A DNA stretch of 42,597 nt, taken from the IMG/VR virus record IMGVR_UViG_3300034073_003675, positions 1 to 42,597 of that record. One strand, 5' to 3'. A model generated the notes under the pieces. The model saw nothing but the letters and a program-made list of their open reading frames with translations. It did not search any database and was not told the origin of the DNA. How positions within the stretch are numbered: the first letter of the stretch is position 1; each line of letters starts with the position of its first letter. This stretch comes from a virus. The translations under genes and the position numbers were made by a program. Positions 1 through 42,597 of the stretch are shown here, in pieces.

Positions 1-62
1 CGCCTTCAGCAATCACAGACGAAAACAAACCGCTGAGTAATAAAAATAGGTTAGAATTCAAG

Positions 63-92
63 ACCCAAGGGATATAATGTCTCTTGGGTTTT
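63..92 (+). terminator. Possible intrinsic terminator of the upstream gene
   Basis: A seven-base-pair stem (ACCCAAG at 63-69, CTTGGGT at 83-89) is followed by a short T run. It would end transcription from a gene left of the window. Bases 1-77 are open in frame 3 up to a TAA at 75-77, and other frames stop at 34-40, so the tail of an upstream coding region may be present but its frame cannot be decided. The T tract is short, so the call is tentative. Confidence 0.4.
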
Positions 93-98
93 CCGTTT

Positions 99-434
99 AT
101 GAAACAAAGAAGAAAAGCTGGTCAAGATAAGTTGGTTAAAGATAAATGTGAGATATGTGGCTTTAATAAGAGTGCCGCATTAAATCTCCATCATATCATT
201 CCTCAATGTGATCCAAGATGCACAAATGACAATCACAATCTTGCTGTGGTATGTCATTCCTGTCATGATCTTGTTCACGCTGGGGAAATAACGATTATAG
301 GTGTATATAAGACTACAGGGGGTAGACGCCTTATGTGGTTTAAAGATGGAGAGGAGCCGCCCCTATCAAAAGAATATTGGTTAGTTAAAGAAAATCCCAT
401 GGTTATAATGAGGGGAAACAAAAAGGGTCAATGA
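99..434 (+). CDS. HNH endonuclease
   Basis: Small protein of about 111 residues with a HNH nuclease layout: a CxxC zinc knuckle (CEICG), then LHHIIP carrying the His pair, then a second CxxC in VVCHSCHDLVH. HNH proteins cut DNA with one metal ion. In phages they act as homing-type nucleases or help terminase. The in-frame TTG at 84 lies inside a hairpin, so ATG 99 was chosen. It sits two genes upstream of terminase, a common place for HNH genes in tailed phages. It could be a packaging helper or a free-standing selfish nuclease; the sequence does not decide. Confidence 0.8.
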   Translation: MKQRRKAGQDKLVKDKCEICGFNKSAALNLHHIIPQCDPRCTNDNHNLAVVCHSCHDLVHAGEITIIGVYKTTGGRRLMWFKDGEEPPLSKEYWLVKENPMVIMRGNKKGQ

Positions 435-450
435 TATCATAATATCTTCT

Positions 451-744
451 ATGGAAAAGAAGATAGAAAGTTTACATGACGGTAAAGTTGTAGTCGTTAA
501 ACCAATAGACCAAAGCAATATCGTTCCTTTATTTTGCAAGCTTTGTTGTTATCCCATGAAAACAATAGAAGATAGCATCTCCTATCGTAAGATAGGAGTT
601 TGTTCTCATTGTGATGGTAGATGGACAAATGATCGGCGTATAGATTGGAATGCAGATAAGCTTCCCAGCCAGGATTGGGATGAATGGGCTGAATATATAG
701 AAATAAGAAGAATAAGTGCTCGTTCACCAATCAGTTTCCGCTGA
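451..744 (+). CDS. Hypothetical zinc-ribbon protein
   Basis: Unrecognised 97-residue protein. The middle holds two CxxC pairs about 20 residues apart (FCKLCC and VCSHCDG), which would form one zinc ribbon. The C-terminal third is rich in Trp, Asp and Glu (QDWDEWAEY). It follows the HNH gene by 16 bases and precedes the small gene before terminase, so it is probably cotranscribed with them. No catalytic motif is visible; a nucleic-acid or protein-binding role is a guess. Confidence 0.6.
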   Translation: MEKKIESLHDGKVVVVKPIDQSNIVPLFCKLCCYPMKTIEDSISYRKIGVCSHCDGRWTNDRRIDWNADKLPSQDWDEWAEYIEIRRISARSPISFR

Positions 745-775
745 AAGGTCTATAATTAGAAAAAGAGGCAAAAAT

Positions 776-1186
776 ATGCTTGTTAAAGACTATCAAAAAT
801 TTATTAATCTCTCAAAGCTCCTAAATACGAGCTTTGGTTCCGATACCAGCAACTATAATCGTGTTTATCAAACTCAATCTGTAAAGTTTGATCTATTGGA
901 TGAAGGTGCTCTTAAAATCCGTTATCTTTGCATTGTAAACTTTGGTTCCGATACAATGATGCGTGAACTTATGCGCCGTTATAGAGATGAAGCAACAAGC
1001 TTTATTGAAGCCGCTCTTAAACAAGTTAAAGAAGAATATAAGGACAAGTATCCAGGTCAACCGGTTCCAAACTTTACTCTTCAAGAAGAAACCTGCAACG
1101 AAGATATAGAATATATTTCATATTACAACTATACTGGAAATCGTAAGGCATATTATCGTTTTGGTTGCCTTGTAGAAATTGACTGA
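776..1186 (+). CDS. Hypothetical protein upstream of terminase
   Basis: Protein of 136 residues, not recognised. ATG 776 was preferred over an in-frame GTG at 716 because the latter would overlap the previous gene, and an AAAAGAGG stretch precedes 776. The protein is mixed alpha/beta in look, with many Tyr residues near the C-terminus (YISYYNYTGNRKAYY). Its stop overlaps the terminase ATG in a TGATG junction, which implies translational coupling. A small terminase subunit would be expected near here, but no DNA-binding helix-turn-helix is obvious, so that identity is not claimed. Confidence 0.65.
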   Translation: MLVKDYQKFINLSKLLNTSFGSDTSNYNRVYQTQSVKFDLLDEGALKIRYLCIVNFGSDTMMRELMRRYRDEATSFIEAALKQVKEEYKDKYPGQPVPNFTLQEETCNEDIEYISYYNYTGNRKAYYRFGCLVEID

Positions 1187-2925
1187 TGCCCGCTAAAAAG
1201 AATTTAACATTAGGAACGGTTCCAAATCGTGCCGCACAAATGAAAGAAATCATGCGCTGCGGCACAGATGCATCCTATTTCATTTCTAAATACGTTAAAA
1301 TCTCCCATCCGGTTAAAGGTCCGATCCCATTTGAAACCTTCCCGTATCAGGATAAGTGTTTAGCTGCCTTCCAAAAACATCGATTCGTCATTACAAACAA
1401 AAGCCGTCAGTTAGGTCTATCTACTCTATCTGCCGCCTATTCTCTTTGGATGGCTTTATTCCAGCGTGAAAAGAATATTCTTGTTATCGCTACTCGTCTT
1501 GAAGTTGCAAAGAACTTCATTAAGAAGGTTAACGGAATGTATGACAATTTGCCAAAGTGGCTTGTCATGCCTCAGATTAAAGCACGTTCTGTTAGATACC
1601 TTGAGTTCTCTAATGGTTCAAAAGTGCAAGCTGTTCCTACTGGCACCGATGCTGGTCGTTCTGAAGCCCTATCTTTGTTAATCATTGACGAAGCTGCTCA
1701 CGTTGATGGTATTGATGAATTATGGCTTGGTTTGTGGCCTACACTATCTACCGGTGGTAATGCAATTCTAATCTCTTCTCCATCTGGCGTAGGAACTCTT
1801 TTCCATAAGATTTGGGTTGGTGCCAAAGAAGGCGAAGACGGAGAAGGTAATCCAAATCCTGGCAAGGGTAATAACAATTTCTATCGCATAGAACTCCCAT
1901 GGACCGTTCATCCAGAGAGAGATCAAGAATGGTATGAAGCTCAGAGAGCAGAGATTTTACCAGCTAAAGGTGAACGTGGCGTAGCCCAGGAGCTATTGTG
2001 CAGCTTTGCTGCCTCCGGTGAGAACTTCCTGTCTGCTGACGTTATAGAAGATATGGAGAAGCAAATAAAGACGCCTATAGCCACCTATGGAGATAGAGGT
2101 GATGTATGGATTTGGAAATATGCAGAACCAAATCACAAATATATTATCTCAGCAGACGTATCCCGTGGTGACGCCGACGACTATTCCACACTTCATGTTA
2201 TCGATACAAATAGCGATGAAGTTGTATGCGAATATCAGGGAAAATGCCCACCAGAAAAGCTTGCTGAGATCATGATGGATTTGGGTTTTAAATATAATCA
2301 AGCCCTTCTATGCCCAGAACTTAACTCATTCGGTCTTATAGTAGCAACCGATATTAAGAAGGCTCAATATCCAAACATTTATTATGAGCGTATTCATCGC
2401 AGTAATGCTTATATGTCATATACTACGGCAGACATTGCAAATGATCTACCAGGGTTTACTACCGGTCCAAAGAACCGTGATGAAATCCTTGCCAAGCTTG
2501 AAACTGTTATCCGCACCCGAAGAATAAAAGTTTATTCATCCAGAACCGTAGAAGAGTTTAAAACCTTCGTATGGAAAAACAACAAAGCCCAGGCTATGAA
2601 AAGCTATAACGATGATTTAATTATGGCTTTGGCTATAGGAAATTCTCTTTATGAAGCTGCTGGTGTGAATGCATGGGATGATAAAGCTGTAACAATGGCT
2701 ATGATAGCTGGTATGAGCAAATCTACTTCTACAATGAATGCAATCGGCAATCAATTTGGAGAAAAGAATAAATACATGCCGCCTATTATGACAAGCGACG
2801 GTGTAAAAGAATATGCTCAGTTCCAAGATGCACAAAATAAGTTTGATCAACATCAGGCAGGTGCTACCGGTCAAGATTTCCGCAATCCATATTGGCGACA
2901 ATTTGCGTGGATTTTCGACAAATAA
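1186..2925 (+). CDS. terL: Terminase large subunit, T4 gp17-like
   Basis: ATP-driven DNA packaging motor and nuclease, 579 residues, close to T4 gp17. The ATPase domain has a deviant Walker A at 71-80 (NKSRQLGLST), with the Lys before the Arg-Gln pair instead of in a GKT, a variant known in large terminases. Walker B is LLIIDEA at 164-170. The C-terminal RNase H-like nuclease starts with the metal-binding Asp at about 324 (ISADVSRGDADDY) and ends with an acidic pair in SYNDDLIMALA. The start is TGATG-coupled to the previous gene. In this window portal and capsid genes lie more than 24 kb away, so head genes are split, unlike in T4. Confidence 0.96.
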   Translation: MPAKKNLTLGTVPNRAAQMKEIMRCGTDASYFISKYVKISHPVKGPIPFETFPYQDKCLAAFQKHRFVITNKSRQLGLSTLSAAYSLWMALFQREKNILVIATRLEVAKNFIKKVNGMYDNLPKWLVMPQIKARSVRYLEFSNGSKVQAVPTGTDAGRSEALSLLIIDEAAHVDGIDELWLGLWPTLSTGGNAILISSPSGVGTLFHKIWVGAKEGEDGEGNPNPGKGNNNFYRIELPWTVHPERDQEWYEAQRAEILPAKGERGVAQELLCSFAASGENFLSADVIEDMEKQIKTPIATYGDRGDVWIWKYAEPNHKYIISADVSRGDADDYSTLHVIDTNSDEVVCEYQGKCPPEKLAEIMMDLGFKYNQALLCPELNSFGLIVATDIKKAQYPNIYYERIHRSNAYMSYTTADIANDLPGFTTGPKNRDEILAKLETVIRTRRIKVYSSRTVEEFKTFVWKNNKAQAMKSYNDDLIMALAIGNSLYEAAGVNAWDDKAVTMAMIAGMSKSTSTMNAIGNQFGEKNKYMPPIMTSDGVKEYAQFQDAQNKFDQHQAGATGQDFRNPYWRQFAWIFDK

Positions 2926-2951
2926 TAATGGTTTAAAATAAGCTTATAATC

Positions 2952-3407
2952 ATGTATGATATCCTTATGCACAGGTATCTACGTCTTGCAATGCAGTATG
3001 CGAGTGATAAGGAGTATGATGATCAGATTGATTATCATCTTTGCGCTATTATTGTTCGTGGCGGCTCCGTTATCTCAGTCGGCTTTAACAAGGTAAACAC
3101 AAACGCCTTTGTTGAGCATTATGCCGATATTGCCCGTGGTAGGGGTAGGGATTGGTGCCTTTCTACTCATGCAGAACAGGATGCCATTCTTAAGGCTCGT
3201 GGTAAGGTTAACCTTAAGGGATGCAAGATTTATGTTGCTCGCAGAAAGAAGCTGGATGGTAGCCCCGGTATGGCTCGTCCTTGCCCTATTTGCGAGAATG
3301 CCCTGTATAGTTATGGAATTCGTAAGGCGTATTATACTATTAATGAGCAGCAGTTTGGTAAGATGCTAATTAAGCCTAACGGAGATACTACGGATATTGT
3401 TTACTGA
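2952..3407 (+). CDS. Cytidine/deoxycytidylate deaminase family protein
   Basis: Zinc-dependent deaminase fold of 151 residues. The zinc ligands and proton shuttle are visible as HAE at 73-75 and PCPIC at 110-114, the signature of the dCMP/cytidine deaminase superfamily. The likely role is dCMP to dUMP conversion for dTTP supply, but the substrate cannot be fixed by eye. A TATAAT box at 2945-2950 abuts ATG 2952, so the in-frame ATG at 2967 is an alternative start. The stop overlaps the next gene's ATG (TGATG). Confidence 0.8.
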   Translation: MYDILMHRYLRLAMQYASDKEYDDQIDYHLCAIIVRGGSVISVGFNKVNTNAFVEHYADIARGRGRDWCLSTHAEQDAILKARGKVNLKGCKIYVARRKKLDGSPGMARPCPICENALYSYGIRKAYYTINEQQFGKMLIKPNGDTTDIVY

Positions 3408-3874
3408 TGTGGCATTGGTTCAGAAAGGGTGAATATACCTGTCAGCTATGTTTTCGTGATAAGCGAAAGATAGAGAAGTCGCCTCATTTTTCTGAGCATA
3501 TATGCGGAGAATGTTGGAATTCTGAGAGATTAAGACTACGTTCTAACAATAGAGCCCGAAGAAATAAAAGAGCCCCATCCGGTCGCATTTCTACCCGTCA
3601 TTGGTTGATGGTTTTAGAAAGCAATCGCTGGGGTTGTGCAGTTTGCGGGATCCGAGGTCGTCATAAGCTGACATTAGATCATATTCTGCCCATTAATGCG
3701 GGCGGGACCAATACGCACGATAATATTCAGCCTCTTTGTGTGCCTTGCCATGAAAAGAAAGATGGATATGAACGCAGACCTTTTTGGTGGCTCCGTCGTT
3801 TATTCCGCAAGTGGAGAAGATATGTCTGGAAACGCTACAATATCTCTCTTGTCAAAATAAAACTTTTGGAGTAA
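3407..3874 (+). CDS. HNH endonuclease with N-terminal zinc knuckle
   Basis: Second HNH nuclease, 155 residues. Two CxxC pairs near the N-terminus (CQLC, CGEC) form a possible zinc knuckle. The HNH core follows: CAVCG, then LTLDHILPINAGGTNTHDN, then LCVPCHEKK, the classic His-Asn-His layout of the McrA/I-TevIII class. The C-terminal tail is strongly basic and Trp-rich (WWLRRLFRKWRRYVWK), suited to DNA binding. It is TGATG-coupled to the deaminase gene. This looks like a free-standing homing nuclease; a restriction-like role is possible. Confidence 0.85.
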   Translation: MWHWFRKGEYTCQLCFRDKRKIEKSPHFSEHICGECWNSERLRLRSNNRARRNKRAPSGRISTRHWLMVLESNRWGCAVCGIRGRHKLTLDHILPINAGGTNTHDNIQPLCVPCHEKKDGYERRPFWWLRRLFRKWRRYVWKRYNISLVKIKLLE

Positions 3875-3910
3875 TGTAGTTTCACTATTTATTGTTAGGT
3901 TAGAAGTATT

Positions 3911-4285
3911 ATGCCTCGCAAAAAAGTAGACTACAAAATACCTTTCATAAAGGAGTCTGACAAGATAAACAATCTTCCAGCCGGAAGTGTGCCGCATCAG
4001 ATTTCTCTTTATGAAATGCGTAAACCAAATTGGGATGCCAGATATGATTGGAGAGAAAATCTCAGTTTTGATGCCAATTTAAAGTTTATCAATATGTATT
4101 ACGGTGGTAAGATACTTTGGGAAGATACTCAAACCGGAGCAAGATATTGGATGAATCAGAGTGGTCTTGCTGTTTTATTGAAAACTAAATCTATAGTTTA
4201 TGGTTCTGTATTAGGAACATGGGTTTTTAGAAAACATGGGACTACTTACAGTATCTTTCCTTATATGGAAAAAAGAAGGGGATAA
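3911..4285 (+). CDS. Hypothetical protein overlapping tmRNA 5' end
   Basis: Unrecognised 124-residue protein, basic at both ends, with a central YYGGKILWEDTQTGARYW stretch that looks beta-rich. Its last bases (4278-4285) are also the first eight bases of the tmRNA, so the acceptor stem of the RNA is partly coding sequence. No catalytic motif is visible. No good promoter for the tmRNA was found between gene and RNA, so the two may share a transcript. Confidence 0.6.
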   Translation: MPRKKVDYKIPFIKESDKINNLPAGSVPHQISLYEMRKPNWDARYDWRENLSFDANLKFINMYYGGKILWEDTQTGARYWMNQSGLAVLLKTKSIVYGSVLGTWVFRKHGTTYSIFPYMEKRRG

Positions 4286-4635
4286 ATTTGGTTTCGACAG
4301 GGGAAGTGAAAATTGATTTGCATAGTGGCGGGCGTTTATGACCGCTTAAAACCGTAAACAAAAGTAAGTGCAAACGATAGTTCTTACGCTCTTGCTGCCT
4401 GAAAACAGCAAGCAATTTAAAAGATACGCTGTTTGAGGATCTTTTAGGTTGTTATTAAACAAACTCGACCTTGTAGGGATAGTTCCTACTGCCAAGGTTT
4501 AAACAATGGAACCATACCATATACAACCTGCTCTTTGGTTAAGCTTATGGTGGGTAATTTATAAAAGAGCTATGCTATGTGAAAACAAATCTCTTGGATC
4601 TCTTCTGGACTTGGGTTCGACTCCCAATATCTCCA
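4278..4635 (+). ncRNA. ssrA: Phage-encoded tmRNA (tag ANDSSYALAA)
   Basis: Complete transfer-messenger RNA of 358 nt, which rescues stalled ribosomes and tags the nascent chain for proteolysis. The 5' end GGGGATA (4278-4284) pairs fully with TATCTCC (4628-4634), including a G3-U70 wobble, the alanine identity element. The conserved TTTGGTTTCGACAGG follows, and the 3' end has a T arm with TTCGACT. The tag frame starts at GCA 4370 and stops at TGA 4400-4402, encoding ANDSSYALAA, whose ALAA end fits ClpXP recognition. The discriminator A is encoded but CCA is not. The 3' end abuts the stop of a convergent gene. Confidence 0.95.
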
Positions 4636-5292
4636 TCAAGCTTCTTCCCAATAAAAAGCATATAACTTATCAGGGAGGCAGCTTTTTTTATTCATTTTTG
4701 AAACGGCATATGCAGTTAATCTATGAGTTGCATCCATGATTCTTATACTGGAACTGCCTTTACATTTCATTAATAGCCCACGATTACTGGCTACGTATAT
4801 ATTTTTCTCGTTACTGAAATTTGGATCAATAATATCTTTTGGTTTCAGACGACTAGGCATTTTTGAATATTCGTCTTCTATTTTTGTTGCAAGCTCTTTG
4901 CAAACATGATCAACGGCTTCTTTATTTTTATCTAAATCAGAACTATGTCTTGGTCTTTTTATTGAAAACCCTTTGCCTTTTTTATAGGCTTTATTATATT
5001 CTTCTGCAAATTCTTTAAAAGAAACGTTTGTAAAACACGTGTGATATGTCATTAGTTCTTCAACATCGATTTCAACCAAGGCAAAAGCAACGTTATCTTT
5101 CATCGAATTCCATATCCATTCACGTCGATCCTTGAATATGTCCAGTCTTAATTTATTTTCTAATGGATTGAGAAAGTTTGGCTCTGTTAAAAGCTTTGGG
5201 TTTATATTATTGACCACCGCTTGTAATGCATGATCTCCACAAAGCATCGACCATACCGGAATATGTTGATTGATTAGTTTTAAAATCTTCAT
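4636..5292 (-). CDS. Hypothetical protein with DATHR motif
   Basis: Protein of 218 residues on the minus strand, ending right beside the tmRNA 3' end. It is mainly helical and charged. Near the C-terminus it has SIRIMDATHRLTAYA followed by LYAFYW; a D/G-x-x-H-R element of this kind recalls ParB/Srx-like folds, but this is a weak resemblance and no function is assigned. It is divergent from the 5378 gene, and the intergenic region carries an inverted repeat and the 5343-5371 promoter. Confidence 0.6.
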   Translation of the reverse strand: MKILKLINQHIPVWSMLCGDHALQAVVNNINPKLLTEPNFLNPLENKLRLDIFKDRREWIWNSMKDNVAFALVEIDVEELMTYHTCFTNVSFKEFAEEYNKAYKKGKGFSIKRPRHSSDLDKNKEAVDHVCKELATKIEDEYSKMPSRLKPKDIIDPNFSNEKNIYVASNRGLLMKCKGSSSIRIMDATHRLTAYAVSKMNKKSCLPDKLYAFYWEEA

Positions 5293-5314
5293 ATCTGAAA
5301 TATATGTTCAAATT

Positions 5315-5331
5315 CCCCTAATTTATAGGGG
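5315..5331. promoter_or_regulatory. Inverted repeat CCCC-N9-GGGG, candidate operator
   Basis: CCCCTA at 5315-5320 mirrors TAGGGG at 5326-5331. It lies 11 bases upstream of the -35 of the 5343 promoter. Another CCCC-N9-GGGG of the same geometry sits 12 bases upstream of the -35 at 15694. It is between divergent gene starts, so it is unlikely to be a terminator. Confidence 0.45.
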
Positions 5332-5342
5332 AAATTAATATC

Positions 5343-5371
5343 TTGAAATTTCTGATTTTCTATGTTATTCT
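5343..5371 (+). promoter_or_regulatory. Sigma70-like promoter, leaderless start at 5378
   Basis: TTGAAA (5343-5348), a 17-base spacer, then TATTCT (5366-5371). Seven bases past the -10 is 5378, the A of the ATG of the next gene, so the mRNA should have no leader. An A/T-rich stretch precedes the -35. Confidence 0.7.
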
Positions 5372-5377
5372 GTTAGC

Positions 5378-5854
5378 ATGAATCAGATCAACAGCCTTGA
5401 GCAGTTCTCCACCGTTCTCACCGACATTCTCACCCGCCTTCGCAATCTTGGCGACGTTGCGCTTCCGTGCCCTTCGCCCCAGCCTTGGAATAGTGCGGAA
5501 TTTTGCGCTCGTTTTGAGGCGGATCGTGGTGGTCGCTCCATTGTGCCCGATTGGCGTTTCCAGGCTTATCCTCGCTTTGATCGTCTTAGTGATGCGCCCG
5601 TGATGCGTTTCGCTAGTCTCCACGTTTCGGTTAATATTTCCGATGCAACGATGGGAGGCAAGACCGCCCATCGTGTCGTTAATAGCCTTGACGAGCTTAA
5701 CGTTGCTCTCTCGGAGCTCATGGCGTTCCGTGATGAAAAGCTTAAGGCTTGCAAGCACATGAATCATTCGTTTGTCGCTAACCTCGGTCGCTGCTACAAT
5801 CGCTACAAGTGCAATGATTGTGGCGTCACCTTTGAGATCGATAGTGGTGATTGA
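5378..5854 (+). CDS. Hypothetical protein with C-terminal zinc finger-like motif
   Basis: Unrecognised 158-residue protein. The C-terminal quarter has spaced ligands, CKHMNH, then C in GRCYNRYKCNDCGV, that could hold one zinc ion. The gene is GC-richer than its neighbours. It is the first gene after a strong sigma70-like promoter and should be translated from a leaderless transcript. A short membrane peptide and a metallopeptidase-like gene follow in the same direction, suggesting an early operon. Confidence 0.65.
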   Translation: MNQINSLEQFSTVLTDILTRLRNLGDVALPCPSPQPWNSAEFCARFEADRGGRSIVPDWRFQAYPRFDRLSDAPVMRFASLHVSVNISDATMGGKTAHRVVNSLDELNVALSELMAFRDEKLKACKHMNHSFVANLGRCYNRYKCNDCGVTFEIDSGD

Positions 5855-5855
5855 T

Positions 5856-5927
5856 ATGGGTTGGTTTTTGTTTTTCGGTTTCTTTACTCTCTCCGGAGCT
5901 ATTTTAGATTATGTCAAGCGTTCGTAA
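5856..5927 (+). CDS. Possible 23-residue membrane peptide
   Basis: Short open frame beginning two bases after the previous stop and ending inside the next gene. The peptide is MGWFLFFGFFTLSGAIL plus a polar tail (DYVKRS), one predicted membrane span. The tight spacing suggests coupling, but such a short frame could be chance. Similar tiny membrane peptides occur at 8805, 10418 and 38935. Confidence 0.35.
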   Translation: MGWFLFFGFFTLSGAILDYVKRS

Positions 5928-6351
5928 TTATCCTGCCTCTCTAGACGAGGTTATTCGGGACGTTAAGTATAAGCGGGAAACTTTCGCTGCCCTTCGTCGG
6001 TTCAAGCGTTCTAATCCTTGGAAGGGAACGTTTCCGGTTCGCCTCGGTAAGTTTATCGAGCTTCATAGTGATCTTTGTCGGATTTATGGGGTTGACATTG
6101 AATTGTTTATTGATCCAAGCATTTTGGAGAATAGTCATTCTGGACGCTCTAACTTCAATCCGGCTTTGAATACGATCACGCTTTATGGTAAGCTTTCGGT
6201 TCTAACGTTTTTGCATGAGTGGGGTCATGTTCTTAAGGGATCAAGCGAACACAAGGCGTGCGTTTGGAGCGTTAATCTTTTTCGTCGAGTGTTTCCCGAT
6301 AATTTCAATCGTCTGCGGGATAATGCACGAGGTCATTTCCTGGCTGCTTGA
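5911..6351 (+). CDS. HExxH zinc metallopeptidase-like protein
   Basis: Protein of 146 residues with a gluzincin-type motif FLHEWGHVLKG: His102 and His106 would bind zinc and Glu103 would be the catalytic base. Glu113 or His114 (SSEHK) is a candidate third ligand. A basic N-terminus precedes it. Small phage HExxH proteins include IrrE/ImmA-like peptidases that cut repressors, but no helix-turn-helix is present here, so the target is unknown. It follows the 5378 gene in the same operon and is closed by the terminator at 6376. Confidence 0.65.
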   Translation: MSSVRNYPASLDEVIRDVKYKRETFAALRRFKRSNPWKGTFPVRLGKFIELHSDLCRIYGVDIELFIDPSILENSHSGRSNFNPALNTITLYGKLSVLTFLHEWGHVLKGSSEHKACVWSVNLFRRVFPDNFNRLRDNARGHFLAA

Positions 6352-6358
6352 TTAATAG

Positions 6359-6387
6359 TTTATAATCTAACTTGACCCTGCTACCAT
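6359..6387 (+). promoter_or_regulatory. Promoter overlapping a terminator, upstream of LysRS
   Basis: TTTATA (6359-6364), 17 bases, TACCAT (6382-6387), preceded by an A/T stretch as in the tRNA promoters. Predicted transcription starts at about 6394, inside the 3' arm of the terminator hairpin, so its own transcript would not form that hairpin. The -10 is weak. Confidence 0.4.
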
Positions 6388-6401
6388 AATAGCAGGGTTT
6401 T
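6376..6401 (+). terminator. Intrinsic terminator after the 5911 gene
   Basis: Stem CCCTGCTA (6376-6383) with TAGCAGGG (6390-6397), loop CCATAA, followed by TTTT. It separates the metallopeptidase-like gene from the LysRS gene. Confidence 0.7.
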
Positions 6402-6419
6402 AACGTTTTAGGATACATA

Positions 6420-7736
6420 ATGTTTTATAATACCGATGATCAGCATTTCGCAAGGGACATTATTTGTAGCTACGATGGAACATATGTTTCCCTCGTTGGA
6501 AGAGTTCTATCCTATCGTAAGATGGGTGGAGTAGCCTTCGGTCATATTTCTGATAATAGCGACACTAAGATTCAGTTTGCTTTCAATAAGAAGATGATGG
6601 ATGAAACCAATTTCAAGGAATGGTCTGCCATTCCTCGTATTGGCGATATTGTCAGCATTGAAGGTGAGGTCTGGACTACCTCTACCGGCGAAAAGACTGT
6701 ATTGGCTAATAAGGGCTTCCAGAGGCTACAGAAGGCTCATGTAGGCTTTCCTGACAAGTGGCATGGCATGACGGATCCGGAGCTTGTAAGGCGCAAGAGG
6801 TGGCTGGAATGTGCTACTAATCCAGAAGCCCGACAGCTATTCCGGAATCGCAGTAATCTGATCCGCTATATTCGTTCTTATATGGAGGAAAAGAATTTTA
6901 TGGAGGTTGAGACTCCTATTCTTACTCCGCAAGCAAGTGGTGCTCAGGCTCGTCCATTCATTACGCACCACAATGCGCTTGATGCAGATTTTTATTTGCG
7001 TATTGCGCCCGAGACTTATCTTAAGCGTATGACTGTTGCTGGTTTTGATCGTGTCTTTGAGATTGGCAAGCAGTTCCGGAATGAAGGTATCGATCCCTCT
7101 CACCTACAGGAATTTACTTCTCTTGAATGGTATGCATCTTATTGGGATTATTGCGACAATATGAAGTTTTTCCGTAATATGCTTGCTTATCTATGGAAGC
7201 AGTTTGCGTTTCAGAACATCGTTGATGTTAAGCTTAAGCTTGAAGCGTGGGCACAGGCTCCCGTTGTAAAGTATCGTGATCTATTCATGGAACATACCGG
7301 ACGTAATCCAGATGATATGAGTGCAAAGGATGCGGATCTATTGTTTAAGACAGCGGTTCGTCCTAAGCTTATTGATCCAATCTTTGTAGTGGATTATCCT
7401 GCTCATATGTCTCCAATGGCTGCCCGGCATCCCCATGATCCAAACACGGTTCAGCAATGGCAGTTTATCGTAGAGGGCTGGGAGGTAGTAAAGTGTTATA
7501 CGGAGCTTACCGATCCTGTATTGCAGCGACAGCTACTTGAACAGCAGATGCAGGAGCGAGCAAATGGCGATGATGAAGCCATGATGATTGAGGAAGATTT
7601 CCTTGAATGCATGGAGCATGGTATGCCTCCTCAGAGTGGTTGTGGTATTGGGATTGATCGTATGGCTTCGCTTTTGTTCGGTGTGAGTAATCTACGTGAT
7701 GTAGTATTCTTCCCTACACTTAAGGCATCTACTTGA
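6420..7736 (+). CDS. lysS: Lysyl-tRNA synthetase, class II
   Basis: Charges tRNA-Lys with lysine. 438 residues, shorter than E. coli LysS (about 505), with the N-terminal extension reduced. An OB-fold anticodon-binding domain spans roughly 20-105. Class II motif 1 is near 160-170 (FMEVETPILTP), motif 2 at 215-237 (GKQFRNEGIDPSHLQEF), and motif 3 at 407-425 (GCGIGIDRMASLLFG). The lysine-type VDYPAHMSPMAARHP and YTELTDP elements favour LysRS over AspRS/AsnRS. An AGGA sequence precedes the start. All catalytic motifs look intact, so it should be active. No tRNA-Lys is present in this window. Confidence 0.92.
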   Translation: MFYNTDDQHFARDIICSYDGTYVSLVGRVLSYRKMGGVAFGHISDNSDTKIQFAFNKKMMDETNFKEWSAIPRIGDIVSIEGEVWTTSTGEKTVLANKGFQRLQKAHVGFPDKWHGMTDPELVRRKRWLECATNPEARQLFRNRSNLIRYIRSYMEEKNFMEVETPILTPQASGAQARPFITHHNALDADFYLRIAPETYLKRMTVAGFDRVFEIGKQFRNEGIDPSHLQEFTSLEWYASYWDYCDNMKFFRNMLAYLWKQFAFQNIVDVKLKLEAWAQAPVVKYRDLFMEHTGRNPDDMSAKDADLLFKTAVRPKLIDPIFVVDYPAHMSPMAARHPHDPNTVQQWQFIVEGWEVVKCYTELTDPVLQRQLLEQQMQERANGDDEAMMIEEDFLECMEHGMPPQSGCGIGIDRMASLLFGVSNLRDVVFFPTLKAST

Positions 7737-7775
7737 ATATGGGATATACTTAAATAAACCAACAAACGCAGGAAG

Positions 7776-7806
7776 CGGGCTATTCCAAAAAAATAGCCTG
7801 TTTTTT
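7776..7806 (+). terminator. Intrinsic terminator after LysRS
   Basis: Nine-pair stem CGGGCTATT (7776-7784) with AATAGCCTG (7792-7800) including one G-T pair, then six T residues. Confidence 0.8.
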
Positions 7807-7824
7807 GCTTTTTAGGAGAAAAAT

Positions 7825-8472
7825 ATGAAAAGATATATTATGGCAATATTGGGCGTAATGATATTAGTAGGAGGTTCTACTCCAATATATCGTGAACCCC
7901 ATGAAACAAATATGTTGGATCCAGATACGGTTTCTTGTCAGGATCGTTCGGACGACATAGATTATGATCCAAGTTTAGATATACCAGTAGTGCCAGCCGA
8001 GCCAGAAATAATGCCAAGGAGAGATATGCAACTGGCTTTAGCACGTATCTGCGTAAGTGAAGCAGGATTCCAAGTGAGAACAAATGATTGCACTATGATC
8101 TATCATGCCCTACGCACACGAAGCAATACAGGAGAAATAACAATAGGAATAATGAGAGCATATGCTCCACGTTCTTTTAACATGAGTAGAACAGACAACC
8201 ACAGATGGGTTGCTCACCTTCGTTCAGATTTCAGAGAACCAAGAGGATGGAGAGAAACCGTATCTATTCCATGGTCTACAAGACGAGAAGGTTTCCAGCA
8301 AGTTTATGAGCACGCTGGAATGTTATTAAGAACCCATCCAGAAAACCCCTGCGGTATCCGCATAGACCATTGGGGTGCAAGATATTTCCGGCGAAATAGA
8401 CATATCAGAAATGGATGGACACCTATAACTTGCGGCGAAACATTAAATCAATTTTGGAGTTTACCAGATTAA
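7825..8472 (+). CDS. Secreted protein, cell-wall-hydrolase-like
   Basis: Protein of 215 residues with an N-terminal signal peptide (KRYIMAILGVMILVGG). After an acidic linker, residues 70-215 carry ALARICVSEAGFQ, with a Glu placed like the catalytic acid of SleB-type and other cell-wall hydrolases, and later HWGARYFRRNR and a CGETLNQFW end. Cys residues at the two ends may pair after export. The likely job is peptidoglycan cleavage at lysis, but the family match is by eye and uncertain. AGGAG sits ahead of the ATG. A two-span membrane protein follows, fitting a lysis pair. Confidence 0.5.
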   Translation: MKRYIMAILGVMILVGGSTPIYREPHETNMLDPDTVSCQDRSDDIDYDPSLDIPVVPAEPEIMPRRDMQLALARICVSEAGFQVRTNDCTMIYHALRTRSNTGEITIGIMRAYAPRSFNMSRTDNHRWVAHLRSDFREPRGWRETVSIPWSTRREGFQQVYEHAGMLLRTHPENPCGIRIDHWGARYFRRNRHIRNGWTPITCGETLNQFWSLPD

Positions 8473-8480
8473 TTAAATAT

Positions 8481-8687
8481 ATGCGGGACACTCTATTGAA
8501 AGTTTTAAAACACCCAGGATTAAACCTTTCAATAAACGTATGCATGATGATGTTTCAATTTGTAATGGCGGCTAATCAGTATCTTCAAGGAGATATTACA
8601 GCCGCCCTTACTTTTTTAATCTCAGGATTTAGTTGCTCCACAGCAGTTATATATTGGATATTAATTTGGTGGGCATCCAAAAAATAG
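8481..8687 (+). CDS. Small membrane protein, two spans
   Basis: Protein of 68 residues. ATG 8481 was chosen because it lies just after the previous stop; an in-frame start at 8415 would overlap that gene. Two hydrophobic segments are visible (LNLSINVCMMMFQFVMAA and AALTFLISGFSCSTAVIYW), joined by a short polar loop, with a Lys-Lys end. Position after a putative cell-wall hydrolase makes a holin-like role possible, but this rests only on context. Confidence 0.55.
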   Translation: MRDTLLKVLKHPGLNLSINVCMMMFQFVMAANQYLQGDITAALTFLISGFSCSTAVIYWILIWWASKK

Positions 8688-8716
8688 TTTACAACTTATA
8701 TTTGCTCTGCTATATT
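8688..8716 (+). promoter_or_regulatory. Promoter of tRNA-Glu
   Basis: TTTACA (8688-8693), 17 bases, TGC-TATATT with the -10 at 8711-8716. It has an extended -10 TG and an A tract upstream. Nearly the same promoter occurs at 10504 and 17476, also ahead of tRNA genes. Predicted start about 8723. Confidence 0.75.
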
Positions 8717-8728
8717 GAATACATAGAT

Positions 8729-8800
8729 GGCCCCATCGTCTAGAGGTTAGGACCGTAGATTTTCACTCTACTAACTAGGGTTCGAGTCCCTATGGGGTCA
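8729..8800 (+). tRNA. tRNA-Glu (TTC)
   Basis: Full cloverleaf: acceptor GGCCCCA pairs with TGGGGTC, the anticodon stem GTAGA/TCTAC carries loop TTTTCAC with anticodon TTC at 8762-8764, and the T arm has TTCGAGT. The discriminator is A and CCA is not encoded. Confidence 0.95.
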
Positions 8801-8804
8801 TTAA

Positions 8805-8963
8805 ATGCTATATCTCGTTTCAATCGTGTTGATGTTCTTAACCTTTCCATTCGCTTGGGGAGGTTATTTTCTTTTGCAATCTAAACATCGCCTGATCCGA
8901 TACATAGGATTTTTTCTGCTTTATCCATTTTGCATCGTTTCTATGCTGGGATTTAAGGACTAA
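8805..8963 (+). CDS. Small membrane protein, 52 residues
   Basis: Begins five bases after tRNA-Glu, so it is probably carried on the tRNA transcript. The peptide starts MLYLVSIVLMFLTFPFAW and has a second hydrophobic part (YIGFFLLYPFCIVSML) after a basic loop, giving two membrane spans. There is no clear ribosome-binding site. Function is unknown. Its end is followed closely by the promoter of the next gene. Confidence 0.5.
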   Translation: MLYLVSIVLMFLTFPFAWGGYFLLQSKHRLIRYIGFFLLYPFCIVSMLGFKD

Positions 8964-8971
8964 AAAAATAC

Positions 8972-9000
8972 TTTAAATATTAGACGGGGTGTGATATTAT
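8972..9000 (+). promoter_or_regulatory. Sigma70-like promoter, leaderless start at 9007
   Basis: TTTAAA (8972-8977), 17 bases, TATTAT (8995-9000), with a TAAAAAAATAC tract ahead of the -35. The predicted start, 9007, is the A of the next ATG. Confidence 0.7.
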
Positions 9001-9006
9001 GATCAT

Positions 9007-9159
9007 ATGTCCAATAAGCGTAAGCAGAATGAGCCTAAGCGGCGCTCCGCTATCACGGAGTTTATGATCCTTAACCTTAAGGGCGGTCCCATGCGTGATC
9101 GTCGTTTCCGTCGTGAGAAGGCAAAGAGCAAGGATTATCGCAACCCTGAGAATTGGTGA
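9007..9159 (+). CDS. Small basic protein, 50 residues
   Basis: Highly basic peptide (MSNKRKQNEPKRRSAI at the start, RDRRFRREKAKSKDY near the end). No domain is recognised; RNA or DNA binding is plausible from charge. It is the first gene of a leaderless transcript and its stop overlaps the next ATG (TGATG), so it heads a short operon of four genes to 10495. Confidence 0.6.
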   Translation: MSNKRKQNEPKRRSAITEFMILNLKGGPMRDRRFRREKAKSKDYRNPENW

Positions 9160-9566
9160 TGGTAAAAATTTCCATTCAAAAGCCCCCGCCGAAGCGTGGT
9201 GATCTGAGCCACGTTGACCGTATTCCAGGCGGCAAGCGTTTCTGGAAGGTGGGTGCCGCATATCAAATGCGGGCAAATATTCTTCTATTTACTAATGAAA
9301 TTGGGATTTCATCGGTTCCTAAAAAGTATCATCGCAGGACAAATCAGCGATGGATGGAAAAGTATGCTGTCGCAGAACATATGGTAGAAAAGGGTTCCGT
9401 CTTTATCCTATTGCGCCCGCCCTCTTATAAGACCATCCTAAACACTCGGGAATCGAGTGCTCTGCAAGGCTGCTATCAGATCAAGGTGCTTTGTGGAGAA
9501 AAGATTGGTTGGCTTAAGTGTGATTCGGGTGTTAGTCCTCGTCAATTTTGTTGCCCCGTTAAGTGA
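9159..9566 (+). CDS. Hypothetical protein
   Basis: Unrecognised basic protein of 135 residues, coupled by TGATG to the previous gene; in-frame TTG and GTG codons just upstream are less likely starts. It has a Pro-rich N-terminus (QKPPPKRGD) and a C-terminal CYQIKVLCGEKIGWLKC stretch that looks like a small beta-barrel with Cys residues. Function unknown. Confidence 0.6.
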   Translation: MVKISIQKPPPKRGDLSHVDRIPGGKRFWKVGAAYQMRANILLFTNEIGISSVPKKYHRRTNQRWMEKYAVAEHMVEKGSVFILLRPPSYKTILNTRESSALQGCYQIKVLCGEKIGWLKCDSGVSPRQFCCPVK

Positions 9567-9579
9567 AGAAAGAAAAAAG

Positions 9580-10407
9580 ATGCCTCGCACTAAGAAGAAT
9601 ACTCTCCCGCTTGTTATCAATCTCTCCAAGTCTTTGGATGAACATATTAATCACCAGCGTTTTACGGAAAAGACAACGCTCGGAAAGATTGAATATCTAA
9701 ACAAGCTTCGTGCTAAGAATCGTTATTATGGTTATGGTCAGACAATCATGGATCTACTGATTGCAGATCAGTATGATACGAGTATTACGTTTAATCACGT
9801 TGTTGATCATAAAGGGGTTCCTGGGCGTCCTCTACATTTCTTTTGGGATGCCAATCATCAGGCATATATGATCAAGTATCCGGTTAATGCTCCGGAGTCA
9901 GAATCCCTAATCGATCCTAATAAGCCGGTTGTGGCATATGCTCCTAACGGTGACAACTATGCCATTCGTAAGATCGCAGATTGGTTGCGATTTGAAGTTA
10001 AGAATACTTGGGGTAGCAACGAATATCATTCCGGAATTCTTAAGCGGCTTAAGTTTCAGTATGAACGTGCATGGCTTGATCTAAAGCGTCGTAAGGTTGC
10101 CGAGCTAAAGGCTACGCTTGACGGAGAGAGCGTAACCGATTATGTTGCTCAGAAGCGTGCAGAAAAGACTCAGGCTATCATGGATATTGCTATGGGTATC
10201 TCTGCTCTAAATGCAAAGCTTGAAACCTATCGTAATCGGATTGGCACGGTTACTTCTGCGTCAGAAGCAAATCAGCTTTTTATGGAGGCAGAAAATTATT
10301 TCCGTGCTCTTACCTATATTCATAATCGTAATGTAAAGCGTTTGAATGACCGGACCCGTATTCCTGGCGGTGCTCGTGTTAAGCGTTTGGCAGAAAATAA
10401 GGAGTGA
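9580..10407 (+). CDS. Hypothetical protein, 275 residues
   Basis: Not recognised. ATG 9580 has an AAGAAAGAAAAAAG leader, weakly Shine-Dalgarno-like, and lies 13 bases after the previous stop. The N-terminal half is mixed, with VVDHKGVPGRPLHFFWDANHQ. The C-terminal half is helical and rich in Lys, Arg and Glu, with coiled-coil character from about residue 150. It belongs to the 9007-10495 operon. Confidence 0.65.
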   Translation: MPRTKKNTLPLVINLSKSLDEHINHQRFTEKTTLGKIEYLNKLRAKNRYYGYGQTIMDLLIADQYDTSITFNHVVDHKGVPGRPLHFFWDANHQAYMIKYPVNAPESESLIDPNKPVVAYAPNGDNYAIRKIADWLRFEVKNTWGSNEYHSGILKRLKFQYERAWLDLKRRKVAELKATLDGESVTDYVAQKRAEKTQAIMDIAMGISALNAKLETYRNRIGTVTSASEANQLFMEAENYFRALTYIHNRNVKRLNDRTRIPGGARVKRLAENKE

Positions 10408-10417
10408 GGAGGTTAAT

Positions 10418-10495
10418 ATGGAAGATAGAATGACCCTGATTATTATTGGCGTGGCTTTTATTCTAACCGTTATTACTGCTACCGTGATCGGTTGA
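10418..10495 (+). CDS. 25-residue membrane peptide
   Basis: Preceded by a perfect AGGAGG at 10408-10413, which supports translation. The peptide is MEDRMTL followed by a hydrophobic stretch IIIGVAFILTVITATVIG, one membrane span. It closes the operon before the tRNA-Ala promoter. Function unknown. Confidence 0.55.
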   Translation: MEDRMTLIIIGVAFILTVITATVIG

Positions 10496-10503
10496 AAAAA
10501 TAG

Positions 10504-10532
10504 TTTACAATCTTTATTTCCTCTGCTATATT
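10504..10532 (+). promoter_or_regulatory. Promoter of tRNA-Ala and the following ncRNA region
   Basis: TTTACA (10504-10509), 17 bases, TGC-TATATT (-10 at 10527-10532). It matches the 8688 promoter almost base for base. The next terminator is at 11216, so tRNA-Ala, the structured region and tRNA-Asn are probably one transcript. Confidence 0.75.
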
Positions 10533-10549
10533 TAGAGAAGATAAAGGAC

Positions 10550-10620
10550 GGGCTGTTAATTTAGCGGGAAAATAGTTGGTTTGCATCCAATTTTCGGCAG
10601 TTCGACTCTGCCACAGTCCA
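10550..10620 (+). tRNA. tRNA-Ala (TGC)
   Basis: Acceptor GGGCTGT pairs with ACAGTCC including the G3-U70 wobble that marks alanine tRNAs. Anticodon stem GTTGG/CCAAT holds loop TTTGCAT with anticodon TGC at 10582-10584. T arm GGCAG-TTCGACT-CTGCC. The D stem is weak (ATTT/AAAT). Discriminator A, no CCA. Confidence 0.88.
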
Positions 10621-11245
10621 TTAGCTCTTTAAAACTGAATATTTCTCATTCTATCCGATGGACCGTTCATCGCTGTATAAGGTCCGATAAGGCAATGGAA
10701 TGTCAATCGCCGTAAGTAGCTATTCGTCGTTTAAAAAGATTAATAGCGAAAAGAACGCAAGTTCGCAATCGGTTATATTATATTAATATATCTTCAATGT
10801 GATGATTGAAGAATGTCAGATGCGACCTGACAGGACAGGTGGGATAAGTATGGTTGACTTGTCTTTACCGTTGACAAAGCCCCTTCTCGGGAAAGAGAAC
10901 GCAGATAGAAGCGTTAAGCGAGAAAAGCCTACTTTTTATGTTTAGAGGGAGCTCGTATCTATCATTTTCCGATTTAGCTCAGTTGGTAGAGCGTTCGGCT
11001 GTTAACCGGATGGTCCGTGGTTCGAGTCCACGAGTCGGAGTTTCACGTGTCATATAAGCTGTATGACTAATAAGGTTGGTTTCCTTATGAATGAAGCGGA
11101 GTAGCTTCCGTAAAAAAAGCCCCAAAGCCTGGAAGGCTCGTTGTGATAGCAGCGAAGTAGACACCGATGGAGGATTAACCCGTCCAAGGAAATCAGGACT
11201 ACACTATCGTTTTTTAACCCCGATGTTTCTTACATCGGGGTTTTT
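10621..11245 (+). ncRNA. Candidate large structured RNA with embedded tRNA-Asn
   Basis: About 600 nt between tRNA-Ala and a strong terminator, with no convincing coding frame but many hairpins. Examples: CGATG/CATCG (10657-10672) whose loop GACC can pair with GGTC at 10681 as a pseudoknot; GCTATT/AATAGC (10719-10747); GAAC-GCAA-GTTC with a GNRA loop (10753-10764); CTTCAAT/ATTGAAG (10792-10811); TTCTCG/CGAGAA (10885-10924) enclosing AACGC/GCGTT; GTCATA/TATGAC (11049-11067); and nested GATAG-GTAG...CTAC-CTATC (11135-11208). A tRNA lies within. Large phage RNAs of the GOLLD and ROOL classes are known near or around tRNAs; membership here is inferred from architecture, not from a sequence match. 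Confidence 0.55.
10968..11040 (+). tRNA. tRNA-Asn (GTT)
   Basis: Complete cloverleaf: acceptor TCCGATT with AGTCGGA, D arm GCTC/GAGC, anticodon loop CTGTTAA with GTT at 11001-11003, T arm CGTGG-TTCGAGT-CCACG. Discriminator G fits tRNA-Asn. It sits inside the 10621-11245 structured region and has no promoter or terminator of its own. Confidence 0.95.
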
Positions 11246-11250
11246 CTTTT
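11216..11250 (+). terminator. Strong intrinsic terminator of the tRNA/ncRNA unit
   Basis: Eleven-pair stem AACCCCGATGT (11216-11226) with ACATCGGGGTT (11232-11242), followed by TTTCTTTTTT. Confidence 0.9.
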
Positions 11251-11294
11251 TTCAATACTATTTATTGCTATCCTATTGACAATGGAGTATTAAG

Positions 11295-11666
11295 ATGGCA
11301 AAAGTTACATTAACACAGCTAAGAGCTTTAATCAAAGAAGCAATTGAAGAAATGGGCGTCGAAGAGGATCTAACCGGTCGTAATCTTCAAACGGCGGCGG
11401 GCTCTAAAGCCCCAGCCCGTTATATGGGTGGTAGTTTAGGTTCTGCACCTAAAGAAAGAACGGCAAAAGACCTATCATTATCGGCGCATGACAAATATAT
11501 GCAAATGCAAAGTTTATTAGACACATTATTGTCAGACGAACTTAAAGATGATCCAGAAGGTCAAGCAGAAGTTTTGCAACAAATTCAAAAAATTACCTCT
11601 GACGCTACAAAAACTGTCATGCAAGAGGCACTTCGTAGACGCAGAAAAATGCTCAAAAATCGCTGA
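11295..11666 (+). CDS. Hypothetical protein with targeting-like N-terminus
   Basis: Protein of 123 residues, not recognised. Its start, VTLTQLRALIKEAIEEM, resembles the amphipathic N-terminal peptides of the capsid-targeting group described in the findings and contains a possible cleavage site LIKE|A. The rest is helical and charged with a basic end (RRRRKMLKNR). A GGAGT sequence precedes the ATG. An internal virion protein is a reasonable guess from the N-terminus alone. Confidence 0.6.
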   Translation: MAKVTLTQLRALIKEAIEEMGVEEDLTGRNLQTAAGSKAPARYMGGSLGSAPKERTAKDLSLSAHDKYMQMQSLLDTLLSDELKDDPEGQAEVLQQIQKITSDATKTVMQEALRRRRKMLKNR

Positions 11667-11677
11667 TTTTAAATTAC

Positions 11678-11706
11678 TTGAAAAATGTTCTGCTCTATCA
11701 TATCAT
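11678..11706 (+). promoter_or_regulatory. Sigma70-like promoter, near-leaderless start at 11714
   Basis: TTGAAA (11678-11683), 17 bases, TATCAT (11701-11706). The predicted start, 11713, is one base before the ATG. Confidence 0.65.
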
Positions 11707-11713
11707 TATATAT

Positions 11714-11896
11714 ATGAGTGAGTTTGAACAGATCATTTTGGCGTTGGTTGTTAATATCGAGAACGGTCGTTTGACCCTAGAAAGAATTGAGCAAATTTAT
11801 CATGGAGCGCCGGAGGGTCTTAAGGATCGTGTTATGCAAGCGGTTAACTTGAGGCTGGAATCTCGCCGTATGATGGAATCGCTTTCAGCTAACTGA
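11714..11896 (+). CDS. Hypothetical protein, 60 residues
   Basis: Small helical acidic/basic protein beginning MSEFEQIILALVV. ATG 11714 was chosen because it fits the promoter exactly; an in-frame start at 11678 would lie on the -35. It is a single-gene unit between a promoter and the terminator at 11915. No function is recognised. Confidence 0.6.
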   Translation: MSEFEQIILALVVNIENGRLTLERIEQIYHGAPEGLKDRVMQAVNLRLESRRMMESLSAN

Positions 11897-11914
11897 AACA
11901 TATAAACGAAACAG

Positions 11915-11955
11915 AAAGCCCGATGGAAACATCGGGCTTTTTCTTTTTCTTTTTT
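11915..11955 (+). terminator. Intrinsic terminator ahead of isocitrate lyase
   Basis: Ten-pair stem AAAGCCCGAT (11915-11924) with ATCGGGCTTT (11931-11940), then a long T-rich tract that runs into the -35 of the isocitrate lyase promoter. Confidence 0.9.
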
Positions 11956-11981
11956 ACAAATAACGATACCCGTATCATAAT
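11953..11981 (+). promoter_or_regulatory. Promoter of isocitrate lyase, leaderless start at 11988
   Basis: TTTACA (11953-11958), 17 bases, CATAAT (11976-11981). Seven bases on is 11988, the A of the ATG. Confidence 0.7.
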
Positions 11982-11987
11982 AGCCAC

Positions 11988-13253
11988 ATGACATACAACA
12001 AAGAAACATTGGCAGCAGATTGGCAAACAAATCCAAGATGGAATGGCATTACCCGTCCTTATACACCAGAAGACGTTTTAAAACTTCGTGGTAAGGTTTT
12101 GGTAGAACATACGTTAGCCCGCCTTGGAGCAACAAAACTTTGGCGGCGTTTAAATAATCAATCCTATGTTGCTGCTCTTGGTGCTCTTACCGGTAATCAA
12201 GCTATTCAAGAAGTAGCTGCCGGTTTAGAAGCAATCTATCTAAGCGGTTGGCAAGTGGCGGCCGATGCAAACCTCGCCGGTCATATGTATCCAGACCAAT
12301 CTCTCTATCCAATAGATAGCGTTCCAGCAGTTGTTAAAAAGATTAATAATGCTCTCCTACGTTGTGAACAGATTGATAGCGTTAATGGAGATAATAGTAA
12401 AGATTGGATGCAACCTATTGTAGCCGATGCAGAAGCAGGATTTGGCGGCAATCTAAATGCTTATGAACTAATGAAGATGATGATTGAAGCTGGTGCGGCT
12501 GGTGTTCATTTTGAAGATCAACTATCCAGCGCAAAGAAATGTGGTCATTTAGGTGGTAAAGTTCTTGTTCCAACTAGTGAAGCGATTGCTAAACTTATTG
12601 CCGCAAGATTAGCTGCCGATGTTATGAACGTTCCAACTCTTGTTATTGCCAGAACCGATGGTGAAGCTGCAAATCTTATAACAAGTGATATTGACGAAAG
12701 AGATCGCCCATTCCTTACTGGAGAGAGAACCGCAGAAGGTTTCTATCGTGTTCGTAATGGATTAGAGCAATGCATAGCCCGTGGATTGGCATATGCGCCC
12801 TATTCTGACCTTCTATGGATGGAGACAAGCAAACCTGATTTAAACATTGCCAGAGCCTTCGCAGAGGGCATTCACAAGGTATATCCAGGCAAGCTACTTG
12901 CTTATAACTGTTCTCCAAGTTTCAATTGGTCTAAGTATCTTGACCGTGCTCAAATGCTTACATTCCGTGAAGAGTTGGCAGCTATGGGATATCGTTTCCA
13001 GTTTATTACTCTTGCCGGCTTCCATTCACTTAATACTTCAATGTTTGAGTTGAGTCAGAATTATAAGAAAAACGGAATGTTAGGTTTCTCTGAATTGCAA
13101 CAGAGAGAGTTTGCAATGCAGGATCAGGGTTTCCGAGCAGTTAAGCATCAAAGCTTTGTAGGAACTGGATATTTTGATTATGTTCAGAATACCATTCAAA
13201 ATGGTGCGTCAACAGTAGCATTAAAGGATAGCACAGAGACAGAACAGTTTTGA
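11988..13253 (+). CDS. aceA: Isocitrate lyase
   Basis: Cleaves isocitrate to glyoxylate and succinate, the first step of the glyoxylate shunt. 421 residues, near the 434 of E. coli AceA, and alignable end to end by eye. The active-site loop [11 protein letters not shown] is intact (catalytic Cys185), as are the metal-binding ADAEAGFGG and HFEDQ, the YNCSPSFNW substrate loop and the [10 protein letters not shown] region. The C-terminus STETEQF matches the family lid end. It has its own promoter and is predicted to be translated without a leader. No malate synthase is in this window. Full conservation argues for an active auxiliary metabolic enzyme and not a relic. Confidence 0.96.
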
Positions 13254-13276
13254 TTAATGTTTGCTAATTAAAGTTT

Positions 13277-13810
13277 ATGAGCAAACTTCTATTAAAAGAA
13301 TATATCCGGTTAATTGTTGAAAATGTATTATTGGAAGCAGATCCAATGATAACATTAAGCACGGTAGGAACAACTGGAGCACGAGGTAGTTTAACTACTT
13401 CAAGTGCAAGTGGAACAAAAACTACACGTTCTTCTGAGGCAACTGGAAGTGGTGCAGATTCTGAAACAGACGATACGATAAAAAACCTTGAAGGTGAGAT
13501 TGAAAAAAACAATATGGCAATCAAGGGTTTAAATCAAGCTGCCGGTCAAATGTTTAATGCACAAAAATCTTCTGTTGATTCAACTAAAAAAACAGGAGAA
13601 GGGCTTACAACAGCTTCAAGAGCTGCACAAACTTTATCAACTACAGGAACAGAAAAAGAAGAAGATAAAAATGCTCGTCAAGAAGCAGAACGTCAATTAT
13701 CAACCGGTCTTCAAACTGCTGCTACAGGTTTAAATGGAGTTCAAAACGCTGGAACGAGAACTCAAAATGCTTTGCAAAATCTTATGTCCAACACAAAAGT
13801 TAGTGGATAA
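13277..13810 (+). CDS. Ser/Thr-rich protein with capsid-targeting-like N-terminus
   Basis: Protein of 177 residues. It starts with MSKLLLKEYIRLIVENVLLE followed by Ala, nearly the same peptide as in the genes at 40481 and 41839, with a possible LLE|A cleavage site. The rest is low complexity, rich in Ser, Thr, Gly and Ala, with a coiled-coil-like middle (IKNLEGEIEKNNMAIKGLN). A TAATTA at 13265-13270 lies where a leaderless -10 would be, but no good -35 is seen. Likely an internal head protein; this is an inference from the N-terminus. Confidence 0.6.
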   Translation: MSKLLLKEYIRLIVENVLLEADPMITLSTVGTTGARGSLTTSSASGTKTTRSSEATGSGADSETDDTIKNLEGEIEKNNMAIKGLNQAAGQMFNAQKSSVDSTKKTGEGLTTASRAAQTLSTTGTEKEEDKNARQEAERQLSTGLQTAATGLNGVQNAGTRTQNALQNLMSNTKVSG

Positions 13811-13855
13811 TTATTTATGTGTTGTGGCGTCCTAAAAATATTATATTAAATCTCA

Positions 13856-13885
13856 TTGAACTTTTATTAGTTCTTTGGATATTAT
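13856..13885 (+). promoter_or_regulatory. Promoter upstream of tRNA-Pro
   Basis: TTGAAC (13856-13861), 18 bases, TATTAT (13880-13885). It would drive the tRNA-like fragment at 13892 and tRNA-Pro. Confidence 0.55.
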
Positions 13886-13891
13886 ATAACT

Positions 13892-13925
13892 TAGTCATTA
13901 GCTTAGTCGGTTGGTTAAGCATGAT
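13892..13925 (+). pseudogene. Possible tRNA 5'-half remnant
   Basis: The stretch around GCTTAGTCGGTTGGTTAAGC looks like a tRNA D arm (GCTT/AAGC with a G-G-containing loop) preceded by an acceptor-like TAGTCATTA. No anticodon arm or T arm follows before tRNA-Pro begins at 13933. It may be the left half of a decayed tRNA; chance resemblance is possible. Confidence 0.35.
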
Positions 13926-13932
13926 ATAAGTT

Positions 13933-14006
13933 CGGAGTATAGCTCAGTCTGGTAGAGCGCCGCATTTGGGTTGCGGAAGTCACAAGTTCGAATCCTGTTA
14001 CTCCGA
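13933..14006 (+). tRNA. tRNA-Pro (TGG)
   Basis: Acceptor CGGAGTA with TACTCCG, D arm GCTC/GAGC, anticodon stem CCGCA/TGCGG with loop TTTGGGT and anticodon TGG at 13967-13969, T loop TTCGAAT. Discriminator A, no CCA. Confidence 0.95.
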
Positions 14007-14012
14007 TTTCTG

Positions 14013-14042
14013 TTTACAAAGTCTATCCCTTTCATATATGAT
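14013..14042 (+). promoter_or_regulatory. Promoter of the purA/purZ-like gene, leaderless start at 14049
   Basis: TTTACA (14013-14018), 18 bases, TATGAT (14037-14042). The predicted start, 14049, is the A of the ATG. Confidence 0.6.
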
Positions 14043-14048
14043 TGCTAC

Positions 14049-15068
14049 ATGAGCAATATAAAAATAGACGTTGTTTTAGATTTAGCACATGGCGATAGCG
14101 GTAAAGGTAAAGTATCTCATGCCTTACTTGCCAAACGCAAATATACACATTGTATCCGTTTTAATGGCGGTGGCAATGCTGGTCATACCATTTACCATGA
14201 AGGTAAGAAATACGTAACCCATCTTATTCCTTCTGGTGTATTTCATGGAGTCCGTTCCATTGTTGGACCCGGTTGTGTTGCAAAAACGTCTAAATTTCTC
14301 GAGGAAATAAAGTATTTAGAGGATGGTTTGGGTAGAAGGGTTAACGTCGGAATTGCTAAAAATGTTCATCTTGTTACTGATGCTCACGTAATGGAAGATG
14401 GAGGCGATACCACGATTGGAACTACTAAAACAGGAAATGGTCCTGCTTATTCTTCAAAATATTCTCGTAAGGGTATAAGAGCAGAGAATGATAATATCCT
14501 TAAGCCTTTCCTTATGGATATGTATGAAGAGTTTTATAATCTCAATGTGCCTCCTGTTATTCTCGCAGAAGGTGCTCAATCATTTAATCTTGATATTGAT
14601 TGGGGAGATTATCCATATGTCACCAGCAGTCATTGTGGTATTGGCGGCTTACTAAACAACGGTTTTAATCATCGTCATATAAGGAACGTATATGGCGTTG
14701 TAAAGGCTTATGACACTTATGTAGGAGCCAAGTCCTTTCAACCCGCTGGAGAGGTTTTTAACCGTATCCAAGAGGCAGGACAGGAGTTTGGAGCGACCAC
14801 AGGAAGAAAGCGTCAGGTTAACTGGCTTAACTGGAATATTATTGAACGTGGCATAAAGATGAATGGCGTTCAAACTCTAATTGTTAACAAGGGTGATGTA
14901 TTGGATCAGGTTGGAGCCTGGGGAATTATTCACAACGGGGAAACGATAAGCTTTAATTCCAAGAAAGAGTTTCAATATTGGTTGGACAAGAAGACATTTC
15001 AGTTAGATATGAACCATATTGTTTTCTCAGAAGGTGCAGATGATATGAGTTTTGTTGATCGTCTGTAA
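14049..15068 (+). CDS. Adenylosuccinate synthetase family, PurZ-like
   Basis: GTP-dependent ligase of the PurA family, which joins aspartate to a purine nucleotide. 339 residues, much shorter than bacterial PurA (about 430) and in the size range of archaeal PurA and phage PurZ. The phosphate loop reads GDSGKG (15-20) where bacterial PurA has GDEGKG. Also visible are FNGGGNAGHT with the catalytic His, HLIPSG, TTKTGNGPAY, EGAQSFNLDIDWGDYPYVTSS, EFGATTGRKRQ and the guanine-binding NKGD. PurZ uses dGMP and aspartate to make the precursor of 2-aminoadenine in Z-DNA phages. Which substrate this enzyme uses is not proven by sequence. It is preceded by a leaderless-type promoter. Confidence 0.88.
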   Translation: MSNIKIDVVLDLAHGDSGKGKVSHALLAKRKYTHCIRFNGGGNAGHTIYHEGKKYVTHLIPSGVFHGVRSIVGPGCVAKTSKFLEEIKYLEDGLGRRVNVGIAKNVHLVTDAHVMEDGGDTTIGTTKTGNGPAYSSKYSRKGIRAENDNILKPFLMDMYEEFYNLNVPPVILAEGAQSFNLDIDWGDYPYVTSSHCGIGGLLNNGFNHRHIRNVYGVVKAYDTYVGAKSFQPAGEVFNRIQEAGQEFGATTGRKRQVNWLNWNIIERGIKMNGVQTLIVNKGDVLDQVGAWGIIHNGETISFNSKKEFQYWLDKKTFQLDMNHIVFSEGADDMSFVDRL

Positions 15069-15079
15069 TATATAAATGC

Positions 15080-15451
15080 ATGGCTAAATCAAAAGAAGTA
15101 AAAAAAGAAGCTCCTGTATCTGTTCGTGAAGAAAGACCTTGGGGCTGGTTTGAAACAATCGGAGAAGGCGAAAAATATAAAGTTAAAAAGTTGTTTATAA
15201 AAAAAGGTTGCCGTATATCATTGCAATCTCATGATCACCGTGATGAACATTGGGTTGTTATAAGTGGATTTGGAACATTTGAACTTGATGAAATGGAACG
15301 TCATATAGGAATGGGTGGTCATGTTTTCATTCCAAAAAAGCATAAACACAGAATTACTGCTGGTAAGGATATGGAAATGATAGAAGTTCAAATGGGCGTT
15401 TGTGAAGAAAAAGACATTCGTAGATATGAAGATGATTACGGTAGGGCTTGA
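15080..15451 (+). CDS. Cupin, mannose-6-phosphate isomerase type II-like
   Basis: Stand-alone cupin of 123 residues matching the C-terminal domain of bifunctional ManC-type enzymes. The start RPWGWFETIGEGEKYKVKKL, the metal-binding HDHRDEHWVV and the closing IPKKHKHRI and EVQMG elements are typical of that family. It may isomerise mannose-6-phosphate/fructose-6-phosphate, or bind a sugar nucleotide. The nucleotidyltransferase half is absent. It follows the PurA-like gene by 11 bases and is probably in the same transcript. A Lys-rich N-terminal tail precedes the domain. Confidence 0.8.
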   Translation: MAKSKEVKKEAPVSVREERPWGWFETIGEGEKYKVKKLFIKKGCRISLQSHDHRDEHWVVISGFGTFELDEMERHIGMGGHVFIPKKHKHRITAGKDMEMIEVQMGVCEEKDIRRYEDDYGRA

Positions 15452-15477
15452 ACAAATTTAACTTCATGAACTATCTT
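15448..15477 (+). promoter_or_regulatory. Promoter of tRNA-Met/tRNA-Gly
   Basis: TTGAAC (15448-15453) with TATCTT (15472-15477) at an 18-base spacing, or CTATCT at 17. It overlaps the stop of the cupin gene. Confidence 0.45.
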
Positions 15478-15482
15478 ATTAG

Positions 15483-15554
15483 AGCGGGTTGGAGAAGTAG
15501 TAACTCATTGCGCTCATAACGCAAAGATCGATGGTGCGAACCCATCACCCGCAA
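15483..15554 (+). tRNA. tRNA-Met (CAT), initiator-like
   Basis: Acceptor A-GCGGGT faces ACCCGC-A, leaving an A1-A72 mismatch; bacterial initiator tRNAs also lack a pair there. The D stem has A11-U24 (GAG/CTC), another initiator mark, and TGGAG follows the acceptor as in E. coli tRNA-fMet. Anticodon loop CTCATAA, CAT at 15515-15517. The anticodon stem TTGCG/CGCAA has two of the three initiator G-C pairs in the usual orientation. The T loop TGCGAAC and a D loop without GG are odd. An elongator Met or Ile2 tRNA is the alternative. Confidence 0.8.
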
Positions 15555-15564
15555 TTTTCCATAT

Positions 15565-15636
15565 GCGGAAATAGCTCAACGGTAGAGTCTCAGTTTTCCA
15601 AACTGATTGTTGTCGGTTCGAATCCGATTTTCCGCT
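15565..15636 (+). tRNA. tRNA-Gly (TCC)
   Basis: Acceptor GCGGAAA with TTTCCGC, D arm GCTC/GAGT, anticodon stem TCAGT/ACTGA with loop TTTCCAA and TCC at 15597-15599, T arm TCGG-TTCGAAT-CCGA. Discriminator T, no CCA. Ten bases after tRNA-Met. Confidence 0.93.
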
Positions 15637-15664
15637 CTGTTGATACCTTCCCAATCTCATAAAA

Positions 15665-15681
15665 CCCCATAAAAATAGGGG
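15665..15681. promoter_or_regulatory. Inverted repeat CCCC-N9-GGGG, candidate operator
   Basis: CCCC (15665-15668) and GGGG (15678-15681) with A/T between, 12 bases upstream of the -35 at 15694. It has the same spacing as the repeat at 5315-5331. A degenerate half copy (CCCCTATAATTTAGCCC) lies at 38243, also 12 bases from a -35. Confidence 0.45.
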
Positions 15682-15693
15682 TAAAAAAATACC

Positions 15694-15722
15694 TTTAAAA
15701 AATCTGATACGTCTGCTATTCT
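15694..15722 (+). promoter_or_regulatory. Promoter of the amidoligase operon, near-leaderless
   Basis: TTTAAA (15694-15699), 17 bases, TGC-TATTCT (-10 at 15717-15722), with a TAAAAAAATACC tract ahead of the -35. The predicted start, 15729, is one base before ATG 15730. Confidence 0.7.
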
Positions 15723-15729
15723 GTTATAC

Positions 15730-16842
15730 ATGATGATGAATCGGACGTTTGGTGTGGAGATCGAGTGCATTGGGATTTCGCAGGGTGCGGCTCACGCTGC
15801 TATCACGGCTGCGGGTTTCGCTTGCGAGATCGAAGGCTACAATCACAATACCCGGACCCATTGGAAGATCGTCACCGATGGTTCGGTGCGTGATAACCGT
15901 GGCAATCCTGGCATCGAGGTTGTTTCGCCCGTTCTTCGTGGCATCGATGGGCTTAATCAGCTCCGCTCGGTCGCTGCGGCTCTTTCGGCTGCGGGCGCTA
16001 CTGCGAATAAGACCTGCGGGCTTCACGTTCACGTCGGCGCTGCGGATCTCACGATCAACGAGATCAAGATGATCGTCAAGCGTTACGAGTCTTTCGAGAA
16101 CGTGATCGACAGCTATATGCCGGTCAGCCGTCGTGCGAACAACAACACCTATCTTAAGAGCATGGCGGATTGGAGCCGTTCTTACGGCACGCAGCTTGCG
16201 GCTTGCAGCACGGCGTCGGATATCCTGAGCCGTTCGTGGGATCGCTACTACAAGGTTAACCTCGCTGCCTACGTTCGCCAGAACACCATCGAATTCCGTC
16301 AGCACAGCGGCACGGTTAGCCCTGAGAAGATCGGGAATTGGGTTCTTTTCGTTCTTAACTTCGTTGAGGTTAGCCGTGGGCTTGTGGCGTCGGCTACTCC
16401 GGCGGTGGCTGCCCCGGCTCGTCCCCGTCGTGGTCGTCCGGCTGGTCGTCCGAGTGTTCGTGATCGTCGCCTCTTCAAGATGCTTCGTGCGATGTATGAT
16501 TACAGCCAGACGGGCAGCGGTGAGCGTTCCACGGTCGCCTATCTTTCGCAGGTGTCGGGTTACGCCGAGGCGAGCATCCCGGCTTGCATTTCGGAGATCC
16601 GTAACAAGTGGGGCGTGCGTATCCGCAAGGCTCGCTGGAACGGCACCTACACTACGTCGGTGAGCATCATTCGTCTGACCGAGATTGAGAATGCCGTCAA
16701 CAACGGCACCGTGCGCCCGGCTCGTCCCGCTCGCCCGGCTTCCTTCATGCCCACGGTGGCGTCGGATGATTTCGCTCTCCGTGGTCTTAACGCTGGTGTG
16801 CAGAGTTACTTCAACGAGCGTGCTGCGGAGCTTGGGGCGTGA
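15730..16842 (+). CDS. Amidoligase family protein (COOH-NH2 ligase)
   Basis: ATP-dependent ligase of the glutamine-synthetase/GCS-like fold (amidoligase_2 type), 370 residues. Visible marks: FGVEIEC at the start, DGSV...GIEVVSPVL, TCGLHVHVG with the metal-binding His pair, and NTIEFRQHSGT. Such enzymes form amide bonds between small molecules, peptides or proteins and an amine. A Pro/Arg/Ala-rich linker (from about 225) leads to an extra C-terminal domain. The gene is clearly more GC-rich than its neighbours, which may mean a separate origin. It heads an operon with 16842 and the GGCT-like gene at 17090. The substrate is unknown. Confidence 0.85.
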   Translation: MMMNRTFGVEIECIGISQGAAHAAITAAGFACEIEGYNHNTRTHWKIVTDGSVRDNRGNPGIEVVSPVLRGIDGLNQLRSVAAALSAAGATANKTCGLHVHVGAADLTINEIKMIVKRYESFENVIDSYMPVSRRANNNTYLKSMADWSRSYGTQLAACSTASDILSRSWDRYYKVNLAAYVRQNTIEFRQHSGTVSPEKIGNWVLFVLNFVEVSRGLVASATPAVAAPARPRRGRPAGRPSVRDRRLFKMLRAMYDYSQTGSGERSTVAYLSQVSGYAEASIPACISEIRNKWGVRIRKARWNGTYTTSVSIIRLTEIENAVNNGTVRPARPARPASFMPTVASDDFALRGLNAGVQSYFNERAAELGA

Positions 16843-17081
16843 TGAATAACTATCGTTTCTTCCATTGGACTATCCCGGCTCGTAATAACGAGGAATTTGT
16901 GGAACGGTTGTGGATTACGAGCCACGCCGATACCGGATCGCTTAAACAGTATATGGAGGAAGTGGCGGAAAGGGCTTATAAGGCATACGGGGCTTTTATT
17001 CGGACCACTAACGTTAACATTTTCGTTAATGATATGGTTAGGGAGGGTTGCCTCCGTATTGAGCCGATTATGGTGAATTGA
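16842..17081 (+). CDS. Hypothetical protein between amidoligase and GGCT-like gene
   Basis: Protein of 79 residues starting in a TGATG overlap with the amidoligase stop, so tightly coupled. It begins MNNYRFFHWTIPARNNEEF and is mostly helical. No family is recognised. Its place between two glutamyl-type enzymes suggests it could be a carrier, substrate or adaptor in the same pathway, which is inference only. Confidence 0.6.
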   Translation: MNNYRFFHWTIPARNNEEFVERLWITSHADTGSLKQYMEEVAERAYKAYGAFIRTTNVNIFVNDMVREGCLRIEPIMVN

Positions 17082-17089
17082 GGTTTAAC

Positions 17090-17467
17090 ATGAATCATAG
17101 GGTTTTTGTATATGGTAGCTTGAAGCGGGATTATCACAATAACCGTTTTCTTACTGAAAGCCGGTTTGTTGGGGAGCGGCTTACTCAGGATGAAACGTTT
17201 GTCATGTGTTCCCTTGGAGGATTCCCAGGAGTGATTAAGAACATGAATGGGAGTGAGTGTGCTCCTATTTATGGTGAGCTATATGAGGTTGACGATCATA
17301 CTCTGACCCGCCTGGATATGCTGGAAAGCAATGGGCGTTTCTATAATCGTGAACTTGTGGGGCTTCGTGATGAAACTGATCCAGCCTGGATGTATATCCT
17401 AATGGGTAAGACCGGAAATCGTATGTATCCTACTTGGGATGGTGATCATTTTTATTATCGGTGGTGA
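17090..17467 (+). CDS. Gamma-glutamylcyclotransferase-like (AIG2/YtfP) protein
   Basis: Protein of 125 residues. The substrate-binding FVYGSLKRDYHN at the N-terminus is the hallmark of the GGCT/AIG2 fold, and IYGELYEVDDHTLTRLDMLE supplies the conserved acidic region. The family releases 5-oxoproline from gamma-glutamyl amines or peptides. ATG 17090 was chosen over an upstream in-frame TTG. It closes the operon begun by the amidoligase; GGCT-fold proteins have been reported beside amidoligases, which fits making and breaking the same type of amide bond. Confidence 0.8.
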   Translation: MNHRVFVYGSLKRDYHNNRFLTESRFVGERLTQDETFVMCSLGGFPGVIKNMNGSECAPIYGELYEVDDHTLTRLDMLESNGRFYNRELVGLRDETDPAWMYILMGKTGNRMYPTWDGDHFYYRW

Positions 17468-17475
17468 ATAAATAG

Positions 17476-17504
17476 TTTATACTTAAGAATGGATTTGCTA
17501 TATT
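17476..17504 (+). promoter_or_regulatory. Promoter of tRNA-Arg and IF-1
   Basis: TTTATA (17476-17481), 17 bases, TGC-TATATT (-10 at 17499-17504). Third copy of the tRNA promoter type. No terminator lies between tRNA-Arg and IF-1. Confidence 0.75.
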
Positions 17505-17515
17505 AAGTATATCAG

Positions 17516-17589
17516 GTTTCCGTAGCTCAGATGGATAGAGCCACGAGCTTCTACCTCGTTGGTCGCAGGTTCGACTCCTGCCGGGAACG
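17516..17589 (+). tRNA. tRNA-Arg (TCT)
   Basis: Acceptor GTTTCCG with CGGGAAC (one T-G pair), D arm GCTC/GAGC, anticodon stem ACGAG/CTCGT with loop CTTCTAC and TCT at 17550-17552, T arm GCAGG-TTCGACT-CCTGC. Discriminator G fits Arg. It would read AGA codons. Confidence 0.94.
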
Positions 17590-17636
17590 TTTCGGATACT
17601 AAACAAAAAAGAAAGATAGAAAAGGTAAATAGCTAA

Positions 17637-17945
17637 ATGACAGATCGTATGGAAATGATTGGTTTTGTTCTTGATCATTCACGGGATATTTTCCGTGTTA
17701 AGGTAGAAGGCACCGATCAGGTTATTACTGCAAAGCTTTCCGGTAAGATGCGACAGAATAAGATTGATTTGCAGGTTGGGGATCGTGTTCGTGTAGAGGT
17801 ATCCCCATATGATACGAGCATGGGACGTATTACGTTCCGGATTAACAGCGCCCGAGATACTTACGTTCATACGGAAGATAATAATCGTGATAACCGGCAG
17901 CGAAAGTCCAAGGGACCACGGCGGCGTCCATCCGACGACGAATGA
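17637..17945 (+). CDS. infA: Translation initiation factor IF-1
   Basis: S1/OB-fold protein that binds the ribosomal A site during initiation. Residues 5-69 follow bacterial IF-1 closely: MIGFVLDHSRDIFRVKVEG, ITAKLSGKMRQNKI, VGDRVRVEVSPYD, GRITFR. At 102 residues it is longer than the usual 72; the extra tail (NRDNRQRKSKGPRRRP) is basic and may bind rRNA. It lies 47 bases after tRNA-Arg and before a SPOUT methyltransferase, making a small translation cassette. A phage IF-1 is unusual. AGAAAAGG precedes the ATG by about a dozen bases. Confidence 0.93.
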   Translation: MTDRMEMIGFVLDHSRDIFRVKVEGTDQVITAKLSGKMRQNKIDLQVGDRVRVEVSPYDTSMGRITFRINSARDTYVHTEDNNRDNRQRKSKGPRRRPSDDE

Positions 17946-18177
17946 TCGGAGACTATTTACGCTTGTAATCGGCGGCTTACCAACTTATAAAGAGCGGTAT
18001 CATATTGAAGCCGCTCTTTCCATTTGTAGGGTATATATCCAAGATCGCCGTTATAACTTTCGGAAGCAGACCCTAACATATAGACTAACAACTGAACAAT
18101 ATCAACTTTTCCTTGAACGTTTCAAACAAACTTCTTATTGGGAAGTCTCAGAGATAAAAAATGTCAGTCGCCCCTAA
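17887..18177 (+). CDS. Hypothetical frame between IF-1 and TrmH, start unclear
   Basis: An open frame runs through the 215-base gap between IF-1 and the methyltransferase. It has no ATG after the IF-1 stop; a GTG at 17887 inside IF-1 is one possible start, and a +1 shift at the GAA TGA end of IF-1 would also join it to IF-1. The part beyond IF-1 (LFTLVIGGLPTYKERYH...) looks protein-like and its end overlaps the next ATG. Function unknown; the region may also be non-coding. Confidence 0.35.
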   Translation: MITGSESPRDHGGVHPTTNDRRLFTLVIGGLPTYKERYHIEAALSICRVYIQDRRYNFRKQTLTYRLTTEQYQLFLERFKQTSYWEVSEIKNVSRP

Positions 18178-18682
18178 TCTATCCGAGTTTACCCGTGATG
18201 AAATCTGCGATGCCCTGGATGAAGTGCGTCAGCCTGTAAGCGTGGCAATCTATGGCTCTAAGAATGAGTTTAATATTGGCGGAATGATCCGAACTGCCCA
18301 TAACTTCCTTGTGCGAGATATCCATCTTGTAGAGGTTGAATGGTTTTATGAGAAAGGTGCTCTTTCTACTCTTAAGTATGAGAAGCGGCACCTTAAGCGT
18401 TGGGCTACTCTTGAAAGCTTTATTGAAGCTATGAGAGGGCGTCCTATCGTTTCATATGAGCGCCGTGAAGGATTGGATTGTTATGATATTCGTTCCTATC
18501 GTTATCCAGAGAATCCTATTCTATTCTTTGGTAGTGAAAAGTCAGGCGTTCCAGATGAAATCTTGGCAGCATCCCATAGCGTTGTGACCATTCCTATTCT
18601 TGGATTGAATAACGATCACAATGTTAGCATTAGTTGTGGCATTGCTCTTTACGATTGGTTTGCGAAGAACTGTAAGGTGTGA
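18161..18682 (+). CDS. SpoU/TrmH family RNA 2'-O-methyltransferase
   Basis: SPOUT enzyme of 173 residues that methylates ribose 2'-OH in tRNA or rRNA using S-adenosylmethionine. All three motifs are visible: NIGGMIRTAHNF (38-49), LFFGSEKSGVPDEIL (121-135) and VTIPILGLNNDHNVSISCGIALYDW (143 onward), which build the trefoil knot. It lacks the N-terminal extension of RlmB-type enzymes and is a minimal TrmH/TrmL-like form. It follows IF-1 and tRNA-Arg, so tRNA modification is plausible, but the target base is unknown. Confidence 0.9.
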   Translation: MSVAPNLSEFTRDEICDALDEVRQPVSVAIYGSKNEFNIGGMIRTAHNFLVRDIHLVEVEWFYEKGALSTLKYEKRHLKRWATLESFIEAMRGRPIVSYERREGLDCYDIRSYRYPENPILFFGSEKSGVPDEILAASHSVVTIPILGLNNDHNVSISCGIALYDWFAKNCKV

Positions 18683-18690
18683 AGTCGGCT

Positions 18691-18710
18691 CTCCTATTTA
18701 TAATAGGAGG
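18691..18710 (+). promoter_or_regulatory. Hairpin covering a ribosome-binding site
   Basis: CTCCTATT (18691-18698) pairs with AATAGGAG (18702-18709), loop TAT. The 3' arm contains the AGGAGG that precedes ATG 18716, so the hairpin would hide this site when folded. Confidence 0.5.
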
Positions 18711-18715
18711 GTGTT

Positions 18716-18913
18716 ATGAATGAGGAAAATCCGGATTTTTGGGAGTGGGTAAAGAATAAGATAAGGGAGCGTGAACAACAGCAACCTTTGCAGATTGAGA
18801 TACAATTACCTATACCATCATCGCCGCCACCAGCCTCGGCACCTACTAATGGTTCCAGAGGATTGTATGAAGAAGTAGATCACGAAATAAAAACTGATAT
18901 ATTACAGCTATGA
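18716..18913 (+). CDS. Hypothetical protein, 65 residues
   Basis: Begins MNEENPDFWEWVKNKIRERE, then a Gln- and Pro-rich linker (PLPIPSSPPPASAPT-like) and a short acidic end. No family is recognised. A perfect AGGAGG precedes the start but lies in a stable hairpin, and a terminator follows at 18913, so this is the last gene of the cassette. Confidence 0.6.
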   Translation: MNEENPDFWEWVKNKIREREQQQPLQIEIQLPIPSSPPPASAPTNGSRGLYEEVDHEIKTDILQL

Positions 18914-18939
18914 GCCACCGAAAGGTGGCTTTTTCTTTT
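18913..18939 (+). terminator. Intrinsic terminator
   Basis: AGCCACC (18913-18919), GAAA loop, GGTGGCT (18924-18930), then TTTTCTTTT. Confidence 0.9.
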
Positions 18940-18969
18940 GTAGTTTCCTATATTTAATCGGGTAAACAT

Positions 18970-19335
18970 ATGAGCTTTGACACGCTAACAAAAAAAGAAA
19001 TCATGGTCTTGCTTAAGAAGGTGCAAGATATAGCGGCTATGCTCAAAGACATAACTGAGATAATAAATTCTGAAACAAGTGACCCGAGCGAACCGGAAGA
19101 AAACGTTATTCAAATAATTCCGAACGTTATTAATCAGTTCAAGAAAAATCAAACGGTTCCAATGAATATAGTTAACATTGTTACGTTATATGAGAATTGG
19201 ACGCAAGATTTATATGGGGCTACGATAACAAATAAGGGTCGTCTCAAGAATAAGGCAATAAAGAGCCATATAGAACAAGCCTATACAATCTGCAAATCTG
19301 TAGAGAACGTATTAAAACAGATTATAGCGCAATAA
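18970..19335 (+). CDS. Hypothetical helical protein
   Basis: Protein of 121 residues, mainly amphipathic helices (TKKEIMVLLKKVQDIAAMLK at the start). No catalytic motif is visible. It lies after a terminator with CCTATATTTAATCGGG upstream, resembling the A/T boxes before other late genes here. A Dps-like gene follows by 16 bases. Function unknown. Confidence 0.6.
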   Translation: MSFDTLTKKEIMVLLKKVQDIAAMLKDITEIINSETSDPSEPEENVIQIIPNVINQFKKNQTVPMNIVNIVTLYENWTQDLYGATITNKGRLKNKAIKSHIEQAYTICKSVENVLKQIIAQ

Positions 19336-19351
19336 TTAACGTTTAAGGAAA

Positions 19352-19855
19352 ATGACTATGCTTAAATTTGAAGATTTTTTTATGACGTATGGAGATTCCC
19401 AATATGCTGAATTGGGAGTTTTTATTGATTTGCTGCGTGCGCTCTCTTTGCTTCATCATACCCATCATTGGCAAACACAGGGACCACAGTTTTATGGCGA
19501 TCACCTTCTTTATCAAAGATTATATGAATTAGCAGATGCACAAATTGATGGTGTTGGTGAGAAGGCTGTAGGATTAGGTTCTCCTGATCTTGTGTTAGCA
19601 AAACATTCACTTGAGAATATGCGTCGTTTTATTGAAGCTGTAGAAGATACCGACATAATGGATTCTCCGGCTCTTAAAATGGCAAAACGATCTCTCCTTG
19701 CAGAGAAATCGTTTATTACAGCCGGCGAACGTATGATGAATCAGCTTAAGAGCAAAGGTTTACTTACCAGAGGAGTAGAACAGCTTTTAGGAACTATTCT
19801 TGATCAACATGAAGGCTTAGTTTTCCTTCTTAAGCAAAGAGTTGCTGGTACTTGA
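19352..19855 (+). CDS. Dps/ferritin-like protein
   Basis: Four-helix protein of 167 residues. The segment LLHHTHHWQTQGPQFYGDHLLYQRLYELAD, followed by a run to GVGEKAVGLG, matches the first helix pair of Dps, where His and Asp/Glu residues form the ferroxidase site. Dps proteins bind DNA or iron and protect DNA from oxidation. The Lys-rich DNA-binding tail of E. coli Dps is absent. AAGGAAA precedes the start. It is convergent with the 20217 gene, two bases apart. A ferritin-like protein without Dps function is an alternative. Confidence 0.7.
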   Translation: MTMLKFEDFFMTYGDSQYAELGVFIDLLRALSLLHHTHHWQTQGPQFYGDHLLYQRLYELADAQIDGVGEKAVGLGSPDLVLAKHSLENMRRFIEAVEDTDIMDSPALKMAKRSLLAEKSFITAGERMMNQLKSKGLLTRGVEQLLGTILDQHEGLVFLLKQRVAGT

Positions 19856-19857
19856 TA

Positions 19858-20217
19858 TCAGCGAAGAACATCTCCAGACACAATCTTAATATGATCAACA
19901 GGAAACCATCCTACCTGTTGATAATAATCTAAAAACACAGGAAACATATTGACATAATCATTTGTTCCACCTAATGCTGCTGTTCCTTGAATTTGCTGTA
20001 GGTGCATTAATTGTGTTTTATGAATTTTAAGCGGTGTGCCCTGTATTGTTCCGGTAGTTCCAGCTTTAACTCCGCCTAATCTTTGAAACTCAAATGAACC
20101 ATCATATGATTCTTTAAGTTGTCCATTTTGTAGTTTTGTTGGACCATAAACAGGTAGAACTTCATCTGCCTGAGTGTGCAACATTGCTGATGTAATTTGA
20201 ACTCTATCACCTTTCAT
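19858..20217 (-). CDS. Hypothetical beta-barrel protein downstream of GroEL
   Basis: Protein of 119 residues, last gene of the minus-strand GroEL operon, with its ATG right after the GroEL stop. It begins MKGDRVQITS and has GTTGTIQGTPLKI and a final GWFPVDHIKIV, like a KOW/SH3 barrel. Position invites a co-chaperonin role as for T4 gp31, but no GroES mobile-loop motif is visible, so none is assigned. Confidence 0.6.
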   Translation of the reverse strand: MKGDRVQITSAMLHTQADEVLPVYGPTKLQNGQLKESYDGSFEFQRLGGVKAGTTGTIQGTPLKIHKTQLMHLQQIQGTAALGGTNDYVNMFPVFLDYYQQVGWFPVDHIKIVSGDVLR

Positions 20218-20218
20218 A

Positions 20219-21964
20219 TCAATTCTCCTCTTCGTTTACTATAACTGAATTACAAGATAAGGTTAATCCAATGACACTTACCGCATGTTCAAGTGCATAT
20301 CTTGTTACCTTAACTGGATCTATAATACCTTCTGCTACCAAGTCTCCATATGTTCCTTTAGCAGCATTATAACCAAAACGACGATCATCTTTTTTGGTTT
20401 CCTTGTTTTTAAAATGTCTGACAGCAGAAACCAAATCTTCTACATCAGCATTTTCAATATCTACAAACAGGGCTTTATAACCTGATTGAGTTTGCTTTAA
20501 TCTTTCTTTAACAACCTCAGATGAAACGCCGGTATTGCTGACGATTGTATTGAGTGGATACTCACAAACGTTAGCTATGATTTCTACACCAGCAAGTTCA
20601 TCTTGATTTAGTTTTGAGAAGTTTCCTAATCCTGCCAACTTATCTCCGTTTATAAGTTCCCTGAGATGTTGAGCAGCGTAAAAGAGAGCAGTACCGCCCC
20701 CAGGAACAATACCTTCTTGCGTAGCGGCCAATGTCGCATTTACTGCATCCTCCACTCTATCTTTCTTTTCCAAAATCTCTACTTCTGTAGAACCGCCAAC
20801 CTTAATAACAGCTACGCCACCGGAGAGCCTTGCAAGCCTTTTACGGTATTTGTCTACATGGAGGGCATCAAGGGTCTTGTCTTCCATTAAAGAGGCTCTA
20901 AGAGCCCGTATACGGTCTTCCAGAGACGTTTTACGTTCACTATCAAGGTCGCTAATGATTGTAGTTGTGTTGCGTCCTATAATAACTTTCTTGGCAGAAC
21001 CAAGATGATTAAGGGATGCTTTTTTAAGAGTTAAATCTGTGGTGGCATTAAAAACTAATCCGCCAGTTAATGTTTGAATATCTGAAAGGATATCAGCCCG
21101 GTGCTCACCATAGCTTGGAGCCTTGATAGCGCAAACCTTAACAACTCCCTTTGTCTTGTTGACAATAAGAGTATGAAGTGCCTCGCCTTCTACATCGTCA
21201 GCAATGATTAGAAGTGGTCGTGAGGTTTTAAGAACTCCCTCTAATAATCCAATAATATCCTGTATAGAAGATATTTTATTTGGTGTCATTAGAACGTAAG
21301 GATTCTCGAGCTCACAGGTGGCTCGTTCAGAGTTTGTGATAAAGAATGGTGAAACATAACCGCTGTCGAGCTGCATACCTTCAACGATATCAAGTGTAGT
21401 TTCTACGCTCTTAGCTGGTTCTACGGTTATGATGCCATCGTTTCCTACACGTTCTATTGCAGTAGCGAGTAGATCACCGATAGAACGATCACCATTAGCA
21501 GAGATTGTTCCAACATTAACGATATCCTCTCTAGAGGAAAGTGGGATAGAATTCTGTCTAAGAAATTTAATAACGATTTCGGCGGCATTATCCATACCTT
21601 TCTTGATATCAATAGCAGAACGTCCGGTAGAAATCATCTTAAGACCTTCTGTGAATATAGCATGACCTAATACGGTAGCAGTAGTAGTTCCATCACCAGC
21701 TATATCATTTGTCTTTGATGCAACTTCTTTTAAGAGTTCAGCACCCATAGACTGAAGCTTATCTTTAAGATTAATAGATTTAGCTACGGTTACACCGTCT
21801 TTGGTTATTAGTGGAGGTCCGGTTTCCATATCAATTATTACGGAGTGACCGGATGGGCCCATAGTAGAAGCTACTGCGTTTGCAAGAACAGTAGCTCCTT
21901 TATATAATTCTTCATGGGCTTTAGGAAAGAAAACAACTCGTTGACTGGGAGGTTGATTGCTCAT
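20219..21964 (-). CDS. groEL: Chaperonin GroEL (phage)
   Basis: 60-kDa-class chaperonin of 581 residues, slightly longer than bacterial GroEL (about 548). ATP-binding elements are present: TMGPSGHSV (34-42), the catalytic DGTTTATVL (91-99), and ISANGDRSIGDL, VPGGGTALFYAA later. The hydrophobic apical-domain region reads EGMQLDSGYVSPFF. The C-terminus ends NEEEN and lacks the GGM-repeat tail. Its start overlaps the previous gene by ATGA. Phage GroELs fold capsid or other phage proteins, some without GroES. No GroES was seen in the window. Confidence 0.95.
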   Translation of the reverse strand: MSNQPPSQRVVFFPKAHEELYKGATVLANAVASTMGPSGHSVIIDMETGPPLITKDGVTVAKSINLKDKLQSMGAELLKEVASKTNDIAGDGTTTATVLGHAIFTEGLKMISTGRSAIDIKKGMDNAAEIVIKFLRQNSIPLSSREDIVNVGTISANGDRSIGDLLATAIERVGNDGIITVEPAKSVETTLDIVEGMQLDSGYVSPFFITNSERATCELENPYVLMTPNKISSIQDIIGLLEGVLKTSRPLLIIADDVEGEALHTLIVNKTKGVVKVCAIKAPSYGEHRADILSDIQTLTGGLVFNATTDLTLKKASLNHLGSAKKVIIGRNTTTIISDLDSERKTSLEDRIRALRASLMEDKTLDALHVDKYRKRLARLSGGVAVIKVGGSTEVEILEKKDRVEDAVNATLAATQEGIVPGGGTALFYAAQHLRELINGDKLAGLGNFSKLNQDELAGVEIIANVCEYPLNTIVSNTGVSSEVVKERLKQTQSGYKALFVDIENADVEDLVSAVRHFKNKETKKDDRRFGYNAAKGTYGDLVAEGIIDPVKVTRYALEHAVSVIGLTLSCNSVIVNEEEN

Positions 21965-22533
21965 GTTCTGATATTAACCTTTACTACTTGACCATCTGGT
22001 AATGTTATATTTTCTTGATCTATTATTTCGCCAGCCGTTTTTTGCTCATCTGACATTGCTGCTATAAGTTTATTACGGGCTTCTTTAGCCGCTTGAGCTT
22101 TGGATAATCCTGTTTTCTTTTTAGATTCTGTTGGAACCGGGATTATTGGGGTTTCATCATCAATGAGACTATCCGGATCTATTTTTTCTTGGGAAGAAGC
22201 TTGTTGAGCTATTTTAGATTTATTGCCATACCAAACTTCAGCTCTTTTTTGTGCATCGACAACAATCCCATCGATAAAAGTTTCTAATCTAGTTTTTAAA
22301 ACGTTTTCAACTTCCGAGAGGGTTTCATATAGCTCCCCATCTAAACGTTTTGAATCGATAATTTTTTCTTTGCCGACCGGTCCAACAGAAACTTTCCAAG
22401 AAACTTCATTTCCTTCAAGTTTCTTAACTGTCATTTCTTCAACAACAATAGCAGGAATAATTCTCTGTGCCTTATTGGAAAGCACGTAAATTATCTGACC
22501 TATTTTTAATGTGCTATTTTCTCCAAGTGGCAT
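21961..22533 (-). CDS. Hypothetical protein upstream of GroEL
   Basis: Protein of 190 residues. The N-terminal half is beta-rich (KIGQIIYVLSNKAQRIIPAI). The C-terminal half has a Pro- and Lys-rich linker (PIIPVPTESKKKTG) followed by a helical Ala-rich segment. Stop and GroEL ATG overlap. Not recognised. It and the next three genes form one tightly packed operon leading into GroEL. Confidence 0.6.
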   Translation of the reverse strand: MPLGENSTLKIGQIIYVLSNKAQRIIPAIVVEEMTVKKLEGNEVSWKVSVGPVGKEKIIDSKRLDGELYETLSEVENVLKTRLETFIDGIVVDAQKRAEVWYGNKSKIAQQASSQEKIDPDSLIDDETPIIPVPTESKKKTGLSKAQAAKEARNKLIAAMSDEQKTAGEIIDQENITLPDGQVVKVNIRT

Positions 22534-22540
22534 GATTATC

Positions 22541-22729
22541 TCACTTACGAAGGGCTTTCATCATCTCTTCTGTTAATACAAGAACAACATCTTGTTCGCC
22601 GGTCTTACGTTCATAAGCCGAGAGATCAATGTTTTGTAGATGGGCACGTAGCTTTGTATTATTCAAATGACCACCATAATTCTCATAGAGATAGATTAAC
22701 TTATCAATAACGTTAGGATGCAATTTCAT
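22541..22729 (-). CDS. Hypothetical protein, 62 residues
   Basis: Small helical protein (MKLHPNVIDKLIYLYENYGG at the start). Its ATG overlaps the previous stop by ATGA. No family is recognised. Confidence 0.55.
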   Translation of the reverse strand: MKLHPNVIDKLIYLYENYGGHLNNTKLRAHLQNIDLSAYERKTGEQDVVLVLTEEMMKALRK

Positions 22730-23184
22730 TGTGTTTTCTCCTTCATTTTCTTTTCTAATTCCTTAGCAACTAATTCTTGCTTTTCTTTCTTTTCTTTTTC
22801 GGCTTCATCTTTAATGACAGAAACCTGGAACATTACTTTGTCCAAAATCTTTTGACCTTCTTGTTTAGCAACCTGTAGCGGTTTCATTCCGAGAGCTACA
22901 CGAATTTGATCATTAAGTTCTGGAGTTAGTTTCTCTTTAAGATATTCCATATCCACATACTTGTGTGGTATTTGGTCAACTATCGCAACTTCTCGACCAC
23001 GATCATCTGGCTCTGTCTCTCCGGTATGTTTGTATTCAAAGATAAAAAGCATTGGAGGCATTTGCCCGCCCTTTGGAACTTCAATATAAGGCATTGAGAT
23101 GCCACGTTCATTTTTACCAGATGGTTCCTCATAAAGAATAACTGGCAATTGGGGTTGCTTATTTACTGCTTTAGCTGTGCTCAT
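22726..23184 (-). CDS. Hypothetical protein with Lys/Glu-rich tail
   Basis: Protein of 152 residues: an ordered N-terminal part (PQLPVILYEEPSG, PPMLFIFEYKHTGE) followed by a long charged helix from about 115 rich in EKEKKEKQE repeats. It overlaps both neighbours by ATGA junctions, so expression is coupled. Unrecognised. Confidence 0.6.
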   Translation of the reverse strand: MSTAKAVNKQPQLPVILYEEPSGKNERGISMPYIEVPKGGQMPPMLFIFEYKHTGETEPDDRGREVAIVDQIPHKYVDMEYLKEKLTPELNDQIRVALGMKPLQVAKQEGQKILDKVMFQVSVIKDEAEKEKKEKQELVAKELEKKMKEKTQ

Positions 23185-23450
23185 ATACTTTCTTTCTCTT
23201 CTAAGATATCAACGAATGTGTCAAAGGTATCCTTGTATGAAACCTTTTTTTTGATCTTAACAGTTCTCATAGCCGCCTGAAGAGTTTTTACATCAAGGCG
23301 GTCACTATACTCTTCAAGAAGCTCTTTCTGGCTTTCTTTGAGAAGAGTAATTTCATTTTCTATATTCTTGAAACGGTCAACGAATTCAACAACGAGGGCT
23401 GTTAGCTCATTAATCTCGTCGGGTTGACGTTCTGCTCCATCTAATGCCAT
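23181..23450 (-). CDS. Small coiled-coil protein, possibly GapR-like
   Basis: Protein of 89 residues. ATG 23450 was preferred over an upstream in-frame GTG because AAAGGAG is well placed for it. A long helix (VVEFVDRFKNIENEITLLKE...) is followed by DVKTLQAAMRTVKIKKK. The helix plus DVKxLxxxxRxxK pattern recalls GapR (DUF2312), which binds over-twisted DNA, but this is a weak match by eye. Confidence 0.5.
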   Translation of the reverse strand: MALDGAERQPDEINELTALVVEFVDRFKNIENEITLLKESQKELLEEYSDRLDVKTLQAAMRTVKIKKKVSYKDTFDTFVDILEEKESI

Positions 23451-23514
23451 ATATATCACTCCTTTTTTTAAAAGAGGATAATTGGAACTTTTTTATTTGG
23501 ATGAAATAATAGAT

Positions 23515-24795
23515 TTAGCTTTGACCAGAAACAATTTTTTCAAGTTGTTCTTTACCAGCCTTAACTAAAGAATTAACTTCTGGATTTCCACCCGACATTT
23601 TTTGCAATTCATCTAATTGCTGTATATATGGACCTTTTAGGGATTCTCTAAAAGCTTGCAACAATTCTTTGCTTAACTGGGGATCGTTCAATATTTCTTG
23701 TTTCTTTTTCGGATCTTCAATGCCATTTTTTTTGAAATATTCTTCAATTGGTTTTTGGTAGTTTGCCTGTAGATATGGTATCGTAAATTTATTCATTGAC
23801 TGCGTTGCAGCCTCTATAAGCTTTTTAACTAATAGCGCCTGACCTTTTTTGGCTATTGGAGAGCTATTAATGTTTTGTTGTGCTTTAGAGCTTGTCATAT
23901 AATTTTTAAATGATTCAACTTGTTGTTTTACCTTGTTTAACCAAGTAATTCCTTGTCGAGAAGACAACATGTTGGAAATTTTCTGTTGAATTGGATTTTT
24001 TGGCGGCGCAAATTCAGCCTGTTCTCTTAAGCTTGCGCCACTATATAAACTACTCAGGACAGAATTAATATCTTGGTCGGATAAGTTAGGATGATTTTGT
24101 CTTAATTCTGTGGCAAGGCTGTCTTGAAATAATTTAAAGTCTGCCGGATTATTTGGATTTAACCCAATACTTGGCATTATTTCTTTGAATATATTTTTCA
24201 TGCCTTCTGCATAGTTCTTTCGTTGACGATCATTTGGCACTAAAACGTCATACGCTTCTGTTACAAAGCTTAATGATTTTTTTGCTAGCTGACTTCCTAA
24301 TACCGCCCCAGGAGCTGCAAGAAAAAAAGCAAAATTAAAATCCGGATTTTTCCAAATTTCTTGATTTCTTTCTAATAATTCTCCATATTCTTGGTCAACG
24401 CTTTTTAATTCATTTTCAATTTCTTTTCGATCATCAGTAGCCATCTCGAGAATATTGCCATAATCATCCGGCTTAATAAATGGAATTAAAGTATAAAAAA
24501 GACTTTTGGCAGTTACTTTAGTTTCACCAATTAAACGTGTAGCTATGCTTTTAAGAGCATACCCTGATGCTGATACGGCATCTTTAAATGTATCTAGACC
24601 AAATAATCTTGCAAAATCTGATTTAAAAAATCCAGTACCGGAACTAACTTCACCACCTCCACCGCCCATTCCGCCGCCATAATCATAATATGAATCATAG
24701 TCTGAATAATCGTCTTCATTTAAAATTTTTCTAACCAATAAAGAAACATATTCTTTAAGAAGCTTATTATTTTTGTTTTTGTCGTTTAAGCGCAT
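23515..24795 (-). CDS. Putative internal head protein with targeting-like N-terminus
   Basis: Protein of 426 residues. ATG 24795 was chosen because it leaves the shared peptide KLLKEYVSLLVRKILNE near the start, with an ILNE|D junction at about residue 27, then an Asp/Tyr- and Gly-rich stretch (DYSDYDSYYDYGGGMGGGG). The body is helical, with one apolar segment (FNFAFFLAAPGAVLGSQLAK). No enzyme motif is visible. The N-terminus suggests packaging in the prohead. It overlaps the upstream gene by 29 bases. Confidence 0.6.
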   Translation of the reverse strand: MRLNDKNKNNKLLKEYVSLLVRKILNEDDYSDYDSYYDYGGGMGGGGGEVSSGTGFFKSDFARLFGLDTFKDAVSASGYALKSIATRLIGETKVTAKSLFYTLIPFIKPDDYGNILEMATDDRKEIENELKSVDQEYGELLERNQEIWKNPDFNFAFFLAAPGAVLGSQLAKKSLSFVTEAYDVLVPNDRQRKNYAEGMKNIFKEIMPSIGLNPNNPADFKLFQDSLATELRQNHPNLSDQDINSVLSSLYSGASLREQAEFAPPKNPIQQKISNMLSSRQGITWLNKVKQQVESFKNYMTSSKAQQNINSSPIAKKGQALLVKKLIEAATQSMNKFTIPYLQANYQKPIEEYFKKNGIEDPKKKQEILNDPQLSKELLQAFRESLKGPYIQQLDELQKMSGGNPEVNSLVKAGKEQLEKIVSGQS

Positions 24796-25120
24796 TCTTT
24801 TGTCTCTCTTTATTGTATTTCTTAAGACCCCAACCTCGACGGTGCCTGACCCACTCAGGATTATGTATAACATTATCAGATATTTTTAACTCTTTGCCTG
24901 TCTCACTCTTCCAATACTCTATCACGAGTTTTTCAAAATCATTTAGGGAATGTTTCTTTGTTACGTAATGTCTCCGAGAGAAATAATGCCGATATTCATT
25001 TGTTAATAACCACAATATTTCCTTTTTAACTGCCAACCAATCCTCGGACTCATTGGCATATTGCATAACATAATTAATAGCTTCCCAAATCTTATCCGGA
25101 ATATCATTTATTTCTTTCAT
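24767..25120 (-). CDS. Hypothetical protein
   Basis: Protein of 117 residues, Trp-rich and basic towards the C-terminus (WVRHRRGWGLKKYNKERQKN). It is the first gene of the minus-strand operon and is divergent from the 25173 gene. The upstream region on this strand reads CTAATTATAGGATAAAAG. Not recognised. Confidence 0.55.
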   Translation of the reverse strand: MKEINDIPDKIWEAINYVMQYANESEDWLAVKKEILWLLTNEYRHYFSRRHYVTKKHSLNDFEKLVIEYWKSETGKELKISDNVIHNPEWVRHRRGWGLKKYNKERQKNALKRQKQK

Positions 25121-25143
25121 CTTTTATCCTATAATTAGTTTGT

Positions 25144-25165
25144 GGAACCCTACCAATTAGAGAAG
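25144..25165 (+). promoter_or_regulatory. Conserved upstream motif, copy 1
   Basis: GGAACCCTACCAATTAGA ahead of the 25173 gene matches GGAACGCTACCAATTAGA at 41806 in 17 of 18 positions. Both lie about 30 bases upstream of an ATG, suggesting a shared promoter or control element. Confidence 0.45.
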
Positions 25166-25172
25166 GTTATAC

Positions 25173-25742
25173 ATGAAAAGTGCTCGTAAAACAATTGGAC
25201 TTATTGCTGGAGGCTTCAAACCTTTCACGGCAGGTCATTATAATTTAGTTCAAAAAGCTTCAAGTGAATGTGATGAAGTAAAACTTTTTGTTTCTATTGG
25301 TGATCGTAAGCGTAAAGGCGAACTACCTCTTACATGGGCACAGATGCAGCCAATATGGAATGAATATTTGGAACCAGCAATTGCAAAACTTGGTAATGTA
25401 GATGTTGTTTATACCAAGTCTCCGATTTATTCTATTATTGATCTTCTTCGTGATGCCAATGCCGATACAAAAAATTATAATAGCTATTATGTCTATTCAG
25501 ATCCAGAAGATGCTGGAAACAATTATAATGAAAACACTCAAATGAAATATTGGCCTCGTCTTGTAGAGAACGATCAATTTGAACTTAAGATGATTGATCG
25601 TGAGGAGACAGGTGGCATATCTGGAACCGTTATGCGTAAGGCATTAGCAAAACGCACAAAACCTAATATGAAAGCATTTATAGCAGGATTGCCAGAACCG
25701 GTTCGTATATATGGTCCGGATATATATGCACGACTATCCTAA
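25173..25742 (+). CDS. Cytidylyltransferase-like nucleotidyltransferase
   Basis: Rossmann-type nucleotidyltransferase of 189 residues. GGFKPFTAGHYNLV (13-26) carries a TAGH variant of the HxGH motif, and ISGTVMRKAL near 151 is the ISSTxxR-type motif. The family includes NMN adenylyltransferase, pantetheine-phosphate adenylyltransferase and glycerol-3-phosphate cytidylyltransferase; the substrate here is unknown. AGAAGG precedes the start. The 3' end overlaps the convergent nuclease gene by nine bases. Confidence 0.8.
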   Translation: MKSARKTIGLIAGGFKPFTAGHYNLVQKASSECDEVKLFVSIGDRKRKGELPLTWAQMQPIWNEYLEPAIAKLGNVDVVYTKSPIYSIIDLLRDANADTKNYNSYYVYSDPEDAGNNYNENTQMKYWPRLVENDQFELKMIDREETGGISGTVMRKALAKRTKPNMKAFIAGLPEPVRIYGPDIYARLS

Positions 25743-27164
25743 AATACGTTCAAGTAAACGTTTAACGTTTTCTGATACCTGACCTTTAATGCTTAATAAG
25801 CTCTGAAGGGTTGTTGACATTGCGATATCGCATTTGATCGCCAATCTGATTGCATCAATTCCACCCTTTCCATATGTTGTTAAACTAACTGAGTTAATAA
25901 CGTCAGGTGTGAATAAAGGAATAGGCAAACCTAATACGTTAGGTCTTCCAGGGATTAGATATGGATATATTTCGTTTCCGGAAACAATCATGAAATAATC
26001 ATCGGCTCCATTTTCTTTCTTCCAATGATTTATAATCGTATTATGTGCAATATTAACAACTACGTCCGATGAATCTGTCATAATTTCTTTTGATTCGCCA
26101 GTTTTTCTTTTATATGAAAAACATTTGCTGCTAACAGTTCCGGCATCTGCCGCTGGTCTGACGCTTCCATCTGGTGCCAAATAAGTTTTTCCACCGACGA
26201 TAACCCAGTCTGTATCTGTTGTTTTTGATTTTACGTCAATTTCAGAATATAAGTTCTTTTCCGGGTTATAAAAGTATATTTTCTTATTAAGACTTAAGTT
26301 GTCATTTGTACCTCGTGGTATAAATGCTTGTACAGTTTTTCCACTATCTGGATGTATTACTGAAAATCCTGCCGATTGATGACTGCAAAATTTAAACTTT
26401 CCAAAAGGAATTTTTCTTTTGGACATAATTGCTATTGCTTCTTTATCTGCGGTAAGCTTACCGTAACGCCCACAGTCTGGTTTTCCTTCTGGACTTAAAG
26501 AACCTTGCGTTAATATTGCTTCAAACACATTTCCAGGCTTCAATTTGTCAATATTCAATTCATTAATCTTGCCATTAGCTAACTTTTTATATATTTTTAT
26601 GTTATTTTCTTTTGCCAAAGCTTTTGCAATATTGTCAAAATCTATAATGTCATAAGAATTTAGTTTAACGGTTTTATCATATATGGCAACTAGTCCGCCC
26701 TCACGTGATTTAACCTCCACAAAAGATGGTTTTTTATTAGGAGGAATTATTGATATATCCGGATTTTGCTCGCCTTTTTGATTTGATACAAATTGCCAAC
26801 CGGGATAACGTTGCGACTGCTGTAGAACGCTGCATATATATATCTGTTGTTTAATGCCTCCACGTTCACTTTCTCCCTCAGAAAGTCCAGCAAATATGCT
26901 CTCTTTCAAATTATCAGGAGTATATTTATTGTTCATTTCGGCAGGTTCAGATTGTTTAACTGTGCCATTTCCGGAATATAATATTGCTTCTATTTCTTTA
27001 GCTTCTTGTTCGGCTTCATTAATGTCAAATTCTCGATCTTGTAAATTTGCATCTGCTGCCGAATCAATAGAAAACAATTGTTCACGTGTGTTATCGGCTT
27101 CTAAAAGTTCAAGTAGCAATAATTCTAAATTTGACTTTTTATTCACTTTGGACACTCCACTCAT
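25734..27164 (-). CDS. PD-(D/E)xK nuclease-like protein with targeting-like N-terminus
   Basis: Protein of 476 residues. A PD-(D/E)xK pattern is visible: NPDISII (Asp136) and, 14 residues on, SFVEVKSREG with Glu150 and Lys152, preceded by a Gln-rich helix (QQIYICSVLQQSQRY). This arrangement is the metal-binding core of many restriction, repair and phage nucleases. The N-terminus SNLELLLLELLE followed by Ala-Asp has a possible prohead cleavage site, so it may be carried in the capsid. The C-terminal two thirds are unrecognised. ATG 27164 was chosen over a GTG two codons upstream. It is divergent from the portal gene. Confidence 0.6.
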   Translation of the reverse strand: MSGVSKVNKKSNLELLLLELLEADNTREQLFSIDSAADANLQDREFDINEAEQEAKEIEAILYSGNGTVKQSEPAEMNNKYTPDNLKESIFAGLSEGESERGGIKQQIYICSVLQQSQRYPGWQFVSNQKGEQNPDISIIPPNKKPSFVEVKSREGGLVAIYDKTVKLNSYDIIDFDNIAKALAKENNIKIYKKLANGKINELNIDKLKPGNVFEAILTQGSLSPEGKPDCGRYGKLTADKEAIAIMSKRKIPFGKFKFCSHQSAGFSVIHPDSGKTVQAFIPRGTNDNLSLNKKIYFYNPEKNLYSEIDVKSKTTDTDWVIVGGKTYLAPDGSVRPAADAGTVSSKCFSYKRKTGESKEIMTDSSDVVVNIAHNTIINHWKKENGADDYFMIVSGNEIYPYLIPGRPNVLGLPIPLFTPDVINSVSLTTYGKGGIDAIRLAIKCDIAMSTTLQSLLSIKGQVSENVKRLLERILG

Positions 27165-27203
27165 TTTCACTCAATAATTACAATCACGAAGAGGTAATTT
27201 ACA

Positions 27204-29324
27204 TTGGCCAATCGAAATGATCCATTTTTCTCCAGACTAACCAAATTATTCCGGTCTGGACCCGCAATCCAACGTCGTGTCAAAGGATACGATTATAAAA
27301 GCTATTACGATAATCAACTGGTCCGTGGTAACTTAGGTTATCGTGGTCCATTCCCGTTTGGTCGTGAAAGTTCCCCTTTCTCTGTCCTCGGAGCGTATGG
27401 TATTCTTGATCGTATGGCTCGTTATGCCGAATTCGCAGAAATGGAATATCAGCCAGAGATTGCCGCAGCTTTAAATATATTCGCTGATGAAACGGCAGCC
27501 GGTGATGAAAAGGGTAAAGCTTTTCACTTATTTTCGAAAAATCCGGAAGTAAAGAAAGCTCTTGAAGAACTCTTCTATGATATCCTCAATATAGATTTCA
27601 ATCTCCGTCCATGGATTCGTAACTTGGTAAAATATGGAGATTTCTTCCTCTATAACGAAGTTATTCCAGATATTGGTATTGTTAACGTCCAGCCAATCCC
27701 TGTAAACGAGTTAGAGCGAGAGGAAGGCTTTGACCAGCATGATCCATATGCTGTTCGTTATAAGTGGCTTACAAGAGGTAATAGATACCTTGAGAACTGG
27801 CAAATAACCCATATGCGTGTTCTTGGTAATGACTTGTTCTTGCCATATGGTACTTCATTATTAGAACCAGCCAGAAGAATTTGGCGACAACTCATGATGA
27901 TGGAAGATAGCATGTTAGTCTATCGTGTTGTTCGTTCTCCAGAGCGTCGTGTTTTCTATATTGACGTTGGTAACGTAGCTCCTAATGACGTTCCTTCATA
28001 CATGGAAGCCGTTAAACAGACCATGCGTTCCCGTGATGTGGTAGACAGAACAAATGGTAGAATGGACCAGAGATATAATCCACTAAGCATTGATGAAGAC
28101 TATTTCATTCCAGTTCGTGGTGGACAAACCGGAACAAAGATTGAAACCCTTGCTGGTGGTCAAAACGCTACAGCAGTTGACGACGTGAAATATCTTCAAC
28201 AGAAGTTGTTTGCAGCTATTCAAGTTCCAAAGCCTTATTTGAACTTTGACGAAAATCTTTCTGCCAAGGCATCTCTTGCCCAGCAGGACGTTCGTTTCTC
28301 GAGAACAATTTCTGTATTGCAGAGAGTTATTATTAGTGAACTTAATAAGATGGCAATGATTCATCTCTATTCAAAGGGATTTGATGGAGAGGATCTTATT
28401 TCATTTGATCTTAAACTTAGTAATCCATCTACAGTAGCAATGCAACAGAAGCTGGAAGCACTTTCAACTAAGTTCGAAATTGCTGGTAAGGCAAAAGAAA
28501 CAAAGCTTGTTGATCAAGATTGGATTCAAAAGAAAATTCTAGATCTTACTGATGATGATATTATTAAGATTGAGGCTGGCGTCCGCCGGGATAAGATTCG
28601 TGAAGCAGAAATTGAAGCTATAGCAGTCAAAGAAAATCTTCCAGAGAAGAACACTACAACTGATCCATTTGATCCAAGTAACTACGTGATGCCTGGAGCT
28701 AATGTTCCAAAGAATGCACCAAGAGGTGAACCAATTGGTGGTAATGCAAATACGCCAATAACTCCTAAAAATGTTACTGCTGATATGCAAGCAGTAGCTA
28801 CAAGTGGGGTATCAGCAGCAGGTCAACCTTCAGCATCTCCAGATGCGGCTCCAAGTGGGTTGCCAATTAAAGCTACTCCATTCCTTACAGCCGCTAAACA
28901 TAACAGTAAACGTCGAGTTGGTATGTCTGGTAAAGGAAGTCTATCGATGCCAGATTTTAAAGATATGCTTTCCGGAACAAATAAATATTTGAAAGATATA
29001 GAAGATAAAGAAACACTTAATTTAAAATCTCAATTTACTACTCTTTCTGAAAAATTCAATGATATTGAGCTTGAATATAAGGCACCTCCCGTTATATCAC
29101 GTGATATGAAATATTTGATGAATAAGCTTGATGATCATTTTGCTAAAAGCGGAGGCCGAAAAAATAAAAAGATTCTTACGGAAGCTGAAGTAAAGCTTAA
29201 TGAACTTAAAGACGAACAGTTGTTTGAAATGGAAATGATTGATGATGAGATAATCATAGAAAGTTCAACAATTGAAAAAAAAGAATCAGAAAATGATGAC
29301 TTAGACCTGAGCGTATTAGAATAA
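27204..29324 (+). CDS. Portal protein, T4 gp20-like
   Basis: Dodecameric ring at the capsid vertex through which DNA passes, 706 residues. Marks of gp20: FADETAAGDEKG, SMLVYRVVRSPERRVFYIDVGN, RYNPLSIDEDYFIPVRGGQTG, ETLAGGQNATAVDDVKYLQQKL and VPKPYLNFDE. The last 200 residues are an added low-complexity and acidic tail. The start codon is TTG with GAAGAGG upstream (27188-27194). It is divergent from the nuclease gene and opens the head-gene run to 35977. Confidence 0.93.
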   Translation: MANRNDPFFSRLTKLFRSGPAIQRRVKGYDYKSYYDNQLVRGNLGYRGPFPFGRESSPFSVLGAYGILDRMARYAEFAEMEYQPEIAAALNIFADETAAGDEKGKAFHLFSKNPEVKKALEELFYDILNIDFNLRPWIRNLVKYGDFFLYNEVIPDIGIVNVQPIPVNELEREEGFDQHDPYAVRYKWLTRGNRYLENWQITHMRVLGNDLFLPYGTSLLEPARRIWRQLMMMEDSMLVYRVVRSPERRVFYIDVGNVAPNDVPSYMEAVKQTMRSRDVVDRTNGRMDQRYNPLSIDEDYFIPVRGGQTGTKIETLAGGQNATAVDDVKYLQQKLFAAIQVPKPYLNFDENLSAKASLAQQDVRFSRTISVLQRVIISELNKMAMIHLYSKGFDGEDLISFDLKLSNPSTVAMQQKLEALSTKFEIAGKAKETKLVDQDWIQKKILDLTDDDIIKIEAGVRRDKIREAEIEAIAVKENLPEKNTTTDPFDPSNYVMPGANVPKNAPRGEPIGGNANTPITPKNVTADMQAVATSGVSAAGQPSASPDAAPSGLPIKATPFLTAAKHNSKRRVGMSGKGSLSMPDFKDMLSGTNKYLKDIEDKETLNLKSQFTTLSEKFNDIELEYKAPPVISRDMKYLMNKLDDHFAKSGGRKNKKILTEAEVKLNELKDEQLFEMEMIDDEIIIESSTIEKKESENDDLDLSVLE

Positions 29325-29394
29325 CATGACATTTAATATAGTTCTTCTATATTTATATCAGGAATTGACCTATAAAGAGAATGGGTAATTTGAG

Positions 29395-30258
29395 ATGGAA
29401 TTTAAACATAACAAAAAACGTAATATTGGTTTGATTAGTGAATTCTTTTCACGTTATATTGCTGAAGCATTTATTGATGAACGGCATGGTGACATCACCA
29501 AGGCTCGTAAGCTTTGGGAAAAACATGTGCATCCTAAATCTGCAACATATGAAGAATTACAGATATTCAATGCCTTAAATGAGAGCAACTTAAACTCAAA
29601 AGAGGTTGCTTTTTCAATGTTAGAGAGAGCAAAGAATCTGTGTAAGAAACAATCTCAAATCAAATTAGATGAAGAAAAAGCTTCTCTCATTAATGAGATC
29701 GCAAATACATTAGACGATAAAAGCTTTTTTGATCGTTCAATTCCAAATTATAAAAATTATGCTTCTATACAAGTTTTGATGAATGCCTGGAGAGGAACTG
29801 GATTTAAAGGTTCTTTAATGGAAATGGCAAATCTTGAAGAAATGATTTTAGAACATATATTAACAAAAAAAGAAGTAGCTACTTCTGACGTTGAATCATA
29901 TACCTCTTCAGAGGTTAATTCACTTGTTGTTAAATTAATGACAGAGAAGTTCAACGCAAAATATAATGGTCTTTTAAATGAAAATCAAAAACAGATTGTA
30001 AGTCTTTACATGTTAAGTCGTGATAATAATAACAATAGAGAACAGTTACAAAATCTTCTTCTAAATTTAAAGAATGACGCTGTTAAAATGCTTAAATCTC
30101 CTGTGATGAAAGAAAATTTTGAAGGCGGTCTTAAAAACAAACTAAAAGACATTGTTTCCTTACTTGAGAGTAATGATTTGTCGCAAATTAATGATGATAC
30201 AGTTACCTTTTATATGTCGATTGCAAAATTAAAAGAAGAAATGGAGAGCAAATCATGA
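29395..30258 (+). CDS. Head-module protein between portal and protease
   Basis: Helical protein of 287 residues in the place where T4 has gp67/gp68, so a prohead core role is likely from position. The N-terminus (NIGLISEFFSRYIAE followed by Ala) has a possible IAE|A cleavage site. The stop overlaps the protease ATG. No motif identifies it further. Confidence 0.6.
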   Translation: MEFKHNKKRNIGLISEFFSRYIAEAFIDERHGDITKARKLWEKHVHPKSATYEELQIFNALNESNLNSKEVAFSMLERAKNLCKKQSQIKLDEEKASLINEIANTLDDKSFFDRSIPNYKNYASIQVLMNAWRGTGFKGSLMEMANLEEMILEHILTKKEVATSDVESYTSSEVNSLVVKLMTEKFNAKYNGLLNENQKQIVSLYMLSRDNNNNREQLQNLLLNLKNDAVKMLKSPVMKENFEGGLKNKLKDIVSLLESNDLSQINDDTVTFYMSIAKLKEEMESKS

Positions 30259-30860
30259 AACTCTTAAAAGAATTCAAAGAATTTAACTACGAAATAATCA
30301 AAGAAGATGCTGTCGATGGTCGCCCGGGTAAGCTATTTGTTAAAGGCGTTATTCAACGTGCAGATACTCTTAATCAAAATGGACGTATCTATCCAAAAGA
30401 TATTCTCTTTAAGGAAGTAGAAAACTATCGCAAAGTTGTTCAAGAACGTAGGGCAATGGGAGAGCTTGACCATGCCGATGATCCGGTTGTTAATCTTAAA
30501 AACGTTTCTCATCTTATTACAGATATCTGGGCAGATGATGAAGTTGTTTATGGGAAGATTGAAATCCTTCCAACTCCAATGGGCAGCATCGCTCGTAACT
30601 TAATTGAAAGCAATGTTAAAATTGGCATTTCTTCCCGTGCTCTTGGTTCTGTAAGAAGCCGTGGAGATGCAGATATAGTTCAAGACGATCTCCATCTTAT
30701 ATGCTGGGACTTAGTTTCTGAACCTTCTACTCCAGGTGCTTATATGATGCGTGAGGCAAAAGAAGTAGACCCACGTATTCTTAATAAGATATTCTCCAAG
30801 AGTGATCGTATTGACCGTATTGCAAATGACATTCTTGGTATCAAGAAGGGTCGTCTATGA
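30255..30860 (+). CDS. Prohead protease, T4 gp21-like
   Basis: Serine protease of the herpes-assemblin/U9 type, 201 residues, which cleaves scaffold and capsid propeptides. GELDHADDP carries the catalytic His73 and ISSRALGSV the Ser126/127; SEPSTPGAYM follows as in T4-like proteases. The N-terminus KLLKEFKEFNYEIIKE followed by Asp resembles the propeptides of its putative substrates, consistent with self-cleavage. It overlaps genes on both sides by ATGA junctions. In T4 the enzyme cuts after (L/I)-x-E; the same specificity is inferred here. Confidence 0.9.
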   Translation: MKLLKEFKEFNYEIIKEDAVDGRPGKLFVKGVIQRADTLNQNGRIYPKDILFKEVENYRKVVQERRAMGELDHADDPVVNLKNVSHLITDIWADDEVVYGKIEILPTPMGSIARNLIESNVKIGISSRALGSVRSRGDADIVQDDLHLICWDLVSEPSTPGAYMMREAKEVDPRILNKIFSKSDRIDRIANDILGIKKGRL

Positions 30861-31432
30861 AAATGACAAAATCAGATTTTAAGGGCTTGATCAAAGAGTG
30901 CATCCGTGAACTTATTAAAGAGGGTGCATTTAATGAAGTTGCTAATGTTGTTTTAGAAAGTGCAGGTAATGCTCCTAAAACAAGTATTAGAGTTGCGGCT
31001 TCTGATATGGTTAATCAAGCAAGAAAAAGTCCTGTTGACGCTGCTCGTGCTCGCTCCGCAGCAATGAGAATGGCTGGATATGATGATTTTATGCCAGAGG
31101 ATGCGGGAGGTTCAATCCCATTTGGCAGCCAAGGAGCTCCAATTGTGAATGATGGTCTTAAAAAGCTTATTGAAGCTACCTCTACTCAAATGAGTAAAGG
31201 CGATAATAAAATGGCTAATGCATATGCGGCAATTCTTGCTGATACTGCCATGAATACTCTTCCGCAACAAATGGCACAAGATCCATCGAGAAGTGGTGGA
31301 TATGGCGCATTAGCTGCTGCTGGTATGCAAGGGGCACAAGAAAAGGTAGCTCCACAAGAGCTACAAGCAATTGCTCCTTCCGGAGATATGAGCCATTGGG
31401 CTAAATTAGCATTCGGAAAATATAATAAATAA
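30857..31432 (+). CDS. Putative head-core protein with targeting-like N-terminus
   Basis: Protein of 191 residues starting in an ATGA overlap with the protease. The N-terminus DFKGLIKECIRELIKE followed by Gly has a LIKE|G site. The rest is Ala-, Met- and Gln-rich and helical, without a recognised domain. Position between protease and scaffold points to a core or internal protein. Confidence 0.6.
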   Translation: MKMTKSDFKGLIKECIRELIKEGAFNEVANVVLESAGNAPKTSIRVAASDMVNQARKSPVDAARARSAAMRMAGYDDFMPEDAGGSIPFGSQGAPIVNDGLKKLIEATSTQMSKGDNKMANAYAAILADTAMNTLPQQMAQDPSRSGGYGALAAAGMQGAQEKVAPQELQAIAPSGDMSHWAKLAFGKYNK

Positions 31433-31491
31433 TCTATCTGCTGAGACTAGTTATAATTGCAACATATTTAGTTGATAACAAAGGATGATTT

Positions 31492-31998
31492 ATGCCAGCA
31501 GCACGTAGACAAATAATGGTTCAACCTCCAGCAGATAGAATGACCGGTGGTTCTGGTCATTCTGATTTAGCTATCCTTCAAGCGTCATTCCCAGGATCTC
31601 CGGTATATTCTGGAGAAATAACTGATAATACAGTAACAGATACGTATATGAATATTGTTACAAATGCAGTTGTTAATGATGGTGGACATACGTTTGGAAC
31701 CGTAGATTTAAACTACACCGGAGCACCAAACTTAGAAGATGTTGAAGTCGGCGGCGGTGGTCTTCCAGGTTCTCCATATGCACCAAATATTGCTTCTCCT
31801 CCAAGTGGACAAAATCCGGCAGATATTCCTGAGTCTGGCGTTGAAGCAACAGAAAGAGCACGTGGTTCCGGCGGCGCCTTCACAGCGGTTGCAGGCACCG
31901 GAACTGCTCCAGCAGCTTCTCCAAGTAGCACGGCTGCGGTCATATCTAGACAAAAAATTGGAACTCTTATTAAAGGCACATCAACTCCTACAGAATGA
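31492..31998 (+). CDS. Hypothetical structural-type protein
   Basis: Protein of 168 residues, rich in Gly, Pro, Ala, Ser and Thr, with little charged helix; it looks extended or disordered. AAAGGATG lies ahead of the ATG. Located inside the head operon 12 bases before the scaffold gene. Not recognised; a minor virion protein is plausible. Confidence 0.55.
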   Translation: MPAARRQIMVQPPADRMTGGSGHSDLAILQASFPGSPVYSGEITDNTVTDTYMNIVTNAVVNDGGHTFGTVDLNYTGAPNLEDVEVGGGGLPGSPYAPNIASPPSGQNPADIPESGVEATERARGSGGAFTAVAGTGTAPAASPSSTAAVISRQKIGTLIKGTSTPTE

Positions 31999-32010
31999 AG
32001 GACATAAACA

Positions 32011-34032
32011 ATGAGCGATTTATATAAAGAAGCTTTAGCGGACGCAGCAAAAATTAGAGAAATTGCTGAACAAGATGCTCGTAACACAATTTTAGAAAAA
32101 ATATCTCCTTACATCAAACAAATGATCGTAAAGGAAACTTCTAATATGCTTTTAGAGCAAGAAGATGCAGCTCCCGCCGTTGATCCAAATGCAGCAGCGC
32201 CAATTGCGCCAGACGCAGCGGCGGCTACTCCGCCAGGTCCAGAAGCTGAAGCTTCTCTACCGGGAGATGTTGGTTCAATGCCAGTTAATCCAACTGGTGG
32301 TGGTGGAGCTGATGTAGTTAATATACCAATGCCTTCAGGAACTGATGGAAAAATTACTCTTAATTTTGATGATCTGTTTTCGAAAGAGGGTGGAGATATT
32401 ATTAATCCAGCAGATATGTCTCAAGCTTCTTCTACTGAAATTGCAACTGCGCCTCCTGCCGCAGAAGCCCCTGCTGTGCCAGAAGCAACCCCACCTGCCG
32501 CTGGTCCAGTTCCAGCAGCAGAAACAGCCGGTGCGGCAGCCGAAGAAGAAGCAACGCCAGTTGCACCGCCCCCCACCCCTGCACCACTTGCTGAAATAAA
32601 AACTGTAAAACAATTAGAACGTCAACTTGCTGAAATGGCAGTCAAGATTGATCGTATGTATTCTACAAAAGTTTCGGCTCTTACACAAGATGCCTATAAA
32701 ACAAAGCTTTTTTCATTATTAGAGCAGCTTGATAAACTTGCTGCGAAGAAGGCAATAACGCCAAGACAAGCCCAATTGAACGAAAATAGATTAGAATTTT
32801 TGTTCTTGCATTTGAAAGAAGCAAAATTGAATAATAGTTATAACACAAAGGATAAGGAAAAAACTATGACAACTCTCAAAGAATTCGCAGCAAAACTTTT
32901 CGAAAGCGCCGATGAAGAACGTCTTGGACAAGATAGCAAGACCTCTGGTGAAACAGGCGTAGCAGTTCATAAGAAAGCATCTGCACACGCTATGAAAGCT
33001 TCTGGCGTTCATGCTGATCTATTTGCAGCCGCTGAAAGCAAGACAGTTGAGAAACATGCGGGCGCCGGCACAGTTGATGCTGAGGCTCTTGAAGGTCTTG
33101 ATGGTGAAGAAGGCCCATGGGAAGAAGCTCTTATGGAAGCTGTTGAAGATGCTCTCCGTGATGAACTTGACGCCCACGAGGAACGCCCAGAAGAACTCCC
33201 AGCCGCTGTCAAAGATTCCGGATATTTTGATATTAATGAAGCAGCTCTCCGTAAGGCAGTAGCAAAGCTTCGTGAACAAGCAGACGGTGGCGTTGATGAA
33301 GCAATGCTTCTTTCTGTTGACCTTCCAGATGAAGTAGAAGAGTCTCTTGCTGATGAAGACCTCTCTGTTAATCTTTCTTTCTCTGAAGAAGGGGATGAAG
33401 AAGAGATGGGAGATGAAGATGAAGAAGTAGTAGACCTTCAAGTAGGTGATGAAGATGAAGAAGGCGCTGAAGATATGGGCGCTGAAGAAGAAGAAATGCT
33501 TCTCACCGATGAAGAAGGTGAAGGCGAAGGTGCCGGCGAAGAAGAAGGTGAAGAAGAGATGGAAGAGACGGTAATGGAATCTCGCCGTGCTCGTAAGGCT
33601 CTCCTTGAAGCCCGCACCGCAACAGTTAAGGCACGTCGTCTTGCAGAAGCAAAGCGTGCAGAAGCTGCCGCCCTTAAAAACGAAATGGCAGAAACAAACC
33701 TTTTCCTCTCCAAGCTTGTATATCTAAACAAGTTCCTTGTGAGAGAAGACCTTAGCCGCAAGGTTAAGCAACAAATCGTAGAGCACCTTGATCGTGCTTC
33801 CACAATCTCAGAAGCAAAGGAAATCTACGGAAAGATTGTAAGAAAGCTTGATGAAGCAGCAGCAGCCCATACTGCTCCTGTAGTTGGTTCGGCATCAAAG
33901 CCAACGACTGCTGGCAGCGCACGCCTCAATGAGAGCGTTTCAAGAGCTGTATCTTCAGATGGTTCCGGAGAACCAGTAATCGGAACGTTTGATAAATGGC
34001 AGATCCTAGCTAACATCAAGAAAAATGGTTGA
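32011..34032 (+). CDS. Prohead scaffold/core protein, T4 gp22-like
   Basis: Protein of 673 residues immediately before the capsid gene, as gp22 in T4. It has a helical N-terminus with (L/I)-x-E sites (TSNMLLEQ), a long Ala/Pro linker (about 55-200), helical segments, a very acidic region (about 455-525, runs of Glu and Asp) and a basic helical part ending in a conserved-looking tail. The composition fits a scaffold that is degraded during maturation. An in-frame internal start at 32866 may yield a second product (separate entry). Confidence 0.8.
   Translation: MSDLYKEALADAAKIREIAEQDARNTILEKISPYIKQMIVKETSNMLLEQEDAAPAVDPNAAAPIAPDAAAATPPGPEAEASLPGDVGSMPVNPTGGGGADVVNIPMPSGTDGKITLNFDDLFSKEGGDIINPADMSQASSTEIATAPPAAEAPAVPEATPPAAGPVPAAETAGAAAEEEATPVAPPPTPAPLAEIKTVKQLERQLAEMAVKIDRMYSTKVSALTQDAYKTKLFSLLEQLDKLAAKKAITPRQAQLNENRLEFLFLHLKEAKLNNSYNTKDKEKTMTTLKEFAAKLFESADEERLGQDSKTSGETGVAVHKKASAHAMKASGVHADLFAAAESKTVEKHAGAGTVDAEALEGLDGEEGPWEEALMEAVEDALRDELDAHEERPEELPAAVKDSGYFDINEAALRKAVAKLREQADGGVDEAMLLSVDLPDEVEESLADEDLSVNLSFSEEGDEEEMGDEDEEVVDLQVGDEDEEGAEDMGAEEEEMLLTDEEGEGEGAGEEEGEEEMEETVMESRRARKALLEARTATVKARRLAEAKRAEAAALKNEMAETNLFLSKLVYLNKFLVREDLSRKVKQQIVEHLDRASTISEAKEIYGKIVRKLDEAAAAHTAPVVGSASKPTTAGSARLNESVSRAVSSDGSGEPVIGTFDKWQILANIKKNG
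32866..34032 (+). CDS. Possible internal-start product of the scaffold gene
   Basis: In-frame ATG preceded by AAAGGATAAGGA, a good ribosome-binding site in the middle of a long gene. The product, 388 residues, would begin MTTLKEFAAKLFE, similar to the phage's other targeting-like N-termini and to a new protein start. Nested scaffold genes are known in other phages (lambda Nu3). Not proven here. Confidence 0.45.
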   Translation: MTTLKEFAAKLFESADEERLGQDSKTSGETGVAVHKKASAHAMKASGVHADLFAAAESKTVEKHAGAGTVDAEALEGLDGEEGPWEEALMEAVEDALRDELDAHEERPEELPAAVKDSGYFDINEAALRKAVAKLREQADGGVDEAMLLSVDLPDEVEESLADEDLSVNLSFSEEGDEEEMGDEDEEVVDLQVGDEDEEGAEDMGAEEEEMLLTDEEGEGEGAGEEEGEEEMEETVMESRRARKALLEARTATVKARRLAEAKRAEAAALKNEMAETNLFLSKLVYLNKFLVREDLSRKVKQQIVEHLDRASTISEAKEIYGKIVRKLDEAAAAHTAPVVGSASKPTTAGSARLNESVSRAVSSDGSGEPVIGTFDKWQILANIKKNG

Positions 34033-34078
34033 TTAAAAAAGCCGAATTAAAAAACAAAACTATACAGGAGTATATAAA

Positions 34079-35977
34079 ATGAAGTCTTTTACATTATCAC
34101 AGTTAGCTGAAGGCGTTCACCGTCGTTCCCTCGGTGCAGACGCTCCACGTCTCTTGAAGAAGTGGCAAGCAACCGGCCTTCTCGAAGGTCTTAAGGGAGT
34201 CAATAAGGACAATATGGCTCGTCTACTTGAAAACCAAGCAGCAGAGCTCCTTAAAGAAACCGCAAACTCACTCTCCACAGGCGGCGCAAATCTCGCTTCC
34301 TCTGGTCAAGTAGTTGGTTTCACAAACGTTGCCTTCCCAATCGTTCGTAGAGTATTCGCTGGTCTTATTGCTAACGAGATCGTATCCGTTCAGCCAATGA
34401 GCCTTCCAGCCGGTCTTCTATTCTACCTCGATTACACCTACGGTAACAACGTCGGTGGAAATGCTGGAGTAAATCTTTCCAGCGCAGCCACAACCTCTAC
34501 CTATACAGACGGTCAATCAGTATACAATAACCCACGTGGTGCCGGCGTCCGCTCCGGTTCTCTTGCAACAGGTGGTATGTATGATCTCGCCGGTACCGGT
34601 TATTCTAAAGTCCACAAAAGCACCATCTCTCTCTCTGCTTCAAATGCAGACGTTGGAGCCTGGGGCGCAGCAGGAACAACTTGGACGGCAGCAGACACCG
34701 TAGCTTCCGCAGCAGAGTTCGTTGGTTTCAACGCTCGTTACGTTAACTACGACGGTAAAGTTGAAAACGACCTTACCGACAGCGTACTTGATTACTGCTT
34801 CATGTTCGTGGCTACATCTTCTCTTGTTTCAGCTATCGGTGGATGCGATCTTACAAACGTAAATCAAATTGCAATCACGGGATTTGGTTCAACGCCAGGT
34901 TCAACGCTAGCTTGGGGCGAACAATACCAAGGTGGCACAGGCGTATTGAATCTTCGTAAGCTCAATCGCCGTGGTAACTGGGATGGATCTCTCTTCACGC
35001 CAGATCCACTTAATGGTTCACACGTATTGTTTGTTCTTCGTCTCGCAAACGCAGGAACAGTTCCGGGTGTTGGCGGCTACGTCTCGGGTTCAGCAGCAAT
35101 CGCTGACTCACAACAAGTCAACTCTGATGGTGCATCTCTCACGATCCCATCCTTCGAGTCTGATTTCGGCGTAAATCCAGCATCTCCAGTTATCCCAGAA
35201 GTTGATATCCGTATCGAGTCAACCTCAGTAACTGCAACAACCCGCAAGCTCCGTGCTCGCTGGTCCCCAGAGATGGCTCAAGACCTTACAGCCTTCTACT
35301 CAATCGATATCGAAGTTGAACTTACAAACATCCTCTCTGAGATGATCACCCTCGAAATCGACCGTGAGATCCTTAACGACCTTCTTACACAAGCTGGCGC
35401 TGCAAACCTTTACTGGTCCCGTGCTCCAGGTAAGATTGTCAACAAGCTCACAGGTGCAGAGGCTCTACAGTCCTCCACTCTCTCCCCAGGACCAATGGCA
35501 TTCGTCAATATCCAAGAGTGGTATCAAACCCTCATTGAGACAATCTCTGACGTTGCTAACACCATCTACAAGAAGACTCTTCGTGGTTCCGCAAACTTCC
35601 TCGTCACATCACCAGACGTTTGCACCATCCTTGAGCATCTTGTAACCTACAAGCCAGCTTATCGCCTTGACTCCGATGGTCAAGTCCGTGACAGCATGAC
35701 CGTAGGCGCAGAAGCAGTAGGAACCCTTAATAACCGTTACACGGTTTATAAGGATCCATATTTCCCAGCTAACAAGATCCTTGTTGGTCTTAAGGGAAAT
35801 ACCTTCCTTGAGAGCGGCTATATCTACGCTCCATACGTTCCACTCATCTTGACACCAGTTATCTACGCTCAGGATGATTTCACTCCACGTAAGGGCGTAA
35901 TGACAAGATACGGTAAGAGAATGGTTCGTAACGACTTCTACGGAACAGTTACGGTCCTTGATCTCAACCTTATCTGA
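34079..35977 (+). CDS. Major capsid protein, T4 gp23-like
   Basis: HK97-fold capsid subunit of 632 residues, larger than T4 gp23 (521). It begins with a helical prodomain (about 1-62) containing LAE|G and LLKE|T sites that may be cut by the prohead protease. The body starts near SSGQVVGFTNVAFPIVRR and continues with LIANEIVSVQPMSLPAGLLFYLDY, a gp23 hallmark. The C-terminal part has the EIDREILNDLL and YKDPYFPANKILVG elements. Extra residues around 140-330 may form a surface insertion. GGAG precedes the ATG and the terminator at 36002 follows. Confidence 0.93.
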   Translation: MKSFTLSQLAEGVHRRSLGADAPRLLKKWQATGLLEGLKGVNKDNMARLLENQAAELLKETANSLSTGGANLASSGQVVGFTNVAFPIVRRVFAGLIANEIVSVQPMSLPAGLLFYLDYTYGNNVGGNAGVNLSSAATTSTYTDGQSVYNNPRGAGVRSGSLATGGMYDLAGTGYSKVHKSTISLSASNADVGAWGAAGTTWTAADTVASAAEFVGFNARYVNYDGKVENDLTDSVLDYCFMFVATSSLVSAIGGCDLTNVNQIAITGFGSTPGSTLAWGEQYQGGTGVLNLRKLNRRGNWDGSLFTPDPLNGSHVLFVLRLANAGTVPGVGGYVSGSAAIADSQQVNSDGASLTIPSFESDFGVNPASPVIPEVDIRIESTSVTATTRKLRARWSPEMAQDLTAFYSIDIEVELTNILSEMITLEIDREILNDLLTQAGAANLYWSRAPGKIVNKLTGAEALQSSTLSPGPMAFVNIQEWYQTLIETISDVANTIYKKTLRGSANFLVTSPDVCTILEHLVTYKPAYRLDSDGQVRDSMTVGAEAVGTLNNRYTVYKDPYFPANKILVGLKGNTFLESGYIYAPYVPLILTPVIYAQDDFTPRKGVMTRYGKRMVRNDFYGTVTVLDLNLI

Positions 35978-36001
35978 AAATAACGTAGGATAATCTGAAG
36001 A

Positions 36002-36034
36002 GGGGCAGGTAGAAATACCTGCCCCTTTTCTATT
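36002..36034 (+). terminator. Strong terminator after the capsid gene
   Basis: GGGGCAGGT (36002-36010) pairs with ACCTGCCCC (36017-36025), then TTTTCTATTTG. Confidence 0.92.
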
Positions 36035-36077
36035 TGTATACAACCATTTTTTAATTTGTTAGTATTATTTAAAGCAG

Positions 36078-36425
36078 ATGGGAAAACTCTTTAAGATAAG
36101 ACGTTCAAACCGATATCATCCCTTTGACGTTCCTGCTCCATATGGCTTTCTTGTAAAGAAAATGGAAATAGGAGGATGGGCAAGTGTTTGTTATGATGAA
36201 CGTGCGGGCGTTAATAAAAGAGAAGCGGAACCTGATTTAGAAGAATATTCTTTCCTTGAACCCAATTCTGTTGTTTTACAGTTAGATGAAAGCGTTATAG
36301 GAAAAGATTTAGAAAGCTTTAGCAAAACCGTTAAAGGAAAGTATGTTCCAGATGGAAACTATATTCCTTGCCTGTTAGATGAACGATTGTTGCTTATTAA
36401 AGCCGAGTTCTTAAAACCCTTATAA
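36078..36425 (+). CDS. Hypothetical protein
   Basis: Protein of 115 residues, unrecognised, compact alpha/beta look with a basic start (MGKLFKIRRSNRYHPFD). TATTAT at 36063-36068 would give a leader of only about three bases, but its -35 is poor. It sits alone between the capsid terminator and the 36445 promoter. Confidence 0.55.
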   Translation: MGKLFKIRRSNRYHPFDVPAPYGFLVKKMEIGGWASVCYDERAGVNKREAEPDLEEYSFLEPNSVVLQLDESVIGKDLESFSKTVKGKYVPDGNYIPCLLDERLLLIKAEFLKPL

Positions 36426-36444
36426 AATAAGACAAATATATTTG

Positions 36445-36473
36445 TTTAATTTGGCTACAACATATGTTATATT
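36445..36473 (+). promoter_or_regulatory. Sigma70-like promoter, leaderless start at 36480
   Basis: TTTAAT (36445-36450), 17 bases, TATATT (36468-36473). Seven bases on is 36480, the A of the ATG. Confidence 0.6.
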
Positions 36474-36479
36474 ATTCAT

Positions 36480-37154
36480 ATGAGCAATAATAATATTCCG
36501 CACCGGCCGCATCACCGTCTTGACACTTCTACTGGCTGGCATGTTTTTTCTGAAAATCAGAATGAAATCGCAAAGCATGGTCCCGATGGACTAATTCAGT
36601 TTAGATGGTCCGCTATTGTGGAAAATGGGGCTTGGTATCCAAAGTATACCGTTTCTGCTTCTATTGATGGTGGGGTTACTTGGGTTGATAGTGGTAGCGT
36701 ATGGTCGCTATACTATGGTCAACAGTTTGGCAATTATCACGATAATAACGGATTGGTTAATAAGGCTATTATCCATACCCGAGAGCTATGGAAGTCCGAG
36801 CGCCGTCGCAAGCTTGATAAGGAGCGTAGGAAGGCTTTTAACGCCCTTTCTGACGAGGATCGGGTTCGGGTCAAGCAGGAGCGTTCAGAGGCTTGGACAC
36901 GGCGTAAGGAGCGTGCAGCGGAGCGTAAGGCAGAACGCACGGCTCGTATTATGAATCAGATGCTTGAGCTTGGACCGGAGCTTGTCCGTCTTAAGGAAGA
37001 TATTGATCAGGCTCTTTCGCTTATGGCGCAGGGCGGTGTTGATCGTGCATTTCCTTATTATCACAGTCGTCGGCGGTATCTTCGCACCGCTAAGTGGACG
37101 GTAAATGACATTCAGCGCCATATTGAGAAGGCGCACGCTCGTAAGAAGGGATGA
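36480..37154 (+). CDS. Hypothetical protein with basic coiled coil
   Basis: Protein of 224 residues. The N-terminal part (about 1-100) is Trp/Tyr-rich and beta-like (STGWHVFSENQ, TWVDSGSVWSLYYG). The middle is a very basic long helix (RRRKLDKERRKAF ... RRKERAAERKAERT), suggesting nucleic-acid binding. First gene of a leaderless transcript that continues into the Api92-like gene. Not recognised. Confidence 0.6.
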   Translation: MSNNNIPHRPHHRLDTSTGWHVFSENQNEIAKHGPDGLIQFRWSAIVENGAWYPKYTVSASIDGGVTWVDSGSVWSLYYGQQFGNYHDNNGLVNKAIIHTRELWKSERRRKLDKERRKAFNALSDEDRVRVKQERSEAWTRRKERAAERKAERTARIMNQMLELGPELVRLKEDIDQALSLMAQGGVDRAFPYYHSRRRYLRTAKWTVNDIQRHIEKAHARKKG

Positions 37155-37169
37155 TAGAAAGGAAAAACG

Positions 37170-37892
37170 ATGCCTAATTGGGTTACGAATAAGGGTTATA
37201 TTGAATTGCCAGATGATGCTTCTGATGAAGCAAAGGAAGTATATGATAAGCTGGTAGCGAATGAATCTCCGGATGGATGGTTTAGTAATGTTCTTCTTTG
37301 TCCAGAGGAAATGCGAATGAAAACTGGAGAACAGCTTGATACGAAATGGCTTCGTAAGCGTTCTAAGTTTAAGGGTAGGTTTGGAACGTTCAAGGCTGTT
37401 AAGCAAGTTAATGGTGGAACCGCAAAAATCTTTAAGCCTTCAAAGGATTATGTTGCATATCTGGAATCTGAATACGGTCGTGGTCAATCTGATTGGTATA
37501 GTTGGAACGTAGCCAATTACGGCACTAAGTGGGACGTTAAGCTTACATACAACTCGGTATATAATAACCGTTTTGAATTTGAATTTGACTCAGCTTGGAG
37601 TCCTCCGAAGAAGTTTTTTGATTGGCTTTCAAAGCTTGGTATTGATTTTGATTTGAATTATGAGGAGCCGGGCTGTCAATTTTACGGCACCTATTCCAGC
37701 ACAAATGGTAAGCTTACCGATGAATATTATGAGGGAGAAGATTATATCATTTATGCGATTGATTCTTTGGATCAAGAGGCAGAGAGCCTTCTTAATCTAA
37801 GCGAATATTCAAGTTATAACGAGTTTAAGGAAGCTACTGAATACAAGAGCAAACGTTTGCTCCGTATCGCTAAGGACTATTACGAGAGCTAA
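37170..37892 (+). CDS. Api92-like protein (ferredoxin-like domain)
   Basis: Protein of 240 residues. The start MPNWVTNKGYIELP and the later NVANYGTKWDVKL and FEFDSAWSPPKKFFDWLSK elements are those of the Api92/YubB-type ferredoxin-like domain found in phages and plasmids. Its function is unknown. GAAAGGA precedes the ATG, so unlike the first gene of the operon it has a usual ribosome-binding site. Confidence 0.7.
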   Translation: MPNWVTNKGYIELPDDASDEAKEVYDKLVANESPDGWFSNVLLCPEEMRMKTGEQLDTKWLRKRSKFKGRFGTFKAVKQVNGGTAKIFKPSKDYVAYLESEYGRGQSDWYSWNVANYGTKWDVKLTYNSVYNNRFEFEFDSAWSPPKKFFDWLSKLGIDFDLNYEEPGCQFYGTYSSTNGKLTDEYYEGEDYIIYAIDSLDQEAESLLNLSEYSSYNEFKEATEYKSKRLLRIAKDYYES

Positions 37893-37927
37893 TCCGACAC
37901 TTATAAACGGATAGACTATTTAGGAGT

Positions 37928-38251
37928 ATGAGGCAACTTATACTCCTATTTTCTTTTTTATTGATTGGATGCACCCCTGAGTATCCAGCGAGCGCAAACG
38001 TTTCTGAATTGCGTGAATTAGAAGGCGGCGCATCATATTCAATTACAGAACCGGGTTCATCATTAAATTATACTCCGGATATTGAATATGAAATGCCACC
38101 GGAAATGTTATACGGTCCATGCGTTTGTGAATTCACTCATTGGACAGATAATGGACTTATGTGCGTAGGAATTCGTTGCACGCCAGAATGTTCTGAGGAA
38201 ATCCGGAGCTGCAACGAAAGACGTAGAGCTTGTGCCCCTGGACCCCTATAA
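37928..38251 (+). CDS. Putative lipoprotein
   Basis: Protein of 107 residues with a type II signal peptide: MRQLILLFSFLLIGC, lipobox LIGC with Cys15 as the lipidated residue. The mature part has seven or so Cys residues in the second half (YGPCVCEF, GIRCTPECSEEIRSC), which may form disulfides in the periplasm. Phage lipoproteins include outer spanins and superinfection-exclusion proteins; neither is proven. TTTAGGAGT lies just ahead of the start. Confidence 0.7.
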   Translation: MRQLILLFSFLLIGCTPEYPASANVSELRELEGGASYSITEPGSSLNYTPDIEYEMPPEMLYGPCVCEFTHWTDNGLMCVGIRCTPECSEEIRSCNERRRACAPGPL

Positions 38252-38271
38252 TTTAGCCCTAAAATAATCCC

Positions 38272-38300
38272 TTGAAATATTCCCATAATCGTGATAATGT
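38272..38300 (+). promoter_or_regulatory. Sigma70-like promoter, near-leaderless start at 38308
   Basis: TTGAAA (38272-38277), 17 bases, TAATGT (38295-38300). The predicted start, 38307, is one base before the ATG. A TAAAATAATCCC tract and a CCCC half-site lie upstream. Confidence 0.65.
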
Positions 38301-38307
38301 ATATGGT

Positions 38308-38547
38308 ATGAAGAATGTCGAGGTTGGTTCGTGGGTTTGGGTTCGGGTTTGGCGTGCTGCCGATGGTAGCGGTTCCATGACCCTTTCTCCGAAGGATGCC
38401 AGGAGTGCTACGCTTCCCCTGGTCCGTGCCCGTGTTACGGCTGTCAACGTGTGCGGTGTGAAGGGCTGCATGACGCTTGCATACGAGGATGGATCGCATA
38501 TCGGTCTACCCTTCTATGATAGCGATCTTGTTTCGGTGGAGGGTTGA
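38308..38547 (+). CDS. Hypothetical protein, 79 residues
   Basis: Small beta-rich protein beginning MKNVEVGSWVWVRVWRAADG, possibly an SH3-like barrel. GC-richer than surrounding late genes. First of a run of six short, closely packed genes (38308-39558) likely to be one early operon. Function unknown. Confidence 0.6.
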   Translation: MKNVEVGSWVWVRVWRAADGSGSMTLSPKDARSATLPLVRARVTAVNVCGVKGCMTLAYEDGSHIGLPFYDSDLVSVEG

Positions 38548-38549
38548 TT

Positions 38550-38741
38550 ATGGCGAAGGTTTACATTGTGCGGGCAGGTTGGGATTATGAGGGGTCGGAG
38601 ATCCTTAAGGTCTTTGCTTCCTTTTCGGACGCTACTCGTTTCATGGACGAGTATCCAAGTCAAGCCGATGGTCGTCCGGAGGGGTATGACTACCTCACCA
38701 TGAGCAAGCACGATATCGTTCCAGATTCCGAGGAGCTTTGA
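38550..38741 (+). CDS. Hypothetical protein, 63 residues
   Basis: Begins MAKVYIVRAGWDYEGSEI two bases after the previous stop; a small alpha/beta fold with SFSDATRFMDEYP. An upstream in-frame TTG is less likely as start. Unrecognised; a member of the short-gene early operon. Confidence 0.55.
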   Translation: MAKVYIVRAGWDYEGSEILKVFASFSDATRFMDEYPSQADGRPEGYDYLTMSKHDIVPDSEEL

Positions 38742-38743
38742 AA

Positions 38744-38932
38744 ATGAATACGTGGTATCTTTCTTTCGGGTCGCTTAACGTTGGTGAGCGTTTTCGTTTT
38801 TCTACCGATTTTACTACTTTTTCTACATATGTGAAGCTGTCCCCCCGTCGATACCGTTGTGAGAACGGTCCTACGGCTGGCAGGGTATATCAAACGTCTG
38901 TTCGTTCGGCAGTTATTCCGGTGAGGGATTGA
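38744..38932 (+). CDS. Hypothetical protein, 62 residues
   Basis: Begins MNTWYLSFGSLNVGERFRF two bases after the previous stop. The VGERFRF...YVKLSPRRYRC pattern resembles a small beta barrel of unknown function common in phage early regions. Not assigned further. Confidence 0.55.
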   Translation: MNTWYLSFGSLNVGERFRFSTDFTTFSTYVKLSPRRYRCENGPTAGRVYQTSVRSAVIPVRD

Positions 38933-38934
38933 AA

Positions 38935-39093
38935 ATGGTTGGTGGTCGTAATCGTCGTATCCGTGAAACCGAGCGTCTTACTCGTCCCGATCAGGGCGGG
39001 GATATTCTTTCGGAGTTTATGTTGGAAGTGGTTTGGCCGCTTGCAACGCTACTTGCCTTCCTGTTCTTGGGTTTTCTTGTGATGTTTCTATGA
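38935..39093 (+). CDS. Small membrane protein, 52 residues
   Basis: Two bases after the previous stop. An Arg-rich cytoplasmic start (MVGGRNRRIRETERLTR) is followed by one membrane span (VVWPLATLLAFLFLGFLVMFL). The stop overlaps the next ATG (ATGA). Function unknown. Confidence 0.55.
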   Translation: MVGGRNRRIRETERLTRPDQGGDILSEFMLEVVWPLATLLAFLFLGFLVMFL

Positions 39094-39272
39094 AGGTAAA
39101 GCCGCTTAATACAGAAGCAAACAGAACGGCTCTCGCTGAAAGGATTGTGCAGTCCTTGTCCCAGCGGGAGCTTTATGATTTTGCGGTATATGTAATGGCT
39201 ACGGATTATGATCGGGATGCGGATCTGTTCTATGCCGATTGGGAGCGTTATAGTGAGGAAACCGATGAATGA
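39090..39272 (+). CDS. Hypothetical acidic protein, 60 residues
   Basis: ATG 39090 overlaps the previous stop. Helical, acidic C-terminus (YADWERYSEETDE). An upstream in-frame start at 39033 would overlap the membrane-protein gene heavily and was rejected. Unrecognised. Confidence 0.55.
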   Translation: MKVKPLNTEANRTALAERIVQSLSQRELYDFAVYVMATDYDRDADLFYADWERYSEETDE

Positions 39273-39558
39273 TTTTAACCCCGGTCAATTGATTCGTTTG
39301 TGTCGTCCCGAGGCAAGCTGGTCGGGAGAATATTATGATGTTTCTGTTTTTATTCAGTCTGAGAGTAAGACTGAGCGCAAGCTATATCCTATCAACACGA
39401 TTGGAATGATTGTTGAACCGGGTTTCAAGGGCAATCCCGGCGTCTATCAAGTTTTGATTGGTGAAGTCTTGGCAATTGTAGCCGATAGCTTTATTAAGCA
39501 TTTTGATCCGGATGAAGTCATATTTAATGATTATGATAATGAAAGAGATAATGCATAA
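39265..39558 (+). CDS. Hypothetical protein, 97 residues
   Basis: ATG 39265 overlaps the previous stop by eight bases. Beta-rich, beginning MNDFNPGQLIRLCRPEASW and with VEPGFKGNPGVYQVLIGEV, again SH3/barrel-like. Unrecognised. Confidence 0.55.
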   Translation: MNDFNPGQLIRLCRPEASWSGEYYDVSVFIQSESKTERKLYPINTIGMIVEPGFKGNPGVYQVLIGEVLAIVADSFIKHFDPDEVIFNDYDNERDNA

Positions 39559-39943
39559 GTGGCGTCGGTATGCTAACAACGTATCTGCCCGATTAGCTGG
39601 ACAACCGCTTGATTTGCGTGTATTAAACACTCCAGCCGAAAGAGAAAAAGGTTTCATGTTTGAGCCTGAGCCCAATGATGGGTTTGGGCTTTTGTTCGTT
39701 CATCCAGAAGCAAGAACGTTAGGTTTTTGGATGCGAAACGTTCCTTTTGATTTGGATCTTGTAGCTTTAGATGAAGATATGAGAGTGGTTGAGATATTGC
39801 CATTACTGGCAGATGATGAAACTACTGTGGCTACTACGTTCCCATGCCGCTATGCGATTGAGTTAGCTGGGGGCTGGTGTGAACGTAATGGAGTATGTAA
39901 GGGCGATCAGTTAGAGCTTAATGAACAATATGGCGGGCTATAA
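39539..39943 (+). CDS. DUF192 family protein
   Basis: Protein of about 134 residues; the start may be ATG 39539 or 39551, both inside the previous gene. The sequence LRVLNTPAEREKGFMFEP, LLFVHPEARTLGFWMRNVPFDLDLVALDEDMRVVEI and the closing AIELAGGWCERNGVCKGDQ match the DUF192 fold, a small beta-rich protein of unknown biochemical role. No signal peptide precedes it, although many family members are exported. The 3' end overlaps the convergent HAD gene by 26 bases. Confidence 0.8.
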   Translation: MKEIMHKWRRYANNVSARLAGQPLDLRVLNTPAEREKGFMFEPEPNDGFGLLFVHPEARTLGFWMRNVPFDLDLVALDEDMRVVEILPLLADDETTVATTFPCRYAIELAGGWCERNGVCKGDQLELNEQYGGL

Positions 39944-40481
39944 TATTAACACCGGGAACTTCTGGTAAGTTCTTAACCGCTTTAATATTCTTATAGCTAT
40001 CATCAAAGAACTCAATCTCGGAATATTCTCCGGATTGAGCTTTTTCATATATCCAGTCTGCCTTTAGTTGTGGATCGCTATTTCCAAGAGTTATTATCTC
40101 AATATCATTTATTCCAATATCTTTTAGATAATCTCGGATAGCTGGTGCAGCCGATATACCTCTGGCTGTTAATATAACCGCCGCCCCTGGACCTCTTTTG
40201 CTTATAACTTTTTGCAATATATTTTGTGTCCAATGAATTGCCTCCGGATTGATTACATTACTGAAATCTGAATAATCAAATTCATCCCCAGGTTCTTTAT
40301 CATAGATTGCATATTCGGCAGGCGTGAGCCAAAGTTCGTCGCCATTAGCTTTTTTAACATGAACTCTGCTATGGGTTTTTACAAGAGTATCATCAAAATC
40401 AAAAACACGAAGCTTGTTAACGCCATCTAAAGCCTCATTTATAAGGATTGTAATATATTCTTTTAATAGTTGCTTGCTCAT
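39918..40481 (-). CDS. HAD-superfamily phosphatase with targeting-like N-terminus
   Basis: Protein of 187 residues. HAD motif I is VFDFDDTLV (Asp28, Asp30), motif II region is VILTARG, and motif IV is EFFDDSYKN, so it should be an Mg-dependent phosphohydrolase. It resembles the phosphatase half of phage polynucleotide kinase in layout, but the substrate is unknown. The first 16 residues, MSKQLLKEYITILINE, are followed by Ala and match the N-termini at 13277 and 41839, suggesting delivery into the head and cleavage there. Confidence 0.75.
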   Translation of the reverse strand: MSKQLLKEYITILINEALDGVNKLRVFDFDDTLVKTHSRVHVKKANGDELWLTPAEYAIYDKEPGDEFDYSDFSNVINPEAIHWTQNILQKVISKRGPGAAVILTARGISAAPAIRDYLKDIGINDIEIITLGNSDPQLKADWIYEKAQSGEYSEIEFFDDSYKNIKAVKNLPEVPGVNIIARHIVH

Positions 40482-40502
40482 GATCCAATACTAATTAGCT
40501 TT

Positions 40503-41774
40503 ATGAGCACATTTAATACCACGATGAAGCCTACTCCATTCGGCTACTTTGACTCTGATGCAGCTTTCCAAAGTGATGCAGATAAGATCGTTACCTTTGT
40601 TCTAAGAAAACTTGGAGAAGATGTATTAAGCGTAGAACTCACAAAAAAGATGATTTGGGCATGTTTTGAAGAGGCGACCTTATACTTCAATGCTATCATG
40701 ATCGAATATCAAGCTAAATCAAATTTGTCTTATCTTCTTGGTTCTCCTACTGGTTCTATAGACCCAAATACCGGCAAATATAATCTTAATCTTGTTAACA
40801 ATTACGTTCAGCCAAATCTAGAATATCTTGTAAGACAAGCAGAACCATATGCCTCTGAGGTTGGTTATGGACAATCTCTTCAATCCTATTCTGGTTCTAT
40901 TACGTTAGAAGTAGGTCGTCAAGATTATGACATTTATAATGAGCTTAAAGACGAACAGGGCAACCGTCTTGCTGCTTATATGGGAACCGGCTCTCTTGAT
41001 GTTCGTGGTAGAATGAAAGTATTTGAAGTATATCATTATGCGCCAATCCAATATGTCTTTAACTCAAATCTTGCATCCAACTTTATTGCAACTGGATTGC
41101 CTGTAGAATCTTATATTCCAGATACACGTTTCTATGTTCTTCCCTTATTTGAAGACGTATTAAGAGCCGGCATGTTAGATGCAGCTTCCCGTGTAAGACG
41201 TTCTCATTATTCTTATAAGATTGCTGGAACTGCTATCCGCTTATTCCCAACTCCAAATAATCTTATTCCATTCTATAATGACAAATTGTGGATCCGAGTA
41301 GGCTTTCCTCCTTCTGCTTATCCAGGCATCATGGGAACTTACTTTAGTGGCTCATTAGAGGCGTCTGGAAGCCTCCAGAACCCTGCTACACCGTCGTCTG
41401 TGATATTCGGTGTTAACAGCCCTGCAAACATTCCTATGGGCTTTATAGCGTATTCTTCTCTTAACCCATGGAGCAGAAACTGGATTATTCTATATACGCT
41501 AGCTCTTTGCAAAGAACTCCTTGGTTTGGTAAGAAGCAAGATGAAGTCCATTCCAATTCCAAATGCAGAATTACAACTTAATGGTGAAGACCTTATAACT
41601 CAAGGGAGAGAAGATAAGAAAGATTTATTAACTGGTGATACTGGTATTATAACAAAACTTGACGCACTTACTTATGATAAGCTTTCAGAGATACAAGCTA
41701 ATAAAGCTGAAAATGAAATGAAAATGTTGCAGCATCTACCAATGCCGGCAAAATATAACCTGTTTATAGGATGA
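40503..41774 (+). CDS. Putative virion structural protein
   Basis: Protein of 423 residues. ATG 40503 was chosen because it avoids overlap with the divergent HAD gene. It has a helical N-terminal part (ADKIVTFVLRKLGEDVLSVEL, MIWACFEEATLYFNAIM), a beta-rich middle with many Tyr and Ser (YSGSITLEVGRQDYDIY) and a helical C-terminus. Composition and context fit a neck or tail-connector protein of a myovirus, but no specific T4 counterpart can be named. Confidence 0.6.
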   Translation: MSTFNTTMKPTPFGYFDSDAAFQSDADKIVTFVLRKLGEDVLSVELTKKMIWACFEEATLYFNAIMIEYQAKSNLSYLLGSPTGSIDPNTGKYNLNLVNNYVQPNLEYLVRQAEPYASEVGYGQSLQSYSGSITLEVGRQDYDIYNELKDEQGNRLAAYMGTGSLDVRGRMKVFEVYHYAPIQYVFNSNLASNFIATGLPVESYIPDTRFYVLPLFEDVLRAGMLDAASRVRRSHYSYKIAGTAIRLFPTPNNLIPFYNDKLWIRVGFPPSAYPGIMGTYFSGSLEASGSLQNPATPSSVIFGVNSPANIPMGFIAYSSLNPWSRNWIILYTLALCKELLGLVRSKMKSIPIPNAELQLNGEDLITQGREDKKDLLTGDTGIITKLDALTYDKLSEIQANKAENEMKMLQHLPMPAKYNLFIG

Positions 41775-41805
41775 GTCAAAACGTCCCCTCTATTGTTTGA
41801 TAAAT

Positions 41806-41827
41806 GGAACGCTACCAATTAGAAAAA
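41806..41827 (+). promoter_or_regulatory. Conserved upstream motif, copy 2
   Basis: GGAACGCTACCAATTAGA, 17 of 18 positions identical to the copy at 25144, ahead of the 41839 gene. A shorter related TACTAATTAG lies before 40503. Confidence 0.45.
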
Positions 41828-41838
41828 AAAGAAGACAT

Positions 41839-42597
41839 ATGAACCTTTTAAAAGAATATATTAGTTTAATCATTAAAGAAGTTATGGATGAAGACGTAAA
41901 TTTGAAGCGTCTGCATCCAGATATGCTTGGCATATATGCTCTTGCTCAAGCTATAAATAAATTAATTTATGAAGGCGGTGCATTGCCTGGAACCTTGCCA
42001 ATAGACATTATTAGTTCTGGAAAAGATTTAAAATCTGCTCCAATGATAACAGATACAGAAAGAAAATCTGGCATATCCCTTCAACATACCGGCTCTACTT
42101 TTAAATTATATATTGATCCTTCTAAGTCAAAAACTTTCATGAGTGCCGATGATGAAACTCATGATATCATTCATACGATTACTGGACACCTTGCCAAAGC
42201 AATAGCCAGAAGAAGAGAAAGCCTTGAAGCTTCTGGTCAATATAGCGGCACCCCTTCCAAATTCAATAAAATAACTTTGAAAAAAGATGAAATTGCAAAG
42301 TTTACTGACAGTTTTGACAAAAAGTTTGGATATAAGTTGCCATATTCAGTTTTTGAAAAAACATTTAAATATAAAGACCCATACGAATATGGCGATTGGT
42401 TTGGTCAAACAGTTTGGCCAAATATTAAGAAAAAGAACGCTAAAATATACGGAAATCCTATTAATATACTTACGCTCAGACATCTTGGCGCTGTATTATG
42501 GAAATCCGTATACGGTGGCGGTGTTGTGCCGGGTATTTTTGGACACAAATATTGGGGAAATGTTGATATTTCCGATGCAAAACTTAATCCAGCAGAT
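41839..42597 (+). CDS. Open gene with targeting-like N-terminus, cut by window end
   Basis: 253 codons are visible with no stop, so the gene continues past the window. It starts MNLLKEYISLIIKE, the same peptide as at 13277 and 40481. Around residue 115 is DETHDIIHTITGH; the HDIIH part resembles a metalloprotease HExxH with Asp for Glu, but this is uncertain. The rest is basic and aromatic, without a known domain. AAAAAAAGAAG precedes the ATG. Likely a head-delivered protein. Confidence 0.7.
   Translation, partial: MNLLKEYISLIIKEVMDEDVNLKRLHPDMLGIYALAQAINKLIYEGGALPGTLPIDIISSGKDLKSAPMITDTERKSGISLQHTGSTFKLYIDPSKSKTFMSADDETHDIIHTITGHLAKAIARRRESLEASGQYSGTPSKFNKITLKKDEIAKFTDSFDKKFGYKLPYSVFEKTFKYKDPYEYGDWFGQTVWPNIKKKNAKIYGNPINILTLRHLGAVLWKSVYGGGVVPGIFGHKYWGNVDISDAKLNPAD

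Follow-up and report, generated by a model that had tools for sequence, protein, structure and literature searches.

A large structured RNA of T4-like phages that shares its tRNA-linker layout, but not its sequence, with GOLLD

The window, meaning the whole stretch of DNA analysed here, is IMG/VR record IMGVR_UViG_3300034073_003675 and is 42,597 bases long. Its genes for packaging and for the head are T4-like (terminase, portal and a gp23-type head protein), and it has seven tRNAs and a tmRNA. The tmRNA (4278-4638) is ordinary and separate, has the tag ANDSSYALAA and is kept in relatives. The window also contains a GroEL chaperonin gene on the minus strand (20219-21964; phrog_5725, E 1.6e-141) and a gene for an amidoligase-type enzyme (15730-16842; phrog_2443, E 7.9e-42). 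The phage gene adjoining the RNA described here (11988-13253) encodes isocitrate lyase, a glyoxylate-cycle enzyme (PF00463, E 1.9e-107). Isocitrate lyase is also encoded at 8617-9906 of L002 (PF00463, E 1.6e-106), and the start of a gene resembling it by eye lies near 8606 of L029; L-numbers denote related IMG/VR contigs and W the window's own copy of the RNA. Directly downstream of the RNA in L006, the minus strand encodes a 682-aa protein (8806-10854) that by eye is like a CCA-adding tRNA nucleotidyltransferase.

The RNA belongs to a unit that runs in the order promoter, tRNA-Ala, structured 5' domain of about 320 nt, tRNA-Asn, structured 3' domain of about 165 nt and terminator. The features of the window's copy are as follows.

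10504-10532, plus strand: promoter, TTTACA-17-TATATT with the AAAAAATAG block ahead (sequence scan; the extended sequence recurs before tRNA units)
10550-10620, plus strand: tRNA-Ala (TGC), the first gene of the unit (ARAGORN and Rfam)
10640-10963, plus strand: 5' domain, helices P1, P1b, P2 and P4-P11 and a pseudoknot (eight-sequence alignment A7)
10647-10702, plus strand: P1 (10647-10651/10698-10702), P1b (10652-10655/10686-10689) and P2 (10660-10664/10681-10685)
10667-10671, plus strand: UCAUC, the invariant loop of P2 (GAUGA, 10801-10805, is its candidate partner in a loop-loop pairing)
10719-10764, plus strand: variable hairpin P4 (10719-10724/10742-10747) and P5, GAAC-GCAA-GUUC (10753-10764)
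10791-10832, plus strand: P6 (10791-10797/10806-10812, GAUGA in the loop) and P7 (10814-10819/10827-10832, loop NGCGAC)
10874-10963, plus strand: module copy 1 (descriptor), with AAAGCCCC, P9 (10885-10888/10895-10898), P10 (10899-10902/10911-10914), P10 loop GAUAG (10904-10908), P11 (10918-10922/10952-10956) and CUAUC (10959-10963)
10967-11041, plus strand: tRNA-Asn (GTT), the linker, 3 nt past the pseudoknot (ARAGORN and Rfam)
11042-11208, plus strand: 3' domain, P12 (11049-11054/11062-11067), P13 (11070-11075/11083-11088), P14 (11096-11101/11106-11111) and module copy 2
11112-11208, plus strand: module copy 2 (descriptor), with GCCCC, P15 (11126-11129/11135-11138), P16 (11139-11143/11150-11154), P16 loop GAUAG (11145-11149), P17 (11157-11160/11199-11202) and CUAUC (11204-11208)
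11216-11242, plus strand: rho-independent terminator, 11 bp (scan; the stem is kept with compensatory changes in relatives)

A preliminary description of this DNA had placed tRNA-Ala, a region of hairpins, tRNA-Asn and further stems in one unit, flanked by a promoter at 10504 and a terminator at 11216. Both flanking signals were located at the positions listed, the tRNAs were identified by ARAGORN and Rfam, and the fold is supported by covariation. The promoter and terminator scan by itself did not rise above chance. The extended promoter (AAAAAATAGTTTACA-17-TATATT), however, occurs twice in the window, at 8685 before tRNA-Glu and at 10501 before tRNA-Ala, and the same extended sequence, with its AAAAAATAG block, also precedes tRNA units in L002, L003, L004 and L006. 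This recurrence suggests that it is a real, dedicated stable-RNA promoter, and it seems to be reserved for tRNA units.

Relatives were sought in IMG/VR by means of the neighbouring protein and of DNA patterns taken from the RNA. The RNA was found on seven further contigs (L002, L003, L004, L005/L028, L006, L010 and L029), giving eight members in all. The 5' domain is present in every member. The 3' domain is present in five (W, L002, L004, L006 and L010) and absent in two (L003 and L029); the contig of L028 ends before it. No true relative turned up among bacterial genome contigs, annotated phages or plasmids, and a DNA search of the annotated phages and plasmids found nothing akin except tRNA-Asn itself. 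Motif matches in bacterial genomes, and also in L011 and L032, were rejected as chance and lay mostly in coding DNA. Weaker R1/R2 matches at other sites of the members' genomes, as well as in three distant annotated phages, were at chance level, and the two R1 sites inspected in L033 and L034 both lack the pseudoknot module. Literature searches on this RNA and on phage tRNA-Asn introns found nothing.

Covariation in these relatives was well over both shuffles and slid controls, supporting the earlier view of a large, structured non-coding RNA that contains a tRNA. In the 5' domain (A7, eight sequences) the ten helices, including the pseudoknot, are paired in 92.5% of cells. Changes on both sides were seen in 24 of 52 base pairs, counted by sequence rather than by event and in a model chosen with the same sequences in view; shuffles give an expectation of 9.4, none of 500 reaches 24, and slid controls give at most 11 such pairs. 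Compensatory changes occur in each of P1, P2, P6, P7, P9, P10 and P11. P1 is 100% paired and has one position with four pair types, P2 has two pairs with changes on both sides, and compensatory changes affect five of the seven pairs of P6 and three of the six of P7. P8 is a variable helix, with 61% of its cells paired. For P4 and P5 each sequence was inspected individually, and both are hairpins at the same place, with differing sequence, in all eight members. P5 is the GNRA hairpin that had been noted before; its GCAA loop is found in four of the eight. A CCC/GGG hairpin proposed by RNAalifold was replaced by UCUC/GAGA with the loop GGGAAA, because L029 reads CUUC/GAAG at this site.

The 3' domain (A2, five sequences) is paired in 99% of cells. 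Six of its 41 pairs have changes on both sides, with the counting and the choice of model as for the 5' domain, and 2 of 500 shuffles reach this number. The fold energy of 10621-11245 has a z of -4.5, but the two domains without the tRNA and terminator have values of only -1.7 and -2.2. Folding energy alone is therefore modest evidence and it is covariation that demonstrates the structure.

The pseudoknot that had been proposed near 10657-10684 (GAUG/CAUC) did not hold up, being lost in L010, L029 and L002. The best supported pseudoknot is instead that between 10904-10908 and 10959-10963, and the invariant complement of UCAUC is the GAUGA at 10801-10805. Of all the invariant unpaired runs, which include long ones such as AAAGCCCCT and CCGUAAGUA, only UCAUC and GAUGA, in the loops of P2 and P6 respectively, match by Watson-Crick pairing over 5 nt. 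By our estimate about 0.15 such matches are expected by chance over all runs, and fewer for loops alone. This is suggestive of a loop-loop contact, which we list as a candidate. Covariation cannot probe this pairing or GAUAG/CUAUC because both are invariant.

Sequence identity is also high within the RNA. Between W and L002 it is 90% in the 5' core, 93% in the 3' domain and 89% in tRNA-Asn, in comparison with 69% in the adjacent gene; the entire 5' domain, including the variable P4, P5 and P8, is 73% identical. The 5' core and the adjacent gene are 93% and 69% identical between W and L003, and 79% and 63% between W and L029. Judged by these identities, the RNA core is conserved to the same degree as tRNA-Asn. 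Comparison of the members shows both domains to be under selection for structure as well as sequence.

The two domains end alike, with CCCC (CUCC in the 3' copy of L004 and L010), a 4-bp hairpin, a 4-5-bp hairpin with GAUAG in its loop, a longer stem and CUAUC. In the first copy P9, P10 and P11 covary and GAUAG/CUAUC is invariant. A descriptor of the pseudoknot gave 12 matches in 484 kb of strand sequence; these are seven 5' and five 3' copies, and there are no others. A search of 335 nt with a covariance model of copy 1 placed its best hit on copy 2, in register (E 0.036). The reverse test with a model of copy 2 matched copy 1 in register but weakly (E 1.1). Plain sequence alignment of the 5' and 3' domains did not rise above shuffles, although the descriptor and the covariance model succeed, and the duplication is thus visible solely with structure. 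We take the repetition of the module in both domains as real. It is likely that the module arose through duplication, and convergence is possible.

Every one of the eight members has a tRNA-Asn(GUU) after its 5' domain. The spacing is 3 nt in W and L029, and a hairpin and insert of about 160 to 720 nt lie between the domain and the tRNA in L002, L003, L005/L028, L006 and L010. The tRNA is uninterrupted in W and L028 and carries an intron or insert in the other six. Group I introns of about 200 nt are found in L002 (8145-8341), L010 (9901-10098) and L029 (7402-7600), identified by Rfam match, and in L006 (about 11136-11341, minus strand), identified by sequence likeness. In L003 (7803-7923) and L004 (7378-7498) a 48-nt insert lies within the anticodon, at the site of the relatives' group I introns. 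It has no likeness to those introns: either it is a second kind of tRNA intron or the tRNA is dead. ORFs that by eye are HNH-like, an assignment for which Pfam gave no support, lie between the 5' domain and tRNA-Asn in L002 (7540-8103), L003 (7450-7812) and L006 (11367-11729, minus strand). They are preceded by partial copies of the 5' half of the tRNA, as if the tRNA start had been displaced by a homing event. Additionally, a conserved hairpin element of about 50 nt lies between the 5' domain and the tRNA or insert in L004 (about 7325-7377) and L002 (about 7406-7455); it is absent in the window and L029, and its paired sequence differs in L010.

The architecture had been likened to that of GOLLD, with membership of GOLLD or ROOL raised as a possibility. 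The likeness in architecture stands, as a 5' region, a linker with a tRNA and a 3' region are all present. Membership was not borne out. When cmscan was run on the window region with all 4227 Rfam families, the two tRNAs were the sole matches at gathering level and neither GOLLD nor ROOL was matched at E<=10, and a search of four member records with RF02032 gave none at E<=10 either. The same RF02032 search finds the GOLLD locus in a control genome (E 4.5e-40). Reciprocally, models of this RNA did not match a GOLLD locus. As the Rfam models gave no match, the RNA is neither GOLLD nor ROOL by sequence and fold. In the window region T-box was not matched at E<=10, and no other leader was above its cut-off. 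The group I model (RF00028) does not match the 5' or 3' domain, and matches only the inserts in tRNA-Asn of L002, L010 and L029. We are highly confident that the RNA is real, conserved and structured and that it falls outside the Rfam families. The idea that it may be a new class is consistent with the data, and we propose an uncatalogued class of large structured non-coding RNA in T4-like phages.

What the RNA does is a matter for more tentative reading. Excision of the tRNAs by the host enzymes of tRNA processing (RNase P for the 5' ends and nucleases for the 3' ends) would leave the 5' domain as a stable RNA of its own, along with a 3' domain RNA in those members that have one. The GAUAG/CUAUC ends and the UCAUC/GAUGA loops may then let domains pair, within or between molecules. 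The RNA would thereby be an abundant scaffold or particle in lytic growth, acting in trans, possibly oligomeric and working in a manner like GOLLD or ROOL, though with an unrelated fold. We give a stable scaffold set free by tRNA processing slightly less than an even chance. A two-domain particle could not be universal, since L003 and L029 are without the 3' domain. A bolder reading, which we consider rather doubtful, is that this is a third giant phage RNA class, unrelated to GOLLD and ROOL, that would self-assemble via its two module copies and enclose or present the linker tRNA-Asn; GAUAG/CUAUC would then be exchangeable within or between chains.

The most serious competitor to the scaffold reading is a role in cis on tRNA-Asn, in which the 5' domain is a leader controlling processing, splicing or read-through and the 3' domain is an optional trailer. 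The 3-nt gap between domain and tRNA in W and L029 fits such a leader too, as do the constant position of tRNA-Asn after the 5' domain, the retention of this domain where the 3' domain is lost, and the introns or inserts in six of the eight tRNAs. It is weakened, however, by the members with hundreds of bases between domain and tRNA, in which the domain is unchanged; W and L028 are free of introns yet keep it, and no leader family was recovered. We regard a cis-acting leader as unlikely. A ribozyme, with the invariant core (AAAGCCCC, the GGGAAA loop and the GAUAG pseudoknot) as its catalytic centre, would account for the long invariant unpaired runs and the compact pseudoknotted fold, which are typical of catalytic RNAs. 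Scaffold RNAs show comparable conservation too, though, and no catalogued ribozyme family matches save the separate group I introns borne by the tRNA, so a catalytic role seems quite improbable.

Less probable still is a divergent member of GOLLD or ROOL missed by the Rfam models. Its layout and genomic setting are as in GOLLD, but the searches in both directions were negative and this RNA can do without the 3' part, which is universal in GOLLD. We give least credence to the remnant of a mobile element, such as a degenerate intron with an HNH gene, fixed beside the tRNA. The linker of relatives does hold group I introns and HNH-like ORFs; the domains, however, have no group I match, lie outside the tRNA, are present with or without inserts and are more constrained than the adjacent gene.

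Abundant and elaborate as they are, GOLLD and ROOL remain unexplained. Should an independent phage RNA combine the same tRNA-linker layout with a different fold, this would point to selection on the layout itself. It would also be a smaller, modular object whose 5' domain is universal and whose 3' domain is optional, and experiments on it could separate the role of the linker tRNA from that of each domain.

Finally, the RNA can be set beside known systems. In GOLLD, which forms cages, the 3' region is universally conserved, conservation of the 5' region is weaker, and tRNAs can be present in the linker (PMC12286853). Like the present RNA, GOLLD (RF02032) is phage-encoded, hundreds of nucleotides long and near tRNAs, with pseudoknots and the order 5' region, variable linker, 3' region. 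In contrast, it is the 5' domain that is universal here and the 3' domain that is optional, the GAUAG/CUAUC module is repeated and the linker always holds tRNA-Asn. Homo-oligomeric nanocages and a rise during lysis are further features of GOLLD. ROOL is likewise a phage RNA, large and ornate, that occurs near tRNA genes and has a variable linker and pseudoknots, but ours matches no Rfam family, carries a tRNA in its linker and has its module duplicated. The tmRNA (RF00023), also encoded by this phage, combines a tRNA part with pseudoknots, whereas the RNA described here holds a complete tRNA-Asn and has no tmRNA match. The abundant non-coding transcript of about 800 nt in ICP1, which its authors compare with GOLLD and ROOL (PMC7567579), is similarly an unclassified large phage RNA; it is not near tRNAs and, compared by sequence alone in a BLAST of the phage collection, showed no relation to ours.
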